Below, one piece after another: positions 1 to 64,000 of a stretch of 64,000 bases of DNA. The notes beneath the pieces are model-generated. The model was not told the DNA's origin and searched no databases. It was given only the letters and a program-made list of their open reading frames with translations. The translations under genes and the position numbers were made by a program. The first letter of the stretch is position 1. Each line of letters opens with the position of its first letter. The stretch is from Catenaria anguillulae PL171. Lineage: Eukaryota > Blastocladiomycota > Blastocladiomycetes > Blastocladiales > Catenariaceae. The stretch lies in the NCBI GenBank assembly GCA_002102555.1, contig MCFL01000055.1, positions 62,001-126,000 on the forward strand, written 5' to 3'.

Positions 1-144
1 CCGAGCGCCTCTCACCACCAACGCCGGCGCTCGACTTCACCTTTCCCTACCGTACACCGACATAGAAGCGCCACCAGCCTACTCACTCGCTTACTCGACA
101 CTCGATAGACTGGTTGTGGCTGGCCGCTCTTCATTATTGTCACC

Positions 145-3100
145 ATGGTCAGGTCCCCTGCAGCGACGACCCGCCCATCGGTCCGTCTTCGTGATGGCGT
201 CCCAATTCGACTCTTGCAGCTTGCACTTTTTCTCTTGCTCGTTGCGTTTACCGCTGCCATCCGCCCTACTGCTGCTCAACGCCCGCCGCTCGGCCGATCC
301 AAGAGTATCGTTCAACCGCGCAGGAATCAAGTCTATGTCCAGCTCTCGGCACCGCCTCTCGCAAAGGCTGCCGCAAATGCCGGTGTTGACCATGTCCGCG
401 CCTTCTCACCCGACGCCACGCACTCGAATCCGGTCATTGCTCAAGCGGCGCAAAGGATCAGGTTGGATAAAGAGCGGTTCCTTGAAGAATGGTTCGTTGC
501 CATTGATCTCCTGTCACGGAAAGCGCTCGTTGAACAATCCATGCTAACCCATTCCTATCCTGACGATCCAGCAAAGCCGCCAACATCTCAGTCATCGTCG
601 ACTCGACTTTTTCCACCATCGCCAACCTCATCTCTGTGCGCGTCTCGTCGCCCAACCACATTGACGCCCTGCGCCGACTCCCCGGGGTCCTCAAAGTGTT
701 TCCCTCCCTCTCTGGCCCGCTCCCGAAATCAAGCCCCGTCAAGTCCAAACCCATTTCCATCGCTGACGCGCGCGCGCTCTTCACCACGCCACAGCAGCAA
801 CCCCGTCTTCGCCGCCGCGACGGCAACGACAACCCCAACCTCGAAACCACAGACTGGCACGTCAAGTCGCTGCACAACATGACACGCCTCACGGACGCAC
901 GCGAAGCAGACCCCTCGTTGACAGGCAAGGGCATCAAGGTTGGAGTGATTTCGTCGGGCATTGATTGGCAGCACGAGGCATTTGTGCGCGAAGGGCAATC
1001 GTGTGAACAATGGGGAGATGCTGGGTGTCGCGTGACACATGGGTGGGCGTGCAAGGTGAACCAAGATGCCCCTCCGACGGATGGAGGCCCCGTCAAGCCA
1101 GCACTTGAGGAAGGCGAGGATGTCGGTGGTTTGGCACCGCCTCCGCGCCGAACGCCGCCGTTGCCACCGTCATTCAAGACGGAGAATGTCACGTGCGTCT
1201 CCGCTGAAGAATCGGCTGGCGAAGCCATCAGGGACTCGTGTGTGGGGATTGGGACCAGTATTGCAAGTGTGGTGGGCGGACAGTGGAACGGAGCTGTGAA
1301 TGGGGTTGCCCCTGAAGTGACATTTGGTTCGTTCTTTCTTGCTTGATTGTTGTGACTGTGGCCTGCGATGCAGTCACTCATGTTGCTTTATTTACAACAG
1401 GCGCCTACAACATTCGCCCTTGTACGGCTGCCAGCAACGAATCCTCGGCCGAATCCTTCTACTATACGACCAAGCTCTTTCTCTCCATTTTAGAGCACGC
1501 CATTCACGACAAAATGGACGTGCTGATGATTGAGCCCACGTTCCGTTACGGGTATCACACACAAGACACGGTTGAATCGTTTGTCATCAACGCCGTCTCG
1601 GAATGGTACAACATTCCCGTCGTTGTTCCCGCCGGCGAGTTGCGCCAAGAAGAGTCCAAAGGCACGCCGCATCGCATCGAGTCACCATCCCACGCAAACG
1701 GCGCACTCACTGTCACGTCCGTCACGTCGCCCGTCCAACCATTCGACTCGATCAACGTCACGGTTGGAATACCACGGGGTGGCGGTCTGCCCATCCGGCG
1801 CCGGCTCCGCGTGCTCGGTGCACTCAACCCAGGCAGTGTTCGCGACGACACTCCTGTCTTTGAAAAGGATCGTTGGTACAGACTCGCCACGTCGCCGCAT
1901 CCGCCGACTGTCGACGACGACGGTTGTCCCCAAGGCAACCATACCTGGCCTGCAAGTTTCTTTGCTGGTCACATCGCCGTTGTCCGGTACGCGGAAAAGA
2001 AGTGTTCCCTCGAGCAACTGTTTGATGCCGCGGGCGATGCGCGCGCCGTCGGCGTCGTCTTTTACACGGAATATGCTACGCTCCCTCGCGAAATTACCAC
2101 GGCATGGCATAGTCTGCGCGTCCCCGGGCTCATGCTCAACAAGGCCGACGGCGAATGGTTGCGCGCGACTGTTGCCGCAAACTACAATGTCACGGATCCG
2201 CGCGACATTCCGCGCGCACGGCTGCGCATGAATAAGCGCATGTGGCTGCGTGCTGCGGCCAACGTAACCGTTCCGGCATACAATCGGTGGGGTCCGAGCA
2301 TGGACTTGGCCATCAAACCCGATCTGGGGTGTGTGGGCGACACTTGGTGGTTGCGGCGTCGACATCTGTGATGCGCAAGCCGTCTTTGGCCATCATGCAC
2401 GGCACGCGCATGGCGGCCGGGTACATTGCTGGGCTCGTGGCGTTGATGCGGCAGCAGAACCCGACCATGTCTGCGCGCGCAATTATGGATCGAGTCAGGA
2501 ATGCCGGGCGGCCGTTGGCCGAGTTGCTCGAGACGGTCATGGTCGCCGACAGCGTCATCAAGCAGGGAGCCGGGGCAATGGTGGATGCGTACTCGTTGCT
2601 GGTGCCGTCGATTGCGGTGACGCCGAGCAAGCTCGAGCTGGGTGATGTTCCTGGATTTCCGATCGAAGGCAAGTTTACACCGTTTCGGGTCGTCAATGTG
2701 ACGATGCGCAATGTCGGGCGGACCGTCGAGCATGTGCGCGTCACGGGCTTGTTTGCCGAAGGTGTCCGGTGGGGCACGGTGGGAGAGCCTTGGGATCGGT
2801 ACATGGCCCCCCAGACGGGCATCTCGCCAAGCAGTATTCGGTTGCAGCCGGGGGAGCAAGTCGAGATTTCGTTGCATATGGACTTTAGCCGAGTTGCCGC
2901 CTACGCGAGGACCCGATGGAGTGGTGGTGGTGGTGGTGGCGGCGGCGGCGAACCCAAGCCTGGCTACGGGAAGCGACCCAAACCGATTGAACCGTCACCC
3001 GCGTACGGTAAACGCCGGCCCAAAAGCACACGACTTGTGCGGCGCGACGGCGAGCCGGTTGATGGGGAGCCTGTTGAAGGCGCGGCATTGAGGATTCCGA

Positions 3101-4474
3101 GCCCATTCCCGTTCCTGACCTCGACAGGATGGACAAGTTCCCAACAACCGACATGGCACCGAATACTCCACCCATGTTCATGCTCTCTGGGTACATTTCG
3201 TTTGCATCCGCCAACTCGACCAATATTCTTGCCAGCGTGCCCTACTTTTTGTTTGCTGGTGAGTACCGCGGCGGCGCCTACTTTATGCCCCCTGGCGAAC
3301 CCGGCTCTCCATACCTCTACTCCGAGTACCGCGTCGGCCAAGATCGGAGGGATTGGCGCTTTCACCTCCACCTCCCCGGCAAGCACGTGCCTATATTCAA
3401 CCTCACGACGCGCGGCACGACTCCGCGCATTGGATTCGGGCTCTATCACCCGTGCGCAAGCTTCAACTGGACGTGATTGACGCCAACACCAAGGCGCTGC
3501 TTGGCGGAATCGCCACTGGGCATTTCCGAGCGGCCAGCCAGGGCAGCAATCTCGCGTACATTTATCCGTCGGAAGAGGTAGGGGCCATTTGGGATGGCAA
3601 GCTACAGCCACCGGACGGGCACAAGGGTCCCCCGCCGCGGTTGGTCAACGGGACGTACATGTTCCGAGTCAGCTTGTACAAGTTTGCGCCATTGACGGAC
3701 CCGAAGCGTGGGGAAACTCCGATTGAGTGGACGTCGCCGCCATTTATCGTCCGATACAATGCCACCTCGGATGTGTTTGGTCCCGGCGGGCCTCCAGCCG
3801 AAGCCGTGATGCCGTGGGATCAGCCACCACCGGAAGATGGCGCCAATACCAACCCAGGTCCAGACCCTGCCGAACCAACCGAGGGACCAGTTCCAACTGA
3901 TACATCCACCCCATCCGAACCGTCGCCGCTTGAGCCGTCGCCAACAATCTCTGATGCGACATCCACGCCAACGCCTGACCCGATCGGTGTCATCATCATT
4001 CCAGGCACCAACTCGTCAACAAGCGAAGCAGCCATTCCCAGTCACGGTCTTTTTCGACGCGACGGCAATCCACGCCGCGGATCATCAACCGCTTCCACCT
4101 CTACCGCACCGACAACTCGCCCCGCATCCCGCCGCCAAACCAAGCGCATGTATATTTTGGGCGAATGGACGTACTCCGTGGCAACACGATCGAGCGGTCA
4201 TTCGGTGGCGATCTTGTTTTACCGTGGGATAATGTTGTGCTCGGAGCGGACGCCTGGGGATGGCCCTTCTTTGCCGTCGCCACCTGCGCGCGAGGAGGGC
4301 GAGGAGCTCGAATTGGAAGATTTGCCCGATTTCGTTCGCAGCGAGATGGATCAGTACCCCGGCCAGCCAACTGTGATTGGCAAGACTCGTGTCCGTGTCC
4401 GTGTTCCAGGCGATAGCTCGACGAGGAGGTATCGCAAGAAGTGTATCATTAGAAAGAAGGCGGACCATGTATAG
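145..4474 (+). CDS. Secreted subtilase-like protein, catalytic residues degenerate
   Basis: The N-terminus has a hydrophobic signal segment (residues about 22-40), then an inhibitor I9-like stretch, then an S8 core. The Asp block GKGIKVGVISSGIDW is intact. The block that normally reads GHGTHVAG is GIGTSIASVVGG here, and the Ser block GTSMA is HGTRMAAGYIAG, so catalytic His and Ser look like Ile and Arg. A PA-like insert and a C5a-peptidase-type Fn3 region follow, then a Pro/Ser/Thr-rich linker (about 3790-4030). Supported introns are 492-571 (CTAAC branch point) and 1327-1400, both phase-consistent. Further frame changes near 2335, 3090, 3450 and 4050 have no convincing introns, and each is a -1 step. 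The reading frame after about 4280 is uncertain; the last open frame stops at 4474. It is either a pseudo-protease or a decayed or mis-assembled gene. Family assignment is firm; the exact protein is not. Confidence 0.72.
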
Positions 4475-4920
4475 ATTTTTCTCTTTCTTGTTGTTAAGTA
4501 TGTCACGTTCTGTACCTTTTCTATTGTTTGGTGATTGCGCTTGTTGGCGTGAGGTTTGTAGGCTCCTTTTTTCTTGTCCGCCGCTTTCAGTCCTCATTTC
4601 CGAAGGTTCCCTTGTTGATTTTTTGTCCCATCGTCGTAGACAAGTGTTTTGTTTCCATAGAATGATTGCATTCGAGCGACAGCTCGCTGTTGTGCTCCCC
4701 ACATTGTCGATTCGACCAGGGTCAGTCGCGGGGCGGTCGTGTTCGGACAAGACGCAAGAGCAACGATGCAGCAAGAAGGCACTCGAATCGAGTCGACTCG
4801 TCCAAGATCAGTTTATGCAATCAACTGCATGTGACCTTTCATTTGAATCGGTATAGGCATCGAGACCGGCATCATCGGATAGATCCGCACAGTGGTGATA
4901 GCAATCACCACCAATGCACC
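4475..4920. other. Intergenic, no gene seen
   Basis: This 446-base gap lies between the subtilase-like gene and the first 7TM gene, both on the + strand. It should hold the 3' end of one and the promoter of the other. I see no RNA gene, repeat or conserved reading frame. Confidence 0.5.
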
Positions 4921-6453
4921 ATGTCCCTTTGGTCACGCACAACGATCCTTGTCATTCTTGTGACATCCCTTCCGCTTTCTGGCTACCTGTTCCTTGTGTC
5001 ATGCATTCACTTGTACAAGTCTGGATCGCGATACATAGCAAGCAATGCAGGCACCTCCACTCCCACGTCTTCACTTGCCGGTGGCTCCTCGTCAACAGAT
5101 GCATTGATTCCCATGGTCGTTGCTGCTGCGCAAGTCTTGGGAAGTATTGGCAACTTGATCAATCAGTCACTTTTTCTCGTTCAGGCTGTTGTGCCTGCAT
5201 CTCGTCTGCCCATTGGCGGCTGTGTTACTTGGATCTGGGTCGCAGACATTGCCTACCTCACCTTCCAACCATGTGCGACGCTCGTCATCATTCACAGAGC
5301 AACCGCCGTCATCTCTCCCAAAGCGACGGTTTGGTTCAAGAGACGAGCGACTGCCCAGATTGCATTCAGTGTCGTCTTTCTGACTGGATTCCTCCTCGTG
5401 GCCCTGTCAGTCTTCTTACGGAGAATCTGGACAGACACAAATTCAGACACTTGCGGTGCCGAATACGTCCTGAGCCTCAATTCGGCAGGCAAAATGATCT
5501 TTTTTGCACTCTACATGGCACTCGCGTTGACTTTTGCGCTCCCGCTCTTGAGCCATTTACGGCAAACCTCTGTCATTCGTGAATCCAAAGCCAAGCTGCC
5601 ATCACGCTCCGTCAGTGGCTCGGCCAAGGTGCCGAGCCCGCTTCATGTCCAGAGCGCAGACAAGCCTGGAGGTGACAAGATCATGAGTACCGATCACCGA
5701 GGGGATGGTGACGAGTACAATCGCGGAGCAACATCCTCCAACAATGGGCGGCGGAGTGCGAACATGGTGGGCACATATCAAGTGACGAGTCTGCCCGGCG
5801 ACTGGCCGCCCAACCGCGGACCTGCTGCATTGCCATTCGTCCTGCCACCAGGCTCTGGCGACGTTGGTGGGGGCGGACCTGGCACTCCATCGCCCACGCC
5901 CAACGCCTGCACCACGCCCAACCGCCCAACTCCCAAACTTCGACCAGCAACTCACAGTCCCAGCGCCCATACACTGAAAGAATCCACCGAAGACAAGCTG
6001 CGCAGACTGCTCCACGACGTGACGTTCCGAATCATGATTGCCGTGCTCGCCTACCTCGCCACGGCCACCGCCGCGCTCTTTGGCGGATTCAGTAATGCTT
6101 TCTCGGTGCAATTCACTTTCGAAAATCTTGCGGCACTGTACGCGGCCACCTTGTCGAGTGGGAATCGGTCGCGCAAACGCCCCTCGTCCAACTTGTCCCT
6201 GGCAAGCCTTGCTGCGACACCACGTGCGTTGATCCTCCCCGTGCCGGCCAAGCTGATGCGATCCGTCAGCGCCACGTCCAACCGTGCAGTGGTGGTTTTG
6301 GTTGGGGCCGTGGGCAAGAAACTGCTTGGCAAAGTGCCCAGCACTGGTTCGCAGTCAGGCAAAAGGCCCAAGCAGCTGCGGAAGGAGCGGCGGGTGCGAC
6401 TCAAACAAATGAATTGTCTCCAAGTGACGCACGTTTTCAGTCACCGACTGTGA
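4921..6453 (+). CDS. Multi-pass 7TM-like membrane protein
   Basis: A single uninterrupted frame of 510 residues. The start was chosen at the ATG just before the first hydrophobic helix (residues about 7-32). Five hydrophobic segments follow in the first 220 residues. Next comes a long polar loop of about 140 residues rich in Ser, Pro and Gly. A further helix (MIAVLAYLATATAALFGG) follows, then a short last segment containing ENLAALYAATLSS before a basic tail. The layout (N-terminal helix bundle, long loop, then late helices ending in an Asn-Ile/Leu-Ala-x-Leu-Ala-Ala motif) matches the 7TM genes at 33808-35335 and 51136-52362, whose equivalent stretches read NNIASLAAASFAAPK and NASALAAASFAAPK. 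The loop resembles the phosphorylatable third cytoplasmic loop of G-protein-coupled receptors. Ligand and coupling are unknown. Confidence 0.7.
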   Translation: MSLWSRTTILVILVTSLPLSGYLFLVSCIHLYKSGSRYIASNAGTSTPTSSLAGGSSSTDALIPMVVAAAQVLGSIGNLINQSLFLVQAVVPASRLPIGGCVTWIWVADIAYLTFQPCATLVIIHRATAVISPKATVWFKRRATAQIAFSVVFLTGFLLVALSVFLRRIWTDTNSDTCGAEYVLSLNSAGKMIFFALYMALALTFALPLLSHLRQTSVIRESKAKLPSRSVSGSAKVPSPLHVQSADKPGGDKIMSTDHRGDGDEYNRGATSSNNGRRSANMVGTYQVTSLPGDWPPNRGPAALPFVLPPGSGDVGGGGPGTPSPTPNACTTPNRPTPKLRPATHSPSAHTLKESTEDKLRRLLHDVTFRIMIAVLAYLATATAALFGGFSNAFSVQFTFENLAALYAATLSSGNRSRKRPSSNLSLASLAATPRALILPVPAKLMRSVSATSNRAVVVLVGAVGKKLLGKVPSTGSQSGKRPKQLRKERRVRLKQMNCLQVTHVFSHRL

Positions 6454-6653
6454 CAAATGACATGAGCAGTGGTGCTGGTGGTCGAGTGGTGAGTGCGACA
6501 GTGGACACTCGTGTCGTGGGATCAGATGAAGAAGGAAGGAATGTGAGGTAGGTGGTTGTCCGCTCCACAGTCAGTTATGTGAAGTATATGTACGTAGTCA
6601 ACATCGATTTTTTTTTTTGTGAAACAACAAACAGTGTAAATCCTGGTAGGTAT

Positions 6654-9600
6654 TTACCTGTGGCCAATGGCCTTCTCAACTGGACCAATGATGTTGGTCG
6701 TGTTGCCCTTCTTGGTCCTCTCGTCGCCCAAGATGCCCACCTGCGACGACGCACCAGCCGTTCCTGCCGTCCGAATCACCTGCTGCTGCTGTGCCCCTTG
6801 CCACCACCAGGCTGCTGCTTTGCCAACAACGACGATGTTCCAACAACTGACGACGTGGTTGCAATCACTTGCTTGCAAGTCTTGCACCTCAACTGCTGCT
6901 GGACGCCGTCGGCCCGTCGCCCGTGCTGCTGGCACCGCCACAGACGATGCACCACCCGGCACGTTACTGGTGGAGAGTTCAACGTTGGTTCCGGGAATGT
7001 AGACATTTTGGACTTTGGGCAGGAAAAAGATGACTTGTACGGCAACAGTCGTGAGCGACGTCAGGACGGCGCTGATGATGTATTGCACGAGCGGTTGTTG
7101 GAGAAGGAGGACAACCGTGCCGACGACGAGCAAGGTCAGCGCAATGGCATAGGTTGAAATGGCCACGTATTGTGCTTCATTGAATGCCGAGCTAACGTTC
7201 CGGGTCTAATTTGGCATGTTTTGTACAAATCAGAGTGAGTACAAGTTGACGCATGTAAAGCAAAGGGATACCTTAAGGCAAAGAAGAGCCCGCACACTGT
7301 CAAAACAACCACGGGCATTGAGCACAAGACGACCCAGTTGGTATCCATGGTCCGAATAATCCACACGGTTCCCGCAATGTTCACCGACACGAAGGGGTCG
7401 CATCCAACACAAACCAGAGTCCGCTGAGCAACATCTGGACGCCAAATGCAAGCACCGCAAACAAGTAGTATGGTGCCATTTTCCGCTTCATGATGCGCTT
7501 GGACGAAAAAATGGAGTAGACGAGATAAATCTTGGTCACCAGGCCCGAAAACATGAGCGTGTATCCGCCACCGAGCAAAAAAGCCGTTTGCATCATGCCA
7601 GACCGCCCGTCCATGTCCCATCCACTGCCAATCAAGCCGACGTGCGCGAGAATGGCACCAGCAAGAATGATGAGGCAAAATGGTGGATTGGCTGCTTTCA
7701 CGACCTTGTTGCCGCGGTTTACGAGCACAAACGCCACCAGCCCAAGAGCAAGCAGAATGCCAACAATGTTGATGACGGTGACGGCCCACTTGACGCCCGC
7801 ATCCACGGTTCCCATGGGCGGCGGTGGTGGGTCAGGGTTGGCAAACGAGACGGCAACTCCACCTCCAGGTCGGTTGGTCACGCCACTGATTGCGACAACC
7901 GCAGGCACCTTTTGCGCCGTGCAAATGGTCATGGTGGTTGCGTCCACCGTGTACGTGCAGGCCCCAGGCGTCGCCGATTGGTTGAATGAAACGAGCGCAT
8001 GGGAATGCAGCTGGCCAGGCAATGACCCGTACCCGTTGGGATCCCACCGGTCCTCGTCCATGCGCCACACCCATGTCGAATTGAGTGCGCCTTGGGCCGA
8101 CAAGCCGCCAGTAAACAATACACGCCGGTCGTCGACAGTAATCGCACGCACGCGCTCGGCAGGCGGCGGGCCCGACCCACCCGACGACAACGTCGACGGC
8201 TTGTGTACTTTCCACTTGAGCGCTGCGGTGTCCAAAATGTACAGAACGTTGCTGAGCGCCGTCGCCTGTGCGCCGCCGTACATGAGCACATGTGTTGAGT
8301 TGATGGCAGCCATGGTCGCGTGTTGCAGCGCGGGCGGGACATCGCCCGTGGCCGACATGGCCGCCCATGTGCCCGCAGCCATGTCAAACCGCCACAGATC
8401 GGATTGCACAATGCCAGCGGCCGTGGTTCCGCCGTACACCCACATGGCCCTGCCGACCTGAGCATGCGCAACATTTGTGCGTGCACTTGGGCTTGTGCTT
8501 GTCGTCACCTGTGTCCATGTCCGCGTGGCCACGTCGAGTTTCCAGGTATCCCCAAGGACGGCTGCGGCCAGGTTCCCGTTGACGATTTGCGTCTGCCCGC
8601 CAAACACCCACACGGCATTTGCTTGCGCATCGTGCGCCATGGCATGAAACATGCGCCCGCTCGGCACCGTGACTCCATTGGTCGGCATCTTTTGCCACGC
8701 AAACCGGTCAAAATCCAACACCATGACGTGCTGTGGGAACTCGGCAAACTGGTTTTGCCCGCCCCACACGAGAATCTTGTTTGTCTGGGCAAGAACCACT
8801 GCGCCGTGACCTTGCATGTTGGGCAATACTTGTGACCGCTCGCCATACGGAGCCATGTCATACCACGTCTTGTTTGCCGGCGCCGCCAGTGGCTGCAAGT
8901 CGCCCGATCCGGCAAACACGCCCGTGGTGAGCAGCTTGCGCTGCAGCGACGAACGGATCAAGTTGAGGATCGTGGACCGAGGCGAATAGGTTGTTGTAGC
9001 ACACGCATCGCCCGATGCACGCAAACTGACAGTGACTTCGGTACTAAAGTTTCGCTGTGCCGTCGTGACCAGATCCGCTAGGCCGACGCCGTCGAGCGAG
9101 GCGTCAAGGGCAAGGTTGAAACCGCCGCGCTGGCCCTTTTTCACCGACTCGATGACGGTTTTCACGGCCGTGTCTGAGCGCTTGAGGGCAGAGGACAGCA
9201 GCTTGGGCGCTTCGGGGCGGTTCAGGAACGTGGTGCGCGATTCGTCAGAGTCGACGCCAATGGCCCACGCGCCTTGGGCGGCGGCTCTGAGAATGCCTGA
9301 GGATCCAGTGAGGCCGCCAGCCTATTTGCATTTCGTAATGATGGGGGTTAGCGCGGCAAACGACCATAACGGAATTATACCGAGAATAAAGGGGACGTAC
9401 ACCAAAGATGACGTCGGCGCCATTGGCGAGCAAGCCGTCGGCAGAAAGTTGGCCCCCCGTTACGTTGGCAAACGAGGGAAAGTACGTGTTGTAGACTTCA
9501 CATGTCGGGCACAGAGATAGCACGCCGGAGAGGTAGCCGTTCACGAACCGTTTGACTGTGGGGCGGTTATACCTTGACGTTAGTTCAATTTGGCTCATGA

Positions 9601-10353
9601 TTCTGGACTAGCGAAAACAACTTGTTTCGGCAGACGTACCAGGCGGAATCGGCACACCGCCAATCACCCCGACCTTCCTGGATGACGTGAAAACTCCAGC
9701 CAATGCACCTGCGAGGTATCCTGCTTGGTCCTCGGCAAACACGACACCAATGGTATTCTTGCTTGCAGTCACGTCGACTGTGGAATCCACGACCGCAAAC
9801 ACCTTGCTGGGATACTTTGGGCCCAAGTACGCAGCGACATCGGCGTATGTGAACGATAACCCGATAAACACCTCATCATCGTTGCCCGTGACAAGTGCGT
9901 CCCACTGTGCTTGCATGGCCGAGGCAGCAATGAACCCATCGATAACGGCCGACCGGCATTGGATCGCGGACGCGCCCGAGGCTGCAGCGGCCTGCGAGGC
10001 CTCTTGGCAGCCTCTGATGGCTTCAGCGATGAATGGATTGTCGTTTGCTGTGGCCGTGACATGGTGTGGGAATGGCATGATTTGTTATCGAACACAATAC
10101 ACGTGTCGCGCGTTCACTGACCAACATCGAGAATTGATGATGAGAACGTACGGCTCGCGTTGCCAACAATGCGGACTTTGAGCTGGGCGGTTGCCAGGGA
10201 TATCAAGAGGGCAAGCACAACGATGAGCGCGAGTACCATGATCGCGGCGTGAGCTTTAGGTTTGAGTTTTGCGGAACCTGTCAATCGGCCTGGTTCACGT
10301 CTTTTGCGACTGGCGGCAGCAAGGAATGATGTGGCGGTAGCCATCGCCGACAT
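6654..10353 (-). CDS. BMP-domain / kelch / class C 7TM receptor
   Basis: Exons: 10353-10122, 10047-9640, 9555-9401, 9321-7272, and a last exon from 7205 or 7191 to 6654. The first three introns (74, 84 and 79 nt) are phase-consistent. A signal-anchor helix is followed by a periplasmic-binding fold of the bacterial basic membrane lipoprotein (BMP/Med) family, with YLAGALAGVF, NGYLSGV, ADVIFGAGGLTGSSG and WAIGVDSDE. About five kelch repeats follow (VWGGQ, WVFGGQT, WVYGGTT, LMYGGAQ, LFTGG). Then comes a 7tm_3 region of the GABA-B/Grl type, including TRNVSSAFNEAQYVAIS, followed by a low-complexity tail. A -1 frame break occurs near 7405 between helices. The acceptor at 7206 keeps the conserved RNV motif but is out of phase; 7192 is in phase. 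The BMP domain lacks its first strand motif. It is probably a plasma-membrane receptor for a small solute; the ligand cannot be inferred. Confidence 0.85.
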
Positions 10354-11354
10354 GATGCGTTGAGTGGTTCGACGATTAGCAGCACTCGTGTCGAAAGGCT
10401 GGAAGAGACCGATTGCTTGGACCAGGAAGCAGGGATGTAAATCTTTAATTGGACAGTTCACGTCGACATCGATCATACATATGCAGCCCAATGGGTTGGT
10501 CATTGATCGTGGATCGATGCTGTAAATGTACGTGGGAATAGTGTGTTGACGCACGACAAGGCAGAAAGAAGCAGGCGGGCGTCATACATACACGTACATA
10601 AAGGATCGATGAGACTATAGCTTGAGAAGTTTGTTCAAACTTTCGCGGCGTTCGCAAAACGATGCATGCCCGAAACAAGCATTCCCATCCAGGGTCACCC
10701 ACGCAATCAGTAACCAGACGTTTTTAGGCAAGATAAATGCATGCGCAAAGAAGAGACAAATCAGGGTTTATGGACGAATAACGTATTTCCTTTCCCTGAA
10801 AAACTTCTGATAATCCGTGCACACCCAGCAATTGAGCTCGAGTTCCTGTGACCAGCCCACCAAGCACCAGGCTAATTTGAGTGCAGCATGACATAACCAG
10901 AGTCGGAATGGTCGAAATCCGAGACAGAGTGCGGTGTCTGACCAAACTCGCATAAGAGGCACTCCTCAAGTCTGAGGTTTGGAGCTTCACATGTGCAGTG
11001 CCCCACATCGACTGCGAACTTTTCCTCTGTTTGGCGAGCCTGACTGTCATGTGTGCTATGACCTGTTGAACGCGGCCGATCGACGGGCCAGGAGACCGGG
11101 CACGTGATGTTGATCTGGAAATGGCAGCGCCATGACTCTTGCTTCGTCGTGAGTGTGTGTGTGTGCTGTGTTGATGTTGGTGGCTACGTCTCGCACTCGC
11201 AGTCTCCGTCTCTGCCCACAACCACAATCGAATGCCATTGCCAGTGCATGTACTAAGGTGTCCGTGTACCCCCATCTACTCCCACCGTTGCCTCCGTCAC
11301 TGTCGCCCGCACTCGACTTGACTCGACTCGATCCATCGTTTTTGCATCACCATC
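10354..11354. other. Divergent promoter region, no gene seen
   Basis: About 1 kb separates the start of the receptor gene (- strand) from alanyl-tRNA synthetase (+ strand), so it must contain both promoters. A short GT dinucleotide run lies near 11151-11164. The open frames here show no homology that I recognise. Confidence 0.5.
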
Positions 11355-14322
11355 ATGACGACCAACACCCAACAACAGCAATGGACCGCCGCCAAGGTCC
11401 GGTCCACCTTCATCGACTACTTCAAGTCGCTGCCCGGCGGCAACGACCACATCCACGTTCCCTCGTCCAAGACGATCCCGCACGACGACCCGACGCTGCT
11501 GTTTGCCAATGCCGGCATGAACCAGTTCAAGCCCATCTTCCTGGGCACGGCCGACCCAAACTCGCCCATGGCCAAATGGCAGCGCGCCGCAAACTCGCAA
11601 AAGTGCATCCGTGCCGGCGGAAAGCACAATGACTTGGACGATGTCGGCAAGGACACGTACCATCACACCTTTTTCGAAATGTTGGGCAACTGGTCGTTTG
11701 GCAATTACTTCAAGAAGGAGGCCATCCAGTGGGCCTGGACCCTCTTGACTCAAGTCTATGGCTTGGACAAGAACCGCTTGTATGTGACCTACTTTGGCGG
11801 TGACGAAAAGCAAGGGCTCGAACCCGATACCGAGGCCAGGGACTTGTGGATCCAGATGGGATTGCCCAAGGATCGTGTGTTGCCATACGGCTGCAAGGAG
11901 AACTTCTGGGGTACCATTTTTTCTTTTTTCCTTTTACACATTTTGCCCCATGTTGCTCACTTGATTTCACACGATGAAAGAAATGGGCGACCAAGGACCA
12001 TGTGGCCCCTGCTCCGAGATCCACTACGATCTGCTCGACACTGGCCGTTTTGTGCCCGCTCTCGTCAACGCCGACGACCCGACGCTGATTGAGATCTGGA
12101 ACTTGGTGTTTATCCAATTCAACCGCGAAGCCGACGGCTCGCTTCGCCAATTGCCTGCCAAGCACGTCGACACAGGCATGGGCTTTGAGCGCCTCGTGTG
12201 TGCCCTGCAAGGCCAGCTATCCAACTACGACACGGACGTGTTCTCGCCCATCTTTGCCCGTATCCAAGAGGTGACTGGTGCTCGTCCCTATGCGGGCAAG
12301 TTGGGCAAGGACGATGCCGATGGCGTTGACATGGCCTATCGTGTGGTTGCCGATCACATTCGCACGTTGACCGTGTCCATTTCGGACGGCGGTGTCCCGT
12401 CCAATGACGGCCGCGGCTATGTGCTGCGCCGCATCTTGCGCCGTGGTGTACGGTACGCCCGGTCCGGCTTCAATGTCAACATTGGCACCTTCTTCTCGTC
12501 GCTCGTCGATGTGGTGGCCGCCTCGCTTGGCGATGCCTTCCCCGAGGTCCGCGCACATGTCGAGACGGTCAAGCAGATCTTGGACGAGGAGGAGGCGGCG
12601 TTTGCAAAGACGCTGGATCGTGGCATCAAGCTGTTTGAGTCGATTGTGGCCAAGGGCGGCGATGCCGCAAAGACCATTTCGGGCGCCGACGCTTGGAAGT
12701 TGTACGACACGTTTGGTTTCCCGATCGACCTGACGCGTTTGATGGCCGAGGAAAAGGGTCTGCAAGTGGACGATGCCGGGTTCGAGGCCGAGCAGGCAAA
12801 GGCCAAGGAGTTGTCGCGCCGTCGTAAGGATGCACAGGGCGAGCAAGTCATCAAGCTCGACGTGCACGCCATCAAGGCGGCCGAAGCCGCGGGCGTGGCA
12901 AAGACGGACGATTCTTTCAAGTACAACACGGCCACGCTCGAGGGCGCCAATGTGATTGCCGTGTACAAGAATGGCGAATGGATTCTCGACAACAAGCAGG
13001 TGGGTGTTTCCGAGGGCGAGGCCGCGGGCATCTTGTTGGACCGCACCAACTTTTACGCCGAGTCTGGCGGTCAAGAGTACGACACGGGTTCGCTGGCCGT
13101 TGACGGTGAGCTTGAGTTTGCGGTTGAAAACGTCCAAGTGTACGCCGGCTACGTCCTGCACACTGGCTTGCTCAAGTACGGCACGCTGTCGGTGGGCCAG
13201 TCGGTGACGGCGGCCTTTGACGCCCTGCGCCGGTGGCCCTTGCGCAACAACCACACGGCCACGCACGTGCTCAACCACGCCCTGCGCGCCACGCTCGGCG
13301 ATGGTGTTGACCAAAAGGGCTCGCTCGTTGCCCCGACCAAGCTCCGCTTTGATTTCTCGGCCAAGGCGCCTCTTGCGCACAAGGATCTCGTCAAGATTGA
13401 GGCCGAGGCCGCCGACACCATCAAGCGTGCCTTGCCCGTGTATGCCAAGGAAGTGCCACTTGCCCAGGCAAAGGCCATCAACGGCTTGCGTGCTGTGTTT
13501 GGTGAGGTGTACCCGGACCCCGTGCGCGTCGTGTCGATTGGCGTGGCTGTTGAGGATCTCGTTTCGGATCCCAACAATGCCAAATGGCCAGAGTACTCGA
13601 TCGAGTTGTGCGGTGGCACCCACGCGGGCACGTCGCTCGAGCTGGGCTCCTTTGCAGTGATGGAAGAGTCGGCCATTGCCAAGGGCGTGCGCCGTATTGT
13701 TGCCGTGACGGGTCCCGAGGCCATTGCCGCGCACGACGAGGCCGCGAGCTTTGTGCAAGAGCTCAACAAGCTTTCGGGCTTGTCTGGGTTTGCTTTGGGT
13801 GAGGCCGTCAAGGAGGCCGCCAAGGAAGTGGACTTGCGTGTGATGCCTGCCGCTGCCAAGATGCAGGCGCGCGAGGTTGTTGGTGCACACAAGAAGCGGT
13901 TTGATGAGTGGGACAAGGCGCAAAAGGCGGCCAAGGCCACGGCGGCTGTCGAGGAGGTCAAGGCATACTTTGCTGGCGACGAGGCAAAGAACAAGCCGTA
14001 CCTTGTCCGCGTGCTGGACGTTGGCGGCAACAACAAGGCCGTGCAGTCGGCGATCGCGGCCGTCAAGGCGACGGGAGGCGAGGGCAAGGCGGCCTTGTTT
14101 ATCACGGTGGCCGAGGGTGCCAAGGTGAGCTATGCTGCCTACGTCGACAAGTCGCTGCACGGAAAGGTGACGGCGACGCAGTGGGCCGAGGTGGTGGCCA
14201 AGGCCGTGGATGGCAAAATGGGTGGCAAGGAGGAGATGGCCCAGGGTGCTGGGTCCAAGGTGGAGGCTGTGGATGAGGCAGTCCGGTTGGCCGAGGAGTT
14301 TGCCAAGGTCAAGCTCGCCTAA
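11355..14322 (+). CDS. ALA1: Alanyl-tRNA synthetase
   Basis: Exons 11355-11910 and 11981-14322 are joined by a phase-1 intron of 70 nt, giving 965 residues, the usual eukaryotic length. It charges tRNA-Ala in the cytosol; in many fungi one gene also serves mitochondria. The class II core is complete: motif 1 region [11 protein letters not shown] (residues about 50-60), [14 protein letters not shown] (103-116), and [15 protein letters not shown] just after the intron. The editing domain carries [14 protein letters not shown], and its metal-binding CGGTHAGTS begins at residue 729. The C-terminal C-Ala domain is present. The N-terminus (TTNTQQQQW) shows no obvious mitochondrial presequence, and an upstream alternative start was not found. 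The frame is intact throughout, unlike several neighbours. Confidence 0.97.
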
Positions 14323-14672
14323 GTTTACAATCTTGTGATTCCTGTTGTGTCCCCTTTTCTTTTTCCTTTTTTTTGTGGTGTTACTGTCTGTACTCTCCTC
14401 CCCCTTTGTCGTTTCGTTTGATACACAAATACACAAACGATCTGAATGTGAATGCGAACGTGACCCGACACAACTGCGTAGCGAACGAGATCGGCACGGC
14501 TTCACGTCATGCTGGTCATGCTGGGCGTGTTGGAGGGCCGCCGATCGACCCTTGTTTGCACCAGTGCCCACTGCCGTTTGCCGTTTTATTGACTCCAAAT
14601 TTTCTTTTCATTACACCGCCCGTCGTCCATATGCAAAATCAGTGTATTCATTGAAGCCAAGTGAACATCGCC
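14323..14672. other. Intergenic, no gene seen
   Basis: 350 bases between alanyl-tRNA synthetase and bL9m, both on the + strand. There is a T-rich stretch right after the synthetase stop, consistent with a 3' UTR. Nothing else is evident. Confidence 0.5.
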
Positions 14673-15708
14673 ATGCATTCCGCCTTCCGCTCAGTCTTCT
14701 CGACATGCATGCCGTCGTCGCCGTCGGTCGCATGTGCATCGGCAAGCAGCACGGCCTCACCTTGTGTGGTGTTCCTCCACTCAGCCAAGCGGGTATGCAT
14801 TCCATCCAGCTTTGGTACCTCAATGGACCAATGGACCAATGGACCGACCACGCATCATGCACCACACAATTGGCTGACTTGTTGACCGCCATGATCCACA
14901 GTTCCGCCACACCTCCAACCTGTACCCAACCTACCTCGCCCAGGACGTCAAAGGTGTTGGTAAGGAGGGCGACATTGTGCTGCTGCGCGCCGGGTACGCC
15001 CGCAACTTCATTGCCGGCACGGGTAAGGGCGTCATGATCCCGCGAGACCAGCGCGGGTTCACTAGGCACCAGGAGGTGTACCGCCAGCTGGGTTTCCCTG
15101 TGCCTACCATCCTCAAGTACTACCAGGGCGACATTGAGCCCAAAGCCAAGGGCGAGGCGTGGCGCTCATCGCAACTTGACGATGCATTTGCGGCCGACTC
15201 TTCAAAGTCCTCCTCGTCCAACGCCTCGGTTGCCTCGCTCATTGCCGCCCGTGCGGAAATTGCACGCACCTTGCGTGAATCGCTCACCACCAACCCGATC
15301 CGCCTCTTTTCGTCGGCCGACCCGCGCGGCGCACTGTACGGGTCCGTCACGCCCTCCAACGTGGTTGCCGAGCTTGAAAAGCGCGGCATCAAGGGCTTGC
15401 CGCTTGTGCTCAAGCAGCACGACCAGATCGCCTTCTACGATGGCGAGCTCGGCAAGATCCGCAAAGTCAAGCAGGTTGGCAAGTACAAGGCCAACATGTC
15501 GGTGCCCATGGTGGGCAGTGTCGAGTTTGAGGTGGAGGTTGTTGGGACTTCCCAAGTGGTCAAGGAGCAGTTGTTGGGCGGTCAGCAGAGCGAGAGCAAG
15601 TCGTTGGCCGAGGAGGTATCTGTAAGCGTTAGTGAGCAGGCGGCCGCACCAGTAGCGGCATCGGCAGCAGCAGGAGAGGCGGTTGCGTCCGAATCCAAGC
15701 AGCAGTAG
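14673..15708 (+). CDS. Mitochondrial large-subunit ribosomal protein bL9m
   Basis: Exons 14673-14792 and 14902-15708 (phase-0 intron of 109 nt with donor GTATGC) give 308 residues. The first exon encodes a Ser/Arg-rich, acid-free leader typical of a mitochondrial presequence (MHSAFRSVFSTCMPSS). The second opens with the L9 signature: LAQDVKGVGKEGDIVLLRAGYARNFI spans the junction of the beta sheet and the RNA-binding surface, and corresponds to the bacterial GxxGDVVxVxxGYARNFL motif. The long C-terminal part is much larger than bacterial L9, which is common for mitochondrial versions, and ends in an Ala/Ser/Glu-rich tail. The intron contains a short direct repeat of caatggac units near 14820-14846. 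Its role is a structural protein of the mitoribosome. Confidence 0.85.
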
Positions 15709-15874
15709 ATTGTCCCTCGTCTGTTCGTTTGATCTTCTTCGTTCTTACTCATCTTATATTCATACATGATTCTTGTTAGCCGCTCCCTTGTTCTTTCTGC
15801 GTCTTTCCAAGTCTACAAGGTTGGACTCCTCACCAACCCACCACCTGCCGCTGACGCCCCATTTCCCACACCCC

Positions 15875-18133
15875 TCACCGACTCCCACGCCAAGCTCCAC
15901 AACACAGGCACCGCCATTGCTGCACCACCATAATGTGTGTTATGCACGGCACCCAAAACAACCACGCACGCAGCCCATGTGCATTCCCGACTCCACCATC
16001 GCCCGTCGACATGAGCTCAAGCATACCAAACACCTGAAAGCAAGAAATGCCCGCAAATGCAAGTGACACGAGCAAAATGCACGCCACGGCCACTTGCATG
16101 CGCGTCTTGGCCTTATTGAGCTGCTTGCCCTGTGTCAGCCGCCGCCGCATCAGCGCGACTTGTGCGTCCGATAGCGTCGAAGAAACGGATAGGTTGAGGT
16201 CGACGCCAGCGCCAGCGGCCGTGGTCGAGTCGAGGCGCGCGTCGCGCGCTTGCCCAGCGAGCAGCAAGGAAAACGTGACGGTGCGAAGCAGGCCAGATTG
16301 GCCAGTGCGTTCGAGCGGCTTGGCGAATGAACCCGAGGAGATGTTGACGGATTGCTGCAAGCCCGAGGGGAGTGAGGCGACGTGCGAGGTGGAGATGGTC
16401 ACGCTGCGTGGTTTGCCCGCATGTGGCGGGGTCGTGGACGCTGCAAGCTGGTTGACTGAGCCCGTGGGACCCGAGCGTTGAGTGGACCGGTGCAGCTGCG
16501 ATTCCGAGCCCGAGCCAACGGCTTGTAAGGCTGGTGTACCGCTGGCATCAGAAACCCCTGCCCTCGAGTAGAGCACTTTTCCCACGCTACTGGTCTTGAG
16601 CGATGACGGCTTCCCCGTGCCGCCGCCACCCACGGAAGCCGATGCACCGAATCCGGAGTCGCTCAGCGCTGTGCTCGACTGCTTTGGACTGCCTGCATCC
16701 GATGTCTGACTGTTGCCTTTACTTGTGCTTGATGAAGTACTGGACTGACTCCCTCTGGCCTTTCTTGCACCGCCAACGACTGCTATGACAGACTTTGAGT
16801 TGATTTCGTCGCCGGGCTCATCGGCTAGCTCGTCCAAATGCGCATCGACAGCCACGCCCAGCACCCTGGTCGACTCTGTCGGCGGCACAATGGGCGCCAA
16901 CTCGGACTGGATCGAAGACGATGGTGACGAGAGCGGGCCAGGCGACAACGGATTCCACTCTGTCGGCGCCGCCACCTCGTCCGAATGCGTGTTGGCCAAG
17001 GGCTGCCTGGTCTGTGGCGGGGCAGATCGCGACAATTGTGTGGGAAGTGGAAACACGGCCACCATATCCGCTGTGACGCTGCTGACTGGTCCGGAAACCA
17101 CATGTCCGTCAGCTGTCACGGACAAGGACGCCGAGCGTGCCGGCATGCCCGATATGGACGCTTTGTGCTGCAGCCGCACGCTTGACTCGAGCGTCACGTT
17201 GCTTGAGCTTGTCGACGGGCGCATGCCGCCGGTCCGCAAGTTGCCCGACTGATTCAATGTACTTGCCGTCTTTCTCAATGCCGACCGCGACCGCTCGCGC
17301 TGCGTGTGCGAATGTATGGTTTGGCTGAAGAGCAGCACGAGCTGGTTGCCGAACACAAACACGGCCATACCAAATGCAATGGCCAATGTCGCCCAGGTGG
17401 CCCACAGGCATGCTTGCAGGGCGAGCGTGGTTTCGTTTGTCCAGGCGTTGGCAATGAGAAAGGACAGGGTGATGGTGATGATCATTGGAAATAGGATTGA
17501 GGTAACGAGAAATCCATTGAGCAGGTACGGGCTGGGCACGGGGACCGACAGGATGGTGAGCGCCCACCAGCGTGTCCATGAGCGTTTGGACATGAAGGGT
17601 GAAATAACTGCGCCGCCGCTCGAGCTGTCGACAACGTTTTGCGCCGATCTTGCATTCCCGCCGCCGACCCCGCTGTCTTCTTGTCCGCCACCAAGCGCCT
17701 GAATCAACGCCCTGCGCGACGCGGTTGGGATGGAGTACATGACGCCTACGAGGTATTGCACTAGTCCGGCATACACGAGGCAATACCGAAAGTTGTGGAA
17801 GGCATGTGCCGTGTTGGGAAACCCCATGCCGACAAGCAGCGCGGCGTGCCAACAAAAGTCGCACATGACAAACAGCGTCAGGCACAACGCCAGTGTCTCA
17901 CGCGGCATGGGCCGCCACCCTGCGCGCCCGCCCGTTTGTGTGTAAAGTTTGCGTTTGCGGACAATGAGTAACGTGTAGCAGTGGTACAAGCCTGGTGCGA
18001 TGGCAGCAAGGTCAAACAAGAGGCCTGCTAGGTGGAAAACTGCGAGAATGGACGAGGTGTCGGGCGGGAATAGAACGATGGTGGCAGCCCAGTCAACCAG
18101 AGGGACAATGCCGGTAAGCGCATCAGGTGCCAT
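15875..18133 (-). CDS. 7TM receptor-like protein with very long third loop
   Basis: One intron-less frame of 752 residues starting at 18133. There are five hydrophobic helices in the first 270 residues (for example LALCLTLFVMCDFCWHAALL, FRYCLVYAGLVQYLVGV, FPMIITITLSFLIANA). A Ser/Thr/Pro-rich loop of about 340 residues follows. The last two helices are VACILLVSLAFAGISCF and LRAWLFWVPCITHIMVV near the C-terminus. The basic RERSRSALRK stretch after helix 5 and the Ser-rich loop fit a phosphorylated cytoplasmic loop 3. I do not recognise a specific family, and its helix sequences differ from the three-gene 7TM family elsewhere in the window. It shares a divergent 0.5-kb promoter region with the CYB5D1-like gene. 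A G-protein-coupled receptor function is inferred only from topology. Confidence 0.65.
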   Translation of the reverse strand: MAPDALTGIVPLVDWAATIVLFPPDTSSILAVFHLAGLLFDLAAIAPGLYHCYTLLIVRKRKLYTQTGGRAGWRPMPRETLALCLTLFVMCDFCWHAALLVGMGFPNTAHAFHNFRYCLVYAGLVQYLVGVMYSIPTASRRALIQALGGGQEDSGVGGGNARSAQNVVDSSSGGAVISPFMSKRSWTRWWALTILSVPVPSPYLLNGFLVTSILFPMIITITLSFLIANAWTNETTLALQACLWATWATLAIAFGMAVFVFGNQLVLLFSQTIHSHTQRERSRSALRKTASTLNQSGNLRTGGMRPSTSSSNVTLESSVRLQHKASISGMPARSASLSVTADGHVVSGPVSSVTADMVAVFPLPTQLSRSAPPQTRQPLANTHSDEVAAPTEWNPLSPGPLSSPSSSIQSELAPIVPPTESTRVLGVAVDAHLDELADEPGDEINSKSVIAVVGGARKARGSQSSTSSSTSKGNSQTSDAGSPKQSSTALSDSGFGASASVGGGGTGKPSSLKTSSVGKVLYSRAGVSDASGTPALQAVGSGSESQLHRSTQRSGPTGSVNQLAASTTPPHAGKPRSVTISTSHVASLPSGLQQSVNISSGSFAKPLERTGQSGLLRTVTFSLLLAGQARDARLDSTTAAGAGVDLNLSVSSTLSDAQVALMRRRLTQGKQLNKAKTRMQVAVACILLVSLAFAGISCFQVFGMLELMSTGDGGVGNAHGLRAWLFWVPCITHIMVVQQWRCLCCGAWRGSR

Positions 18134-18601
18134 GGCTACGAGAAGCTATTGTACCCTGAAGTACAGAAGAGAAAACGTATTTACATTGTTGCAAACTGGT
18201 GACTTGAGCATACACACTCGGCCGATGGCTTTGCACACCATTCTTGTATCAAGCATCGGCTCAGTTTTTATTGACAGAGTACGATTCAGGTTCCTTGCTC
18301 ATGCCAGGATATCAGGGGTGCATTCTTTGATGGAGCCAAGGGCGGTCAGGAGTCATGTGCAGTATGGAGCTGCCATTGCCGCAATGCGTCCGCACAGGCG
18401 CGCCCAACTTGAGTGGTCGCCCATGCGGGCTGTGGTCTCGTGTACGAATGCAACCAGTGAGACATGGTTCCTGGGCTGCGTAGACCGAGCATGTAGTGAT
18501 ATTGTTGAGCCTCATTGGCACACAGGACACACACGGGGCGCGCATTTTACATTTTGTTCGCACCTCTTTGGCCAAGCAGGTCTCCTCAAGCTCAAAGAAG
18601 T
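18134..18601. other. Divergent promoter region
   Basis: 468 bases between the starts of the 7TM gene (- strand) and the CYB5D1-like gene (+ strand). No gene, repeat or RNA is recognised. It should contain both promoters. Confidence 0.5.
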
Positions 18602-19622
18602 ATGATCCAAGAAGGGACCAGAGACAGAATATTCTTTCGCCCTGGAATCGAGGTGAGAGCCACAATCTCATACTTCGTTCCTGTAAACTCCATGCAAACT
18701 AGATAGGCAATCATGCCCGGAGCAACCGATCCAACACCGACCGCGCAACAGGTCACCTGCAAGGCAACAACCGCGGCGACATCATTCACAGGCGCGAAGG
18801 CCACGTTCCAGATGATGAGACGGTCAAGTCACGATTCTTCACGCCCGCCGAAGTCGCGCTTCACCACCAGCGCGGCGACATTTGGGTTTCCTGGCTCGGC
18901 CATGTGTACAACTTGACGGCGTTAGTTGATGAATACTATGGTATATTCCGCAATCCCGTCCTTGCGTACGTCAACCAAGCATGAGATCTAATGAATGTCA
19001 TGGTGTTCACGTGTTGTTCGCAGGCGACTCGCGCCTGCTTCCCATCATCCAAAATGCCGGCAAAGACATTTCACACTGGTTTGATCCCACCACGGGCGAC
19101 TTGCAACTTTGCACGGACCCGCGAACCGGGCTGCGCGTCCCCAAATGTCCCGACGGCATCCCTGTGCATGTTCCACATGTGACGCAGCCAAGCGCAACGC
19201 TCGCCTGGGAGGTGGAGACGCCGTGGTGGTTGGATGCACGCAAGTATCAGGTCGGCCGGTTGTCGACAAAGACGCGAAAGATCAGGATGTGAATACTTTG
19301 ATTGGAGATGAAACCGTACTTGAGGTATGTTCGTCGATTTACCAGTACATCAAATGGATCAGAAGCTTATGTCTCGCACCCGCTGTGTCAGATTTGCACC
19401 GAAGAACCGATTCAGGCTATCGTCGACCGCTACGTCAAGCACAACGCACATGCCAAAGGATACGTTTGGAAGTACCTTGGTCGTGTTCTAGACATGTCTG
19501 CAACATTTGCCGAAAATGGGATTGCCAACGAGTCGGAAGACATGGAGCGCATTGGTATCAATGAGCTCGATTGGTTGCCTGCCCTATTCCTCTACTTTGC
19601 CGATGACTTGACAGTTGCCTGA
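18602..19622 (+). CDS. CYB5D1-like cytochrome b5-domain axonemal protein
   Basis: Exons are 18602-18652, 18703-18940, 19024-19324 (with one break) and 19416-19622. The introns (50, 83 and 91 nt) are phase-consistent. The sequence follows vertebrate CYB5D1 from end to end: RFFTPAEVALHHQRGDIWV, GHVYNLTALVDEYYG, GKDISHWFDPTTGD, PWWLDARKYQVGRLSTKTR, and the C-terminal LFLYFADDLTVA. The haem-binding His in the KDISHWFDP block is present. CYB5D1 (FAP198 in Chlamydomonas) is a ciliary or flagellar axoneme protein, so its presence indicates a flagellated stage. A -1 frame break is needed at about 19287, where restoring one base would give the expected IR-x-VNTL continuity. The first exon start is inferred from splicing; the frame of exon 2 has no ATG of its own. 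Confidence 0.85.
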
Positions 19623-19761
19623 TGCGTTGCCTGCTTGTACATTTGGTTGAGTTGTTCAAAGTGGTATCCTTGCATTTCTGTATTGTAAACTCTCGATACA
19701 CAGACATATGTGCATGTATTAATAGTCACGATACAGACAACAATCGGGCATGGCCACATAC

Positions 19762-22700
19762 TTATAATCCCTTCAATGCAATCGCAATCTTCTTTCTTGC
19801 AAACTCAGTCGCCGGATACCAAGACCCAGCAACTGCCACCACCAAACTCAACACGGTCACTGTCACATACAGCGGCACCGGGAACCCGAATGAGAAGGGC
19901 ATTTCCGTAAACAAGCCAAACTGCAGCGTCAGCACCAGTGCCGTGAGTATCCCAATGGCGCTGCCCAAGGCAATGGTCGCAAGCACAATGGCAATGGCCT
20001 CGTAAATGTAGATGTTGATGACCGTGTCGCCGTCGAGACCAATGGCGCGCAGCACACCGAATTCCCAGGCGTTTTCGCGCAGGTTGGCCGTGAAGGAGAG
20101 CCACAGGACAAAGAAAGCGAGAAGGATGCCGACAAACGCAACTGTGTATCACGTACATTAGTGGATCGGTCATTGAACGCTTGGTGACTATGGACAGCGT
20201 ACCGATGTAGAACAAGATGTTGATGAAAAACGCCGCGAGCTCGGTGCTCTCTAGCTGAAACCGGAGATTGTCGACCTTGAAATCGTCATCGGCAATCGCC
20301 GTGTTCAACTCGTTGATGATACCTTCAATCTGCAATGACGAAAGACCCTTGCGCAATCGAATCAAGGCCGTCTGCTTTGGAACCTCGATACGCATGTCAG
20401 GCAAGTACTTGTCCTGCAACACGCGTGCATCCACCCTATCCTTGTCCGCCACCTTGACGTCGGTCGCATTCGTCAACAGCGCGCCCGACCACGTGTCTAC
20501 GCGGGACAGCATGTTTGCTGCCTGCGCCATGCTCACGAGTACGGGACTTCGCGACTGTGCAAAGCGCGAAATGCCGCCAATGCCTGGCACCTTGCGCGCG
20601 ACACACAGCGTGCGCGCCAGCTGGCGCTGCGTGGTGGTACTGAGCGAATCTGCCGTGCGAATGTCGAGCTCGAGAATCAGGTTGGTCGACGGCTGAATAA
20701 AGGCGCGCGTCGCGAGGGCTTCGGATATCACCACTGGCAACACGTCCTTGTACGCATCCGTCACGTTGCGTGTACCAGAAATCAGGTCGGACGCACGGAC
20801 AATCGGCGGGTTGTCGGGAATTGTGAATGCCGCGCCTGTGCCGGCAATGTCGGCTGGAGTGAGTATGTCAGTGAGCCTGGACACAACGTCGTGCGGGTCG
20901 ACGATGGATGGTGAACAGGTCACGGGAATGTAATACTTTGCCAGAGCCACTTGAAGCAGGTTCTGCTGTACGCCAACAATACGAACAGTTGGATTGCGCA
21001 GGGAAGTGACTGGACCCAACCTCGAGTTGCGCACGGGCCAATAGTTATTGACGGGATACGCAATATACGTCCATCCAAGAATCATGCCACTCGCACTACC
21101 GGTAGCCTCGGTGCGATTCACCAAAAAGTTGCTAATGCGGACCTCGGGCACGGGTTTGGCAAACGAGCTGCCCCGCACCACAATGTCTGCGCCGTACTGC
21201 CACTCGAGTGTCTCTGACAAGGTGTCTGACTGGATCTTGAACATGACAGCCGCAAAGATGATGTATGCGAGCAGCAGCGACATCATGAGCGCTGTCTTGC
21301 CGTTGCGCTTGATGTGTGCGCCCAAGTTCTTGGATACGACGTTGGCGATGGCACCCGCGCGGCCTCGGCGCGCAAACATGAAGACAACGAGTCGCATGGC
21401 AATGAGTTCGAGAAAGTGTTGGAGGACTTGGCCCATGAGGACTTGGCCAACGACCATGGCGAGCAGAATCAGCGTCAAGATGCGGAAGAAGAGTGGCAGG
21501 TTGTTGAACGTAAACGAGAGCGGAATCACGTAGTAAACAAGAAACCCGACCGTGACAAGGAGCGCAGAGATGATGGTTTCGCCCACATTGATGCCTGCTT
21601 CGCGCAGTTTAGTGATGGTCACGACCGAGTCGTTGACCGAGTTGTGGAATAGGTCGAGTGCGTCACGTAGGGTTTGTGAGAGGGCTCGTCGGATGGGAAC
21701 GAGCATGGCAACGAGTGGCAGACCCAGACCGAGACCAAAGCCGAGAACGATGGCAGACGGGTCCAGGCCCAAGGACATGGGCACCGCAGAAAAGGAGCTG
21801 AGAATGTACTCGACAGGTGTGTACAAGACTGTTTCCAAGCGCAAGGAGCTGAATTACCGTACTCACGCGTACCCCGTCATACAAGTGGAAAGAAAAGAGC
21901 ATACCAAAGCAAATGAGCAACCCGGCACTGATCCCCGGCACCGAAAACCACAAGCTCTGCACCAACACCAACCCTATCAGATTGCCCTGTTTCATCCCCA
22001 AACTCCTCAACATTCCAAATTCAAACGTCTTTTCCTCGACATCTGCCAACAAGAGCGAATAAATCAAGAGTACTGCCAGTACACTCAACACGGCCACTAC
22101 GGTGAAGAAAATCTCGTTCATGTAAATCTGAATAAACTGTGTCCCCCTGAGCGCCTGATTCAACCCGTCGACCACGTCTACGGGTGCATCTGCGCCCATT
22201 TCGCGCGCCATGGCATCCGTCACGCGCACGAGCTGGCGCTGCCTGTCGGTCGCGGCCGACATGTACATTGGCTCGCGATCGCGGACCATGGCCACCACCG
22301 ACATGGCATAGTCGGCCAGCCGGAACGTGTCGACCTGGGTCCGGTTGAGCCCGAGTGACGTGGCAACCACCGGGTTGGTCAGCAGCGTGGCCAGTGTACG
22401 TTTGATGAGCACTTCGGTTGGCGCACGATCGACAACAATCACGTTGCCGAGCGCCTGCGGGTACTTGCCTTGGGGCTTGTCAATGGCCGACACAATGGTG
22501 AATGGCTGCGTCAAAGTCGACAGCGACCCGACCGACAGCGCACCATTGGCATTGTTTGCGCCTCCGATCGTGAGCCGAAACCGGCCATCGGGTAGCTGCT
22601 CGGCGCCCGACAGTAGCTGTTCCCTGGACGTGCCTGTAGCAATCGCGAGCTGGTCGACTTGGGCACTGGTCAGCGTGACATTTGTCCCTTGTTGCGGACC

Positions 22701-23610
22701 CAGCGCGTCCGTGGCATTTCCGCTCGCACCATTTCCAAACAGCGCCAGCGGATTCAACTTGACATTGATGCGATCGCCCATGCCCGGCCGCTTGCGAACC
22801 GACCGCAGCAACGACCCCGTCACATGTGCCTCTGCCTCGCCCAAGGCACGAAACGGCCACGCAACGCCCACGCCGGCCTGGGCCTCGAGCTGGGTGTCAA
22901 TGACGAGCAAGTAAGCAGAGGCCACAACGGGATCAGGCACGCTCGGGTCCCACACGGATGCGTTTGGGCTCGAAATGTTGACGGGCAAGAGCCATCGCGG
23001 GACCGACGACGAGATGTATGGGACACGAGCTAGGGTCGAGTTGAGTTGCGTGTAGTTGATGTAAGGCGATATGTCTGGGGCGTTGGGCGTGAGCAGGAGG
23101 TCGTATTGTCCAACCTGGTACGACGTTGGATGTGAGCCCTCCGTCCTCCGTGTGGCAAAACTCCATCCACGCCTACGTTGTGTAACATGATCAAAAGCTT
23201 ACCGTATCTTCAGAAAGCTTGACAAAAACAATCCCACTGCGTACGAGCGCATTCTGCACAAGTGCCAGAAACGACACGACCAGCAGCACGGTCGACAAGC
23301 CAATGACAAACGACCGATAGTTTCGGTCCATGTTTGCCGCAACATAACGCACAATCAGCTGCAAGGATCCCCACCGTTCCTGCGCCTGTGCGCGTATCCG
23401 GGCAGACCAGGATGTTGCTGCTCTTGGGTGCGGCTCTCGTTGAGGATTCCCATCAGCATTGAGCTTGGGTGCTGGAGCGACGCGACGATCGCTGGAGTGG
23501 CCCATGTTGGTCACGATGGTAGGAGATGTTGGACCGAGCAGTGGCGAGGGCGATGTGGGTGTTGGCCAAGCTGTTTTGGGGCTCGGCGGGTCTGCTAGCG
23601 TAGCGTCCAT
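19762..23610 (-). CDS. FtsX-type (MacB-like) integral membrane permease
   Basis: Exons: 23610-23203, 23114 to about 21905, about 21848 to 20203, and 20141-19762. The 88-nt and 61-nt introns are phase-consistent. The middle junction (21849-21904, 56 nt) is one base out of phase. The protein is about 1,200 residues. A first helix (FVIGLSTVLLVVSFLALVQ) is followed by a large extracytoplasmic domain. Two FtsX permease modules follow: EKTFEFGMLRSLGMKQGNL with neighbouring helices, and ENAWEFGVLRAIGLDGDTV with three further helices at the C-terminus. A second extracytoplasmic domain lies between them. The E(F/W)G(M/V)LR(S/A)(I/L)G motif is the hallmark of the bacterial FtsX/LolC/MacB permease family. 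No ATPase partner gene lies next to it. Substrate and membrane are unknown. Related permeases occur in other protists, so recent transfer is not implied. Confidence 0.85.
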
Positions 23611-25593
23611 TGCTCTGGCTCATTTCATTAACACAAGGGCCTTTAGTAGACAATGTACATTGGACGAGTCAGCATCACAGCAAAACCAGAGAAAAATGGA
23701 TCAAGACATTTTTCTCCGCCCATGTTTCTTTCCTTTTCTCTCCTGCGCTTTTTTCTCCACTTTTCCTCGCTTTCCACTCATGCACTTTTCACTCACTTTA
23801 CTTCATTTTCCACTTGGCGAGGCGGACTGGGTGACTTGGTCCGTTCCCAGCCAAACTGGACCCCTATTTCGCCCTCTGGACAGCCTCCCACTTTCCAGTC
23901 GCACTTTTCTACCTTCAACACCGCAGCAAAACGGAAGATGGTGGTCAGCAGCTATGAGCGTTGTGCCCTCCTAACCGAACAGGCATGAACCTTTCCCACG
24001 CGGCCACACCTGTAGACTTGCATGTTCACGGAATACATGATTTTGGTATACAAAAACACCATCACAATCAAGGCCAGGTCGCATTGACTCAACTGGTATG
24101 TCATTTCGGAATGGGGACACTGGAAGCGATGACAAAAGGGACAGCAAAGCAAACGAGGATCGTTGCTTGTGTGGGCATGAGGATTGCTCGGGGAAATCAC
24201 AGCCCGACTTTGAATACATGCAATTGGCAAAATGCGAAAGCGAGCGGGATCCCTTGCAAAGTGCGGGCAGCAGATGCCAAACTTGACAAATCGACGGGCC
24301 GTGTCGGTTGGCAATGATTGTGGGGCCCACCATTCCGCGACTGCAAAGCGAGCAAGAACCAATTCACGAAAGATGAAAATGTCCCGCGTCAAAGCAACTC
24401 GGTCGCGCATGGCCGGATCGAATACGCTGGCGTCCAGGAGCACAAATGTACGATGTGGCTGCACTTGTTGCTTTTGATACGAGCAAGTTTTGACCTGCGC
24501 GCCACGGTCATTGTGAAGAGATGCGTCCGACGGAAAGCCCAGCAAGTAGTAGTGGAAGTCTGCCCCTGCTTCCCTAATCCGCAAAGAAGAGTGGCAGTCG
24601 CAATAGAATCGAGGATAACGGGTACATCTTCGTATGATTCGAGGATTTCGCCATTGTCCTTTGAATAATGCTGCAACGTCAAGTAGAACTCGGCGATATC
24701 GGCCGGAATGAAGAGAGGTGGTAAACTTCAAGTCACGGGGCTTCGACATCCGTCTTGGTTCTTGCATCAGGGCTAGGGAAATTAAAGGGTGAGCTTCGAG
24801 CCCAAATGACGACGGAGCGAGAGAGAGAAAAAGACGTCAATACCAAAGAATACTTAGGTCATGAGGAAGCGTCTTCACAAAGATGCAAGCGTCCAGAAGC
24901 GTGTCGGCATGAAGCACTTGACGAGCCAAGGATGGCGCAAAGAAAACAGAGGGGCAGATTGGACTTGGACTTGGACTTGGGCTCGAGGCCTCCCCCCAAA
25001 TAAAGACTGTAGACCGACGCAACAACATTGTGCAACCCCAGGCTCGGTTGGTGCTGGCCAGTCGGAAGGGCAGGGCAGCTTGTCGGGAAACCGATCGCGA
25101 AGGTGCTCCACCGAGAATGACTGTCTGACTGGTATGATAGTGACGCTCCGCTCACCCATCGCTCGATCATGCCCAGCAGGTGATGGAGACTGGGGAGGCG
25201 GCGGCAAGGTCGACGGCCGATGCGACGGGAGGCATTTCAAGGAGTGGAATTCATTGGCCAGGGCGTCATGATTGCTCGCAGTGTAAATGCAAACATTGGT
25301 GAGTTGCGTTGCTGGGCCGAGAGGACCAGAAAAGTTAACGTTCAGCCACGGCAATCATGTCATGTGTGATTGGGCACATCATGCCATTCGCAATTGAATT
25401 CATTCGTCGGTTGCGTGTTAACGTTGTCATATATTGTGTCACTCTCTTCTTTCTCTCTGTCTGCCCGTGTCTGTTGCTGAATTCTCCGGTGCCTCCTCGA
25501 CGGACGTTCATTCCATCTCACACGCACGCTGGCCGTACCCCCAATCCCAACTATCAATTCGTCGTTCTCACGCCCATTGACTCGGACCCGAAG
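23611..25593. other. Gene-poor region
   Basis: About 2 kb upstream of the permease gene. The first 300 bases are pyrimidine-rich (runs of tttctc) and fit its promoter. A 271-codon open frame on the - strand (23952-24767) has no start context, family motif or codon bias I can support. A short repeat of ttggac units lies at about 24958-24980. No RNA gene seen. Confidence 0.4.
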
Positions 25594-26160
25594 ATGGCAT
25601 CCTCCTCGGGCAACAACAACATTCCCGGCTCCTTTTGGGATCCCGCGGCCACGCCAGGCGGTGCCAGTACCGGCACGGGCGCCGACATGGCCAACTCGAA
25701 TACGCTGGGCCGAGCGAGTACGTTTGTGTCTTCGTCGTATGCCACGTGGATGCTTTCCATGAAGCAAGCGGCGAGTGGGATCGCGTCCAAGCTGGTGGGC
25801 AAGAGCAAGAGCAAGCGCGATCGGAGCAGGAGCAAGGGCCGCCCAGGAAGCCAGCCGGCAGAACCCGCTGTTGCAGCGACCGCCGATGAGCAGTTAGAGG
25901 AAGAAGAGTACGTTACTACTAGGAAATACTTTTGTCTCTCGCTCTCGTCGCTCTCGTCGCTCTCGCCTCGCCTCGCCTCGCTCTGGAGGATGGGGATGGG
26001 GATTTGGAATGGGAATGGGCGCGTGACCTTGTGGGATGGGATGATCCATGACATGACCCTGAACAAGTATGGATTCCCTATTTACATGGATTGGGCTCAA
26101 TTGCTCGGGGATGATAGGGCTCAAGTCATTGTCATGGTTTCTGTTCGGCCCCGCTCCTGA
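25594..26160 (+). CDS. Possible small protein or first exon, Ser/Lys-rich
   Basis: An ATG opens a frame of 188 residues. Its first 105 look coding: composition is biased to Ser, Ala, Gly, then a basic KSKSKRDRSRSKGRPGS patch, then an acidic EEEE stretch. After that it degenerates into CTCTCG-type repeats that read as Leu/Ser, which suggests a missed donor near 25910 and an intron. No family is recognised. It lies 0.5 kb upstream of glucose-6-phosphate dehydrogenase on the same strand, but I could not find a phase-consistent splice into that gene. Confidence 0.3.
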   Translation: MASSSGNNNIPGSFWDPAATPGGASTGTGADMANSNTLGRASTFVSSSYATWMLSMKQAASGIASKLVGKSKSKRDRSRSKGRPGSQPAEPAVAATADEQLEEEEYVTTRKYFCLSLSSLSSLSPRLASLWRMGMGIWNGNGRVTLWDGMIHDMTLNKYGFPIYMDWAQLLGDDRAQVIVMVSVRPRS

Positions 26161-26697
26161 CTTGGGATGGCATGGCAATGGCATGGCCCGCCAACCAACA
26201 TTAGCTTAGCAGGCAGCGCTAGAGGGAAAGCCTCGTCGGGTGTCTCTGTCTCTGTCTCCATTGTCGGTTGTTGTCGTGTGGTGTGTGTGTGTGAGTGTGT
26301 GATGTGCCCCCTGCCCGTCTAAAAGAGCTCGAGTCGGTCGGATCATCACTCAGCACATTTCTCAGCCGTCAGCCGTTTGAGTGAGCAGTTTGTGGTCGCG
26401 TCTCCCATCCCCCATATTTATATCCCCCATAACACATAAAGAGTCCATCGCCTCCGTCCCTCTCTTCTCTCTTGCCATCTTGCCATCCACAGTTTACCAT
26501 GCACACTCTCATGCTCATGTGTTGACTTGTGCCTGCCTCATCTCCATCTCCATCTTGATCATCGTCGTCGTCAACTGCCTAGCCGCCCCGACCCGCCGCC
26601 TCCAAAGCCGCTTCCCTTCCACTACCCGCCTCCCGCCGCCACCCCTCCTCCCTCAAAGGCCCTACCCGCCGTCCCCGACACCAACTTTGCCAACGAA
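26161..26697. other. Promoter and 5' leader of G6PD
   Basis: 537 bases before the chosen start of glucose-6-phosphate dehydrogenase. They contain a GT-rich stretch near 26280-26303 and many CT-rich tracts. The G6PD frame stays open upstream for about 170 bases but has no ATG there, which supports the chosen start. Confidence 0.5.
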
Positions 26698-28397
26698 ATG
26701 ACCTCGCCCGCCAAACCCATCTCGGCCATTGACACGGACAAGGCCAACAAGCAGCCCGCCGCCACGGCCACGGCCACGGCCACGACGCCCTCGTCGGACG
26801 AGCAATCGCTGGCATCGCCCATTCTCGGCCAGAACGAATACGTGACCGTCATTGGTATTGATTGGCTCTTGTCTCTCTCTCCCTCTCTCTCATTTCATGC
26901 AATCAAGCATATCTCATCTGACCCTCCTCTCTTGCAACCACAGTGTTGGGTGCCTCGGGTGATCTCGCGAAAAAGAAGACGTACCCGGCGCTCTACTCGC
27001 TCGCAAAGCACGCCTTCCTGCCTGCCTCAACGCACATTCTCGGGTACGCCCGGTCCAACCTGTCGACCCAAGATTTTACCTCGCGCATCCAGCCCGGACT
27101 CAAGGACTCTGACCCACAACGCATTGCTGCGTTCGTGTCCAAACTGCACTACACGCATGGGTCGTACGACCAGCCGCAAGACTATGCCAACCTCGACAAG
27201 GCCATCACCCAGCTCGAAAACACGCATGCGTTGCCCGGTCAGTCAAAGAACCGCGTGTTTTACATGGCGCTGCCCCCCTCGGTGTTTATCCCTGTGGCAA
27301 ACATGTTGCACGCGCACTGCCGTGCACACAATGGCGCCTGGACACGTGTCATTGTTGAAAAACCATTTGGCAAGGACCTCGAGTCGAGTCGCGAGTTGGG
27401 TCGCGCGTTGGCGGCCAACTGGCACGAGCACGAACTGTACCGGATCGACCACTACCTCGGCAAGGAAATGGTCAAGAACTTGATTTCGCTCAGGTTTGCA
27501 AACATGTTTTTCGGTGCCGTGTGGGACCGCCACGCCATTGCCAATGTGCAAATCACCTTCAAGGAAATGATTGGCACCGAGGGCCGCGGCGGGTACTTTG
27601 ACGAGTTTGGTATTGTGCGCGACGTGATGCAAAACCACTTGTTGCAAATCCTGACGCTGGTGGCCATGGATCGGCCCGTGACACTCTTGGCCGACGACGT
27701 GCGCAACGAAAAAGTCAAGGTGTTGCGGTGCATGCGGCCCATCAAGACCCAGGACATGGTCCTGGGCCAGTATGGGCCCTCTGAGGACGGATCCAAGCCC
27801 GGGTATCTGGACGACAAGACGGTGCCTGCCGGATCCAAAACGCCCACGTATGCGGCGGCTGTCATGTTTATCGACAATGACCGGTGGTCGGGCGTGCCCT
27901 TCATCTTGCGGTGCGGCAAGGCACTCAACGAGGCAAAGACCGAAGTGCGCATCCAGTTCCGCGACGTGCCCGGCGGCCACATGTTCCCGTCCACCTTGTC
28001 GCGCAACGAGCTCGTGATTCGCGTCCAGCCAAAGGAGGCCGTGTACCTCAAGCTCATGAACAAGGAGCCCGGGTTGGGGTACAAGCAGCACATTGCCGAG
28101 CTCGACATGACGTATCATGAGCGGTACGAGGGTGTGCGCATTCCCGATGCCTACGAGGCACTCTTGTTGGATGTGCTTCGGGGTGATCAGGCCAATTTCG
28201 TTCGTGATGACGAGCTCGATGCTGCTTGGTCCTTGTTTACCCCGGCCCTGCACGAGATTGATGCGGGCAAGATTGATCCGCTCGTGTACCCGTATGGCAG
28301 TCGTGGGCCCAATGGCTTGATCAAGTTTATGGCCCAGTATGGCGTGGAGCGCGATCGCACAGAGTACACGTGGCAGCCAAAGACGCCAAAGATGTGA
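26698..28397 (+). CDS. ZWF1: Glucose-6-phosphate 1-dehydrogenase
   Basis: Exons 26698-26854 and 26944-28397 (phase-1 intron of 89 nt) give 536 residues. The enzyme oxidises glucose 6-phosphate with NADP+ as the first step of the oxidative pentose phosphate pathway, in the cytosol. The intron falls just before the dinucleotide-binding motif VLGASGDLAKKK. The substrate site RIDHYLGKEMVKNL (residues about 217-230) is fully conserved, as are VIVEKPFGKDL, TFKEMIGTEGRGGYFDEFGIVRD and PFILRCGKALNEAKTEVRI. A 45-residue Ala/Thr-rich N-terminal extension precedes the core; it is slightly longer than in yeasts and shows no clear targeting signal. The frame is intact to the stop. Confidence 0.96.
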
Positions 28398-28775
28398 GGA
28401 TCCGTATGGATGTGGATTGATTTGGGCGCCGGTGAAGCCCGAGTGTTGTTGTCAATGGTGTATGTTTGTATGTAATTTGTGTCTTTCTCTTCTCATTCAC
28501 GACATGTCAAGTTATGCCATGCCATTCAAGTCTGCCCAGTCCTGGTCGCAATGCATTTTTTTTCCCCTGTTTCATGCCTTGGCTTTGTCCTTTCTCAGTT
28601 CTTCATCGTCCGCTGGGCAAAGTAACATGCGTCATTCCTCAGCTTTACTACAGACACGCATGACATCGGACAGTGTGGTTTGAATCGATTTGTCTCACCT
28701 GTTTCTTTGCATCCATTTTGCATCCAACTTGTCTCACTCGGTCAAACGGTACAAATACCTCGCACCCGGCATTTC
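28398..28775. other. Intergenic, no gene seen
   Basis: 378 bases between G6PD and the short-chain dehydrogenase, both on the + strand. T-rich and pyrimidine-rich, compatible with a terminator region followed by a promoter. Nothing else is evident. Confidence 0.5.
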
Positions 28776-29952
28776 ATGCCGACCACACTCTTCTCACGCC
28801 TTCAAACTTGCCGGCCCTCACCACTTCAACACCTAGTACAGGTAACTTGATCCAAAATGCTCTCCACCACGCCCAACCCAGCCTCGGCCACGGCCGCACA
28901 CGCTGCCAAATCCTCGGAACCCATCCAACCCTAATCGCAGCCGGGCATTCAAAAGGCCATGAAGGTGCAACCCATGACGGCCGAGTTGCCCATGGAGGCG
29001 GCCGACGACCAAGCCACCGTTGAGACGTACCGTGCCGCGGGCAAGCTCCAGGGCAAAACGGCACTCATTACTGGCGGCGATTCTGGGATTGGACGCGCGA
29101 TTGCCGTCTTGTTTGCGAAAGAGGGCGCGACGGTGGCTATTGCGTACATATGTTTTCCTTGACCTTGTCGCCAATGAATGGTGATATGTGTTACACCATA
29201 GCTGAGACTCGACCGCAAAGTTACCTGCCCAAAGAACAAGAAGACGCACATGAAACCCAACGCCTCGTGACGGCCGCCGGCTCCACCTGCCACCTTCTCC
29301 CGCCTCTCGATCTCGGCTACCCCGAAAACTGCCAGCAAGTCATTGACCACGCCCTCACTCTCCTTCCTGGCGGCCGCATCGACATTCTCATCAACAACGC
29401 CTCGGAACAACACGTCACGCATGACTTTGCGGCCATTCCCTTGGACCAAATCGACCGCACGTTCCGCTCCAACATCCTCAACTACATGTACATGACCAAG
29501 CTCGCCTTGCCGCACATGCCGCGCGGTGGCAAGATCATCAACACGACCAGTGTCACGGCGTTCAAGGGCAAGTCCGAGCTTGTGGATTATTCCGCGACCA
29601 AGGGCGCCATGGTGGCGTTCACCAGGAGCTTGGCGTTGCAGCTTGCGCCCAAGGGGATTCGGATCAATGCTGTCGCGCCCGGGCCCGTGTGGACCCCGTT
29701 GATCCCGGCCACATTTGATGAGGACCAGATCAAGAGTTTTGGGGCCAGTGTGCCCCTGGGAAGGATGGGGCAGCCAGCCGAGGTGGCCACGTGTTATGTG
29801 TTTTTGGCCAGTAGTGATTCGTCGTACATGACGGGACAGGTATGTCGTTTGCATTGCCGCCGCTGATGTATGTGTCATGTACTCTGACTGACTTGTTCGT
29901 ACGCGTTTGACAGATTCTGCATCCGAATGGTGGGTCGATTGTCGGGTCGTAA
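28776..29952 (+). CDS. Short-chain dehydrogenase/reductase, YghA/YhdF type
   Basis: Exons 28776-28841, 28941-29143, 29221-29839 and 29914-29952 give 308 residues; all junction phases agree. NAD(P)-binding motif TGGDSGIGRA, NNASEQ, catalytic Ser in NTTSVTAF, and YSATKGAM with the catalytic Tyr and Lys are present. The C-terminus GQ-ILHPNGGSIVGS is typical of the glucose/ribitol-type subgroup that includes E. coli YghA. An ATG at 28857 with an in-frame TAA after 25 codons is not the start: that TAA lies inside a CTAAT branch point of intron 1. Splicing restores the family's conserved QPGIQ before the core. The first exon (MPTTLFSRLQTCRPSPLQ) is Arg-containing and acid-free, so mitochondrial targeting is possible. 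The substrate is probably an aldehyde or sugar alcohol, unproven. Confidence 0.88.
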
Positions 29953-31048
29953 ACGAGAAGTACGGTGTGACGGATTCTGAGAGTCGCCGAGCTGCTGCGA
30001 CGAGTGCGATGTGAATGTCAATATGGAGTAGGTAGCCTATCCCAATGCTGCCAGTTTCTGTGTCAGTGGTGTCCTTTGTGTGTGTGTGCATGGATCGATA
30101 TCAATGGAATTCCCTTTTATCTTTCCCCAGTTCCCACGCCATTTCCAGTCGACTTCAGTCAAAGTGTGCGAAGCAAGCGCTTGAGACACGAGGTACTTGG
30201 GCAGGTGAGGCAACGGCCTATTGCGCAAGTATCGCTTTCCCATTGCACCTTGAGCTAGCTATGCATTACCTTTGTCCATGAATATCAATAGCGTTTGCTT
30301 GGCCACTATACAGCTCATGTCTGCACATGTTCTTGGTTGTCGACGTTGACTCGGACGCAGCGCGAGCTCATCAACGAATGTCACATTGGCACACTGTTCG
30401 CGGCAAGATTTGCCATAAATTTGACGGATGACCGGTTCTCACGAACCAAGTTGGGCTGTTTCCTTTGCGGGGAGAACCTAATTGCGTGACTGGCATCTGC
30501 GTCCATCAGCTCATGTCCAGCGTCCTAGTTGATACAAGGCTTGTCGTCCAAGTTGTATGTGTCCGTTAGCTCTCGAACTTTCGGACGTGGACGTCTGAGT
30601 GCATCTCATGTCTTGTGGTTCGAAAAAACTGGCGGGCTGTTCCCACTATACGGTTTGGGAGCTGTTGCCTACTTAGCCGAAAGACCTTCGAAGTCGTTTG
30701 TCGATGCTTTGCTGCCAGGTCAAGCACTACTGCAACCAGACTTGACGTGCGACCTCGATGTGGAATGCGTCGGCGTATTGTACATAATTGTCCTGTAGGT
30801 GAAAGGCAGCGCACTCAACGGTATCAGACTGAATTCGAACAGCTCAGAAAGTTTGTGACCCTTAGGTACATGTCGTGCCGTGTTTTCGGCCCATGTATCA
30901 CAAAATTTGTATTGAGCAAAGGGAAAACGACGGTGGCTCACAGCAAGCCAATGACACAATTGCAGCGCGGCCAACAATGAGGAAAAGACAATATAGAAGA
31001 TGCAGCGCCCACATCGCGCTGAGAAAGCAAAATGTAACTTATGGTGAC
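29953..31048. other. Convergent intergenic region, no gene seen
   Basis: About 1.1 kb between the 3' ends of the short-chain dehydrogenase (+) and the acyl-CoA synthetase (-). Open frames are short and lack homology that I recognise. No RNA gene or repeat was found by eye. Confidence 0.45.
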
Positions 31049-33146
31049 CTAATCCGACTCGGCATTCACCTTGGCCTTGAGCACACGCCGCAAGATCTTG
31101 CCCTGAATCCACACGAAACGAACAAAGTGAGTATGATACCATACATGGCCGGCTGGCCAGTAGGAAGGAAAAACGTACCGTGGCGCTCTTTGGAATGGCA
31201 TCCACAACCCTGACCCCACCCCTCAACTTGCGATACGGCGCCACCTTTGCGTCCACAAAGGCGCGAATCTCTGTCCTGATCTCGTCTCCATCCTCAACCC
31301 CGGGCTTGAGCACCACAAACCCAACGGGCACCTCGCCCGCGTCACGATCGGGCTTGCCCACAACGGCCGCATCCATCACGGCCGCATGCGTCAACAAGAG
31401 GCCCTCGAGCTCGGCGGGCGCCACCTGATACCCCTTGTACTTGATGAGCTCCTTGATCCGGTCCACAATCATCCACGTCTGCCCGTCCTCTTTGAGCACG
31501 GCCACGTCGCCTGTGCGTAGCCACCTGCGGCCTTGCCATTCCAAAAACGTCACGGAATTGGCTTGGTCATTGTCAATGTAGCCGGGCATGACGTTGGGGC
31601 CAGAGACGAGCAGCTCACCGGGCGTGTTGGGCGACGTGATGGGCACGAGCGAGGCGGGGCACGCCGGGTCCGTGTCGGGCGAGATGGTGGCGAGTACGGC
31701 GTACATGGAGGGCACGAGCGAGCCAATGGTGCCGAGAGCCGTGGCTGGGTCGGACGGGTCCGAGTTGCGCTCGAGCGAGGCGGTGGTCGTTAAGTGGGTG
31801 ACGGGCGAGCATTCTGTGCATCCGTAGCCTTGGCGAATGATGGCTGCGAACAAAAATACACGTAGCACGTTAGTATATCGGAAGAAAAAAAAAATGAATC
31901 ATCAGAGCAAACGTACCGCCCAGTCGCTTGGCGACCGTCGCCTGCACCTCTGCATCCAGTGGCGCCGCGCCTACCGTGACCCGCCTCAAGCTGCTCAAAT
32001 CAAACTTGTCGACAATCGGATGCTTTGCCAGTCCGACCATGATGGGCGGCACCAAATGCGAGATGGTCACCTTGTACTCTTGTACGAGCTTGAGCCAAGC
32101 GACCAGATCGAATCGCGGCTCGGGCATGAGCACTGTTGTGCACCCCAAGTACATGGACATGAGGCAAAGGACAACGAGGCCGTACACGTGGTAGTACGGG
32201 AGCACGGCGTCAAAGACGTCGGTCGGTTGGTAGACAGACAGGTATTCGTGCTGGGCGACTTGGAGAAGGTTGGACGCAATGTTGGCGTGGGTAAGGGCAG
32301 CCGCTTTATTTTTGCCAGTCGTTCCACTGTGCTCTGCCATGTGGTGAGCGTTTGGGGAGATGGTGACAGGAAGAAGAACACGAATCGGACATACCTCGAG
32401 AAGCAAATGCAAGCGACATCGCTTCCTTGGACCTGCGGAAACTCGACGCCGGCCAATTCCTCATCCTGAGTGGCATCCGACATCATGTCTCCGATGGACT
32501 TGATCTCCCCATGCTTTTCGTCACTGGCAACATGCTCATCCAACGTAAACACGGGTACATCCAGCTTGGCCATGGTCAGAATGTCCATGACCTCATCCAC
32601 CATGGAGCTCACTGTGACAATGGCCTTGACCTGGCCCTCGGCTAAAGCCACCTGCTCTGCTGTCTCCTCGCGCGTCAAAACCGGATTAATCAGCGTCATG
32701 GACGCGCCCGCCAGCCACCCGCCAAATAAGGCCGCGGGCCAGCGCACGTGGTTGGGCGCAAACAGGACAATGCGGTCGCCGCGTTGCACATTGGACTGGG
32801 TCATCCACTTGCGGGCCAAGCGCGGGACGCCTTGGAGAAAGTCGGTGTAGGTGAGCGTGTCGGCCGGGTGCAAGGCGCGCGTGAAGGCGATTTGTTGGTC
32901 GGGGCCTTTGGTTTGCGAATGTGTGCGGATGCGAGACAGGAGGAACGAGGCCAAGTTTGGGCCTGTGGACGTGTAGTCGGTCGTATCGAGCACCTTGGTC
33001 GGGGCAAAGATGGCCGGGTGCAGTTGATGGTCGGTGCCGCTGCCATTGGGCGAGGTTGTCGCAGACTTGGGTGGCATCTGCTTTGTCGCTTGAGCGGTCG
33101 GTTCGATGGTCGTTGAGGCGAGCATGTTGGACAATTGACTAGTCAT
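31049..33146 (-). CDS. 4-coumarate-CoA-ligase-like acyl-CoA synthetase
   Basis: Exons 33146-32395, 32326-31917, 31843-31179 and 31102-31049 (introns 68, 73 and 76 nt, all in phase) give 626 residues. It belongs to the ANL superfamily of adenylating enzymes, which activate a carboxylic acid with ATP and load it onto CoA. Visible motifs: the P-loop SSGTTGKNK at about residue 250, split by intron 1 (the usual LPK or FPK is KNK here); DVFDAVLPYYHVYGL; IRQGYGCTE (usually QGYGMTE); and WLRTGDVAVLKEDGQTWMIVDRIKELIKYKGYQVAPAELE. The catalytic Lys is in PKSATGKILRR, formed across the last intron. There is an N-terminal Ser/Thr-rich extension of about 45 residues. The C-terminus ends NAESD, so there is no PTS1. 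Substrate unknown: phenylpropanoid-like, medium-chain or other acid. Confidence 0.92.
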
Positions 33147-33807
33147 GGGTGCAGCGACTCATGTCTCTCGTGGGGGATCGAGCCGAGCCTTTATATGTCA
33201 ACATCAACTCGGAAACGGTCGCTTGTCGCAGGCAATGCGAACGTCAAGTGCAGACACTCAGAGACTGGCTGCAGGCAGAGTGCCTCTTTGGGCTCCAACT
33301 GAATGGACGACCAATATTCCCGGGCCGGATCAACCGGCTCCAGGGTCGGACCCAGCGGCGCCACACTGGGACAGTCATCATCAATTAAAGGCGCGCGGAT
33401 GGAGATGCGAATTGCGCTGAATCAAGTCGGTCACATGGCATTTAATTCACTTGCGTGCGGTTTTCGGCGCCTTGCTTTGGGCTGCTGACATTCTGCTCGT
33501 TGAATACAGCTCTTGGCCAATGATCGATCGGCGACGAAGGATTGTGTGACGAAATCTCGACTAATTCAATGCAAGTACGGGATCATCAACGAATTCAAAG
33601 CAAGTACGCTTTGAAATCAATCGCTGCAGTATCAATTGATAGCGGATTCCTTCAATGGCAAGAGTATCCCGATTTGGCAGCGCAACGAATTCGGTTCTGT
33701 TCGCACTCCGTATCGCGTGCTGGCCTCCGAGCTGCCTTGCATCGCACTTGCACTCGTTCTCGTGTTCCCTCAGACGTTGACAGGGTGATACATACCTACA
33801 CCACACC
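33147..33807. other. Divergent promoter region
   Basis: 661 bases between the starts of the acyl-CoA synthetase (-) and the 7TM gene (+). No coding frame, RNA gene or repeat is supported. Confidence 0.45.
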
Positions 33808-35335
33808 ATGCACACCTTAATCCGAATTGAATTCCCCTCTAGACAAGAAGCAATGTCGGCCGCTGGGATTTCCAGAACAGCTACTGATACCATTTTGCTC
33901 GTTGTGCTGGTGCTAAATGTCTTTCTCGTTGATTACTGTGGGCGGAATTTGCGAGCGCGGATCAAACTACATCGAGCATGCTTGGCGACTCAAACTCAAG
34001 CCGCAGTACCAAGCATTCCCACGCCTTCTGCGACGCCGAGTCACAAGAAGAGTTGGATGAAATCATGCGAGTTTGTCCAGATGATTGCCGTCTGCACTCA
34101 TCTGATTACCTTGGTGCTGCGAATCACGACAAGACTATGGCCAGGCCTCACGCCAGGCCTGTGCGCGTCCATGATGCTTCTCGGTGACTCGCTTGTTCTT
34201 GTGTTCCAGCCATGCACAACGGCGGTCTTGATTCTTCGCGGGGCGGGTGTGCTTCGGCGGCGAGAGGCATGGATGTGGAGCGAATCGACGCATCAACAGT
34301 CGACGATTCTCAAATGGCTCCGAGTTCCACCCACTTGGTCGCCTCGATCGTGCATGCGCTGGCTACTCGTCTTTTTGTACACACTCGGATGGGTGTTTTG
34401 GATTCTCGCGGGGTGGAATACATTTGACGCAACATCCACGCCTTCACCGAGCGAGCTCGACGGGCTGGCATGTACTGGAAGTCGCGTCCATCGGGAATTG
34501 ATTGGCCGCGTCCGTTCTGCACCTGTGCGTGTATGTTCTCGTTGCGATGTCCTGTTCAGTGCCCTTGGCCCGCCACTTGTTCCATCTTCCCACTCTCGGA
34601 TCCTCTTCATCTGCTCTCGCTGCCCACCAACCGCAACCGCAAAAGAAGAACGTCACGGGCACCTCCCGCTCCGCACAAGCTATCCGAGAGTCCATCGCGC
34701 AAGTCTTTTGGAGCGTCCTAATACGCACCTTGCTCGCGATTGTCGTCCATCTCGGCGTCACGATTGCCGACTTTATGGGCGTCTTTGGTGCAAATCCGCA
34801 CGGCGCCATGGTCCAGTACTCGCTCAACAACATTGCATCGCTTGCCGCGGCGTCGTTTGCTGCGCCAAAGAAGAGCAACAAGGTGTCAAGCATTGTGGCG
34901 ACCGTCAGTGCAGTCGCTGTGCAGGGGGCAAAGGCATTGCTTACTCGAACCAATTCGGTGCGGCCGCCAAAGGACCCGACCTTACGCCGGCCGTCGGCGA
35001 CTCCATCCGTGCTCAGCACGGCGACAGCAGATTCGACAAGTCTATTCATCGCGACCAATGACCCAGCTGGCGGCGCTGGTGGCCGTCGACCTTCGACCAT
35101 TGGTCAATCGCCGTCAACCGGAAATCGCGCGAGCGGGTTGCAGGCCTGGATTGCCAAGGGGCAGGAGCTGCGAGCAAATGCGGGGTCAAAGCCTGCAAGC
35201 GACTCTCTCACGGAATCTGCAAAGACACATGCAGACATGATATCAACTGATTTCAAGGGGCCGCACAATGAAGAGTCCAGAGTCGGAAGTAGTCGAACCG
35301 ACGACCAAATGAGCGCTCGCGGCAGAGATGAATGA
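33808..35335 (+). CDS. 7TM-family membrane protein, one frame break
   Basis: ATGs occur at 33808 and 33853; the second lies closest to the first helix (TDTILLVVLVLNVFLVDYCGRN). The paralogue at 51136-52362 aligns along most of its length: KSCEFVQMIAVCTHLITLVLR against RTCEFVQLVAVLSHLITLALR, FQPCTTAVLILR against FRPCSTGVLIYR, and YSLNNIASLAAASFAAPKK against YSIINASALAAASFAAPKR. Helices, a short polar loop, two late helices (ASVLHLCVYVLVAM, TLLAIVVHLGVTIADFMG) and a long Ser/Thr-rich tail follow in order. Between helices 4 and 5, near 34490, the frame must move by +1; no intron fits. The rest is open, so a sequencing insertion or a recent lesion is likely. A receptor role is inferred from topology. 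Confidence 0.68.
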
Positions 35336-35482
35336 AACAATGACTTATGGAATCATGTCGAGGTTGTGAGTGGAATGTCGCATTTCGACTCTGGACAACT
35401 TGTGATTGATTGCCAGAGTGCGACCATGATGCATCAGCCTGTGCAATTGAGGATATGATATTTACATGGGAGAGATTCAATT

Positions 35483-36792
35483 CTAATCAAATGCATCCAC
35501 GTCAAGCTCGTCAAAGCTACTGTCTCCAGACTCAACTACAACAACCTGACCTTCTCCATCAGCCAGCGGCACGTCCGCCTGCCTGGTTATCTTCTCCCGC
35601 CACACATTCCACCCGCTTCGATCCAGCGCTCGCACAATCAAAGCCCCGCGATTCGGCCAATGCCTCATAACTGCACCCAACCCACGCACAAACTTGTCCG
35701 AATCTCGCGCCGCATCTGGCAAGTTGCCAACGATACACGCCAACATGTCCTCGTTCATCACCTCGGCAGCCGCACGCGCAAGGCCGATGGCGCAATTCAC
35801 CGATATCCACCTGAGACAACGGGCCAACTCGCCAGCATCAAGCTTGGACCATGCGAAAATCGCCCAGGGTTGGTTCGCAATGAATGTGGGAGACGGTCAA
35901 TGCGCGGTCGAGGACGAGCATCGAGTCGAGATACAGATTGAATGCAGTCGACGGGCATGCAATCACGTTGGGCCGAGGCGGGTTGGGCCGACGAAACTTT
36001 GCGACCACTCGAGCAAGGCAAGAAAACAGAGAAAGGTTGGGTAGGTCATGGATGGATTTTGACCATGGGCCTCAGCAGTGGCAAGCAGTGCCCTTTGGCT
36101 CAGGCGGTCGTTGCAAGTAAACATATGGTGGCACCAGAGTGAGAACGGGGCGGTGGATGTTGCTAGAGTCCTGGGTAGAGCCGTGCGCAGGCGAAGGAGC
36201 GTGCGCTCAAGGAGGTCCAGCTGCAAGGATTGAATGGCGAAATCGACGAGAAGGAGCGAATCGGGAATGAGCCGCCAGTTTGGAAATGCGCAAACCGTGT
36301 CGCCCTGAGCCTGACAATCATTGCCGACTTAATCGGGGACGCGAGCACAAACGAATCGCAATTCCTCCATCCAACCCAGCCGTTCCAGGTGGCGCTTGTG
36401 CCCAAACGGCCCGCTCGCGCAGAAGAGCCAGTCGATCAGGTCGCCAGTGAAAAGGCACCCAATCGCCCGCGAACGACCTTGCCCATCCTGGTTTGTAGAA
36501 GCAGCCAATGACAGTGGAGTGTTGAGGAAACGTCGCAGTGGTGATTCCATCCTGTTGTTGTTGGCAGGCCGTTGGCCAACGAGAAAAGTGGTGCAGTGTG
36601 CCCCAGTGCGATGCGGCTGGGCGCCGAACTTGAACAGCTCGGACGAAGCCGCGCCAAAAGTGGCGGGCAAGCGTGCAGCGGCTTCGCACAGGGCGAAGCA
36701 GTGAACCACAGTTCCGTGGGTAGAGTGGCATGAGCAGTCTGTTCGGCTTGGCCAGTGTTAGACGCGCCCTGATCGAGTGAAGTTGGTTTCAT
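35483..36792 (-). CDS. Unrecognised multi-segment gene
   Basis: Several open segments on this strand look coding but lie in different frames. An N-terminal segment starts at 36792 (MKPTSLDQGASNTG). The second segment is 36709-36329, with LFTGDLIDWLFCASGPFGHK and LERLGWMEELRFVCAR. A third contains LLLVDFAIQSLQLDLLERTL, near 36260-36180. The last is 35910-35483, with WSKLDAGELARCLRWISVN and an acidic end VVVVESGDSSFDELDVDAFD. I could not resolve the joins; some may be introns and some single-base breaks. The pattern of amphipathic helices faintly recalls peroxin 11 proteins, but no diagnostic motif is present and I make no functional call. Confidence 0.35.
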
Positions 36793-37339
36793 GTTGAATC
36801 TGGACTGTGCTAGCGTTACATGGTGCTGGTTGATGGATGCATGGGTCAATCCCGCCAGTATTCATTGCTTGGGGTGGCGATGGATGTCTTTACGTCAGGA
36901 TTATTGGGTCGACGTCGCGGATCGCGAGTTGCGACTCGAGTGCTCACTCTTCCTCGCGGCCTCAGTAAACCTTTGATGTGTCTTTTTTTCGTCACAGGAG
37001 GTCTCGAGTCAAGCCAGTGACATGTATTAATATGAATTGGTCTGTGGTCACTTCGTTCTACACACTACGCTAGGGATGGTAGATGGGGGCACGCGGGAAA
37101 CTGAGTTGATGAAGAAAGCAATGGAGAGCAGCAACAGCCGGAGCTACAAGTTGCTGATGAACGTGACCAAAAAAATGTCAAGACGGGATTGGGATTGAAA
37201 GCAAGCAAACGACGCTGAGAAGCAACACGGAGGCAAGAAACGAGTGAAATGCGGACATGAAGAGTGATAACCAGCAAAAGAGAAACGCGGCAAAACAAAG
37301 CGACAGCCAACAGAGGATCAACAGAGCAAGCAAAACCAA

Positions 37340-40274
37340 TCATCGCATGGCTACGGGCGCCGGTTTGAGGCCGCTCCCATACATGGCCCAGCTCGCAACC
37401 AAGTCGCTCGAACTGGGCTGTGCGGTGGCGCCCACGTTCCCATTGTGATCCAACGTCGGCACCTCGCGTGAGGAGGTTGGCGGCGTGAGAATCGCCGAAC
37501 CACCAAATACTTGGGCGGCCGACGGAATCGAATGCATTGCCGATACGGGCGGGTAGCTCACGTCCATGGCTGCCGAGTGATGCGGGCCCAATGGCAACGC
37601 GTACCCGGAAATGGGCGACGGAGAGCTCGATGTGCGGCCGACAGCAGGTGGAGACAACGATACGTGCGACACGGGGATGTGGGCGACACAGAATACGCCA
37701 TCGAGTCAAACGCGCCATTAACATTGACCACGTGCTGCTGAGGCGTTCCGCCGGCCGACGCCGAGCCGGACACCGACGAGGGCCCTGACGCAAATCCTGT
37801 GCCGCCCAGCGTGCTGCCAACGTTGGATCCAGCCGACGAGATGTTTTCGGGGCCGCCGCCAGACGCCGACGGACCCGGAGGGTTGGACTTGGTGTTACGA
37901 CCACCGCGAGGGCGGGTGGCCGGCGCTGTTTGACATTCACACTGGGTGAACATTTGGCGAATGTGGTCGGTGGTGATACCGCAACGGGACCGGCGGGTTT
38001 GGTAATTGGTCGTGATCTGCTCAAGTTGTCGCGAGCATGACGTGAGAAAACGCTTGGCCAACATTCCAAAAAAAAAGGGTGTCAGATGGTATACGAAAGA
38101 CGTACAACGCGAATACACTCGGCCAAGCGCAAATGGAATTGCCGGCCGTCGGGACCAACACGCACATGCACGGACCGGAAAATTGCGTCCCAGTGCTGCC
38201 GCAAGATCGCAATCAATGATCAAGGCGATCGGGTGCACAGAGAATCGAACGGAAGCGGATTGTGGTAAACGGATAAAACAAATATGCAACGAGGCAGTTT
38301 TGGGGCGGGCCACGGAAGGGTTTGGGGCACAAAAAGCAAAGGGAAAGGCAGAATGGTCAGCCTCTGACACAAAACAAAACGGAATACAAACGAAACACGT
38401 CACCACCACGAAACACGATGCAAGATCACATCGAATCTCACGGTGAGACAAATTGCGAGACAGTACACATACCTCCTTGGGAACAATAGGCAAATCGCGC
38501 GTGCACGTCCGCCACACCAACCGAAACTCGACCATGTCTGCATCTGGCAACAACTGCTGCGCCTGAGCCAATGGCAACGTCGGATCATCTCGCGGGTGCA
38601 GCACCATGCCGTACACAAGGCCGTCGGTCGCCCCCGGCGGAGACATCCGGATGACCCGCAAGTTGCCCTGCAACCGGTTCCACCGCTTGCTCGTCATGGG
38701 CCGATCGCCACACGCGCGTGCGATGGACCGGTGGTCGGGGCCTTTGCCGTGGAGAATGGCCCACACCATCAAGTCGTACGACCCGCGGCTGAAGATGTGA
38801 TAAGTCCGTTGCTGGGGCGTGTTTTCGCCAGACCCGTCGCCGTCGCCGGATTCCGAGTCCGAGTCGCCACCGGACGCGGTGTTGGATGTGCTGTTGGTCG
38901 CTGTGGCACCTGAAGCACCGGTTGCGGCGGCAGTGGCAGCAGCAGCAGCAGCAGCATGGGACGCACTGGAGCTGGCCGGAAAGTCGGGGAGAATGTGACT
39001 TGCCATGACCTGGGTTAATGTCGACGACGTCGATGTGGGGAACGGTGCCAATGCAGGTGAAATTGGCGAAAGCGAAGCCGAGGGCTGGCTCGAGTAGAGC
39101 GACATGGGCGCGGGTGCAATGTTGGGCACGTTGCTCAGGGTTGACAAGGCCGGCGACACGGCAAGCGAAGAGGGTCCAGCGGAATGAGCGGCTGCGGGTG
39201 CAACCGGCCGTTGATGTTGGGGCAGAGTCGGTGAGACGAGCCCGCCGTAAAACTGCTGCTGATGCTGCGGCGACTGGAACGCTTGCTGCGACTGCTGTGC
39301 CAAGACATCGACGGTCGGGCCTTGGAACTGCTGCGGATGCTGCTGCTGCGTCGCCAATGCGGACATGTACTCGTGCGACATGGCCGAACCGGGCGGACTT
39401 GTTGCTGTGCTCGGGACGGTAGCAGCATTGCTCCCGAGCGGCAATCCAGCAGCCGCGGACAAGGACCACGCAGTGGGAGACGCGGGACCCGAATACTGGG
39501 CTGAAGATGCTGGGTACTGTAACAGTGAGAGGTGTGCTTGATCTTGGGCTTGGCGCTGCGAAAACGACAATGACGCCTGCTGCTGGAGCTGCTGATGCCG
39601 GTGTTGCTGATGTTGCTGATGATGAGACACGTCCATGCGTTGGGGCTGCTGATACTGAAACGATGCCAATGATGAAGAGTATGGGGGAGACGACGCAGAC
39701 ACTTGCGGGTGATGGTTTTGCTGGTAAAGTGACGGTTGAAGGACAGCGTGGGACATTGACTGGTGCTGTTGAGGATATTGCTGTTGTTGCTGCTGGGGCT
39801 GGAGGAGATCCAAATGGTGGAAGGACCCGTCTGATCCGGTTGGACTTGGATGGTTCATTTGGCCGGCCGAGAATTGGTTTGAGCCTGAAAGCAAGTAGAC
39901 GAGTGATGAAGAACAGGGGAGACAAAATGCCACGAGATGAAATCGCAGCCAGTTAGTCATCACGTTTGCAGGCGCGGAGAAGCGACGAGAGAGTGTGTGG
40001 CGGAAATCATGTGAAAAATGAAGTGCTCACCAATGGGTATTCCGGCAGGGTTAGGGGCGGCAACAGCGGTAGCGGTGGTAGCGCTGGCAGAAGAGAAAAA
40101 TGCAGAGGTAGAAATAGGCTGATGATGGTGAAGATGCTGCCCAGCCGTTGGTGAAACACCAGCGGGCGTTTGCAACTGAGCCAGCTCAGCTGCGGACGTC
40201 GGCAAGTGAGTCAAGGGCGAGGCCAACGATGCCGAAAAGGAATGGCCGTGAGGTGCAACAGGCGGATTCGACAT
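37340..40274 (-). CDS. Gln/Ser/Ala-rich probable transcription regulator
   Basis: Exons 40274-40031 and 39884-38473 are joined in phase 1. A third exon starts at 38052 (or 38016) after an intron of about 420 nt and runs to the stop at 37340. The protein is about 790 residues. Long Gln, His, Ser and Ala tracts (for example QQQQQQYPQQHQ and AAAAAAATAAA) make up the first 430 residues, followed by an acidic Asp/Ser/Glu run. A compact, non-repetitive core follows at about residues 439-590, with RTYHIFSRGSYDLMVWAIL, RPMTSKRWNRLQGNLRVIR, VEFRLVWRTCTRDLP and, after the intron, QITTNYQTRRSRC and MFTQCECQ. A Pro/Ser-rich tail ends the protein. A -1 frame break near 37685 is needed to read the tail. 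The composition suggests a nuclear regulator; I do not recognise the core domain. Confidence 0.55.
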
Positions 40275-42346
40275 GATGCGATCGGAGCAGGGCAAAAAAA
40301 GAAAAAGAAGGGCGGTGCTCGGATGCAAGGCAAACAAGAAGGTTCGGGAGGCAATATCAAATACAATTCGACGACAGGCAACAAGCACTTGAGGTAGCTC
40401 GGCAGCTAAGGTCAGGCTTGACACAAACAAAAAGGATAAATCGGTGATGAGGGAAATCGGGACGCTGGGTCCAGGTAAAAGGGCTGCATAAAGATAAGTT
40501 GCAGACAAGGGCGGTGCGGGGATTCGGAGGAAAGGCACATGCAGCGGCGGAGAGGCGGGGGAAGGCGGGGGGTATTTGAGCGCCAGGTCAACCGTGTCCA
40601 ATCGCCCGGTCTTTCGGAGCGGTCGGATGAATAGCGGGAGAAGCAAGGTTCACTTGGCAACGGCGTGTGAGCAAAATGGGGCGCACACACGCCGCTTGAC
40701 CTGTGTCGATGGATGGAAAAAACACGGGCGGGTCACAGGGACGCACCAGCTCCGCACCAGATAGCCGATCAAATGGAACAGATAATCGAATGCAAGGATA
40801 GTCAAAGCATGGCAAAGAGTGGGACAAGATGATGGGAACGGCATCACACATATGCATGGCACTGACACTCGAGGCTGGGCGGAAAAGTAGGTGCGGATGG
40901 TGCAAGGGATTCGGCAGGAGGCAAAAGATCATTGACAGGTAGCAGGGGAGGCAGGAGCGAGCAGCCAGCGAGACGACGCTGGCATGCATCGATCGGTGCA
41001 AAGATAACAAAAAAAAGAGTACCAGACCAGACGGTGCGGGTTGTTGCCCGGACCGACGCAGCCTGGTGCCTGTTCTGGCAGGCAGGGAAGCTTGCTCGGT
41101 TCAGGGGAAGCATGAACTGGTGGACATGTGGAGTCGGCTCGAGGAGGCGAGAACAATTCGAGCTCGGGCGATGACGGCGCAAAGGTGAGAGCGTGGTGAA
41201 TGTGATGCCGAACTCATACAGGCGAACGTTCAGCAGCACGCATACATACAGCCAAAGCAGACGCGTCCGTCATGCACTGACTCAAGGCTGAAAGCACAAG
41301 CCCCAACTGATCGCGATGAATGCGTCAATGGGGTTGCACAAGCCTCAAGCGGGGCGCCGAGATTGACATCACTCGAACCAACCCAAAATGCTCACACCTT
41401 GCACGTCATGAACAACTGCGAAAAAAAAAAGCATGGGAAATGGCGGAGATGGCTAGGATGTCATGGAAAGTGGGTCGAGAAGCAGGATGTACGGAGGAAT
41501 GCGGTCATGAGTGGCGCCAACTAAGCCGATGGCGGAGTGGCAAGTCAAAACAGGAAAGAGTGTTTCAAGGAAGGGGTTTCGGTTTCGGGAATTGGAATGT
41601 CAGTCGAAGCGTTTCAAAAAGATCCTGTGCCATCGGCAAACCTCCTCCAGACGCCTCTGGCCAATCAACGCGTCGCGCAGGGATGTGTGGTGTCTCACGT
41701 TGCGAACACATGTCACACCGCAGGACCCCTCGCAACAATCGACTGCGGCCGCCCGGAACGATCTTGGAACTTCATCTCGCCGCCTCTCCACGGGAAGAGG
41801 TTGCCGCCATGATTTGGCCGCCAGCTTTCCATGATCAGGTATGCCCGAGCGATGCTCGACACTTGACGTGAAGAAGCATCGCCCACGATGACAACCCAGG
41901 AATGCAACATAAGCAACAGTGAAACTTGTTGCAATTGGCGTGTCAATTTCGCCAAGAAAAGTAAGGAAAGGAGCGGGAGTGAAGAGGAAGAAGAGGAAAC
42001 AAAAAAACCGCGCGATCCAAACGCAGGGCGAATGAGCTCCGCCGAACAGCGTGATTGGACGATGCAAAATGGGGGTTTAATGTAAGGCCTTGCTCAAAAA
42101 AGGAAAGACGGGAGCACATGTTGAAAGCGGTGGGAATGAAATCAAAGGAGCAAAACGTTTGCCAGAGTGTGCTGCCTATGCATTGAGCAACACGACGACG
42201 CCCAAGCCAGCAAACACCAAACGGAGGAAAGCGAAGGCGAGTTGCGGAAAAAAAAGACGGAGAGAGTGCCAGAGAGACGGACTGCCCGAGATCCAGTGTT
42301 GAAAGACGAGAAATGATGGGGATCAAAAGTAGAAACAACCACGCAC
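40275..42346. other. Non-coding stretch upstream of the regulator
   Basis: About 2 kb, purine-rich on the + strand. Open frames here are short and have the Ser/Leu/His/Phe composition expected of unselected sequence on the reverse strand. It could be the regulator's promoter, or an intron if the 42347-42752 exon is used. Confidence 0.4.
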
Positions 42347-42752
42347 CATGAAAGCTTGAGCGATGCGGCTGGCGCGGTGGTTGACCATCTGCGCCGTGAT
42401 GTGTCAGGTGGGGATCAGGAAATGACGCTGGACGAGGGCGCGGACGATATTGATGCTGCAAGCTATGTTGAAGCTGTTGTTGTTGCTCAGTGTTGATTGA
42501 GGGGCCGCGGCTGGGCTGGTGTCCGGGAATTTCTGGTCGTGGATACACATAGGAGCTCGGCGAAGAAAGGTAGAGCGGAGGAGGTCGATTCGATCGATGC
42601 AGTTGCGGCATTGGTGCATGAGCAGCACTGGTGGTCGTATTTCCGTCATTTGAGCCGTTGCTTGAGCGGCTGCGTGATGATGACGAGCTGGTTGACGACT
42701 CGCCAGACGGCTCGTTGAGCAAGGATTCGATGGGGACGCGGGAAAAAGACAT
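42347..42752 (-). CDS. Putative alternative first exon of the Gln-rich regulator
   Basis: ATG at 42752 opens 135 codons (MSFSRVPIESLLNEPSGESS, then Ser, Pro, His and Gln-rich sequence) ending at a good donor, GTGCGT, at 42346, in phase 1. The first exon of the regulator at 40274-40031 also ends in phase 1, so either could splice to the acceptor at 39885. The composition matches the regulator. The FSRVPIESLLN start resembles the short helical starts of fungal transcription factors. It could instead be the first exon of a separate gene whose other exons I failed to find between 40.3 and 42.3 kb. Confidence 0.4.
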
Positions 42753-45700
42753 GGGGGCCGTGTGTGATCGAATAATGATCGAGTGGGTCGGTAGGAAGAA
42801 CGGCAAGCGGATGCCAGCCAGCGAACGAGGACAAGATGCGCAGGGTGGTGTAGTCGGGTTTGGAATCTTGGGGATTGAGACAAGCAAGGCAGTGGTCGGC
42901 TTGCGTCAGTGTCGGAATGGACGTAGGCACAGTGGATTGTTATGAGTGAGGGCGCACAAGCAAATGGGAAACCAAGCCCAAACGAAAGGCAATGTCGAGT
43001 AGGGAAGAGCGATAGCAAGCAGCGCGACAGGGTAAATGTACTGAAGCTGTGCTGACATGGTTGAAAGAATACGCACCGGTGAAGAGTAGATCAAGATGGG
43101 ACCTGCGATGGTTCAGCTTAAAGTGGTTCTGTGCGACCCGACGCACAAGCAGGCGATGGCAAGTTAGCATGACAAGGTTGACGATGGAAATGGCAGAGGA
43201 GAGCAACAGCACAAAAGGACAATGAAAGTAAAGTATATGTATGAAACGTACTTGCGTTGGGGTGAATCCCAGGCTTGACTGGTAGAAAAATCGTGGCAAG
43301 ACTTAGATTGCAGTGGGCAGCACAGCAATAGTTGCAAAGGACCCGGTTAGGCTGCAAGAGAGGGAAAAAGCAGAAGGAGAGCGGTCAATTTGCGAAGGGC
43401 TCCTAATCGCCAGCGACGGAAGTGATGGAGGACAGTACGACATGTACGGATGTGGTGGGACGCGATTGGAATGGGAGCGCAAGACCAGAGTGGTGGTATG
43501 GTCAAAAACAGTGGGTGGTGATGGATGACGATGGGCAAAGCGAAGGTTATGTAGACTCGCATGGATGTAGCGAGAACAGGAAATTGTGATTATCCGCTCA
43601 GCATTGACGGCGGTCGCAAGGCGAGTCGTGCCAATGCCAATGGGAGAACAAAAGTGTCAGGGTGGAGCATGGGAGATGAAACACATGCCCGGGTCCAACC
43701 TGTGCATGCTCAACATGTTCTGGTGGGTGACGTGCATTTTGGCTCTCGAAAGTCCATAATGTTCAAAAAACCACAATAGAATATCATGCGTTGGGTGAAC
43801 GTGCGTGACTTCTGATCCGACGAGTAGGGAATCGACTAAAGCGGTGCCGAAATAAATAGGGCAAGTTGGAATGGGATGAGGTGCCCATGGGCCAAGGTGG
43901 GCCAAGGCAAGGATCGATGATAACATGATGACGGATAGCAGGTGGGAACAACGGAAAGTAAAATGCCTCAAGGCGGGGACCGGAGAGGTACACATGAGCA
44001 GGGGACAGATGACCAGATGGGGCAAACAAAAGGACAGCGAGAAGAGAACAATTATTGAATCGATAGAGCCCACAGACTTCGAAGTCAGGAAGAAATGAGA
44101 GAAATGACATTGGAACAGACCTCTGATGGACAAGTTACACGAGATCCGATGGGTGTTAACTTGCGTTGTGACACAAAGCTGTGGCCTTGAATGGATCGGA
44201 TCGGTGTCAACTGGTCTGGGATAGTCTTTGGTGGTGCGTGTGCCGTGTGGAGCAATTAAGTATCCCGATACCAAGAATGTAATGGAAAAGGAGAGCTGCG
44301 GGAGGCGGATCTGTGGTCAAAAAATAACAATCCAATGGATCGGTAAGCTCCTTCAGGATGGAACAGAAAGGGAACGTGGCACGAGATCAAAAATCCCGAA
44401 CCGGACCGAGGACACAACGGTGAATGGGAGCAAGAAACAAAGTGACGTTTAAAACAGGAAGCGAAGGGGTGGACGTCAATTGCAAGGGGGCATGGGGGAA
44501 AGGATGGGATGGTGATGATCATTGCAGTTGCACGAGGATAACTTGTGCTGGAGTTGGTGTGGAAAAGGACGGGCCGGCAACGGAGCCTCAAACCACGCTA
44601 CCTTTACTATTGCAATCCAGCATTGAGGTCGTATGGGTGACGAGGTGGCGGTTTCGACTCTGGTTCGTACAATCAAGATAGGGCTTCTCGAAACGAGGCG
44701 AAATGGTGGGGGGATTGGACAGTGGGACCCAAAAGATGCGAGGGGAAATGAAAGGGAATGGGGGGGGGGGCGACGTGCATTCGTAGGTATATGAAGATGA
44801 AAAGGCTTATGCACACTGTCGGTAGAATACAGGGCATGCTCGTGTACTCAACCGACAATGGCACCGAATAGTGTAAAATTGAACACGATGGGTGATTTTG
44901 TGTTTCGGGAAAATGGTCATGAGACAGGATCTGGTGGACGGCCGGTGCACCGGGTGGGACGCGTCCTTCATTCAAGCAATGCAAAATCGTAAAGAATACA
45001 GACGTGCTTGTTCCGCGTAGTTACGAATGCGGACGGATATCAATTTAGGGGGTGCGAGCGCTGTCTCCGTCCGTCCGCTCAAAGGCAGGCAACACGAGAA
45101 GAATTGTCCGGCGAGGCCAAAGTCGGGCAGATTGGGTGAGCAGTTTGGTGCCAACGTACTTGAATTGCAGTCACTGCCAGAGGCGAGAGAGCAAGAGCAA
45201 AGTCTGCTGGCACTGTGGGGGTCGCACCACCGATCGAATTGCATGCGAAAATGCTTCTGAACCATATTCCCTTGGGCACCAATGTTGATTCCATCATCAC
45301 GGCGAGATCCTAAAGGCTTTGTGTCAACAAATGGTAATTGCGAAATCAATCAATTTGGCATGGCCGGTGTTCCACCAAAGTTCCGCGTGGCAATGTCAGT
45401 TGTGAGAGTGGTGCTTGTTGTTTGTGTACACCAAAGGGTGATAAGCATGAATGCGGAGCGGGCTGCTCCACTACGCAGCCACATCGAACAAGGGAATAAT
45501 GTAGGGATGTCAGGGATCCACTGACGCCTAGAATCGCATCAACCACCAAACACTGAAATTGAACCACATACACTGTTCTTTGCTTGTATTCTCCGATGGA
45601 ACGGTTGGAATAAAAGCCTCCGCTTTTGCAAATTGCGGGGCACAGAACATGCCATGGGTGCGCAAATGCGACATTGGGGACCGACCCGTCATGGGGATCA

Positions 45701-46130
45701 ACATGACAAGGAGCGCAATGTCAAAGGGAACAATGAGGTGTTTGTCATCCACATGTGCTATGGGCTGGAATCGGGCTGATGTTGAACAGGCGTCGCAAAA
45801 AAACGGAATACTGGGCAACTTGGGTCATCGCACGCATGCAAGGTATTCGCGACTCGAGGAAATGTGATTCAATAAATACTAGGTGCAGCAGTTACAGCAG
45901 TCATATTGACATTTTTCTGACAAGGGGTCATAGAATTAGCTTGACCCACCGGGAAATGACCTGGTATGTCGCCGAGTGAGGACCCGTGTTGTCAGCTATA
46001 TTTTTTCACCTTGGCAAGCCATCTGCATGCTCACCGCCATTCGCGTCGATACCCTGACTTGAGCTGTCGGTATTCAGCTCAGGTGCTCAGAGAATCAGCG
46101 CAACGCCGCGAGCGTCAGTGGCAGCAGCAG

Positions 46131-46168
<38 letters not shown>

Positions 46169-46543
46169 CATCCGCGAGCGCATCGGCCGAAGCTGATGGT
46201 GAGTATTCAGTCACGACGAGCGGGCGGGATATATAGGCACAAAGCCTGCTATGTGTCCGGTTCCACAACTGCATGGTCTCATTGCGGCCAACGCTGGCCA
46301 TCCTGTATGCCTGTGCAAAGCCAGCGCACGTCAACGCATTTTGCTTAGGCAAGCCCCACCAACCTCTCTCGTGCCGCAAGTGACGGACTGCCAATGCCGC
46401 CTTCATGCATCTTGATCTCAGCCGGTCAAGTGTCGTGCAACTCGCAAAGAAAGAGACGCATGAGAATATATATCACACAAGCAAAAAAAACCTCTTCAAG
46501 AGCACAACGGCCCTTCTCCACCTTGCATCATTAACTGGGATAC
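42753..46543. other. Long gene-poor region
   Basis: Almost 3.8 kb without a gene I can support on either strand. The sequence is purine-rich on the + strand, with many short frames and no shared motif. It contains one CAG microsatellite (listed separately). It may be an extended regulatory region for the neighbouring regulator gene. Confidence 0.45.
46114..46168 (+). repeat. CAG trinucleotide microsatellite
   Basis: A near-perfect run of about 18 CAG units interrupted once by AAG. It reads as poly-Gln or poly-Ala on the + strand and poly-Leu on the - strand, but no supported gene covers it. Confidence 0.9.
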
Positions 46544-48475
46544 TCACAACTTACTCTTTCCGTCGCCACCCACCGCATTCCCCTCCATGGCATTCACGCG
46601 CTCAATCACATCGCGGATCTCGCCCAACGCCTTCATGATGTACAACCGCAACCGATCCGTGCTTGTTTCCGGACACGACCGCTTGCTCTCAATGCCGAAA
46701 TGCATCACGTTGGGCCCCGCAAAGTAATTGATGCCATACCCGTCAGGCACAACACACCCAAACCCGGTGCCGTACAAGTTCTGGTACGAGCGGGGCGACA
46801 AGCCCGATGTCGACAAGCGCCACGCCTGCGACCTTGCGTACGCGGGATCCGCAAACAGCGGGCACGGCGGATCGTCGGCGCGCATGCACAGGCGCATGCC
46901 CAAGAGATGCCGGTCCACGCCCATACCCTTTGATGCCTCGGAAATGTACTTGCCGTGCGCAGCACACGCGCGCTTGAACAGCGCCACTTTGTCCTTGTCA
47001 CTGACGGCCGAATCCACCATGGCCTCGGCCCATTGCTTGACCTCGGGCAACAGCGTCCGGTTGGTCTCTGTGCGGCCGTGCTTGAACATGCGCGTGGACG
47101 CGGTTTCGTACGTAGGCACCAGGTACCCGTGCATGTGCTTGTGGGCAAGCTGCATGGCGAGCTGCATGTAGGCGTCGGGCGATACACGCGCGTGCTTCTT
47201 GATAAACTCGTTGCCGTACCCCGAGTAGACAAGAATGCCAATGTCCGAGTCGGCAATCAGCTTGCGGTTGTTGACCTCGGCGTCCGCCAAGTACTTGAGC
47301 ATGGTGCCGTCCACGTTGGCAATGCGCAGCCGGCGCACCGGGTCGCACGTGGCTTGGCCTACGGGAACACATCCGGCGGGATCACGCGCGGGCTCGTTGG
47401 CAAGCACGTGTTCAAACATGATGGCGGGCGTCAAAGCGTCCTGGGGCGAATGCTCGCCGTTACATCCGCCACGCCCGTTGGCAGTCACCACCACGTTAAG
47501 TGCCTTGTCGTACCACCGGTTGTGCCCGTCGAGCGCATGGGCAATCACGCGATGGCCCTCGTCGAGGTCTGGGCCGGGGGCAAAGTCGTCCAGTGACACG
47601 GTAAACAGCGCCGACTCGACTTCGGACAGCGATGCCTTGTTGGTTGGCGACAGCGACAGCAAATGGATGCGTGCCTTTGCCCAAGTGTCGCGGTGTTCGG
47701 CCGTGAGCACTGTGACGGGGAAATCGTGCTTGAACCCGGGCGCCGTGACTTGATCCACGACTTGGGCCAGCATGCGCTCAATCTCCTCCACGGCAATCCG
47801 CCGTCCTTGCACATCAAACACGGGCACACGAAACAGTTGGTCTTGCACAATGACCACAATGTGTTTGGCCTGGCACGGAAACCCGCGCACAATCACGTCC
47901 TGGTCAGGCACGGCGTTGCGCGTCACGCCAAACATGTGGCGGTACTGGTCCATGCACAGCGGACCGGCCCGTGTGGCCTCGGCAGGCAACTGCTCCGTGT
48001 CGAGCAAGTGCTTGAAGTTGAGCAAGTTGGACACGAGACCAGCCGCGCGCTTGATCTGATGCTTGGAGAAGGATCCCTTTGGCATGCGGACAATCTTGTC
48101 CTTGAGGTAGGGCAAGTGGTCGTCGCGGATAAACAGCCACCAGTTTGAGTTGATCATGAGCGGGACCCGCCACGACAAGTACGCCAGGCGGTACCACCAG
48201 TCCTCGAGCCACGAGTTGGGTTGCGTCTTGTCGTACGCAATGAGCCGGTTGTGCAGGTCGTGCAGCTGGCCAGACGCGAGCGAGTCGGCAATGGCCTTGT
48301 CGGTGGCGGCCAGCTCTTCGGGCGTGAGCAGCGCAGTCAGCGTCATGCGGTACTTTTGCAGCGTGGCATCGAGCGGCGGGATGGGCAGGCGCGGCAGCTT
48401 GTCCTGGTTGGCAAAGGTGGCCACGGGGGCCGCGGCGGCCGCGGGCTTCTTGGACGGCGGAACTGCTTTGGTCAT
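46544..48475 (-). CDS. Peroxisomal carnitine O-acyltransferase
   Basis: An intron-less gene of 643 residues. It belongs to the choline/carnitine acyltransferase family, which moves acyl groups between CoA and carnitine. The N-terminal family block LPRLPIPPLDATLQKY is present, as is MDQYRHMFGVTRN. The catalytic His sits at residue 342 in CNGEHSPQDA. The C-terminal LSTSGLS is the Ser-Thr-Ser substrate-binding motif. The last three residues are SKL, a canonical peroxisomal targeting signal type 1. The N-terminus carries a Lys/Ala/Pro-rich stretch that could act as a weak mitochondrial presequence; dual targeting is known in fungal carnitine acetyltransferases. Acetyl or medium-chain preference cannot be decided from motifs alone. 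Confidence 0.92.
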   Translation of the reverse strand: MTKAVPPSKKPAAAAAPVATFANQDKLPRLPIPPLDATLQKYRMTLTALLTPEELAATDKAIADSLASGQLHDLHNRLIAYDKTQPNSWLEDWWYRLAYLSWRVPLMINSNWWLFIRDDHLPYLKDKIVRMPKGSFSKHQIKRAAGLVSNLLNFKHLLDTEQLPAEATRAGPLCMDQYRHMFGVTRNAVPDQDVIVRGFPCQAKHIVVIVQDQLFRVPVFDVQGRRIAVEEIERMLAQVVDQVTAPGFKHDFPVTVLTAEHRDTWAKARIHLLSLSPTNKASLSEVESALFTVSLDDFAPGPDLDEGHRVIAHALDGHNRWYDKALNVVVTANGRGGCNGEHSPQDALTPAIMFEHVLANEPARDPAGCVPVGQATCDPVRRLRIANVDGTMLKYLADAEVNNRKLIADSDIGILVYSGYGNEFIKKHARVSPDAYMQLAMQLAHKHMHGYLVPTYETASTRMFKHGRTETNRTLLPEVKQWAEAMVDSAVSDKDKVALFKRACAAHGKYISEASKGMGVDRHLLGMRLCMRADDPPCPLFADPAYARSQAWRLSTSGLSPRSYQNLYGTGFGCVVPDGYGINYFAGPNVMHFGIESKRSCPETSTDRLRLYIMKALGEIRDVIERVNAMEGNAVGGDGKSKL

Positions 48476-49173
48476 GATTGGTATTGCGGGTGTCTAGCTC
48501 TTGACGACAATGCGATACACGGCGAAAGAGAGGAGGATTGGCGACCCGCCGGTGTGGCAGGAGGAGACCGAGACGTGAAATCAGGCCCGCGCCCGCCCGC
48601 CGTCGCGATCAGTTGAGCGAAGAAGTGGTGATGTCATAGGCCCCACGTGAAGAAACCTTCCAAAAATGTTCCTTGGGACGTTTGCCGCCTTCTGTCTGGT
48701 TCTGTCCATTTTGGGTCAATCTATCATGACGACTCCGCTGGACCTGAGGCTTGCTGGCTGCGCATGTAAAGAAATTGATTCGAAATGCTCATGATTGTGA
48801 TCAACAGCACGATGGACATGTCCCAGGAGGAGCTGCCAGCAATTGACCTCGGATGTTGCATGTTGACATGGCATGGAGGGAGGCCACATGCATGGTATAG
48901 GCAGCGCGCAGGTCGTTCATTGCCGACTAGGTGTGGACGCGATGTCCGCGACGACAGTGACGGTGAAAGGAAGGAAAACAAGTCCAACGCGGGAGCGCGG
49001 CGGGCCGACAGAGAAGACTGGCAGTTGTGCCAGTCGAGTCCATCAGATTTTGGGTGTGCTGCAATGGAATGAGAAGCTGGAAAAAATATATACACCAAAT
49101 GGAGGACAATCTGGATCGACCCCTCAGGAACGCACTCAAGCACCCGCACACCCCATCAACATCGACAACAACA
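48476..49173. other. Intergenic, no gene seen
   Basis: About 700 bases between the start of the carnitine acyltransferase (-) and the end of LSM6 (-). No coding frame or RNA gene is supported. Confidence 0.45.
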
Positions 49174-49486
49174 TCAAGCGGCGGATGCCTTTTTTGAAAT
49201 GTACAGCACTGCCAAGAAAACACGGGACACGCGACCATCTAGCACTTCCAAAGGAAAACATTCGGCCGAGGAACGAAATTTGTACCGTACCATTGTTTCC
49301 ACGGACCAACGCATCGCCATAGACGTTGGTGCAGTTGCCCGCGACAAACTCTTGCGTGTCTTCAAGGACAATGTTCATGTATCCGTCGAGGCAAATGAGG
49401 CGGCCGTGATACTCGACGCCAGAGTGCAGCTTGACGGCAACTTGGCCGCCCACAAGGGCATTAAGAAAGTCGGAAGGGGACGACAT
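49174..49486 (-). CDS. LSM6: U6 snRNA-associated Sm-like protein LSm6
   Basis: Exons 49486-49291 and 49208-49174 (phase-1 intron of 81 nt) give 76 residues, matching the family's usual size. The Sm1 motif is seen in VAVKLHSGVEYHGRLICLDGYMNIVLEDTQEF, with the typical LxSGxxYxGxLxxxDxxMN pattern. The Sm2 motif NNVLYISKK is assembled only by splicing: the last exon has just 35 coding bases. LSm6 is part of the LSm2-8 ring on U6 snRNA in the nucleus and the LSm1-7 ring in cytoplasmic mRNA decay. The first residues (SSPSDFLNALVGG) match the human and yeast proteins. Confidence 0.95.
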
Positions 49487-50039
49487 GACTTACAGGTTAT
49501 TGGATCTGGCAGACGAGGGAAGAGTTGGTTGGTGGTGATGGGCTGGGGAGCACGAGTTCAGACGGGACTTGTCAGTATGCAGGATACGTAAAGTCTTGGG
49601 GATGGTTCAATTCATCAAGGGTACATTGCTGAGAGAGACAAGGCAGCATACTTGCCAATGATCTGGTCGCTTTCTCTCAGCATTTTTCGTCAACATTGCC
49701 AAGTGCGTTGCGGCCATCGATCACCGTCGAGCGGCAGTGTCGTGGATCGGCGGTCCGTCTTGGCTTGGAATACCCAAGAAGTGTGTGGAAGCGTCTGGAA
49801 GCTTGCACTTGCTGCATATATGCACGGGGTACCGATCACGTATGCATATACTGAACCATGCACTGCAGGCCGACGACCTGCGGCACCAGAAATCATCAAT
49901 AATCGCGCCCCAATCGCGATCCTGCGGCCTAATTTCCTCCACCCACCCCATCCGCACTCGTCTTGTCGGAAACCACGGGCATGCCCACGCTCACTGCACG
50001 GTCTACATCGCGATTTCTTGCTTTAATCTCTACGCACGG

Positions 50040-51065
50040 CACTGCCTCCTCCTTATGCTCATGCACCATTTGCCTTATGTACCAATACCAACTGGTCACT
50101 TGCGTCTGATTCGATTCTCAGGTCTGCGTTGCTCCGTCCCGCCTTCAGCTGCCAAGTGTGGCGGACGCTCGCCGCCAAAGTCAGGCGGATTCGCAGGTGC
50201 AGTATACCTACTCTATGCCGCCTGTCATGCACATCTCGCTCAACATACGGGCAGCCGCATTTGGCCAACACGAGCACTTGTTCCAGTTGATCCACTGCAT
50301 TGTTTGCTTCAGGCAAGAGCTCCCCGACAGGAGGAGGCGGGTACCCCTACCATCGGCCGGCCGCGCGGAACCTATTAACGTGCATTTCCTGGCTGCTCCA
50401 ACATTCTCTCCTCTCAACGCAGTTGGGGAACATGCCCAAGCAGCTCTATCTGCGACCATTCAAGAGCCGAACGTGACGCATGGGCATATCGAAGTGTTTT
50501 TTGGGCCGTATTTCAATGTGACTCATTCCCAACCGACTCAGAATAAGGATCAATTCTTCAAGTTCAAACTCGCGGGGTCGCTCGCCGCCGCTCGCCCACA
50601 GCCCAATTGACCACGAGCCCCTCTTGTCCATCGCAGCAGACACTTCGTCTTCCTCGGCTTTCCTACTGCCACTCGAGCTGTTGACGCACCAGCCCTGTCT
50701 AACCTTTCCAGATTTGACACTATCACGCAGCGTTACCAAAAGGGTACAATGCAACACGAGGCCACAAAGCTCTCGAGTATGGCATCGTGCTTGTCGCGAA
50801 CAACGTCAATCTCACCAACCCAGAAATGGTGCCCGCAACAATGATTGAAGAGCCTGGGGTTGGTGCAGCCCATTTCCAGCTCGTCACGCCAACCGAGGTT
50901 GCGCGAGCCAAGCATGCGGCTTTTGCTTTGTTCCTGCACTGGTCAATTTGCGCGAGGTTGCAGCCCCCAAAAATGGGATGGCTTTCGTTTGCGCCAGGTT
51001 TCGCTGGCTCGCGCGACGGTGTGATGGGGCCACAAGCGGCAAAGGTGAAGCCCATGTACAGATGA
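50040..51065 (+). CDS. Possible gene of unknown function, fragmented frames
   Basis: Three open segments on this strand have coding-like composition: about 50370-50610 (INVHFLAAPTFSPLN, FFKFKLAGSLAAAR), about 50600-50750 (RFDTITQRYQKG), and 50740-51065 (KALEYGIVLVANNVNLTNPE, ELVTPTEVARAKHAAFALF-like stretch). They lie in different frames. A donor near 50201 (GTGCAG) and single-base breaks could join them, but I could not build a consistent model and recognise no family. Confidence 0.22.
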
Positions 51066-51135
51066 TAGTGTAGGTATACTGATTGTCGGATGACAAAAGT
51101 ATGATGAATACACGCAAGTTCAGCAAATCTACCCC

Positions 51136-52362
51136 TTATCCTCTCTTCGAGTCACACAGGCTTTTTTCCATGCCCACGTTCCCCAGCACGCCATTCTGCC
51201 TTTGAAGCGATCCCGCCGCTCGCCCTCCCAAACTAGTTTGTGGCGATACGCCTCCACCTCCACCGCGAACCACTTTGACGCCTCGCTTTGGTGCTGCAAA
51301 CGACGCAGCAGCAAGCGCCGACGCATTGATGATTGAATACTTGACAAGCTGCTCGTTTGCATCGGCCCCAAACGCGCCCGTCAAGTCGAGAATGACCATG
51401 GTCAGGTACACGAAAACAGCGCCAAGTGTTCTGAGCAGGCCCATCCAGAACAATTGAACGATTTGCTTGTGCGTGGCGGTAACGGACCGCGACTGTGTGA
51501 ATGCCGCTGCGGCGCTGAATTTGCGGCGCGGGAGCGACGTGTGCTGCGTCGATGATGGAGACGCCGGTTGAGCCGGGCTGCTGGCTGCTGTCGGTGAGGA
51601 AGCGACGGCGGTGGGTGACAGAGATTGAATGTGGACGAGGTGCCGCCCAAGCGGGATCACGAACGAGAACGCGACTAGAATGTACACAAGGAGGTGAAGG
51701 ATGGGCCCCGGGCCCCAGAACGACTGCTCGACTGAGGTCGTGCAAGTTCCGTCGCCCGCCAGAGCAGAAGACTGCTGCTGTTCTCTTGGTGCTCGAGTCT
51801 GATCCAACCCGGCCAACGCCCAAAACACAGTACCGACGGCATAGAGTACGGAAAGCGTCCATCGCATCAATCTGCGTGGCGATATCCGAGATACCCTTGA
51901 CATACACATGCGCGATCCAAGATTGCCCATTATGTGCTTGGGCAACACACTTGTGCATCGATAAATGAGGACACCAGTGCTACATGGGCGGAAAATGGGA
52001 CCAAGCGCGCCACTCACGAGTATCAGTTGGGCACATTGTGCTGAAGATAGTCCCACCAAGTGTCTGGATGCTATTCGAAGCGCCAACGTGATAAGATGAC
52101 TCAAGACAGCAACAAGTTGAACGAATTCGCACGTTCGCAGCCATCGGCATGACCACCACCGTCGTGTCACCGACAGAAACGGAGGTGTCGAGTTGTTTGA
52201 TCTATTCGGCTCGGGACATGTGCCCCCTCCAGAACTGCTCTGTAGCTGTAATGCGTTGCGGCGGATGCGTTTGACGAGGTTTCGGGTGCAGTAAACGAGC
52301 AGGAAGACATTGATGCCGAAAAGAAGAAGCAAGGCTATGTCTGCACCAAGACGGGATATCAT
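51136..52362 (-). CDS. 7TM-family membrane protein
   Basis: One open frame. From the ATG at 52362, placed directly before the first helix (ADIALLLLFGINVFLLVYC), the protein has 408 residues; an in-frame ATG 12 codons upstream is also possible. The helices in order are WLRTCEFVQLVAVLSHLITLALR, AQLILVSGALGPIF, WTLSVLYAVGTVFWALAGL, ILHLLVYILVAFSFVIPL, FWMGLLRTLGAVFVYLTMVI, and a final short hydrophobic ASALAAASFAAPK. A Ser/Pro/Ala-rich loop of about 70 residues precedes the last two. It is clearly homologous to the gene at 33808-35335 and similar in plan to the one at 4921-6453. Function is unknown; receptor-like by topology. Confidence 0.72.
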   Translation of the reverse strand: MISRLGADIALLLLFGINVFLLVYCTRNLVKRIRRNALQLQSSSGGGTCPEPNRSNNSTPPFLSVTRRWWSCRWLRTCEFVQLVAVLSHLITLALRIASRHLVGLSSAQCAQLILVSGALGPIFRPCSTGVLIYRCTSVLPKHIMGNLGSRMCMSRVSRISPRRLMRWTLSVLYAVGTVFWALAGLDQTRAPREQQQSSALAGDGTCTTSVEQSFWGPGPILHLLVYILVAFSFVIPLGRHLVHIQSLSPTAVASSPTAASSPAQPASPSSTQHTSLPRRKFSAAAAFTQSRSVTATHKQIVQLFWMGLLRTLGAVFVYLTMVILDLTGAFGADANEQLVKYSIINASALAAASFAAPKRGVKVVRGGGGGVSPQTSLGGRAAGSLQRQNGVLGNVGMEKSLCDSKRG

Positions 52363-52769
52363 GTTGCACTGAAAGGATCGCGACAGTAACTTGATTGTCA
52401 TACATATGTTCTCATCGCGAGAAGTGCAGTTCCAAAGGCATGGGCAAGGCGACATTTGTTTGCGAATGCTGAGGGTCGTGAATTGGGAAGTGGACCACGA
52501 GTTCTAATGTCGTGGTCGGAGAGCTTCCTTGATGCCGAAGTGCACTCAAAATCGAAAGAAAGGATGCCATCAACCTGAGCCGCTACTGGAGGCCGACATG
52601 CTCCTTGATGTGTATTACTAGTCAAAAACACGATTGCAGAAGGTTTAGAACCCTGTCGCGTCCCACCAAGAAGCATCCCCCAATATGCACTCGTGATCGC
52701 AGCAATGGAACTTGTTCGCAACGATGCGCAACTCGGAACCGCGCACAGGGGAAAGCACATAGTGTACAT
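52363..52769. other. Intergenic, no gene seen
   Basis: 407 bases between the start of the 7TM gene (-) and the 3' end of TCF25 (-). No supported feature. Confidence 0.45.
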
Positions 52770-55191
52770 TCAAGCACCTTGATAACAAAAACCATCACTC
52801 CTCCCCGTCTGGTCTTGCTCCTGACCGTCGGCGCCACTCTCGGCTGGATTCAACAAATGCGCATAATCCTCCCACTCGCTCTCCTCACCCTCTTCGTCAT
52901 GATCACTTCTGCCTTCGCTTTGGTCGTCCGCTTGACCATTCTCACCGCCCGCCAACCCAATAAACCGCCTTGCTGCACTCGCCACACTCTCGGGCAATGC
53001 CGCAAGCAATTCCCTCACCGCCTCCAACCCCATCCCGCCCTGCACCGCCTGCATCAGCTGCTGCTCGAGCCCCGCCAGCGCACCCTCACCAAGAGCGCCC
53101 CCTCCGCCTCCTTGGGCCATGCGCAACCGTCGGCATACACGTCCTCAAACACCTCCTTGCCGTCGAAACTCAATGGCGACGGGATGGTCGGGGGCATGGG
53201 ATCAATCGCGTTCATGTACGCGCCTGTCCGATACTCGGCGGGAATCCGGCCGGCCAGCGGTTGAATGTCGGTAGCAACAATGTGGCGGAACACGGGCAAG
53301 TAGCCGTCGGGCGCGTCAAGCTGAGGCGGCAGCACGTCGATCGACTTGACATGCACGACGGGCGGAAGTGCCTCGGCGACCCAAGCAACCACGGCCGGGT
53401 CAGTCCACACGTGCGATGCGTAATGCATGTACAAGCGACCGTGGGCGATACCTCGTCCGCGTCGCCCGCAAACGCGCCCGGTGCCGCCGCCGACGCCATG
53501 GGCGTGTCGGAAACAACCGTGACGCTCGGCACAATGACACGTGCAATTGCGGGCCACTGACGCACGGCACGTTCAAGTAGGCTGTTTGCCTCATCCACCC
53601 GATCCATCTGCCACAAGGCCAACGCCTTTGAAAACACCCAATGCGGCCTCAAGTCCACTTGTCCTCGGGCCTCCGAGTCCATCCAATCCATGACCCAGGC
53701 CGACTCGCGCGCACGCACTGCGAGCGCAGGCAGTACGTCGCGCATGGCGAGTGGATCGGCCTCGGGATCCAGCGCCAAGAGCAGTTTTGCGACCTCGACC
53801 GCAGTCCGCCCGCCCGCCATGCGAGCCGTGCTCGTGACCTGCGCAAGCAGCGCCAAGTGCACGATCCTGTTGTTTGGCACGAGGTAGGGCATGCGCGGTG
53901 GAATGGGCGCCCACTGCACATGCAGAGCGCGGTCCAGGGCGTACAGGCACTGCCTGAGCAGCAGTTTTGCTTGGTCGGGCTGCGAGTACATGGTTGCGAC
54001 GTGTGCGAGGCGTAACAGTGTGTCTGGGTGGTAGGCTGCTTGGTGGCGCAGAGCAAGCAGAGCGTTTGGGTCGCCCGACAGGGCAGACGTCAAGTAGGCA
54101 GAGTGCAGGCGCTGGTAGGTTGGCGTGTGCGTGATGGCCGTGATTTCGACGACTGGTTGGGTGTCGGGCGACTCGGATGATGTCGATGTGGACAGCAAAG
54201 TGTGGGGAACGCGCAGTTTGCGAGTGTGCAGGCCCATGAGGTGATACGGCGGCCAGGAAGGGTCGGGAGTGCCTGCGAGCGTGGATTTGCGCAGTGACAG
54301 GATGGGTTGCGCAGCAGCTTGCTGATTGCGCGCGCGATTGCGGTTTCGGCGGATACCGCCCGCCGCGGGCTGGGCTCCAGCCAACAGTGCGGCATCTTGG
54401 TCGTTTGCAGCATTGTTGCGCTGGGCATCACGCACGACAGACGAGCCAAAGAGGCGGGCGAGCTCCGTGTCTGGGTCGAGGTGCTTTGGGTCAATTGTCA
54501 GGTGTGACCTATACACGGATATTCAACACCCCAACGACGAGTGCTGCCGAGTGAATGATGCTGTGGGTGCGAAACGTGCGAGAAATTTGAAAGTATGAAC
54601 GTACGTATGCGACGAGGACGACGAGCCCGGCAAACTTGAAGCCACGACAGCCGCCGCGGAAGCAGAGCCGGCCACCTCGCTGAGAACGGCATCGAGTTCT
54701 TGCAGCGACAAGTCGTCGACCGACTTTTGGTTGGCGTTGTTGTTGGCCTTTGCCTTTTTGTTCTTCTTTTTCTTGTTCTTTTTGGCACTCCTGGAGGGCT
54801 TGGAAGGCATGACTTGGGCTTCTTCTACGTCGGCGTCAGAGTCAGACTCGGGCTCAGCCTTGGGTGCGGGCTGGGACGTTGCCCTTGGCGGTGGTTCTTG
54901 ATCCGAGAGGTGGTCGTCTCCATCAGCACCATCATCATCATCATCATCATCATCGTCATCGGCCATGAGCAGAGCAAACGGATTGAAGGGCTTGGGGGCT
55001 GCCGCGGGCGGTGCGTTATCGTCATCGTCATCATGGTCGGCACTGCCCTGGACCTCGTCATCATGGTCGGTGTCGACCAGAGGATCGGGATGAGCATCCG
55101 CATCCGCCGGCGTGTTGAGCTTGGCAGCGGCGGCGGCGGCGGCCAGTTCCTCCTTTTCCTTGAGTAGTCGACGGTAAGCGCGGCCAGACAT
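52770..55191 (-). CDS. RQC1: TCF25/Rqc1, ribosome quality control subunit
   Basis: Exon 1 is 55191-54605 and exon 2 starts at 54508 (96-nt intron in phase). The N-terminus is SGRAYRRLLKEKEEL, then poly-Asp and poly-Lys (KKNKKKKNKKAKAN) low-complexity blocks. The Tcf25 domain begins at HLTIDPKHLDPDTELARLFG, with helical repeats such as LLALRHQAAYHPDTLLRLAHV, YALDRALHVQW and NRIVHLALLAQV, a TPR-like solenoid. Rqc1 acts with Ltn1 and Rqc2 on stalled 60S subunits to ubiquitinate nascent chains. The frame must move by -1 near 53445, in a GGG/CCC run, to continue into GRLYMHYASHVWTDPAVVAW. It must move by -1 again near 53130 to reach the Glu/Asp-rich C-terminus. Both are one-base steps without intron signals. 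Confidence 0.85.
54930..54962 (+). repeat. CAT/ATG trinucleotide run inside RQC1
   Basis: A run of about nine CAT units on the + strand encodes the poly-Asp tract of the RQC1/TCF25 protein on the other strand. Such acidic tracts are typical of this family. Confidence 0.8.
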
Positions 55192-55474
55192 GACGATGAT
55201 CCGATGCGGTTATTGCGTCCGTATGTATTTAATGAGCAGAGAGAGAGAGAGAGCATGACTGACTCGATACCTACCACCGTGTCCTCCCATCACCATCACG
55301 TGCCGCCGTCATGACAGGTCCGGAGTTCTGCCGCGGGCACAGACATCGGTCCATCGGTCAGTCGGCCGGCCGTGACGCCGCCGCCGCCGCCGCCCCATTG
55401 GATACCGTATTCCATGTATCCACATATCACAGACCACAACACACCCTGGGCAATCGATATCACAGCATTCGGCA

Positions 55475-57555
55475 ATGGCATCCATCAAGGCGCGCATCGG
55501 CGCATACGAGGTGATTGAGACGCTGGGCGCGGGCTCATTCGGCAAGGTCAAGCTGGCCCTGCACACGCTCACCAACCACAAGGTGGCCCTCAAGTTCATC
55601 AACAAGGCAAAGCTCGCCCGCGAGCACGGCATGCCCCAGCGCGTCGCCCGCGAAATCGACTACCTGCGCTTCCTGCGCCACCCGCACATCATCAAGCTCT
55701 ACGAGGTTCTCCACACCCCGCAAGACCTCGTCATGGTCATGGAGTATGCCGGCGACGAGCTCTTCCACTACATCTCGGACCGCGGACGCATGGCCGAGCA
55801 CGAGGCCCGCCGCTTCTTGCAGCAGCTCGTCAGCGCCGTCGAGTACTGTCACCGCCACCGCATCGTCCACCGCGACCTCAAGCCTGAGAACTTGCTCTTG
55901 GACTCGCAAAAGAACCTCAAAGTGGCCGATTTCGGCCTATCAAACTCGCTGCGAGACGGCGATTTCCTGAAAACCTCGTGCGGATCGCCCAATTATGCCG
56001 CCCCCGAAGTCATTCTTGGCAAACTGTACGCCGGGCCTGAGGTGGACGTGTGGTCCATTGGCGTCATTCTCTACGTGATGCTGGTTGGGCGTCTACCTTT
56101 TGAAGACGAGTACATCCCCGCCCTCTTTCAAAAGATCTCATCAGGTCAATACGCCATCCCTGCTTTCATGTCCCCCGACGCTCGCTCGCTCGTCCAAGCC
56201 ATGCTCATCGTCGACCCGCTCAAGCGCATCACACTGGCCGAGGTCAGATCGCACCCATTCTTTACAAAGGACCTTCCAGCGTACCTCAGTCCACTTCCGC
56301 CCATCCCATACTCGACCATTGGCCTCGTCCACCATCACACACACGCCTCTTCATCTCACGACGTTGCGGCGGCGGCGGCAGCCGACGATCCCAACGCCGC
56401 AGAAGACTCTGTCCCACTCGACGACTCGATTGTCGACGAACTTGCCTCCAAACTGCACCTGTCGCGCGACGAAATCCTCGCTCGCCTGCTCGACGACCCG
56501 CCGCCCGCCGATTCCAATGACGCCTCGCAACCCAACGCGCACGCAAATGATGATGCCAACGACCCTGTGCGCGTCGCATACATGCTGTGCGCAGACAACC
56601 GCCACTTGTGGTCGGGCAACCGATCGGCCAATGCATTCAAGGACGTGCACTGGATGTCGGGCACGCCACCTTCTGGCGCGTCTGCACAAGCACAAGCACA
56701 GGCACAAGCACAGGCACAACAGCACCAGCGGCACTTGCCGCACAACCCGCATCCACAACCGCAGCCCGCCGTCGCAGACATTGGTACGTGAAACGGTTTG
56801 TTCCAAGGACAATGGCCCCACCGGCTTCTTCTTCTTCCTCATCGCCACCTACCGGCGCAACCGGCGCAGACCGGTCCCGCACCCGCACCGGCGCCGCCAC
56901 GTAAGGCGCGGTCAAAGTGGCATGTAGGCATCCGGTCACGGTCGCCGCCCATTGACGTGATGCTTGAGCTGTACAAGGCGCTTGCCGCCGTGGGCATGGA
57001 GTGGAAGCCGCTTGGTCCTTTTGCACTTCGCGCACGGTACGAGTTTGACACGCACGACGACAACGGCACTGGGCGGCGCGCGCAAGATGATGATGAGGAT
57101 CAAGATGAGCAAGTCGAGAAAAAAGCCAAGGACAAGGTCATTGTCAAGCTTGATGTGCAGCTGTACAAGGTCGATACCGCATATTTCCTTGTTGACTTTA
57201 AGCTCGTCCCGCCACTCTGCTCCCCAACTCCATCTCAACGTCTACGTCAACAACAGCAGCAAAGTCGGCATCAAGTACGCCAAGCTCGAGCCTTGTGCCC
57301 GACCCGTTCCTCTTGGGTACATCCTCGTCTTCGGTCATTGACCCACACTCGCTCGCATCAGCGCCTGCGTCCTTTGCAGCAAGCTCGAGTATGGCAAACT
57401 CGGCAAGGACCAGGCAGGCAGTGCGGCGGCGATCGAGCTTGTTGCGGAGTGGAATTGGAGGTGTCGGCGCAGGGTCGGCTGGGGCAGAGGTGGTTTCGCC
57501 GTATGCCTTCTTGGATGTGGCCGTGAGGATTATCACCGAGTTGGCGTCCGGGTAA
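55475..57555 (+). CDS. SNF1: SNF1/AMP-activated protein kinase catalytic subunit
   Basis: Kinase domain at residues about 8-262: glycine loop LGAGSFGKVK, ATP Lys40 in VALKFI, catalytic HRDLKPEN with Asp134, DFGLSN from 152, and activation-loop Thr167 in LKTSCGSPNYAAPEV, the site of upstream-kinase phosphorylation. A UBA-like autoinhibitory segment follows (VDELASKLHLSRDEILARLL), then an Ala-Gln repeat. Next is the C-terminal regulatory region (KWHVGIRSRSPPIDVMLELYKAL), ending SPYAFLDVAVRIITELASG, the usual end of SNF1. The intron 56784-56869 has good signals (GTACGT, pyrimidine tract) but is one base out of phase. A -1 break is also needed near 57198. Total about 660 residues. It is the heterotrimeric energy sensor that switches on use of alternative carbon sources. 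Confidence 0.93.
56688..56721 (+). repeat. Short tandem repeat inside SNF1 (Ala-Gln units)
   Basis: Repeated GCACAA/GCACAG hexamers code for an alternating Ala-Gln stretch in the linker between the UBA-like segment and the regulatory domain of the SNF1 protein. Confidence 0.8.
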
Positions 57556-58102
57556 ATATTGGCGGCGCGTAATGGTTTCATGTGTATCAATCAATCTCGT
57601 CATTCTCTGCGCGCACTGCACATTTATTTATTCACACTTTTTTAAGGATTCAATTTTGCAACGATATCACACAGGGAAGTTGGCTGGGAGGGCAAATGGC
57701 GCGATGTTCATTATTTCACTTACAGAAACTTAGAACTCATCCAGACCGAATCTTGTGCCGAGCAACTTGGGTTCTTGTCAGCAATCTCTCAGAGTGTACT
57801 TCAATATGAACCAATGCTTCCGTAATTTTGGATTGAATCTGGCCTCGTTCGCACATCATGTCCGGTTCGCAGCCGAAACGCGTCGACAACTACGCCAGCA
57901 TTGGTCATTGTCTCACATACGAACAACCGGAACCGTGCCAAAGACACTCTGAACAGACCGGAAAATCATCTGATCGGAGGTATTTCTCCTCAAACATCTC
58001 TTTTGACCAGTCCAGCCTATAAATTCACTGTACTGGCGGCTCTTCTTGGTCCAATGTGTTCAAACAGAAAAATCAACTAAGAATCGATACTTAGTAACAA
58101 GA
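57556..58102. other. Intergenic, no gene seen
   Basis: 547 bases between SNF1 and the tRNA-Trp gene. AT-richer than the coding regions. No further feature found. Confidence 0.45.
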
Positions 58103-58178
58103 GGGGCGTTGGCGCAACGGTAGCGCTTCTGACTCCAGATCAGAAGGGAGAATGGGTGTTCGAATCACTCACGCTTCA
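58103..58178 (+). tRNA. tRNA-Trp (anticodon CCA), atypical variable loop
   Basis: Acceptor stem 58103-58109 pairs with 58171-58177, with two G-U pairs. The D arm is GCGC-AACGGTA-GCGC. The anticodon stem TCTGA/TCAGA encloses loop CTCCAGA, so the anticodon is CCA for codon UGG. The T arm is GGGTG-TTCGAAT-CACTC. There is no intron. The variable region (58145-58153) is 9 nt instead of the usual 4-5, so the gene may be a divergent or decaying copy. The A and B box sequences look usable. Confidence 0.85.
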
Positions 58179-59227
58179 TACTGCTTTTGGCGGGTGCTGG
58201 TGCTCTCGTTTTGTTGTGGAAAGGCAAGGCGAAGAGTTCGGCTCTCGCCTACCGTGTGTGATCCTTGGGCCGCCAGGCGATTCCTCAGATCAGGTGTTCT
58301 TTAACCTCATTGTTTTCAGTGTGATTCGGTCAGTGCGGGTAGGTTTGAGTTGCAAGTGTTTTAACGAGTGAGAGGGAGGGCGACTGCTCTTCTTTACGCC
58401 GCGAATGAGATGTTGACGTCATGTCAATAACGAGCATTCTTGGAGAACAAGGGATCCAGAGGTAAGTACCGTACATGTGTAAATATCGCTTGCAGCAGCA
58501 GCAAAGACTGGGGTCAAGTCGGAGGGAAGGCTGAGATCACAATGAACTGGCCGCCGTTTCTGAAGTGAACCGCCCGCTTTCATGTTGTTTGTGCCCCTTG
58601 TCCCACACTCTTGATCCAACCCAGTATCATATTCCCAACTGGCTGGTCGTCCACCTGAAGTGCAGAAATAATGATGTATGAGGAAAAAGCTCCATCATTT
58701 GATCAGCCACCATGCATCATGGCAAGTTGACAACCCGTTCCCCTTGTCCCATGGTCGTCAAGGATTGCTGCCGTTGTCTTGGCATGTTTGGAAGTCACGG
58801 AGCAAACACGCCATGAATAATGACAAGAACCCCTTTGGCATCATCGGTAAACGAGGCGTGTGAGGAAGCTGGACTGAACGTGTTGGCAGAGCGATGGTCG
58901 TCCCGTAGCCTGCGGAGCACGTCAACGGTTTGCAAATACCGTTAGATATGCACTGTGCAAGCTGAATGGGAGACGAGAGAGCGAAAAAAAATGGCGGGGC
59001 GACGGCAACGCCAAGTCCAACCAACACGTTCACTAAAGTCTCCAATCCAACTCGCAGATCGCAAGTCCGGCTCACCCCAACTCAACACTGGATCCATAAT
59101 CACAATGTTCAGCTAAAGCGCAAGCACCGTTGCGACTTGGCTTCCGCGACAGGCGATGATGTTTCCCGATGTGATGAACCCAAGCACGTTGAGGTTGTAG
59201 CAATTTTGGTGACACATTCCATAGCAG
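58179..59227. other. Intergenic between tRNA genes
   Basis: About 1 kb between the two tRNA genes. Only short frames without recognisable homology. No repeat or RNA was identified by eye. Confidence 0.45.
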
Positions 59228-59298
59228 GCGCCTGTAGTGTAGGGGTATCATACGACCCTCCCAAGGTCGTGACTCGGGTTCGAATCCCGGCGGGCGCA
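59228..59298 (+). tRNA. tRNA-Gly (anticodon CCC)
   Basis: Acceptor stem GCGCCTG pairs with CGGGCGC. The anticodon stem CGACC/GGTCG encloses loop CTCCCAA, giving anticodon CCC for GGG codons. The T loop is TTCGAAT with a strong GGG/CCC stem. The discriminator base is A at 59298. No intron. Confidence 0.95.
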
Positions 59299-59344
59299 GT
59301 ATCGTTTTTCATTTGTTTTCTGTTGGTTTTGTTTGGCATGAGGT

Positions 59345-59488
59345 ATTGCCAATTTCGCGTAAAACTGAACACAGGTTCTACGAGTGAGTTCTACAGCACC
59401 CCCTGAACATGATTAAATGAACTCGTACACATCACGCGCCTGCAAATCCTCGTCGAACCCGTGTTCAGCTTTACGCGAAATTGACAAT
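59345..59488. repeat. 144-bp inverted-repeat element beside tRNA-Gly
   Basis: The 40 bases at 59345-59384 and 59449-59488 are inverted copies with only a few mismatches (shared core aatttcgcgtaaa and ctgaacac). They are separated by a 64-base spacer. The element starts 46 bases after the tRNA-Gly gene. This looks like a small non-autonomous element (MITE) or a long hairpin. No clear target-site duplication is visible. Confidence 0.75.
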
Positions 59489-59607
59489 ACATATAATAAT
59501 GGATACTGCCTTGTAGACGTCATAAATTCAGATCCCTTGCTTACAATGTCTCACAACACTAATCTACAAAAAAAAAATGCAAAAATCTTTCAAAAACCGA
59601 CCACAGT

Positions 59608-61068
59608 TTACCCATCGACAATGCCATCCGCCATAAACAACGTCATCTGCGCGCCATACGCATTGGCCAAAATCAGCTCCTCATCCGCCCTCCTCCTCTG
59701 CCGCTCGAGCTCGTTCTGGTCCTCGCACTCGACCTGCAAATGATGCCAATGCGCCATCATGGCGGCTTCCAACTCGGACACATGCGCATCCTTGTCAAGC
59801 TTGGCGGTAGCTGCTGCTGCCTTTGCGGCCATAGCCGCCGCGTACAAATCGCGCTTTCTTCCAGCCAAGTAAGCTTGCGGGTCATGGTACGCGCCAACCA
59901 CGGGCCGAGGCATGGCGTCGTGGGCGTCACCCACATCCACCCCATTGGGCACGTGCACACCAGGAAACACAACGTATGCGACCAAATTGGCATCGCTCAC
60001 GACCTTGCGCCCGCCTGGCCTCACGTCCCTTCCGACATCCATCCCGATCCACTGCACATTGACGACAGGCAGGTCGGCATCCAGGGGCGCGTGCGCCGCA
60101 GGCGAGTCGAGCGAAAGCATGGGATGCACGGCGCGCATGCCCACAACGGCCCGGGCGGCCTCGCGACACGCAAAGTCCAGCGCAGCGCGATCGTCCTGGT
60201 CCACTGGCAAGCAAGCCGGGTGAATGGCCGCGAGCGTCAGCAGCAAGTCCTTGACAATGCCTTGGATGGTTTCTTGGACATGTGCGTCCGAGTCGAGGTT
60301 GGTGTACACGTGCAGAGCGTGTATCTGGTCCTCGGCGAGTGGGCTGCCAGGCACCAGGGTTTGGCAAACGTCAAGCGCCAGTTCGGCGAGGAGCGACGCG
60401 AGGTAGGGGACCAGGTCAACGGGCGTGAGCACGGGCTGGAGCAGGTGCCGGAGGTGTGCGGGAAAGGTCGAGCGTAGGTGCAAAGCAAGTGTGTGCCATA
60501 GCCGGGTTGATTCGGTCGAGGTCGCGGAAACTGTGTCGTCATCGTGGGTAGTGGCGAGGGGCTCATCACAGGCAATGAGGCGGGTTGCGGCCGTGTCGAA
60601 TGCTTGTGCGGCAGAGGCAAAGAGCGCCGGGAGGGAGGTCGGGAGGTGTACAAGGGACGCGGTGGCAAGAGCAGGTTGGAGCGACTCGGACGGAGTGGAT
60701 GGCGGGGAAGGCTGTCGAGCGAAATGATGCGCGTTGCTACTACTAGTCCGTTGTGGATGCTGATACGCTGGTGGCGCGGTAGTCGAAGTGGCGGCAGGAT
60801 CGGATTGGCGCTTGTCGGTTGGCGACTTTGGCCCGTTGGCAATGCCGCTGCCGCTGCCGCTGCCGCCACCGAGGGCTTTTCGGAGCAGGTTCGATAGAAA
60901 CTTTGTAAAGGTCGGAGACTCGGACTTGTTTTGTTTCTTTCTACCCCCACTGCGTACGCTATGGATGCTGGCACGCGATGACGAGGTTGGTCCAGCAGCG
61001 TACTCTGGTGTTGACGTCGATGACGAGGAAAGCCCGCCCGATCCCCCATCGGCCGCTGTGGCTGCCAT
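59608..61068 (-). CDS. Hypothetical protein, 486 aa
   Basis: One open frame; the start was taken at the ATG at 61068, after which composition becomes gene-like. The N-terminal 190 residues are Ser/Gly/Pro-rich with a basic RSGGRKKQNKSES patch and a short FTKFLSNLLRKALGG helix. The rest is folded-looking and mostly helical: SLVHLPTSLPALFASAAQAF, LWHTLALHLRSTFPAHLRHL, VPYLASLLAELALDVCQTL, CREAARAVVGMRAVHP, and a beta-rich part with DLPVVNVQWIGMDVGRDVRP. It ends with a charged coiled-coil-like segment (HLQVECEDQNELERQRRRADEEL). No family is recognised. The intact frame over 1.4 kb and GC-rich third positions support it as a real gene. It lies tail-on to the inverted repeat. Confidence 0.6.
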   Translation of the reverse strand: MAATAADGGSGGLSSSSTSTPEYAAGPTSSSRASIHSVRSGGRKKQNKSESPTFTKFLSNLLRKALGGGSGSGSGIANGPKSPTDKRQSDPAATSTTAPPAYQHPQRTSSSNAHHFARQPSPPSTPSESLQPALATASLVHLPTSLPALFASAAQAFDTAATRLIACDEPLATTHDDDTVSATSTESTRLWHTLALHLRSTFPAHLRHLLQPVLTPVDLVPYLASLLAELALDVCQTLVPGSPLAEDQIHALHVYTNLDSDAHVQETIQGIVKDLLLTLAAIHPACLPVDQDDRAALDFACREAARAVVGMRAVHPMLSLDSPAAHAPLDADLPVVNVQWIGMDVGRDVRPGGRKVVSDANLVAYVVFPGVHVPNGVDVGDAHDAMPRPVVGAYHDPQAYLAGRKRDLYAAAMAAKAAAATAKLDKDAHVSELEAAMMAHWHHLQVECEDQNELERQRRRADEELILANAYGAQMTLFMADGIVDG

Positions 61069-61534
61069 CGGGTTGCTCCTCGTCACGTCCAGCCCGGGCT
61101 GTTGCAATCTACTGGTGCTTGATGAGCATGTGAATGGGTGGGACCGAGCATTTTGGCAAATTGTTACTCCTCGTCGTTGTGAAGTACATTCATTGCATTG
61201 AGGACAATGCGTGAGCAGCCGAGAGCGGGCGACGGGCGGGCATGGCGGCATTCAAGTAGGGTTTGGGTCAGCCGATACCGCAATGCACCGCATCAATCCG
61301 CCGTTGTTTCGTCACGGCCCAAGTCGCGTGTCTCGCGTCCACCGCAAACATCAGTGCTTCCGCTGCCCAAGTCAAAGCCAACGTCAAAGTCCAGGCACAA
61401 CTCCGTCATTGAAACCAGCAAATTCAGGAAAGCATTGTCCTTGACAAACGTCAACATCATTGACATTGACACATACGACAACTTTCATGTCAATCCCGCG
61501 GCTGTGACCAAACCGCTCGCGCCATACTCCCTCT
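61069..61534. other. Intergenic, no gene seen
   Basis: 466 bases between the start of the hypothetical gene (-) and the stop of dihydrofolate synthase (-). It should hold the former's promoter and the latter's 3' end. Confidence 0.45.
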
Positions 61535-63019
61535 CTAACCACCGATACACATCTGCCACCAGATACAAGCTGCCCCCACCACCACCCGACCTGCCCCAGC
61601 AACCCACTCGCGCTTCACATTCCACACCCTTTGCACGGTCTTGGTGTCGTTGGAAACTTGAGTAACCCCAATGGCCTTTGCCGCCGCTGCGACTTGTGCC
61701 CGATCCACGGGCCGGACCCAAGGCATGTGCTCGACGGCCTCAAACTCAACACAAACCACGGTATCATGTTGCTGAATACCAAAAGCCGTCAACATGGCGT
61801 GCGGGTCGCGTCCAGATGAAAGTCCCACAATCCAGCACGTACTCGAAACGGGCGCGAGTGATTGGAGGTAGCTAGCCAGTTGAGTTGCGCCATCCGTGTT
61901 GTGTGCGCCATCAACAAGAACTGGGACTGGCGTGTCACCGCGACAGATGGGAAGCGTGTGCGAGGCGGGGAGGTGGTGCAAGCGGCCGAGCCAGACGGTT
62001 TTTGCAAGTGCTTGGGCAATCATGTCGTTTGTCGGTGGGAGTCGATTGATGGCGGCAAGAACAGCAATGGCAGTGGCTGCATTGGCTACTTGGTATCCGA
62101 CCACATTGGTAGGCAACTTGTGAATGCTCGCTACACAAACTGGTGCAGCCAACGGCGGGTCCGACACACCCACGTCCAACCGACCATGTGGATTGACCAA
62201 GGGTGTCGATACCAACAAGACTCGCTCGCACCCAACCCGTTTTGCCTCGTCATCCACGGCCGCAACAACTTGCTCGGGATGCGTCTGCGGCCCAACAATG
62301 CACGGCACGGCCTTGCCCTTGCCTGCAATTATCCCGGCCTTGTGCCAAGCAATGGACTGGATCGAGTCACCCAACAGTGCCTGGTGGTCGAGGCCAATGC
62401 GAGTGATGACGGTGGCGAGCAAGTTTGGCGGTGGCAGGCGGATCGACGATGATGAGCAAGTGCAGGGAAGCACTGGGGAAGGACGAAAGACATTGGTTGC
62501 GTCGTCGCGGCCGCCCACGCCAACCTCGTAGATGGCGTAGTCGCACTTGTTGGTGGCAAAGTACCACAGCGAGGCGGCTACGTCGAGTTCAAAGTGGGTT
62601 GGCGATGCATGGGCATGGTTTGGTCCAGTTGCTGGGTTGGACATGGTGGCCGCCTGCCATTGGGCAAGGACGTGAGCGCGGGCAGCGTCGTAATCGGTGG
62701 GCGAGACGGGCTTGCCGTTGATGCGCCAGGCATCCGCCGGGTGGATCAGGTGTGGGGATGTGAAGGTGGCCACCACCACCTTGTGCTGGGATTGGGGTTG
62801 GGGTTGGGGTTGGGGTTGAGCAAGGAGCGAGGCGAGGAATGCCGTGGTGCCGCCCTTTCCGTTGGTTCCGGCAATGTGAAGGATGCCGCCCGTGCGGAAC
62901 CCGGTGCGCTCCGGGTGGCCAATGGCACACAGCAGGGCGCAGACGCGAGACAGGCCCAAGTCGAGGTCGCCGCGGACGCGGACATGTTGCGGAGCGTTTG
63001 CGGGATTCATTGCGTTCAT
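61535..63019 (-). CDS. FOL3: Dihydrofolate synthase / folylpolyglutamate synthase family
   Basis: An intron-less gene of 494 residues in the Mur ligase superfamily. The P-loop HIAGTNGKGGT lies at residues 48-58 (the usual Ser of GKGS is Gly here). ATFTSPHLIHPADAWRINGKPVS follows, then YAIYEVGVGGRDDATNVF with the metal-binding Glu and the dihydropteroate-site region, then TRIGLDHQALLGDSIQSIAWHKAGI, and VPVLVDGAHNTDGA in the C-terminal domain. The single-domain size and DATN motif favour dihydrofolate synthase (yeast Fol3), which joins Glu to dihydropteroate; folylpolyglutamate synthase is the alternative. An insert of Pro-Gln repeats near residue 68 is encoded by TTGGGG-like units (62790-62819). 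Confidence 0.9.
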   Translation of the reverse strand: MNAMNPANAPQHVRVRGDLDLGLSRVCALLCAIGHPERTGFRTGGILHIAGTNGKGGTTAFLASLLAQPQPQPQPQSQHKVVVATFTSPHLIHPADAWRINGKPVSPTDYDAARAHVLAQWQAATMSNPATGPNHAHASPTHFELDVAASLWYFATNKCDYAIYEVGVGGRDDATNVFRPSPVLPCTCSSSSIRLPPPNLLATVITRIGLDHQALLGDSIQSIAWHKAGIIAGKGKAVPCIVGPQTHPEQVVAAVDDEAKRVGCERVLLVSTPLVNPHGRLDVGVSDPPLAAPVCVASIHKLPTNVVGYQVANAATAIAVLAAINRLPPTNDMIAQALAKTVWLGRLHHLPASHTLPICRGDTPVPVLVDGAHNTDGATQLASYLQSLAPVSSTCWIVGLSSGRDPHAMLTAFGIQQHDTVVCVEFEAVEHMPWVRPVDRAQVAAAAKAIGVTQVSNDTKTVQRVWNVKREWVAGAGRVVVGAACIWWQMCIGG

Positions 63020-63275
63020 TGTGTTGATTGTGACTCGTGAAAGCTGTGCCGATATGGATTAAGATCATATGTGTCATGCACGATACGATGCAATATCATG
63101 CCGTTAAGAAATACTCGATTTCAATTGAATACCGTCAATGGCCCATCGACCATCGACCAGCGACCAGCGACCATATCACATATCACGGCAACATCACAGC
63201 AGCGGACGGCCGGCCGCAAGTGAATTCATATGCACAGTAAGCAATAAAGAACAACAGGAGAGCCAACCCTCGGCA
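63020..63275. promoter_or_regulatory. Divergent promoter of FOL3 and TFIP11 genes
   Basis: 256 bases separate the start codons of dihydrofolate synthase (-) and the G-patch splicing factor (+), so both promoters must lie here. No TATA box or defined operator can be assigned with confidence. Confidence 0.5.
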
Positions 63276-64000
63276 ATGTCATCCTCAGACTCTTCGCCTC
63301 ACCGATCCGCCCGCCGGCCTGGTCCTGGCCACCGCACCGCCTTTGGCCAACCCCTCACCGACGCACGCGGCCAAGCTGTCGACTACGGTCTCGACGACAT
63401 GGACATTGACCAGGATGACGACCACGACCACGATCACGACAGTCAACGCCATCGCTATGCCAACTCTTCAGACGACCAAGACGGATCAGATTCAGACGGC
63501 GGCGACCGAATCCGCCGCCGCAGGAAACAGCGTAAACGATTTGGCGAGGACGACGATGACGATGAGAGTTCGGACGACAACCATACTCGTCGACACGATC
63601 GTAATCGCAGCCGTCGACCTGGACAGGGCCATTCAGGCGCTGGCTTGTCAAGACCTCGGCCACCGCAACCTCCCACTCGATCCACACCTCCGTCATCCTC
63701 TGCAGTTCTTCAATCACACCTGGCCTCGGTCACAGCGGTGCCGGGCTTGGCTCGCAACAGCACCAACCAGCAGCCGTCCCGAAATCGTTTGGCCAGTTTG
63801 CTGGCACGGGCGGTCTCGGCCTCAAACTGCTCATGAAAATGGGCTACACGCCTGGCCAAGGTCTCGGCGCTCAAGGCCAGGGCATTGTCGAACCCGTGCA
63901 AGCCGTCATGCGTCCAAAAGGCATGGGCATTTCCATCGAGGAGGATTACAACGAGTCGCCAACATCCACAAGGAAAGAGGACAAGCACAGCCCGAAGTTG
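63276..64000 (+). CDS. TFIP11/Ntr1 G-patch spliceosome disassembly factor (partial)
   Basis: Begins at ATG 63276 and runs off the window end. The N-terminus has a TIP_N-like character: DYGLDDMDIDQDD followed by Asp/His and Arg-rich blocks with RKRFGEDDDDDESS. After a -1 frame break near 63700 comes KSFGQFAGTGGLGLKLLMKMGYTPGQGLG and GQGIVEPVQAVMRPKGMGI. This is a G-patch with its spaced glycines, in the arrangement typical of TFIP11/Ntr1 (Spp382). This protein stimulates the DEAH helicase Prp43 to release the lariat intron spliceosome. Only the first 240 or so residues are in the window. Confidence 0.88.

Follow-up and report, generated by a model that had tools for sequence, protein, structure and literature searches.

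The window (the whole stretch of Catenaria anguillulae PL171 DNA analysed here, 64,000 nucleotides) encodes a receptor made up of a signal sequence, a BMP (PF02608) Venus-flytrap domain, a kelch propeller and a class C seven-transmembrane (7TM) domain, which confirms the domain order noticed in a sequence-only reading of this DNA. Such receptors are a family and not a one-off, and the most surprising part is that their ectodomain is common to 7TM receptors and receptor cyclases. We propose, with a probability of roughly one half, that the protein is a class C G-protein-coupled receptor in which a BMP flytrap and six-bladed kelch ectodomain would take up a nucleoside-type ligand, with the propeller as relay and G-protein signalling in zoospores. 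The computed observations behind this proposal are the domain order, its conservation in zoosporic fungi and Corallochytrium, the folds in a paralogue model, the pocket residues and the ectodomain shared with cyclases.

The receptor gene lies on the minus strand and is read from 10353 to 6654 in five exons, with the following features.

10122..10353, minus strand: exon 1, with the start codon, a long basic N-terminus and a hydrophobic signal peptide or anchor at residues ~30-64 (spliced frame, hydropathy)
10048..10121, minus strand: intron 1, GT..AG; ...SILDV is joined to ANDNPF..., aligning with the starts of relatives
9640..10047, minus strand: exon 2, BMP lobe 1 (spliced frame, Pfam)
9556..9639, minus strand: intron 2, GTACGT..ACAG; PIPP joins VKRFVNGY continuously, as in P0003 and P0004
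9401..9555, minus strand: exon 3, BMP (spliced frame)
9322..9400, minus strand: intron 3
7272..9321, minus strand: exon 4, the C-terminal part of BMP, the entire kelch propeller and TM1-TM5; frame breaks near 7395 and near 7275
7206..7271, minus strand: intron 4; paralogues L040 and L042 likewise break between TM5 and the TRxVxxxFNE stretch
6654..7205, minus strand: exon 5 as drawn in the sequence-only reading; TM6-TM7, to ~7008
9073..10122, minus strand: BMP (PF02608) Venus-flytrap domain, Pfam residues 78-348, across introns 1-3
7834..8880, minus strand: kelch propeller including a closing blade with two conserved cysteines (limits by eye from P0003 residues 375-722)
7008..7800, minus strand: class C 7TM domain (7tm_3), across intron 4, with two frame breaks
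6869..6892, minus strand: tail motif LRCKTCKQ of the cytoplasmic tail, in a frame other than that of TM7

Pfam searches of exons 1-4 up to the first break returned Bmp (3.4e-32), Kelch_KLHDC2 (5.9e-54) and 7tm_3 (5.3e-19), and the BMP fold that had been recognized by eye is thus present. TM1-4 scored 69.3 bits against 7tm_3 (cut-off 33.5), and exon 5 matched positions 187-251 of that profile at 1.3e-6 and 28.7 bits, which alone is below the cut-off. Exon 5 had been drawn as continuing to 6654; TM6 and TM7 are found there, but the frame beyond them is probably not the true C-terminus. Neither NCD3G nor the cyclase domain PF00211 was among the Pfam families matching the window protein at E <= 0.1. 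The kelch part occupies the place between flytrap and 7TM, a position rightly described earlier as unusual. In neither the window protein nor its Catenaria paralogue P0003 did hydropathy show a hydrophobic stretch after the signal sequence and before TM1, and the propeller should therefore be extracellular; P0010 has one weak stretch before TM1 (686-704). An excess of glycosylation sequons was rejected as proof of this topology: their number in the propeller does not exceed that in shuffled sequences, though some of their places are conserved. Elsewhere in the window, a plus-strand ORF at 4666-6453 lies tail to tail with the receptor gene; by eye it contains several hydrophobic stretches, and it matched no Pfam family at 1e-3. 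Long plus-strand ORFs at ~11355-14322 presumably resemble alanyl-tRNA synthetase.

In the paralogue L040, a single open frame of 907 aa extends from inside the BMP domain through the kelch part to TM5, with Pfam matches to Bmp, kelch and 7tm_3. The domain order is therefore independent of splicing, and the original claim that all three parts sit in one gene holds. Wrong merging of adjacent BMP, kelch and 7TM genes is ruled out at the ORF level by this frame, and the same fusion appears in gene models of other species; although separate kelch and 7tm_3 genes do adjoin elsewhere in the genome (L049/L050), we find such an artefact scarcely credible. Those adjoining genes, on C68/C177 (L050:1069-6110, near-copy L049), were considered as a kelch-7TM fusion and rejected, as they are a kelch gene just upstream of a separate receptor with its own hydrophobic N-terminus, a weakly SBP_bac_8-like ectodomain (23.7 bits, below cut-off) and 7tm_3. 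In this comparison of kelch and 7TM without BMP, made by eye from Pfam match lists for matches within ~4 kb, C101 was also set aside, its kelch sitting 3' of the 7TM.

Across the genome searched (41.07 Mb, 457 contigs), 13 Bmp matches were found at 11 places, and at all 11 kelch and then 7tm_3 follow on the same strand. Two of these places are 95.6-96.8% identical to another over nearly the whole stretch and are likely alleles, so that the genome has nine loci in all, with contig C112 holding five. Every one of the ten paralogue regions (L039-L048) can be aligned to parts of the BMP, kelch and 7TM domains of the window protein, and the top 8 of 53 kelch matches all belong to the BMP-kelch-7TM family. 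Class C receptors are numerous in Catenaria, and this family is one branch of them. With at least 150 exon-level matches to PF00003 (e.g., L009-L038; 150 of 169 candidates scored, with exons and near-copies counted apart), this fungus has a very large class C set.

Compared with P0003, L040, L042 and L046, the window frame shifts twice, once in the loop that precedes TM5 (near 7395) and once immediately ahead of intron 4 (near 7275). The sequence-only reading does not mention these breaks. The annotated protein P0004 (hypothetical protein BCR44DRAFT_1260556, C. anguillulae PL171) is truncated at the first of these breaks; from ANDNPF onward it is identical to the spliced window protein over the 834 residues up to that point, and the ten residues with which it begins are translated from the last part of intron 1. 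The breaks may be assembly error or decay. That the window copy is a decaying gene giving a truncated protein is a reading we would put just short of even: it accounts for two breaks relative to paralogues, a tail motif in a different frame and an annotated protein that stops at the first break, whereas ~2.7 kb of coding sequence precedes the breaks without stop or interruption, paralogue L042 has the same frame relation between tail motif and TM7, and indel errors in a long-read assembly, which we take the window's assembly to be, would give an identical picture. Among relatives the 7TM is unbroken in, for example, P0010, and in L040 as far as TM5; intact relatives match nearly the whole 7tm_3 profile (P0010, 104.7 bits; P0007, 145.5 bits).

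The structure model of P0003 contained propeller and PnrA-like folds and seven long helices at 735-981, with a pTM of 0.42, an unreliable domain orientation and a BMP-kelch joint (residues 325-390) mostly below pLDDT 50. The kelch repeats close into a six-bladed propeller, which lies between BMP and 7TM. In a fold search, whose best 50 matches listed were all filled by BMP and propeller domains and none by 7TM, the nearest solved propellers were LZTR1 and KLHDC2, shown with protein or peptide partners. By sequence, the best matches of the 7TM to solved structures were GABA-B receptors (9jr0, 7ca3). Kelch propellers often bind peptides or proteins, and the partners carried by LZTR1 and KLHDC2 would suit a receptor whose propeller is the main ligand or adhesion surface, with the flytrap as co-sensor or scaffold. 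We consider this improbable, given that the conserved functional site found is the flytrap pocket and that an unsystematic look noticed no conserved site on the top face of the propeller. The tail carries a CxxC motif, perhaps a metal-binding one (LRCKYCKQ in P0003, P0005, P0006, P0010, and P0114; VRCKYCRQ in P0011; CCRVCMQ-like in Phlyctochytrium).

All seven nucleoside-pocket residues of bacterial BMPs are kept in the window protein (F83, D165, F217, F242, V288, D289, and K312, mapped via PnrA and Lbp alignments and not via BmpA itself), which leads us to predict a nucleoside-type ligand for the flytrap. Among relatives the pocket varies: F151 is Tyr or Leu in 7 of 15 rows, F176 is Leu in one Allomyces protein, and D225 is Gly in Corallochytrium. 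The N-lobe around the first stacking Phe has otherwise little likeness to bacterial BMPs, so the specificity for the base, or even any nucleoside binding, may have gone. The same receptor could then sense another small molecule, be it folate- or pterin-like, an amino acid or a host metabolite; substrate-binding domains often switch ligand, the N-lobe loop is unlike the bacterial one, and fAR1, a flytrap receptor of class C in Dictyostelium, has folate and LPS as ligands according to the available text of PMC5969738. We lean against this loss of nucleoside binding, as fungi and holozoans have for the most part retained both the aromatic residues for stacking and the polar Asp/Lys positions, and keep a nucleoside-type ligand as our prediction.

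Three database searches, each scoring only the ~8000 candidates that shared most words and thus giving lower bounds, recovered at least 14 distinct BMP-kelch proteins (precomputed Pfam). At least 10 of them carry 7tm_3, from Catenaria (P0003, P0004), Allomyces (P0005, P0006, P0114), Blastocladiella (P0010, P0011), Phlyctochytrium (P0048, P0049) and Corallochytrium (P0007). The order that the sequence-only reading suggested looking for in blastocladiomycetes and chytrids was therefore found in Allomyces, Blastocladiella and a chytrid, and in a holozoan as well. At least three others carry kinase-like and guanylate-cyclase domains, namely P0030 and P0055 (label Nk52) and P0031 (label Opistho-2); the labels Clim, Nk52 and Opistho-2 we take to be Corallochytrium limacisporum, Chromosphaera perkinsii and Pigoraptor chileana. 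The metagenomic P0109 matches only BMP and kelch-type Pfam models, without 7tm_3 or cyclase, and has one TM-like stretch by eye. Domain limits, in the same order, come from Pfam scans for P0007, P0010, P0030, P0031, P0048, and P0109 and from alignment for the others.

A profile of the propeller end, built from 10 fungal 7TM proteins and corresponding to part of the closing blade in fold alignments, found the cyclase proteins at the expected place (P0031, 4.8e-16; P0030, 2.9e-9; P0055, 1.3e-7). Elsewhere it gave 0.053 for Corallochytrium, 0.2 for the best bacterial BMP protein and 0.26 for the best of 1000 shuffled proteins, and the other kelch proteins P0008 and P0009 were absent among the best 14 matches listed. 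The two closing-blade cysteines are present in 14 of 15 rows (exception P0109), and a cysteine pair in BMP lobe 1 in all 10 rows having the region (P0001, whose N-terminus is non-coding there, was not counted). A further BMP pair, in lobe 2, has the form C-x2-C in rows of normal spacing and is found in 13 of 15 (exception Phlyctochytrium). Judged by these shared sequence features, the BMP-kelch ectodomain of the receptor guanylyl cyclases from two holozoan data sets, Nk52 and Opistho-2, is homologous to that of the 7TM receptors. The BMP-kelch linker was rejected as a private marker, as its fungal profile fits bacterial BMP ends (5.4e-6) better than the cyclase proteins (best 2.7e-4).

In the ectodomain tree of 15 rows, fungal groups were resolved and the three cyclase rows formed one group (support 74/83); the 7TM rows were not one group and stood together on one side of a branch in 4% of bootstrap trees. 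The tree did not resolve the deep order and so does not say whether 7TM or cyclase came first. A 7TM tree with 15 other Catenaria class C rows placed the nine fungal BMP-kelch rows, from Blastocladiomycota and a chytrid, in one clade (90/94) and left Corallochytrium unplaced. It used 16 of the 30 loci L009-L038 (the best 30 of at least 150 matches), after 6 near-duplicates and 8 pieces of <170 residues were dropped, and excluded P0011 and P0001. Because the fungal rows are one clade, the fused 7TM receptor is at least as old as, and likely older than, the split of these fungal phyla, unless it was transferred.

The nearest prokaryotic BMPs, from a scan with patterns derived from eukaryotic BMP-kelch sequences, were Chloroflexota by record title in 71 of the 80 loci kept (of at least 374 confirmed). 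Bacterial and eukaryotic rows share a stretch of the GVD.DE..TTF type, found in 76 of 95 of the former and 12 of 15 of the latter. Among the bacterial BMPs (97 rows, 80 loci), 29 rows have a letter at the first lobe-1 site, none of them Cys; 28 have one at the second, and the 27 of these that were listed all lack Cys; the lobe-2 sites are Cys in 8 of 95 and 9 of 95. The BMP-kelch BMPs group apart from bacteria with support of 77/90 when 16 bacterial rows are included (similar ones dropped from 130 domains) and of only 39 with 95 bacterial rows; a midpoint-rooted drawing of the latter puts P0109 at the base of the bacterial side. A bacterial BMP-kelch fusion was sought and set aside: 11 of at least 106 matches have kelch (precomputed Pfam), all of them eukaryotic apart from P0109, which is unassigned. 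Kelch occurs in the flanks of 2 of 80 prokaryotic BMP loci, as separate genes (≤3 kb each side, ORFs of at least 60 aa). Both loci (L074:147-3693, L078:119-3693) come from Chloroflexota genomes whose BMPs are nearly identical, and at each the BMP gene directly follows two separate kelch genes on the same strand. Such neighbours may be where the BMP-kelch pairing came from, or a parallel to it, and their BMPs are not adjacent to the eukaryotic rows in the BMP tree. Another joining of propeller and BMP is seen in the bacterial P0112 (Anaerolineales), whose BMP domain is C-terminal and in which precomputed Pfam and inspection by eye show numerous WD40-like repeats, and Chloroflexus-type proteins (P0012-P0017, L060-L062, L064, L065) have two tandem BMP domains.

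On balance we think it probable that BMP-kelch is one ancient opisthokont extracellular sensor cassette. It would have arisen a single time, by the joining of a nucleoside-binding protein of Chloroflexota type to a propeller, with added cysteine pairs holding it together, and would have been transferred between two unrelated transducers, the G-protein-coupled 7TM of fungi and Corallochytrium and the receptor guanylyl cyclase of Ichthyosporea and Filasterea, either of which it could drive. Class C receptors signal when flytrap closure rearranges the dimer and is passed to the 7TM, in mGlu-type receptors via a cysteine-rich module, and receptor cyclases are driven by ectodomain dimer rearrangement. 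In the proposed receptor, the flytrap would close on a nucleoside or similar ring compound, and the propeller, outside the cell ahead of a Pro-rich stretch and TM1 and perhaps braced by its own cysteine pair, would transmit or space this closure to the 7TM, in the manner of the cysteine-rich domain of mGlu-type receptors. The 7TM would then activate G proteins for zoospore chemotaxis or for finding food or hosts, and the several Catenaria loci may widen the ligand range. A homologous unit on a cyclase receptor fits a relay indifferent to what lies below the membrane. The interpretation first offered is overall partly supported, in its joining of BMP, kelch and 7tm_3, its parallel with Grl proteins and its view of the kelch part as unusual; a second binding surface or a spacer on a zoospore sensory receptor would be a possible role of the propeller. 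The best-known class C receptors combine flytrap, cysteine-rich relay and 7TM, and here a propeller fills the relay's place. A flytrap-propeller on both GPCR and cyclase is a testable natural experiment on how flytrap closure passes through the membrane, and the predicted nucleoside-type ligand would give orphan receptors of zoosporic fungi a concrete ligand class. The data suggest that GPCRs and receptor cyclases exchanged an ectodomain early on in fungal and animal relatives, and clamp plus propeller looks like an old, reusable sensor module.

BMP domains in class C receptors are already published (Allomyces 2012, Dictyostelium), and the form with an added kelch part is new. Krishnan et al. 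2012 (PMC3251606) report BMP in AMAG_08984, AMAG_12053 and 13 D. discoideum receptors, and a social-amoeba study (PMC10445921) reports it in Grl clades 2-7, which agrees with the earlier statement that BMP with 7tm_3 is known from Dictyostelium Grl proteins; "kelch" is absent from the available text of both. It is likewise absent from the available main text (figures and supplements aside) of a 2025 eLife survey of holozoan GPCRs that sampled Corallochytrium, one legend of which mentions diverse other domains in non-metazoan receptors (PMC12716839). In the open-access literature, we found no paper on kelch with 7tm_3 or with PF02608, nothing related, judged by title, on kelch with class C GPCRs, and, among the matches listed, no title on a BMP-kelch-7TM fusion and no report of guanylate cyclase-kelch receptors of ichthyosporea or filasterea.

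The BMP domain shares its fold and seven pocket residues with PnrA, BmpA, BmpD and Lbp, which are free bacterial substrate-binding proteins of ABC importers, whereas in this eukaryote it is fused to kelch and 7TM. GABA-B receptors have, to our knowledge, no propeller, and their flytrap is of the ANF type, unlike the BMP here. Like the window receptor they are without NCD3G, as the available text of PMC12716839 has it. The same text describes mGlu, CaSR and T1R receptors, which likewise consist of flytrap, intermediate extracellular module and class C 7TM, but with an ANF-type flytrap and cysteine-rich NCD3G in place of BMP and kelch. Dictyostelium BMP-type Grl receptors are alike in BMP flytrap and 7tm_3 and differ, on the available published texts and not on sequences, in that no kelch is mentioned (PMC3251606, PMC10445921). 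The nearest functional precedent found is fAR1, which serves folate chemotaxis (PMC5969738, available text). Direct relatives with BMP, kelch and 7tm_3 are Allomyces macrogynus AMAG_12053 and AMAG_08984 (P0006, P0114), described in 2012 as glutamate-family receptors with BMP, the kelch part being unmentioned in the available text (PMC3251606). The Nk52 and Opistho-2 BMP-kelch-kinase-guanylyl cyclase proteins have a like ectodomain, including cysteine pairs and closing blade, with kinase-like and cyclase domains replacing the 7TM beyond what is, by eye, one TM stretch.
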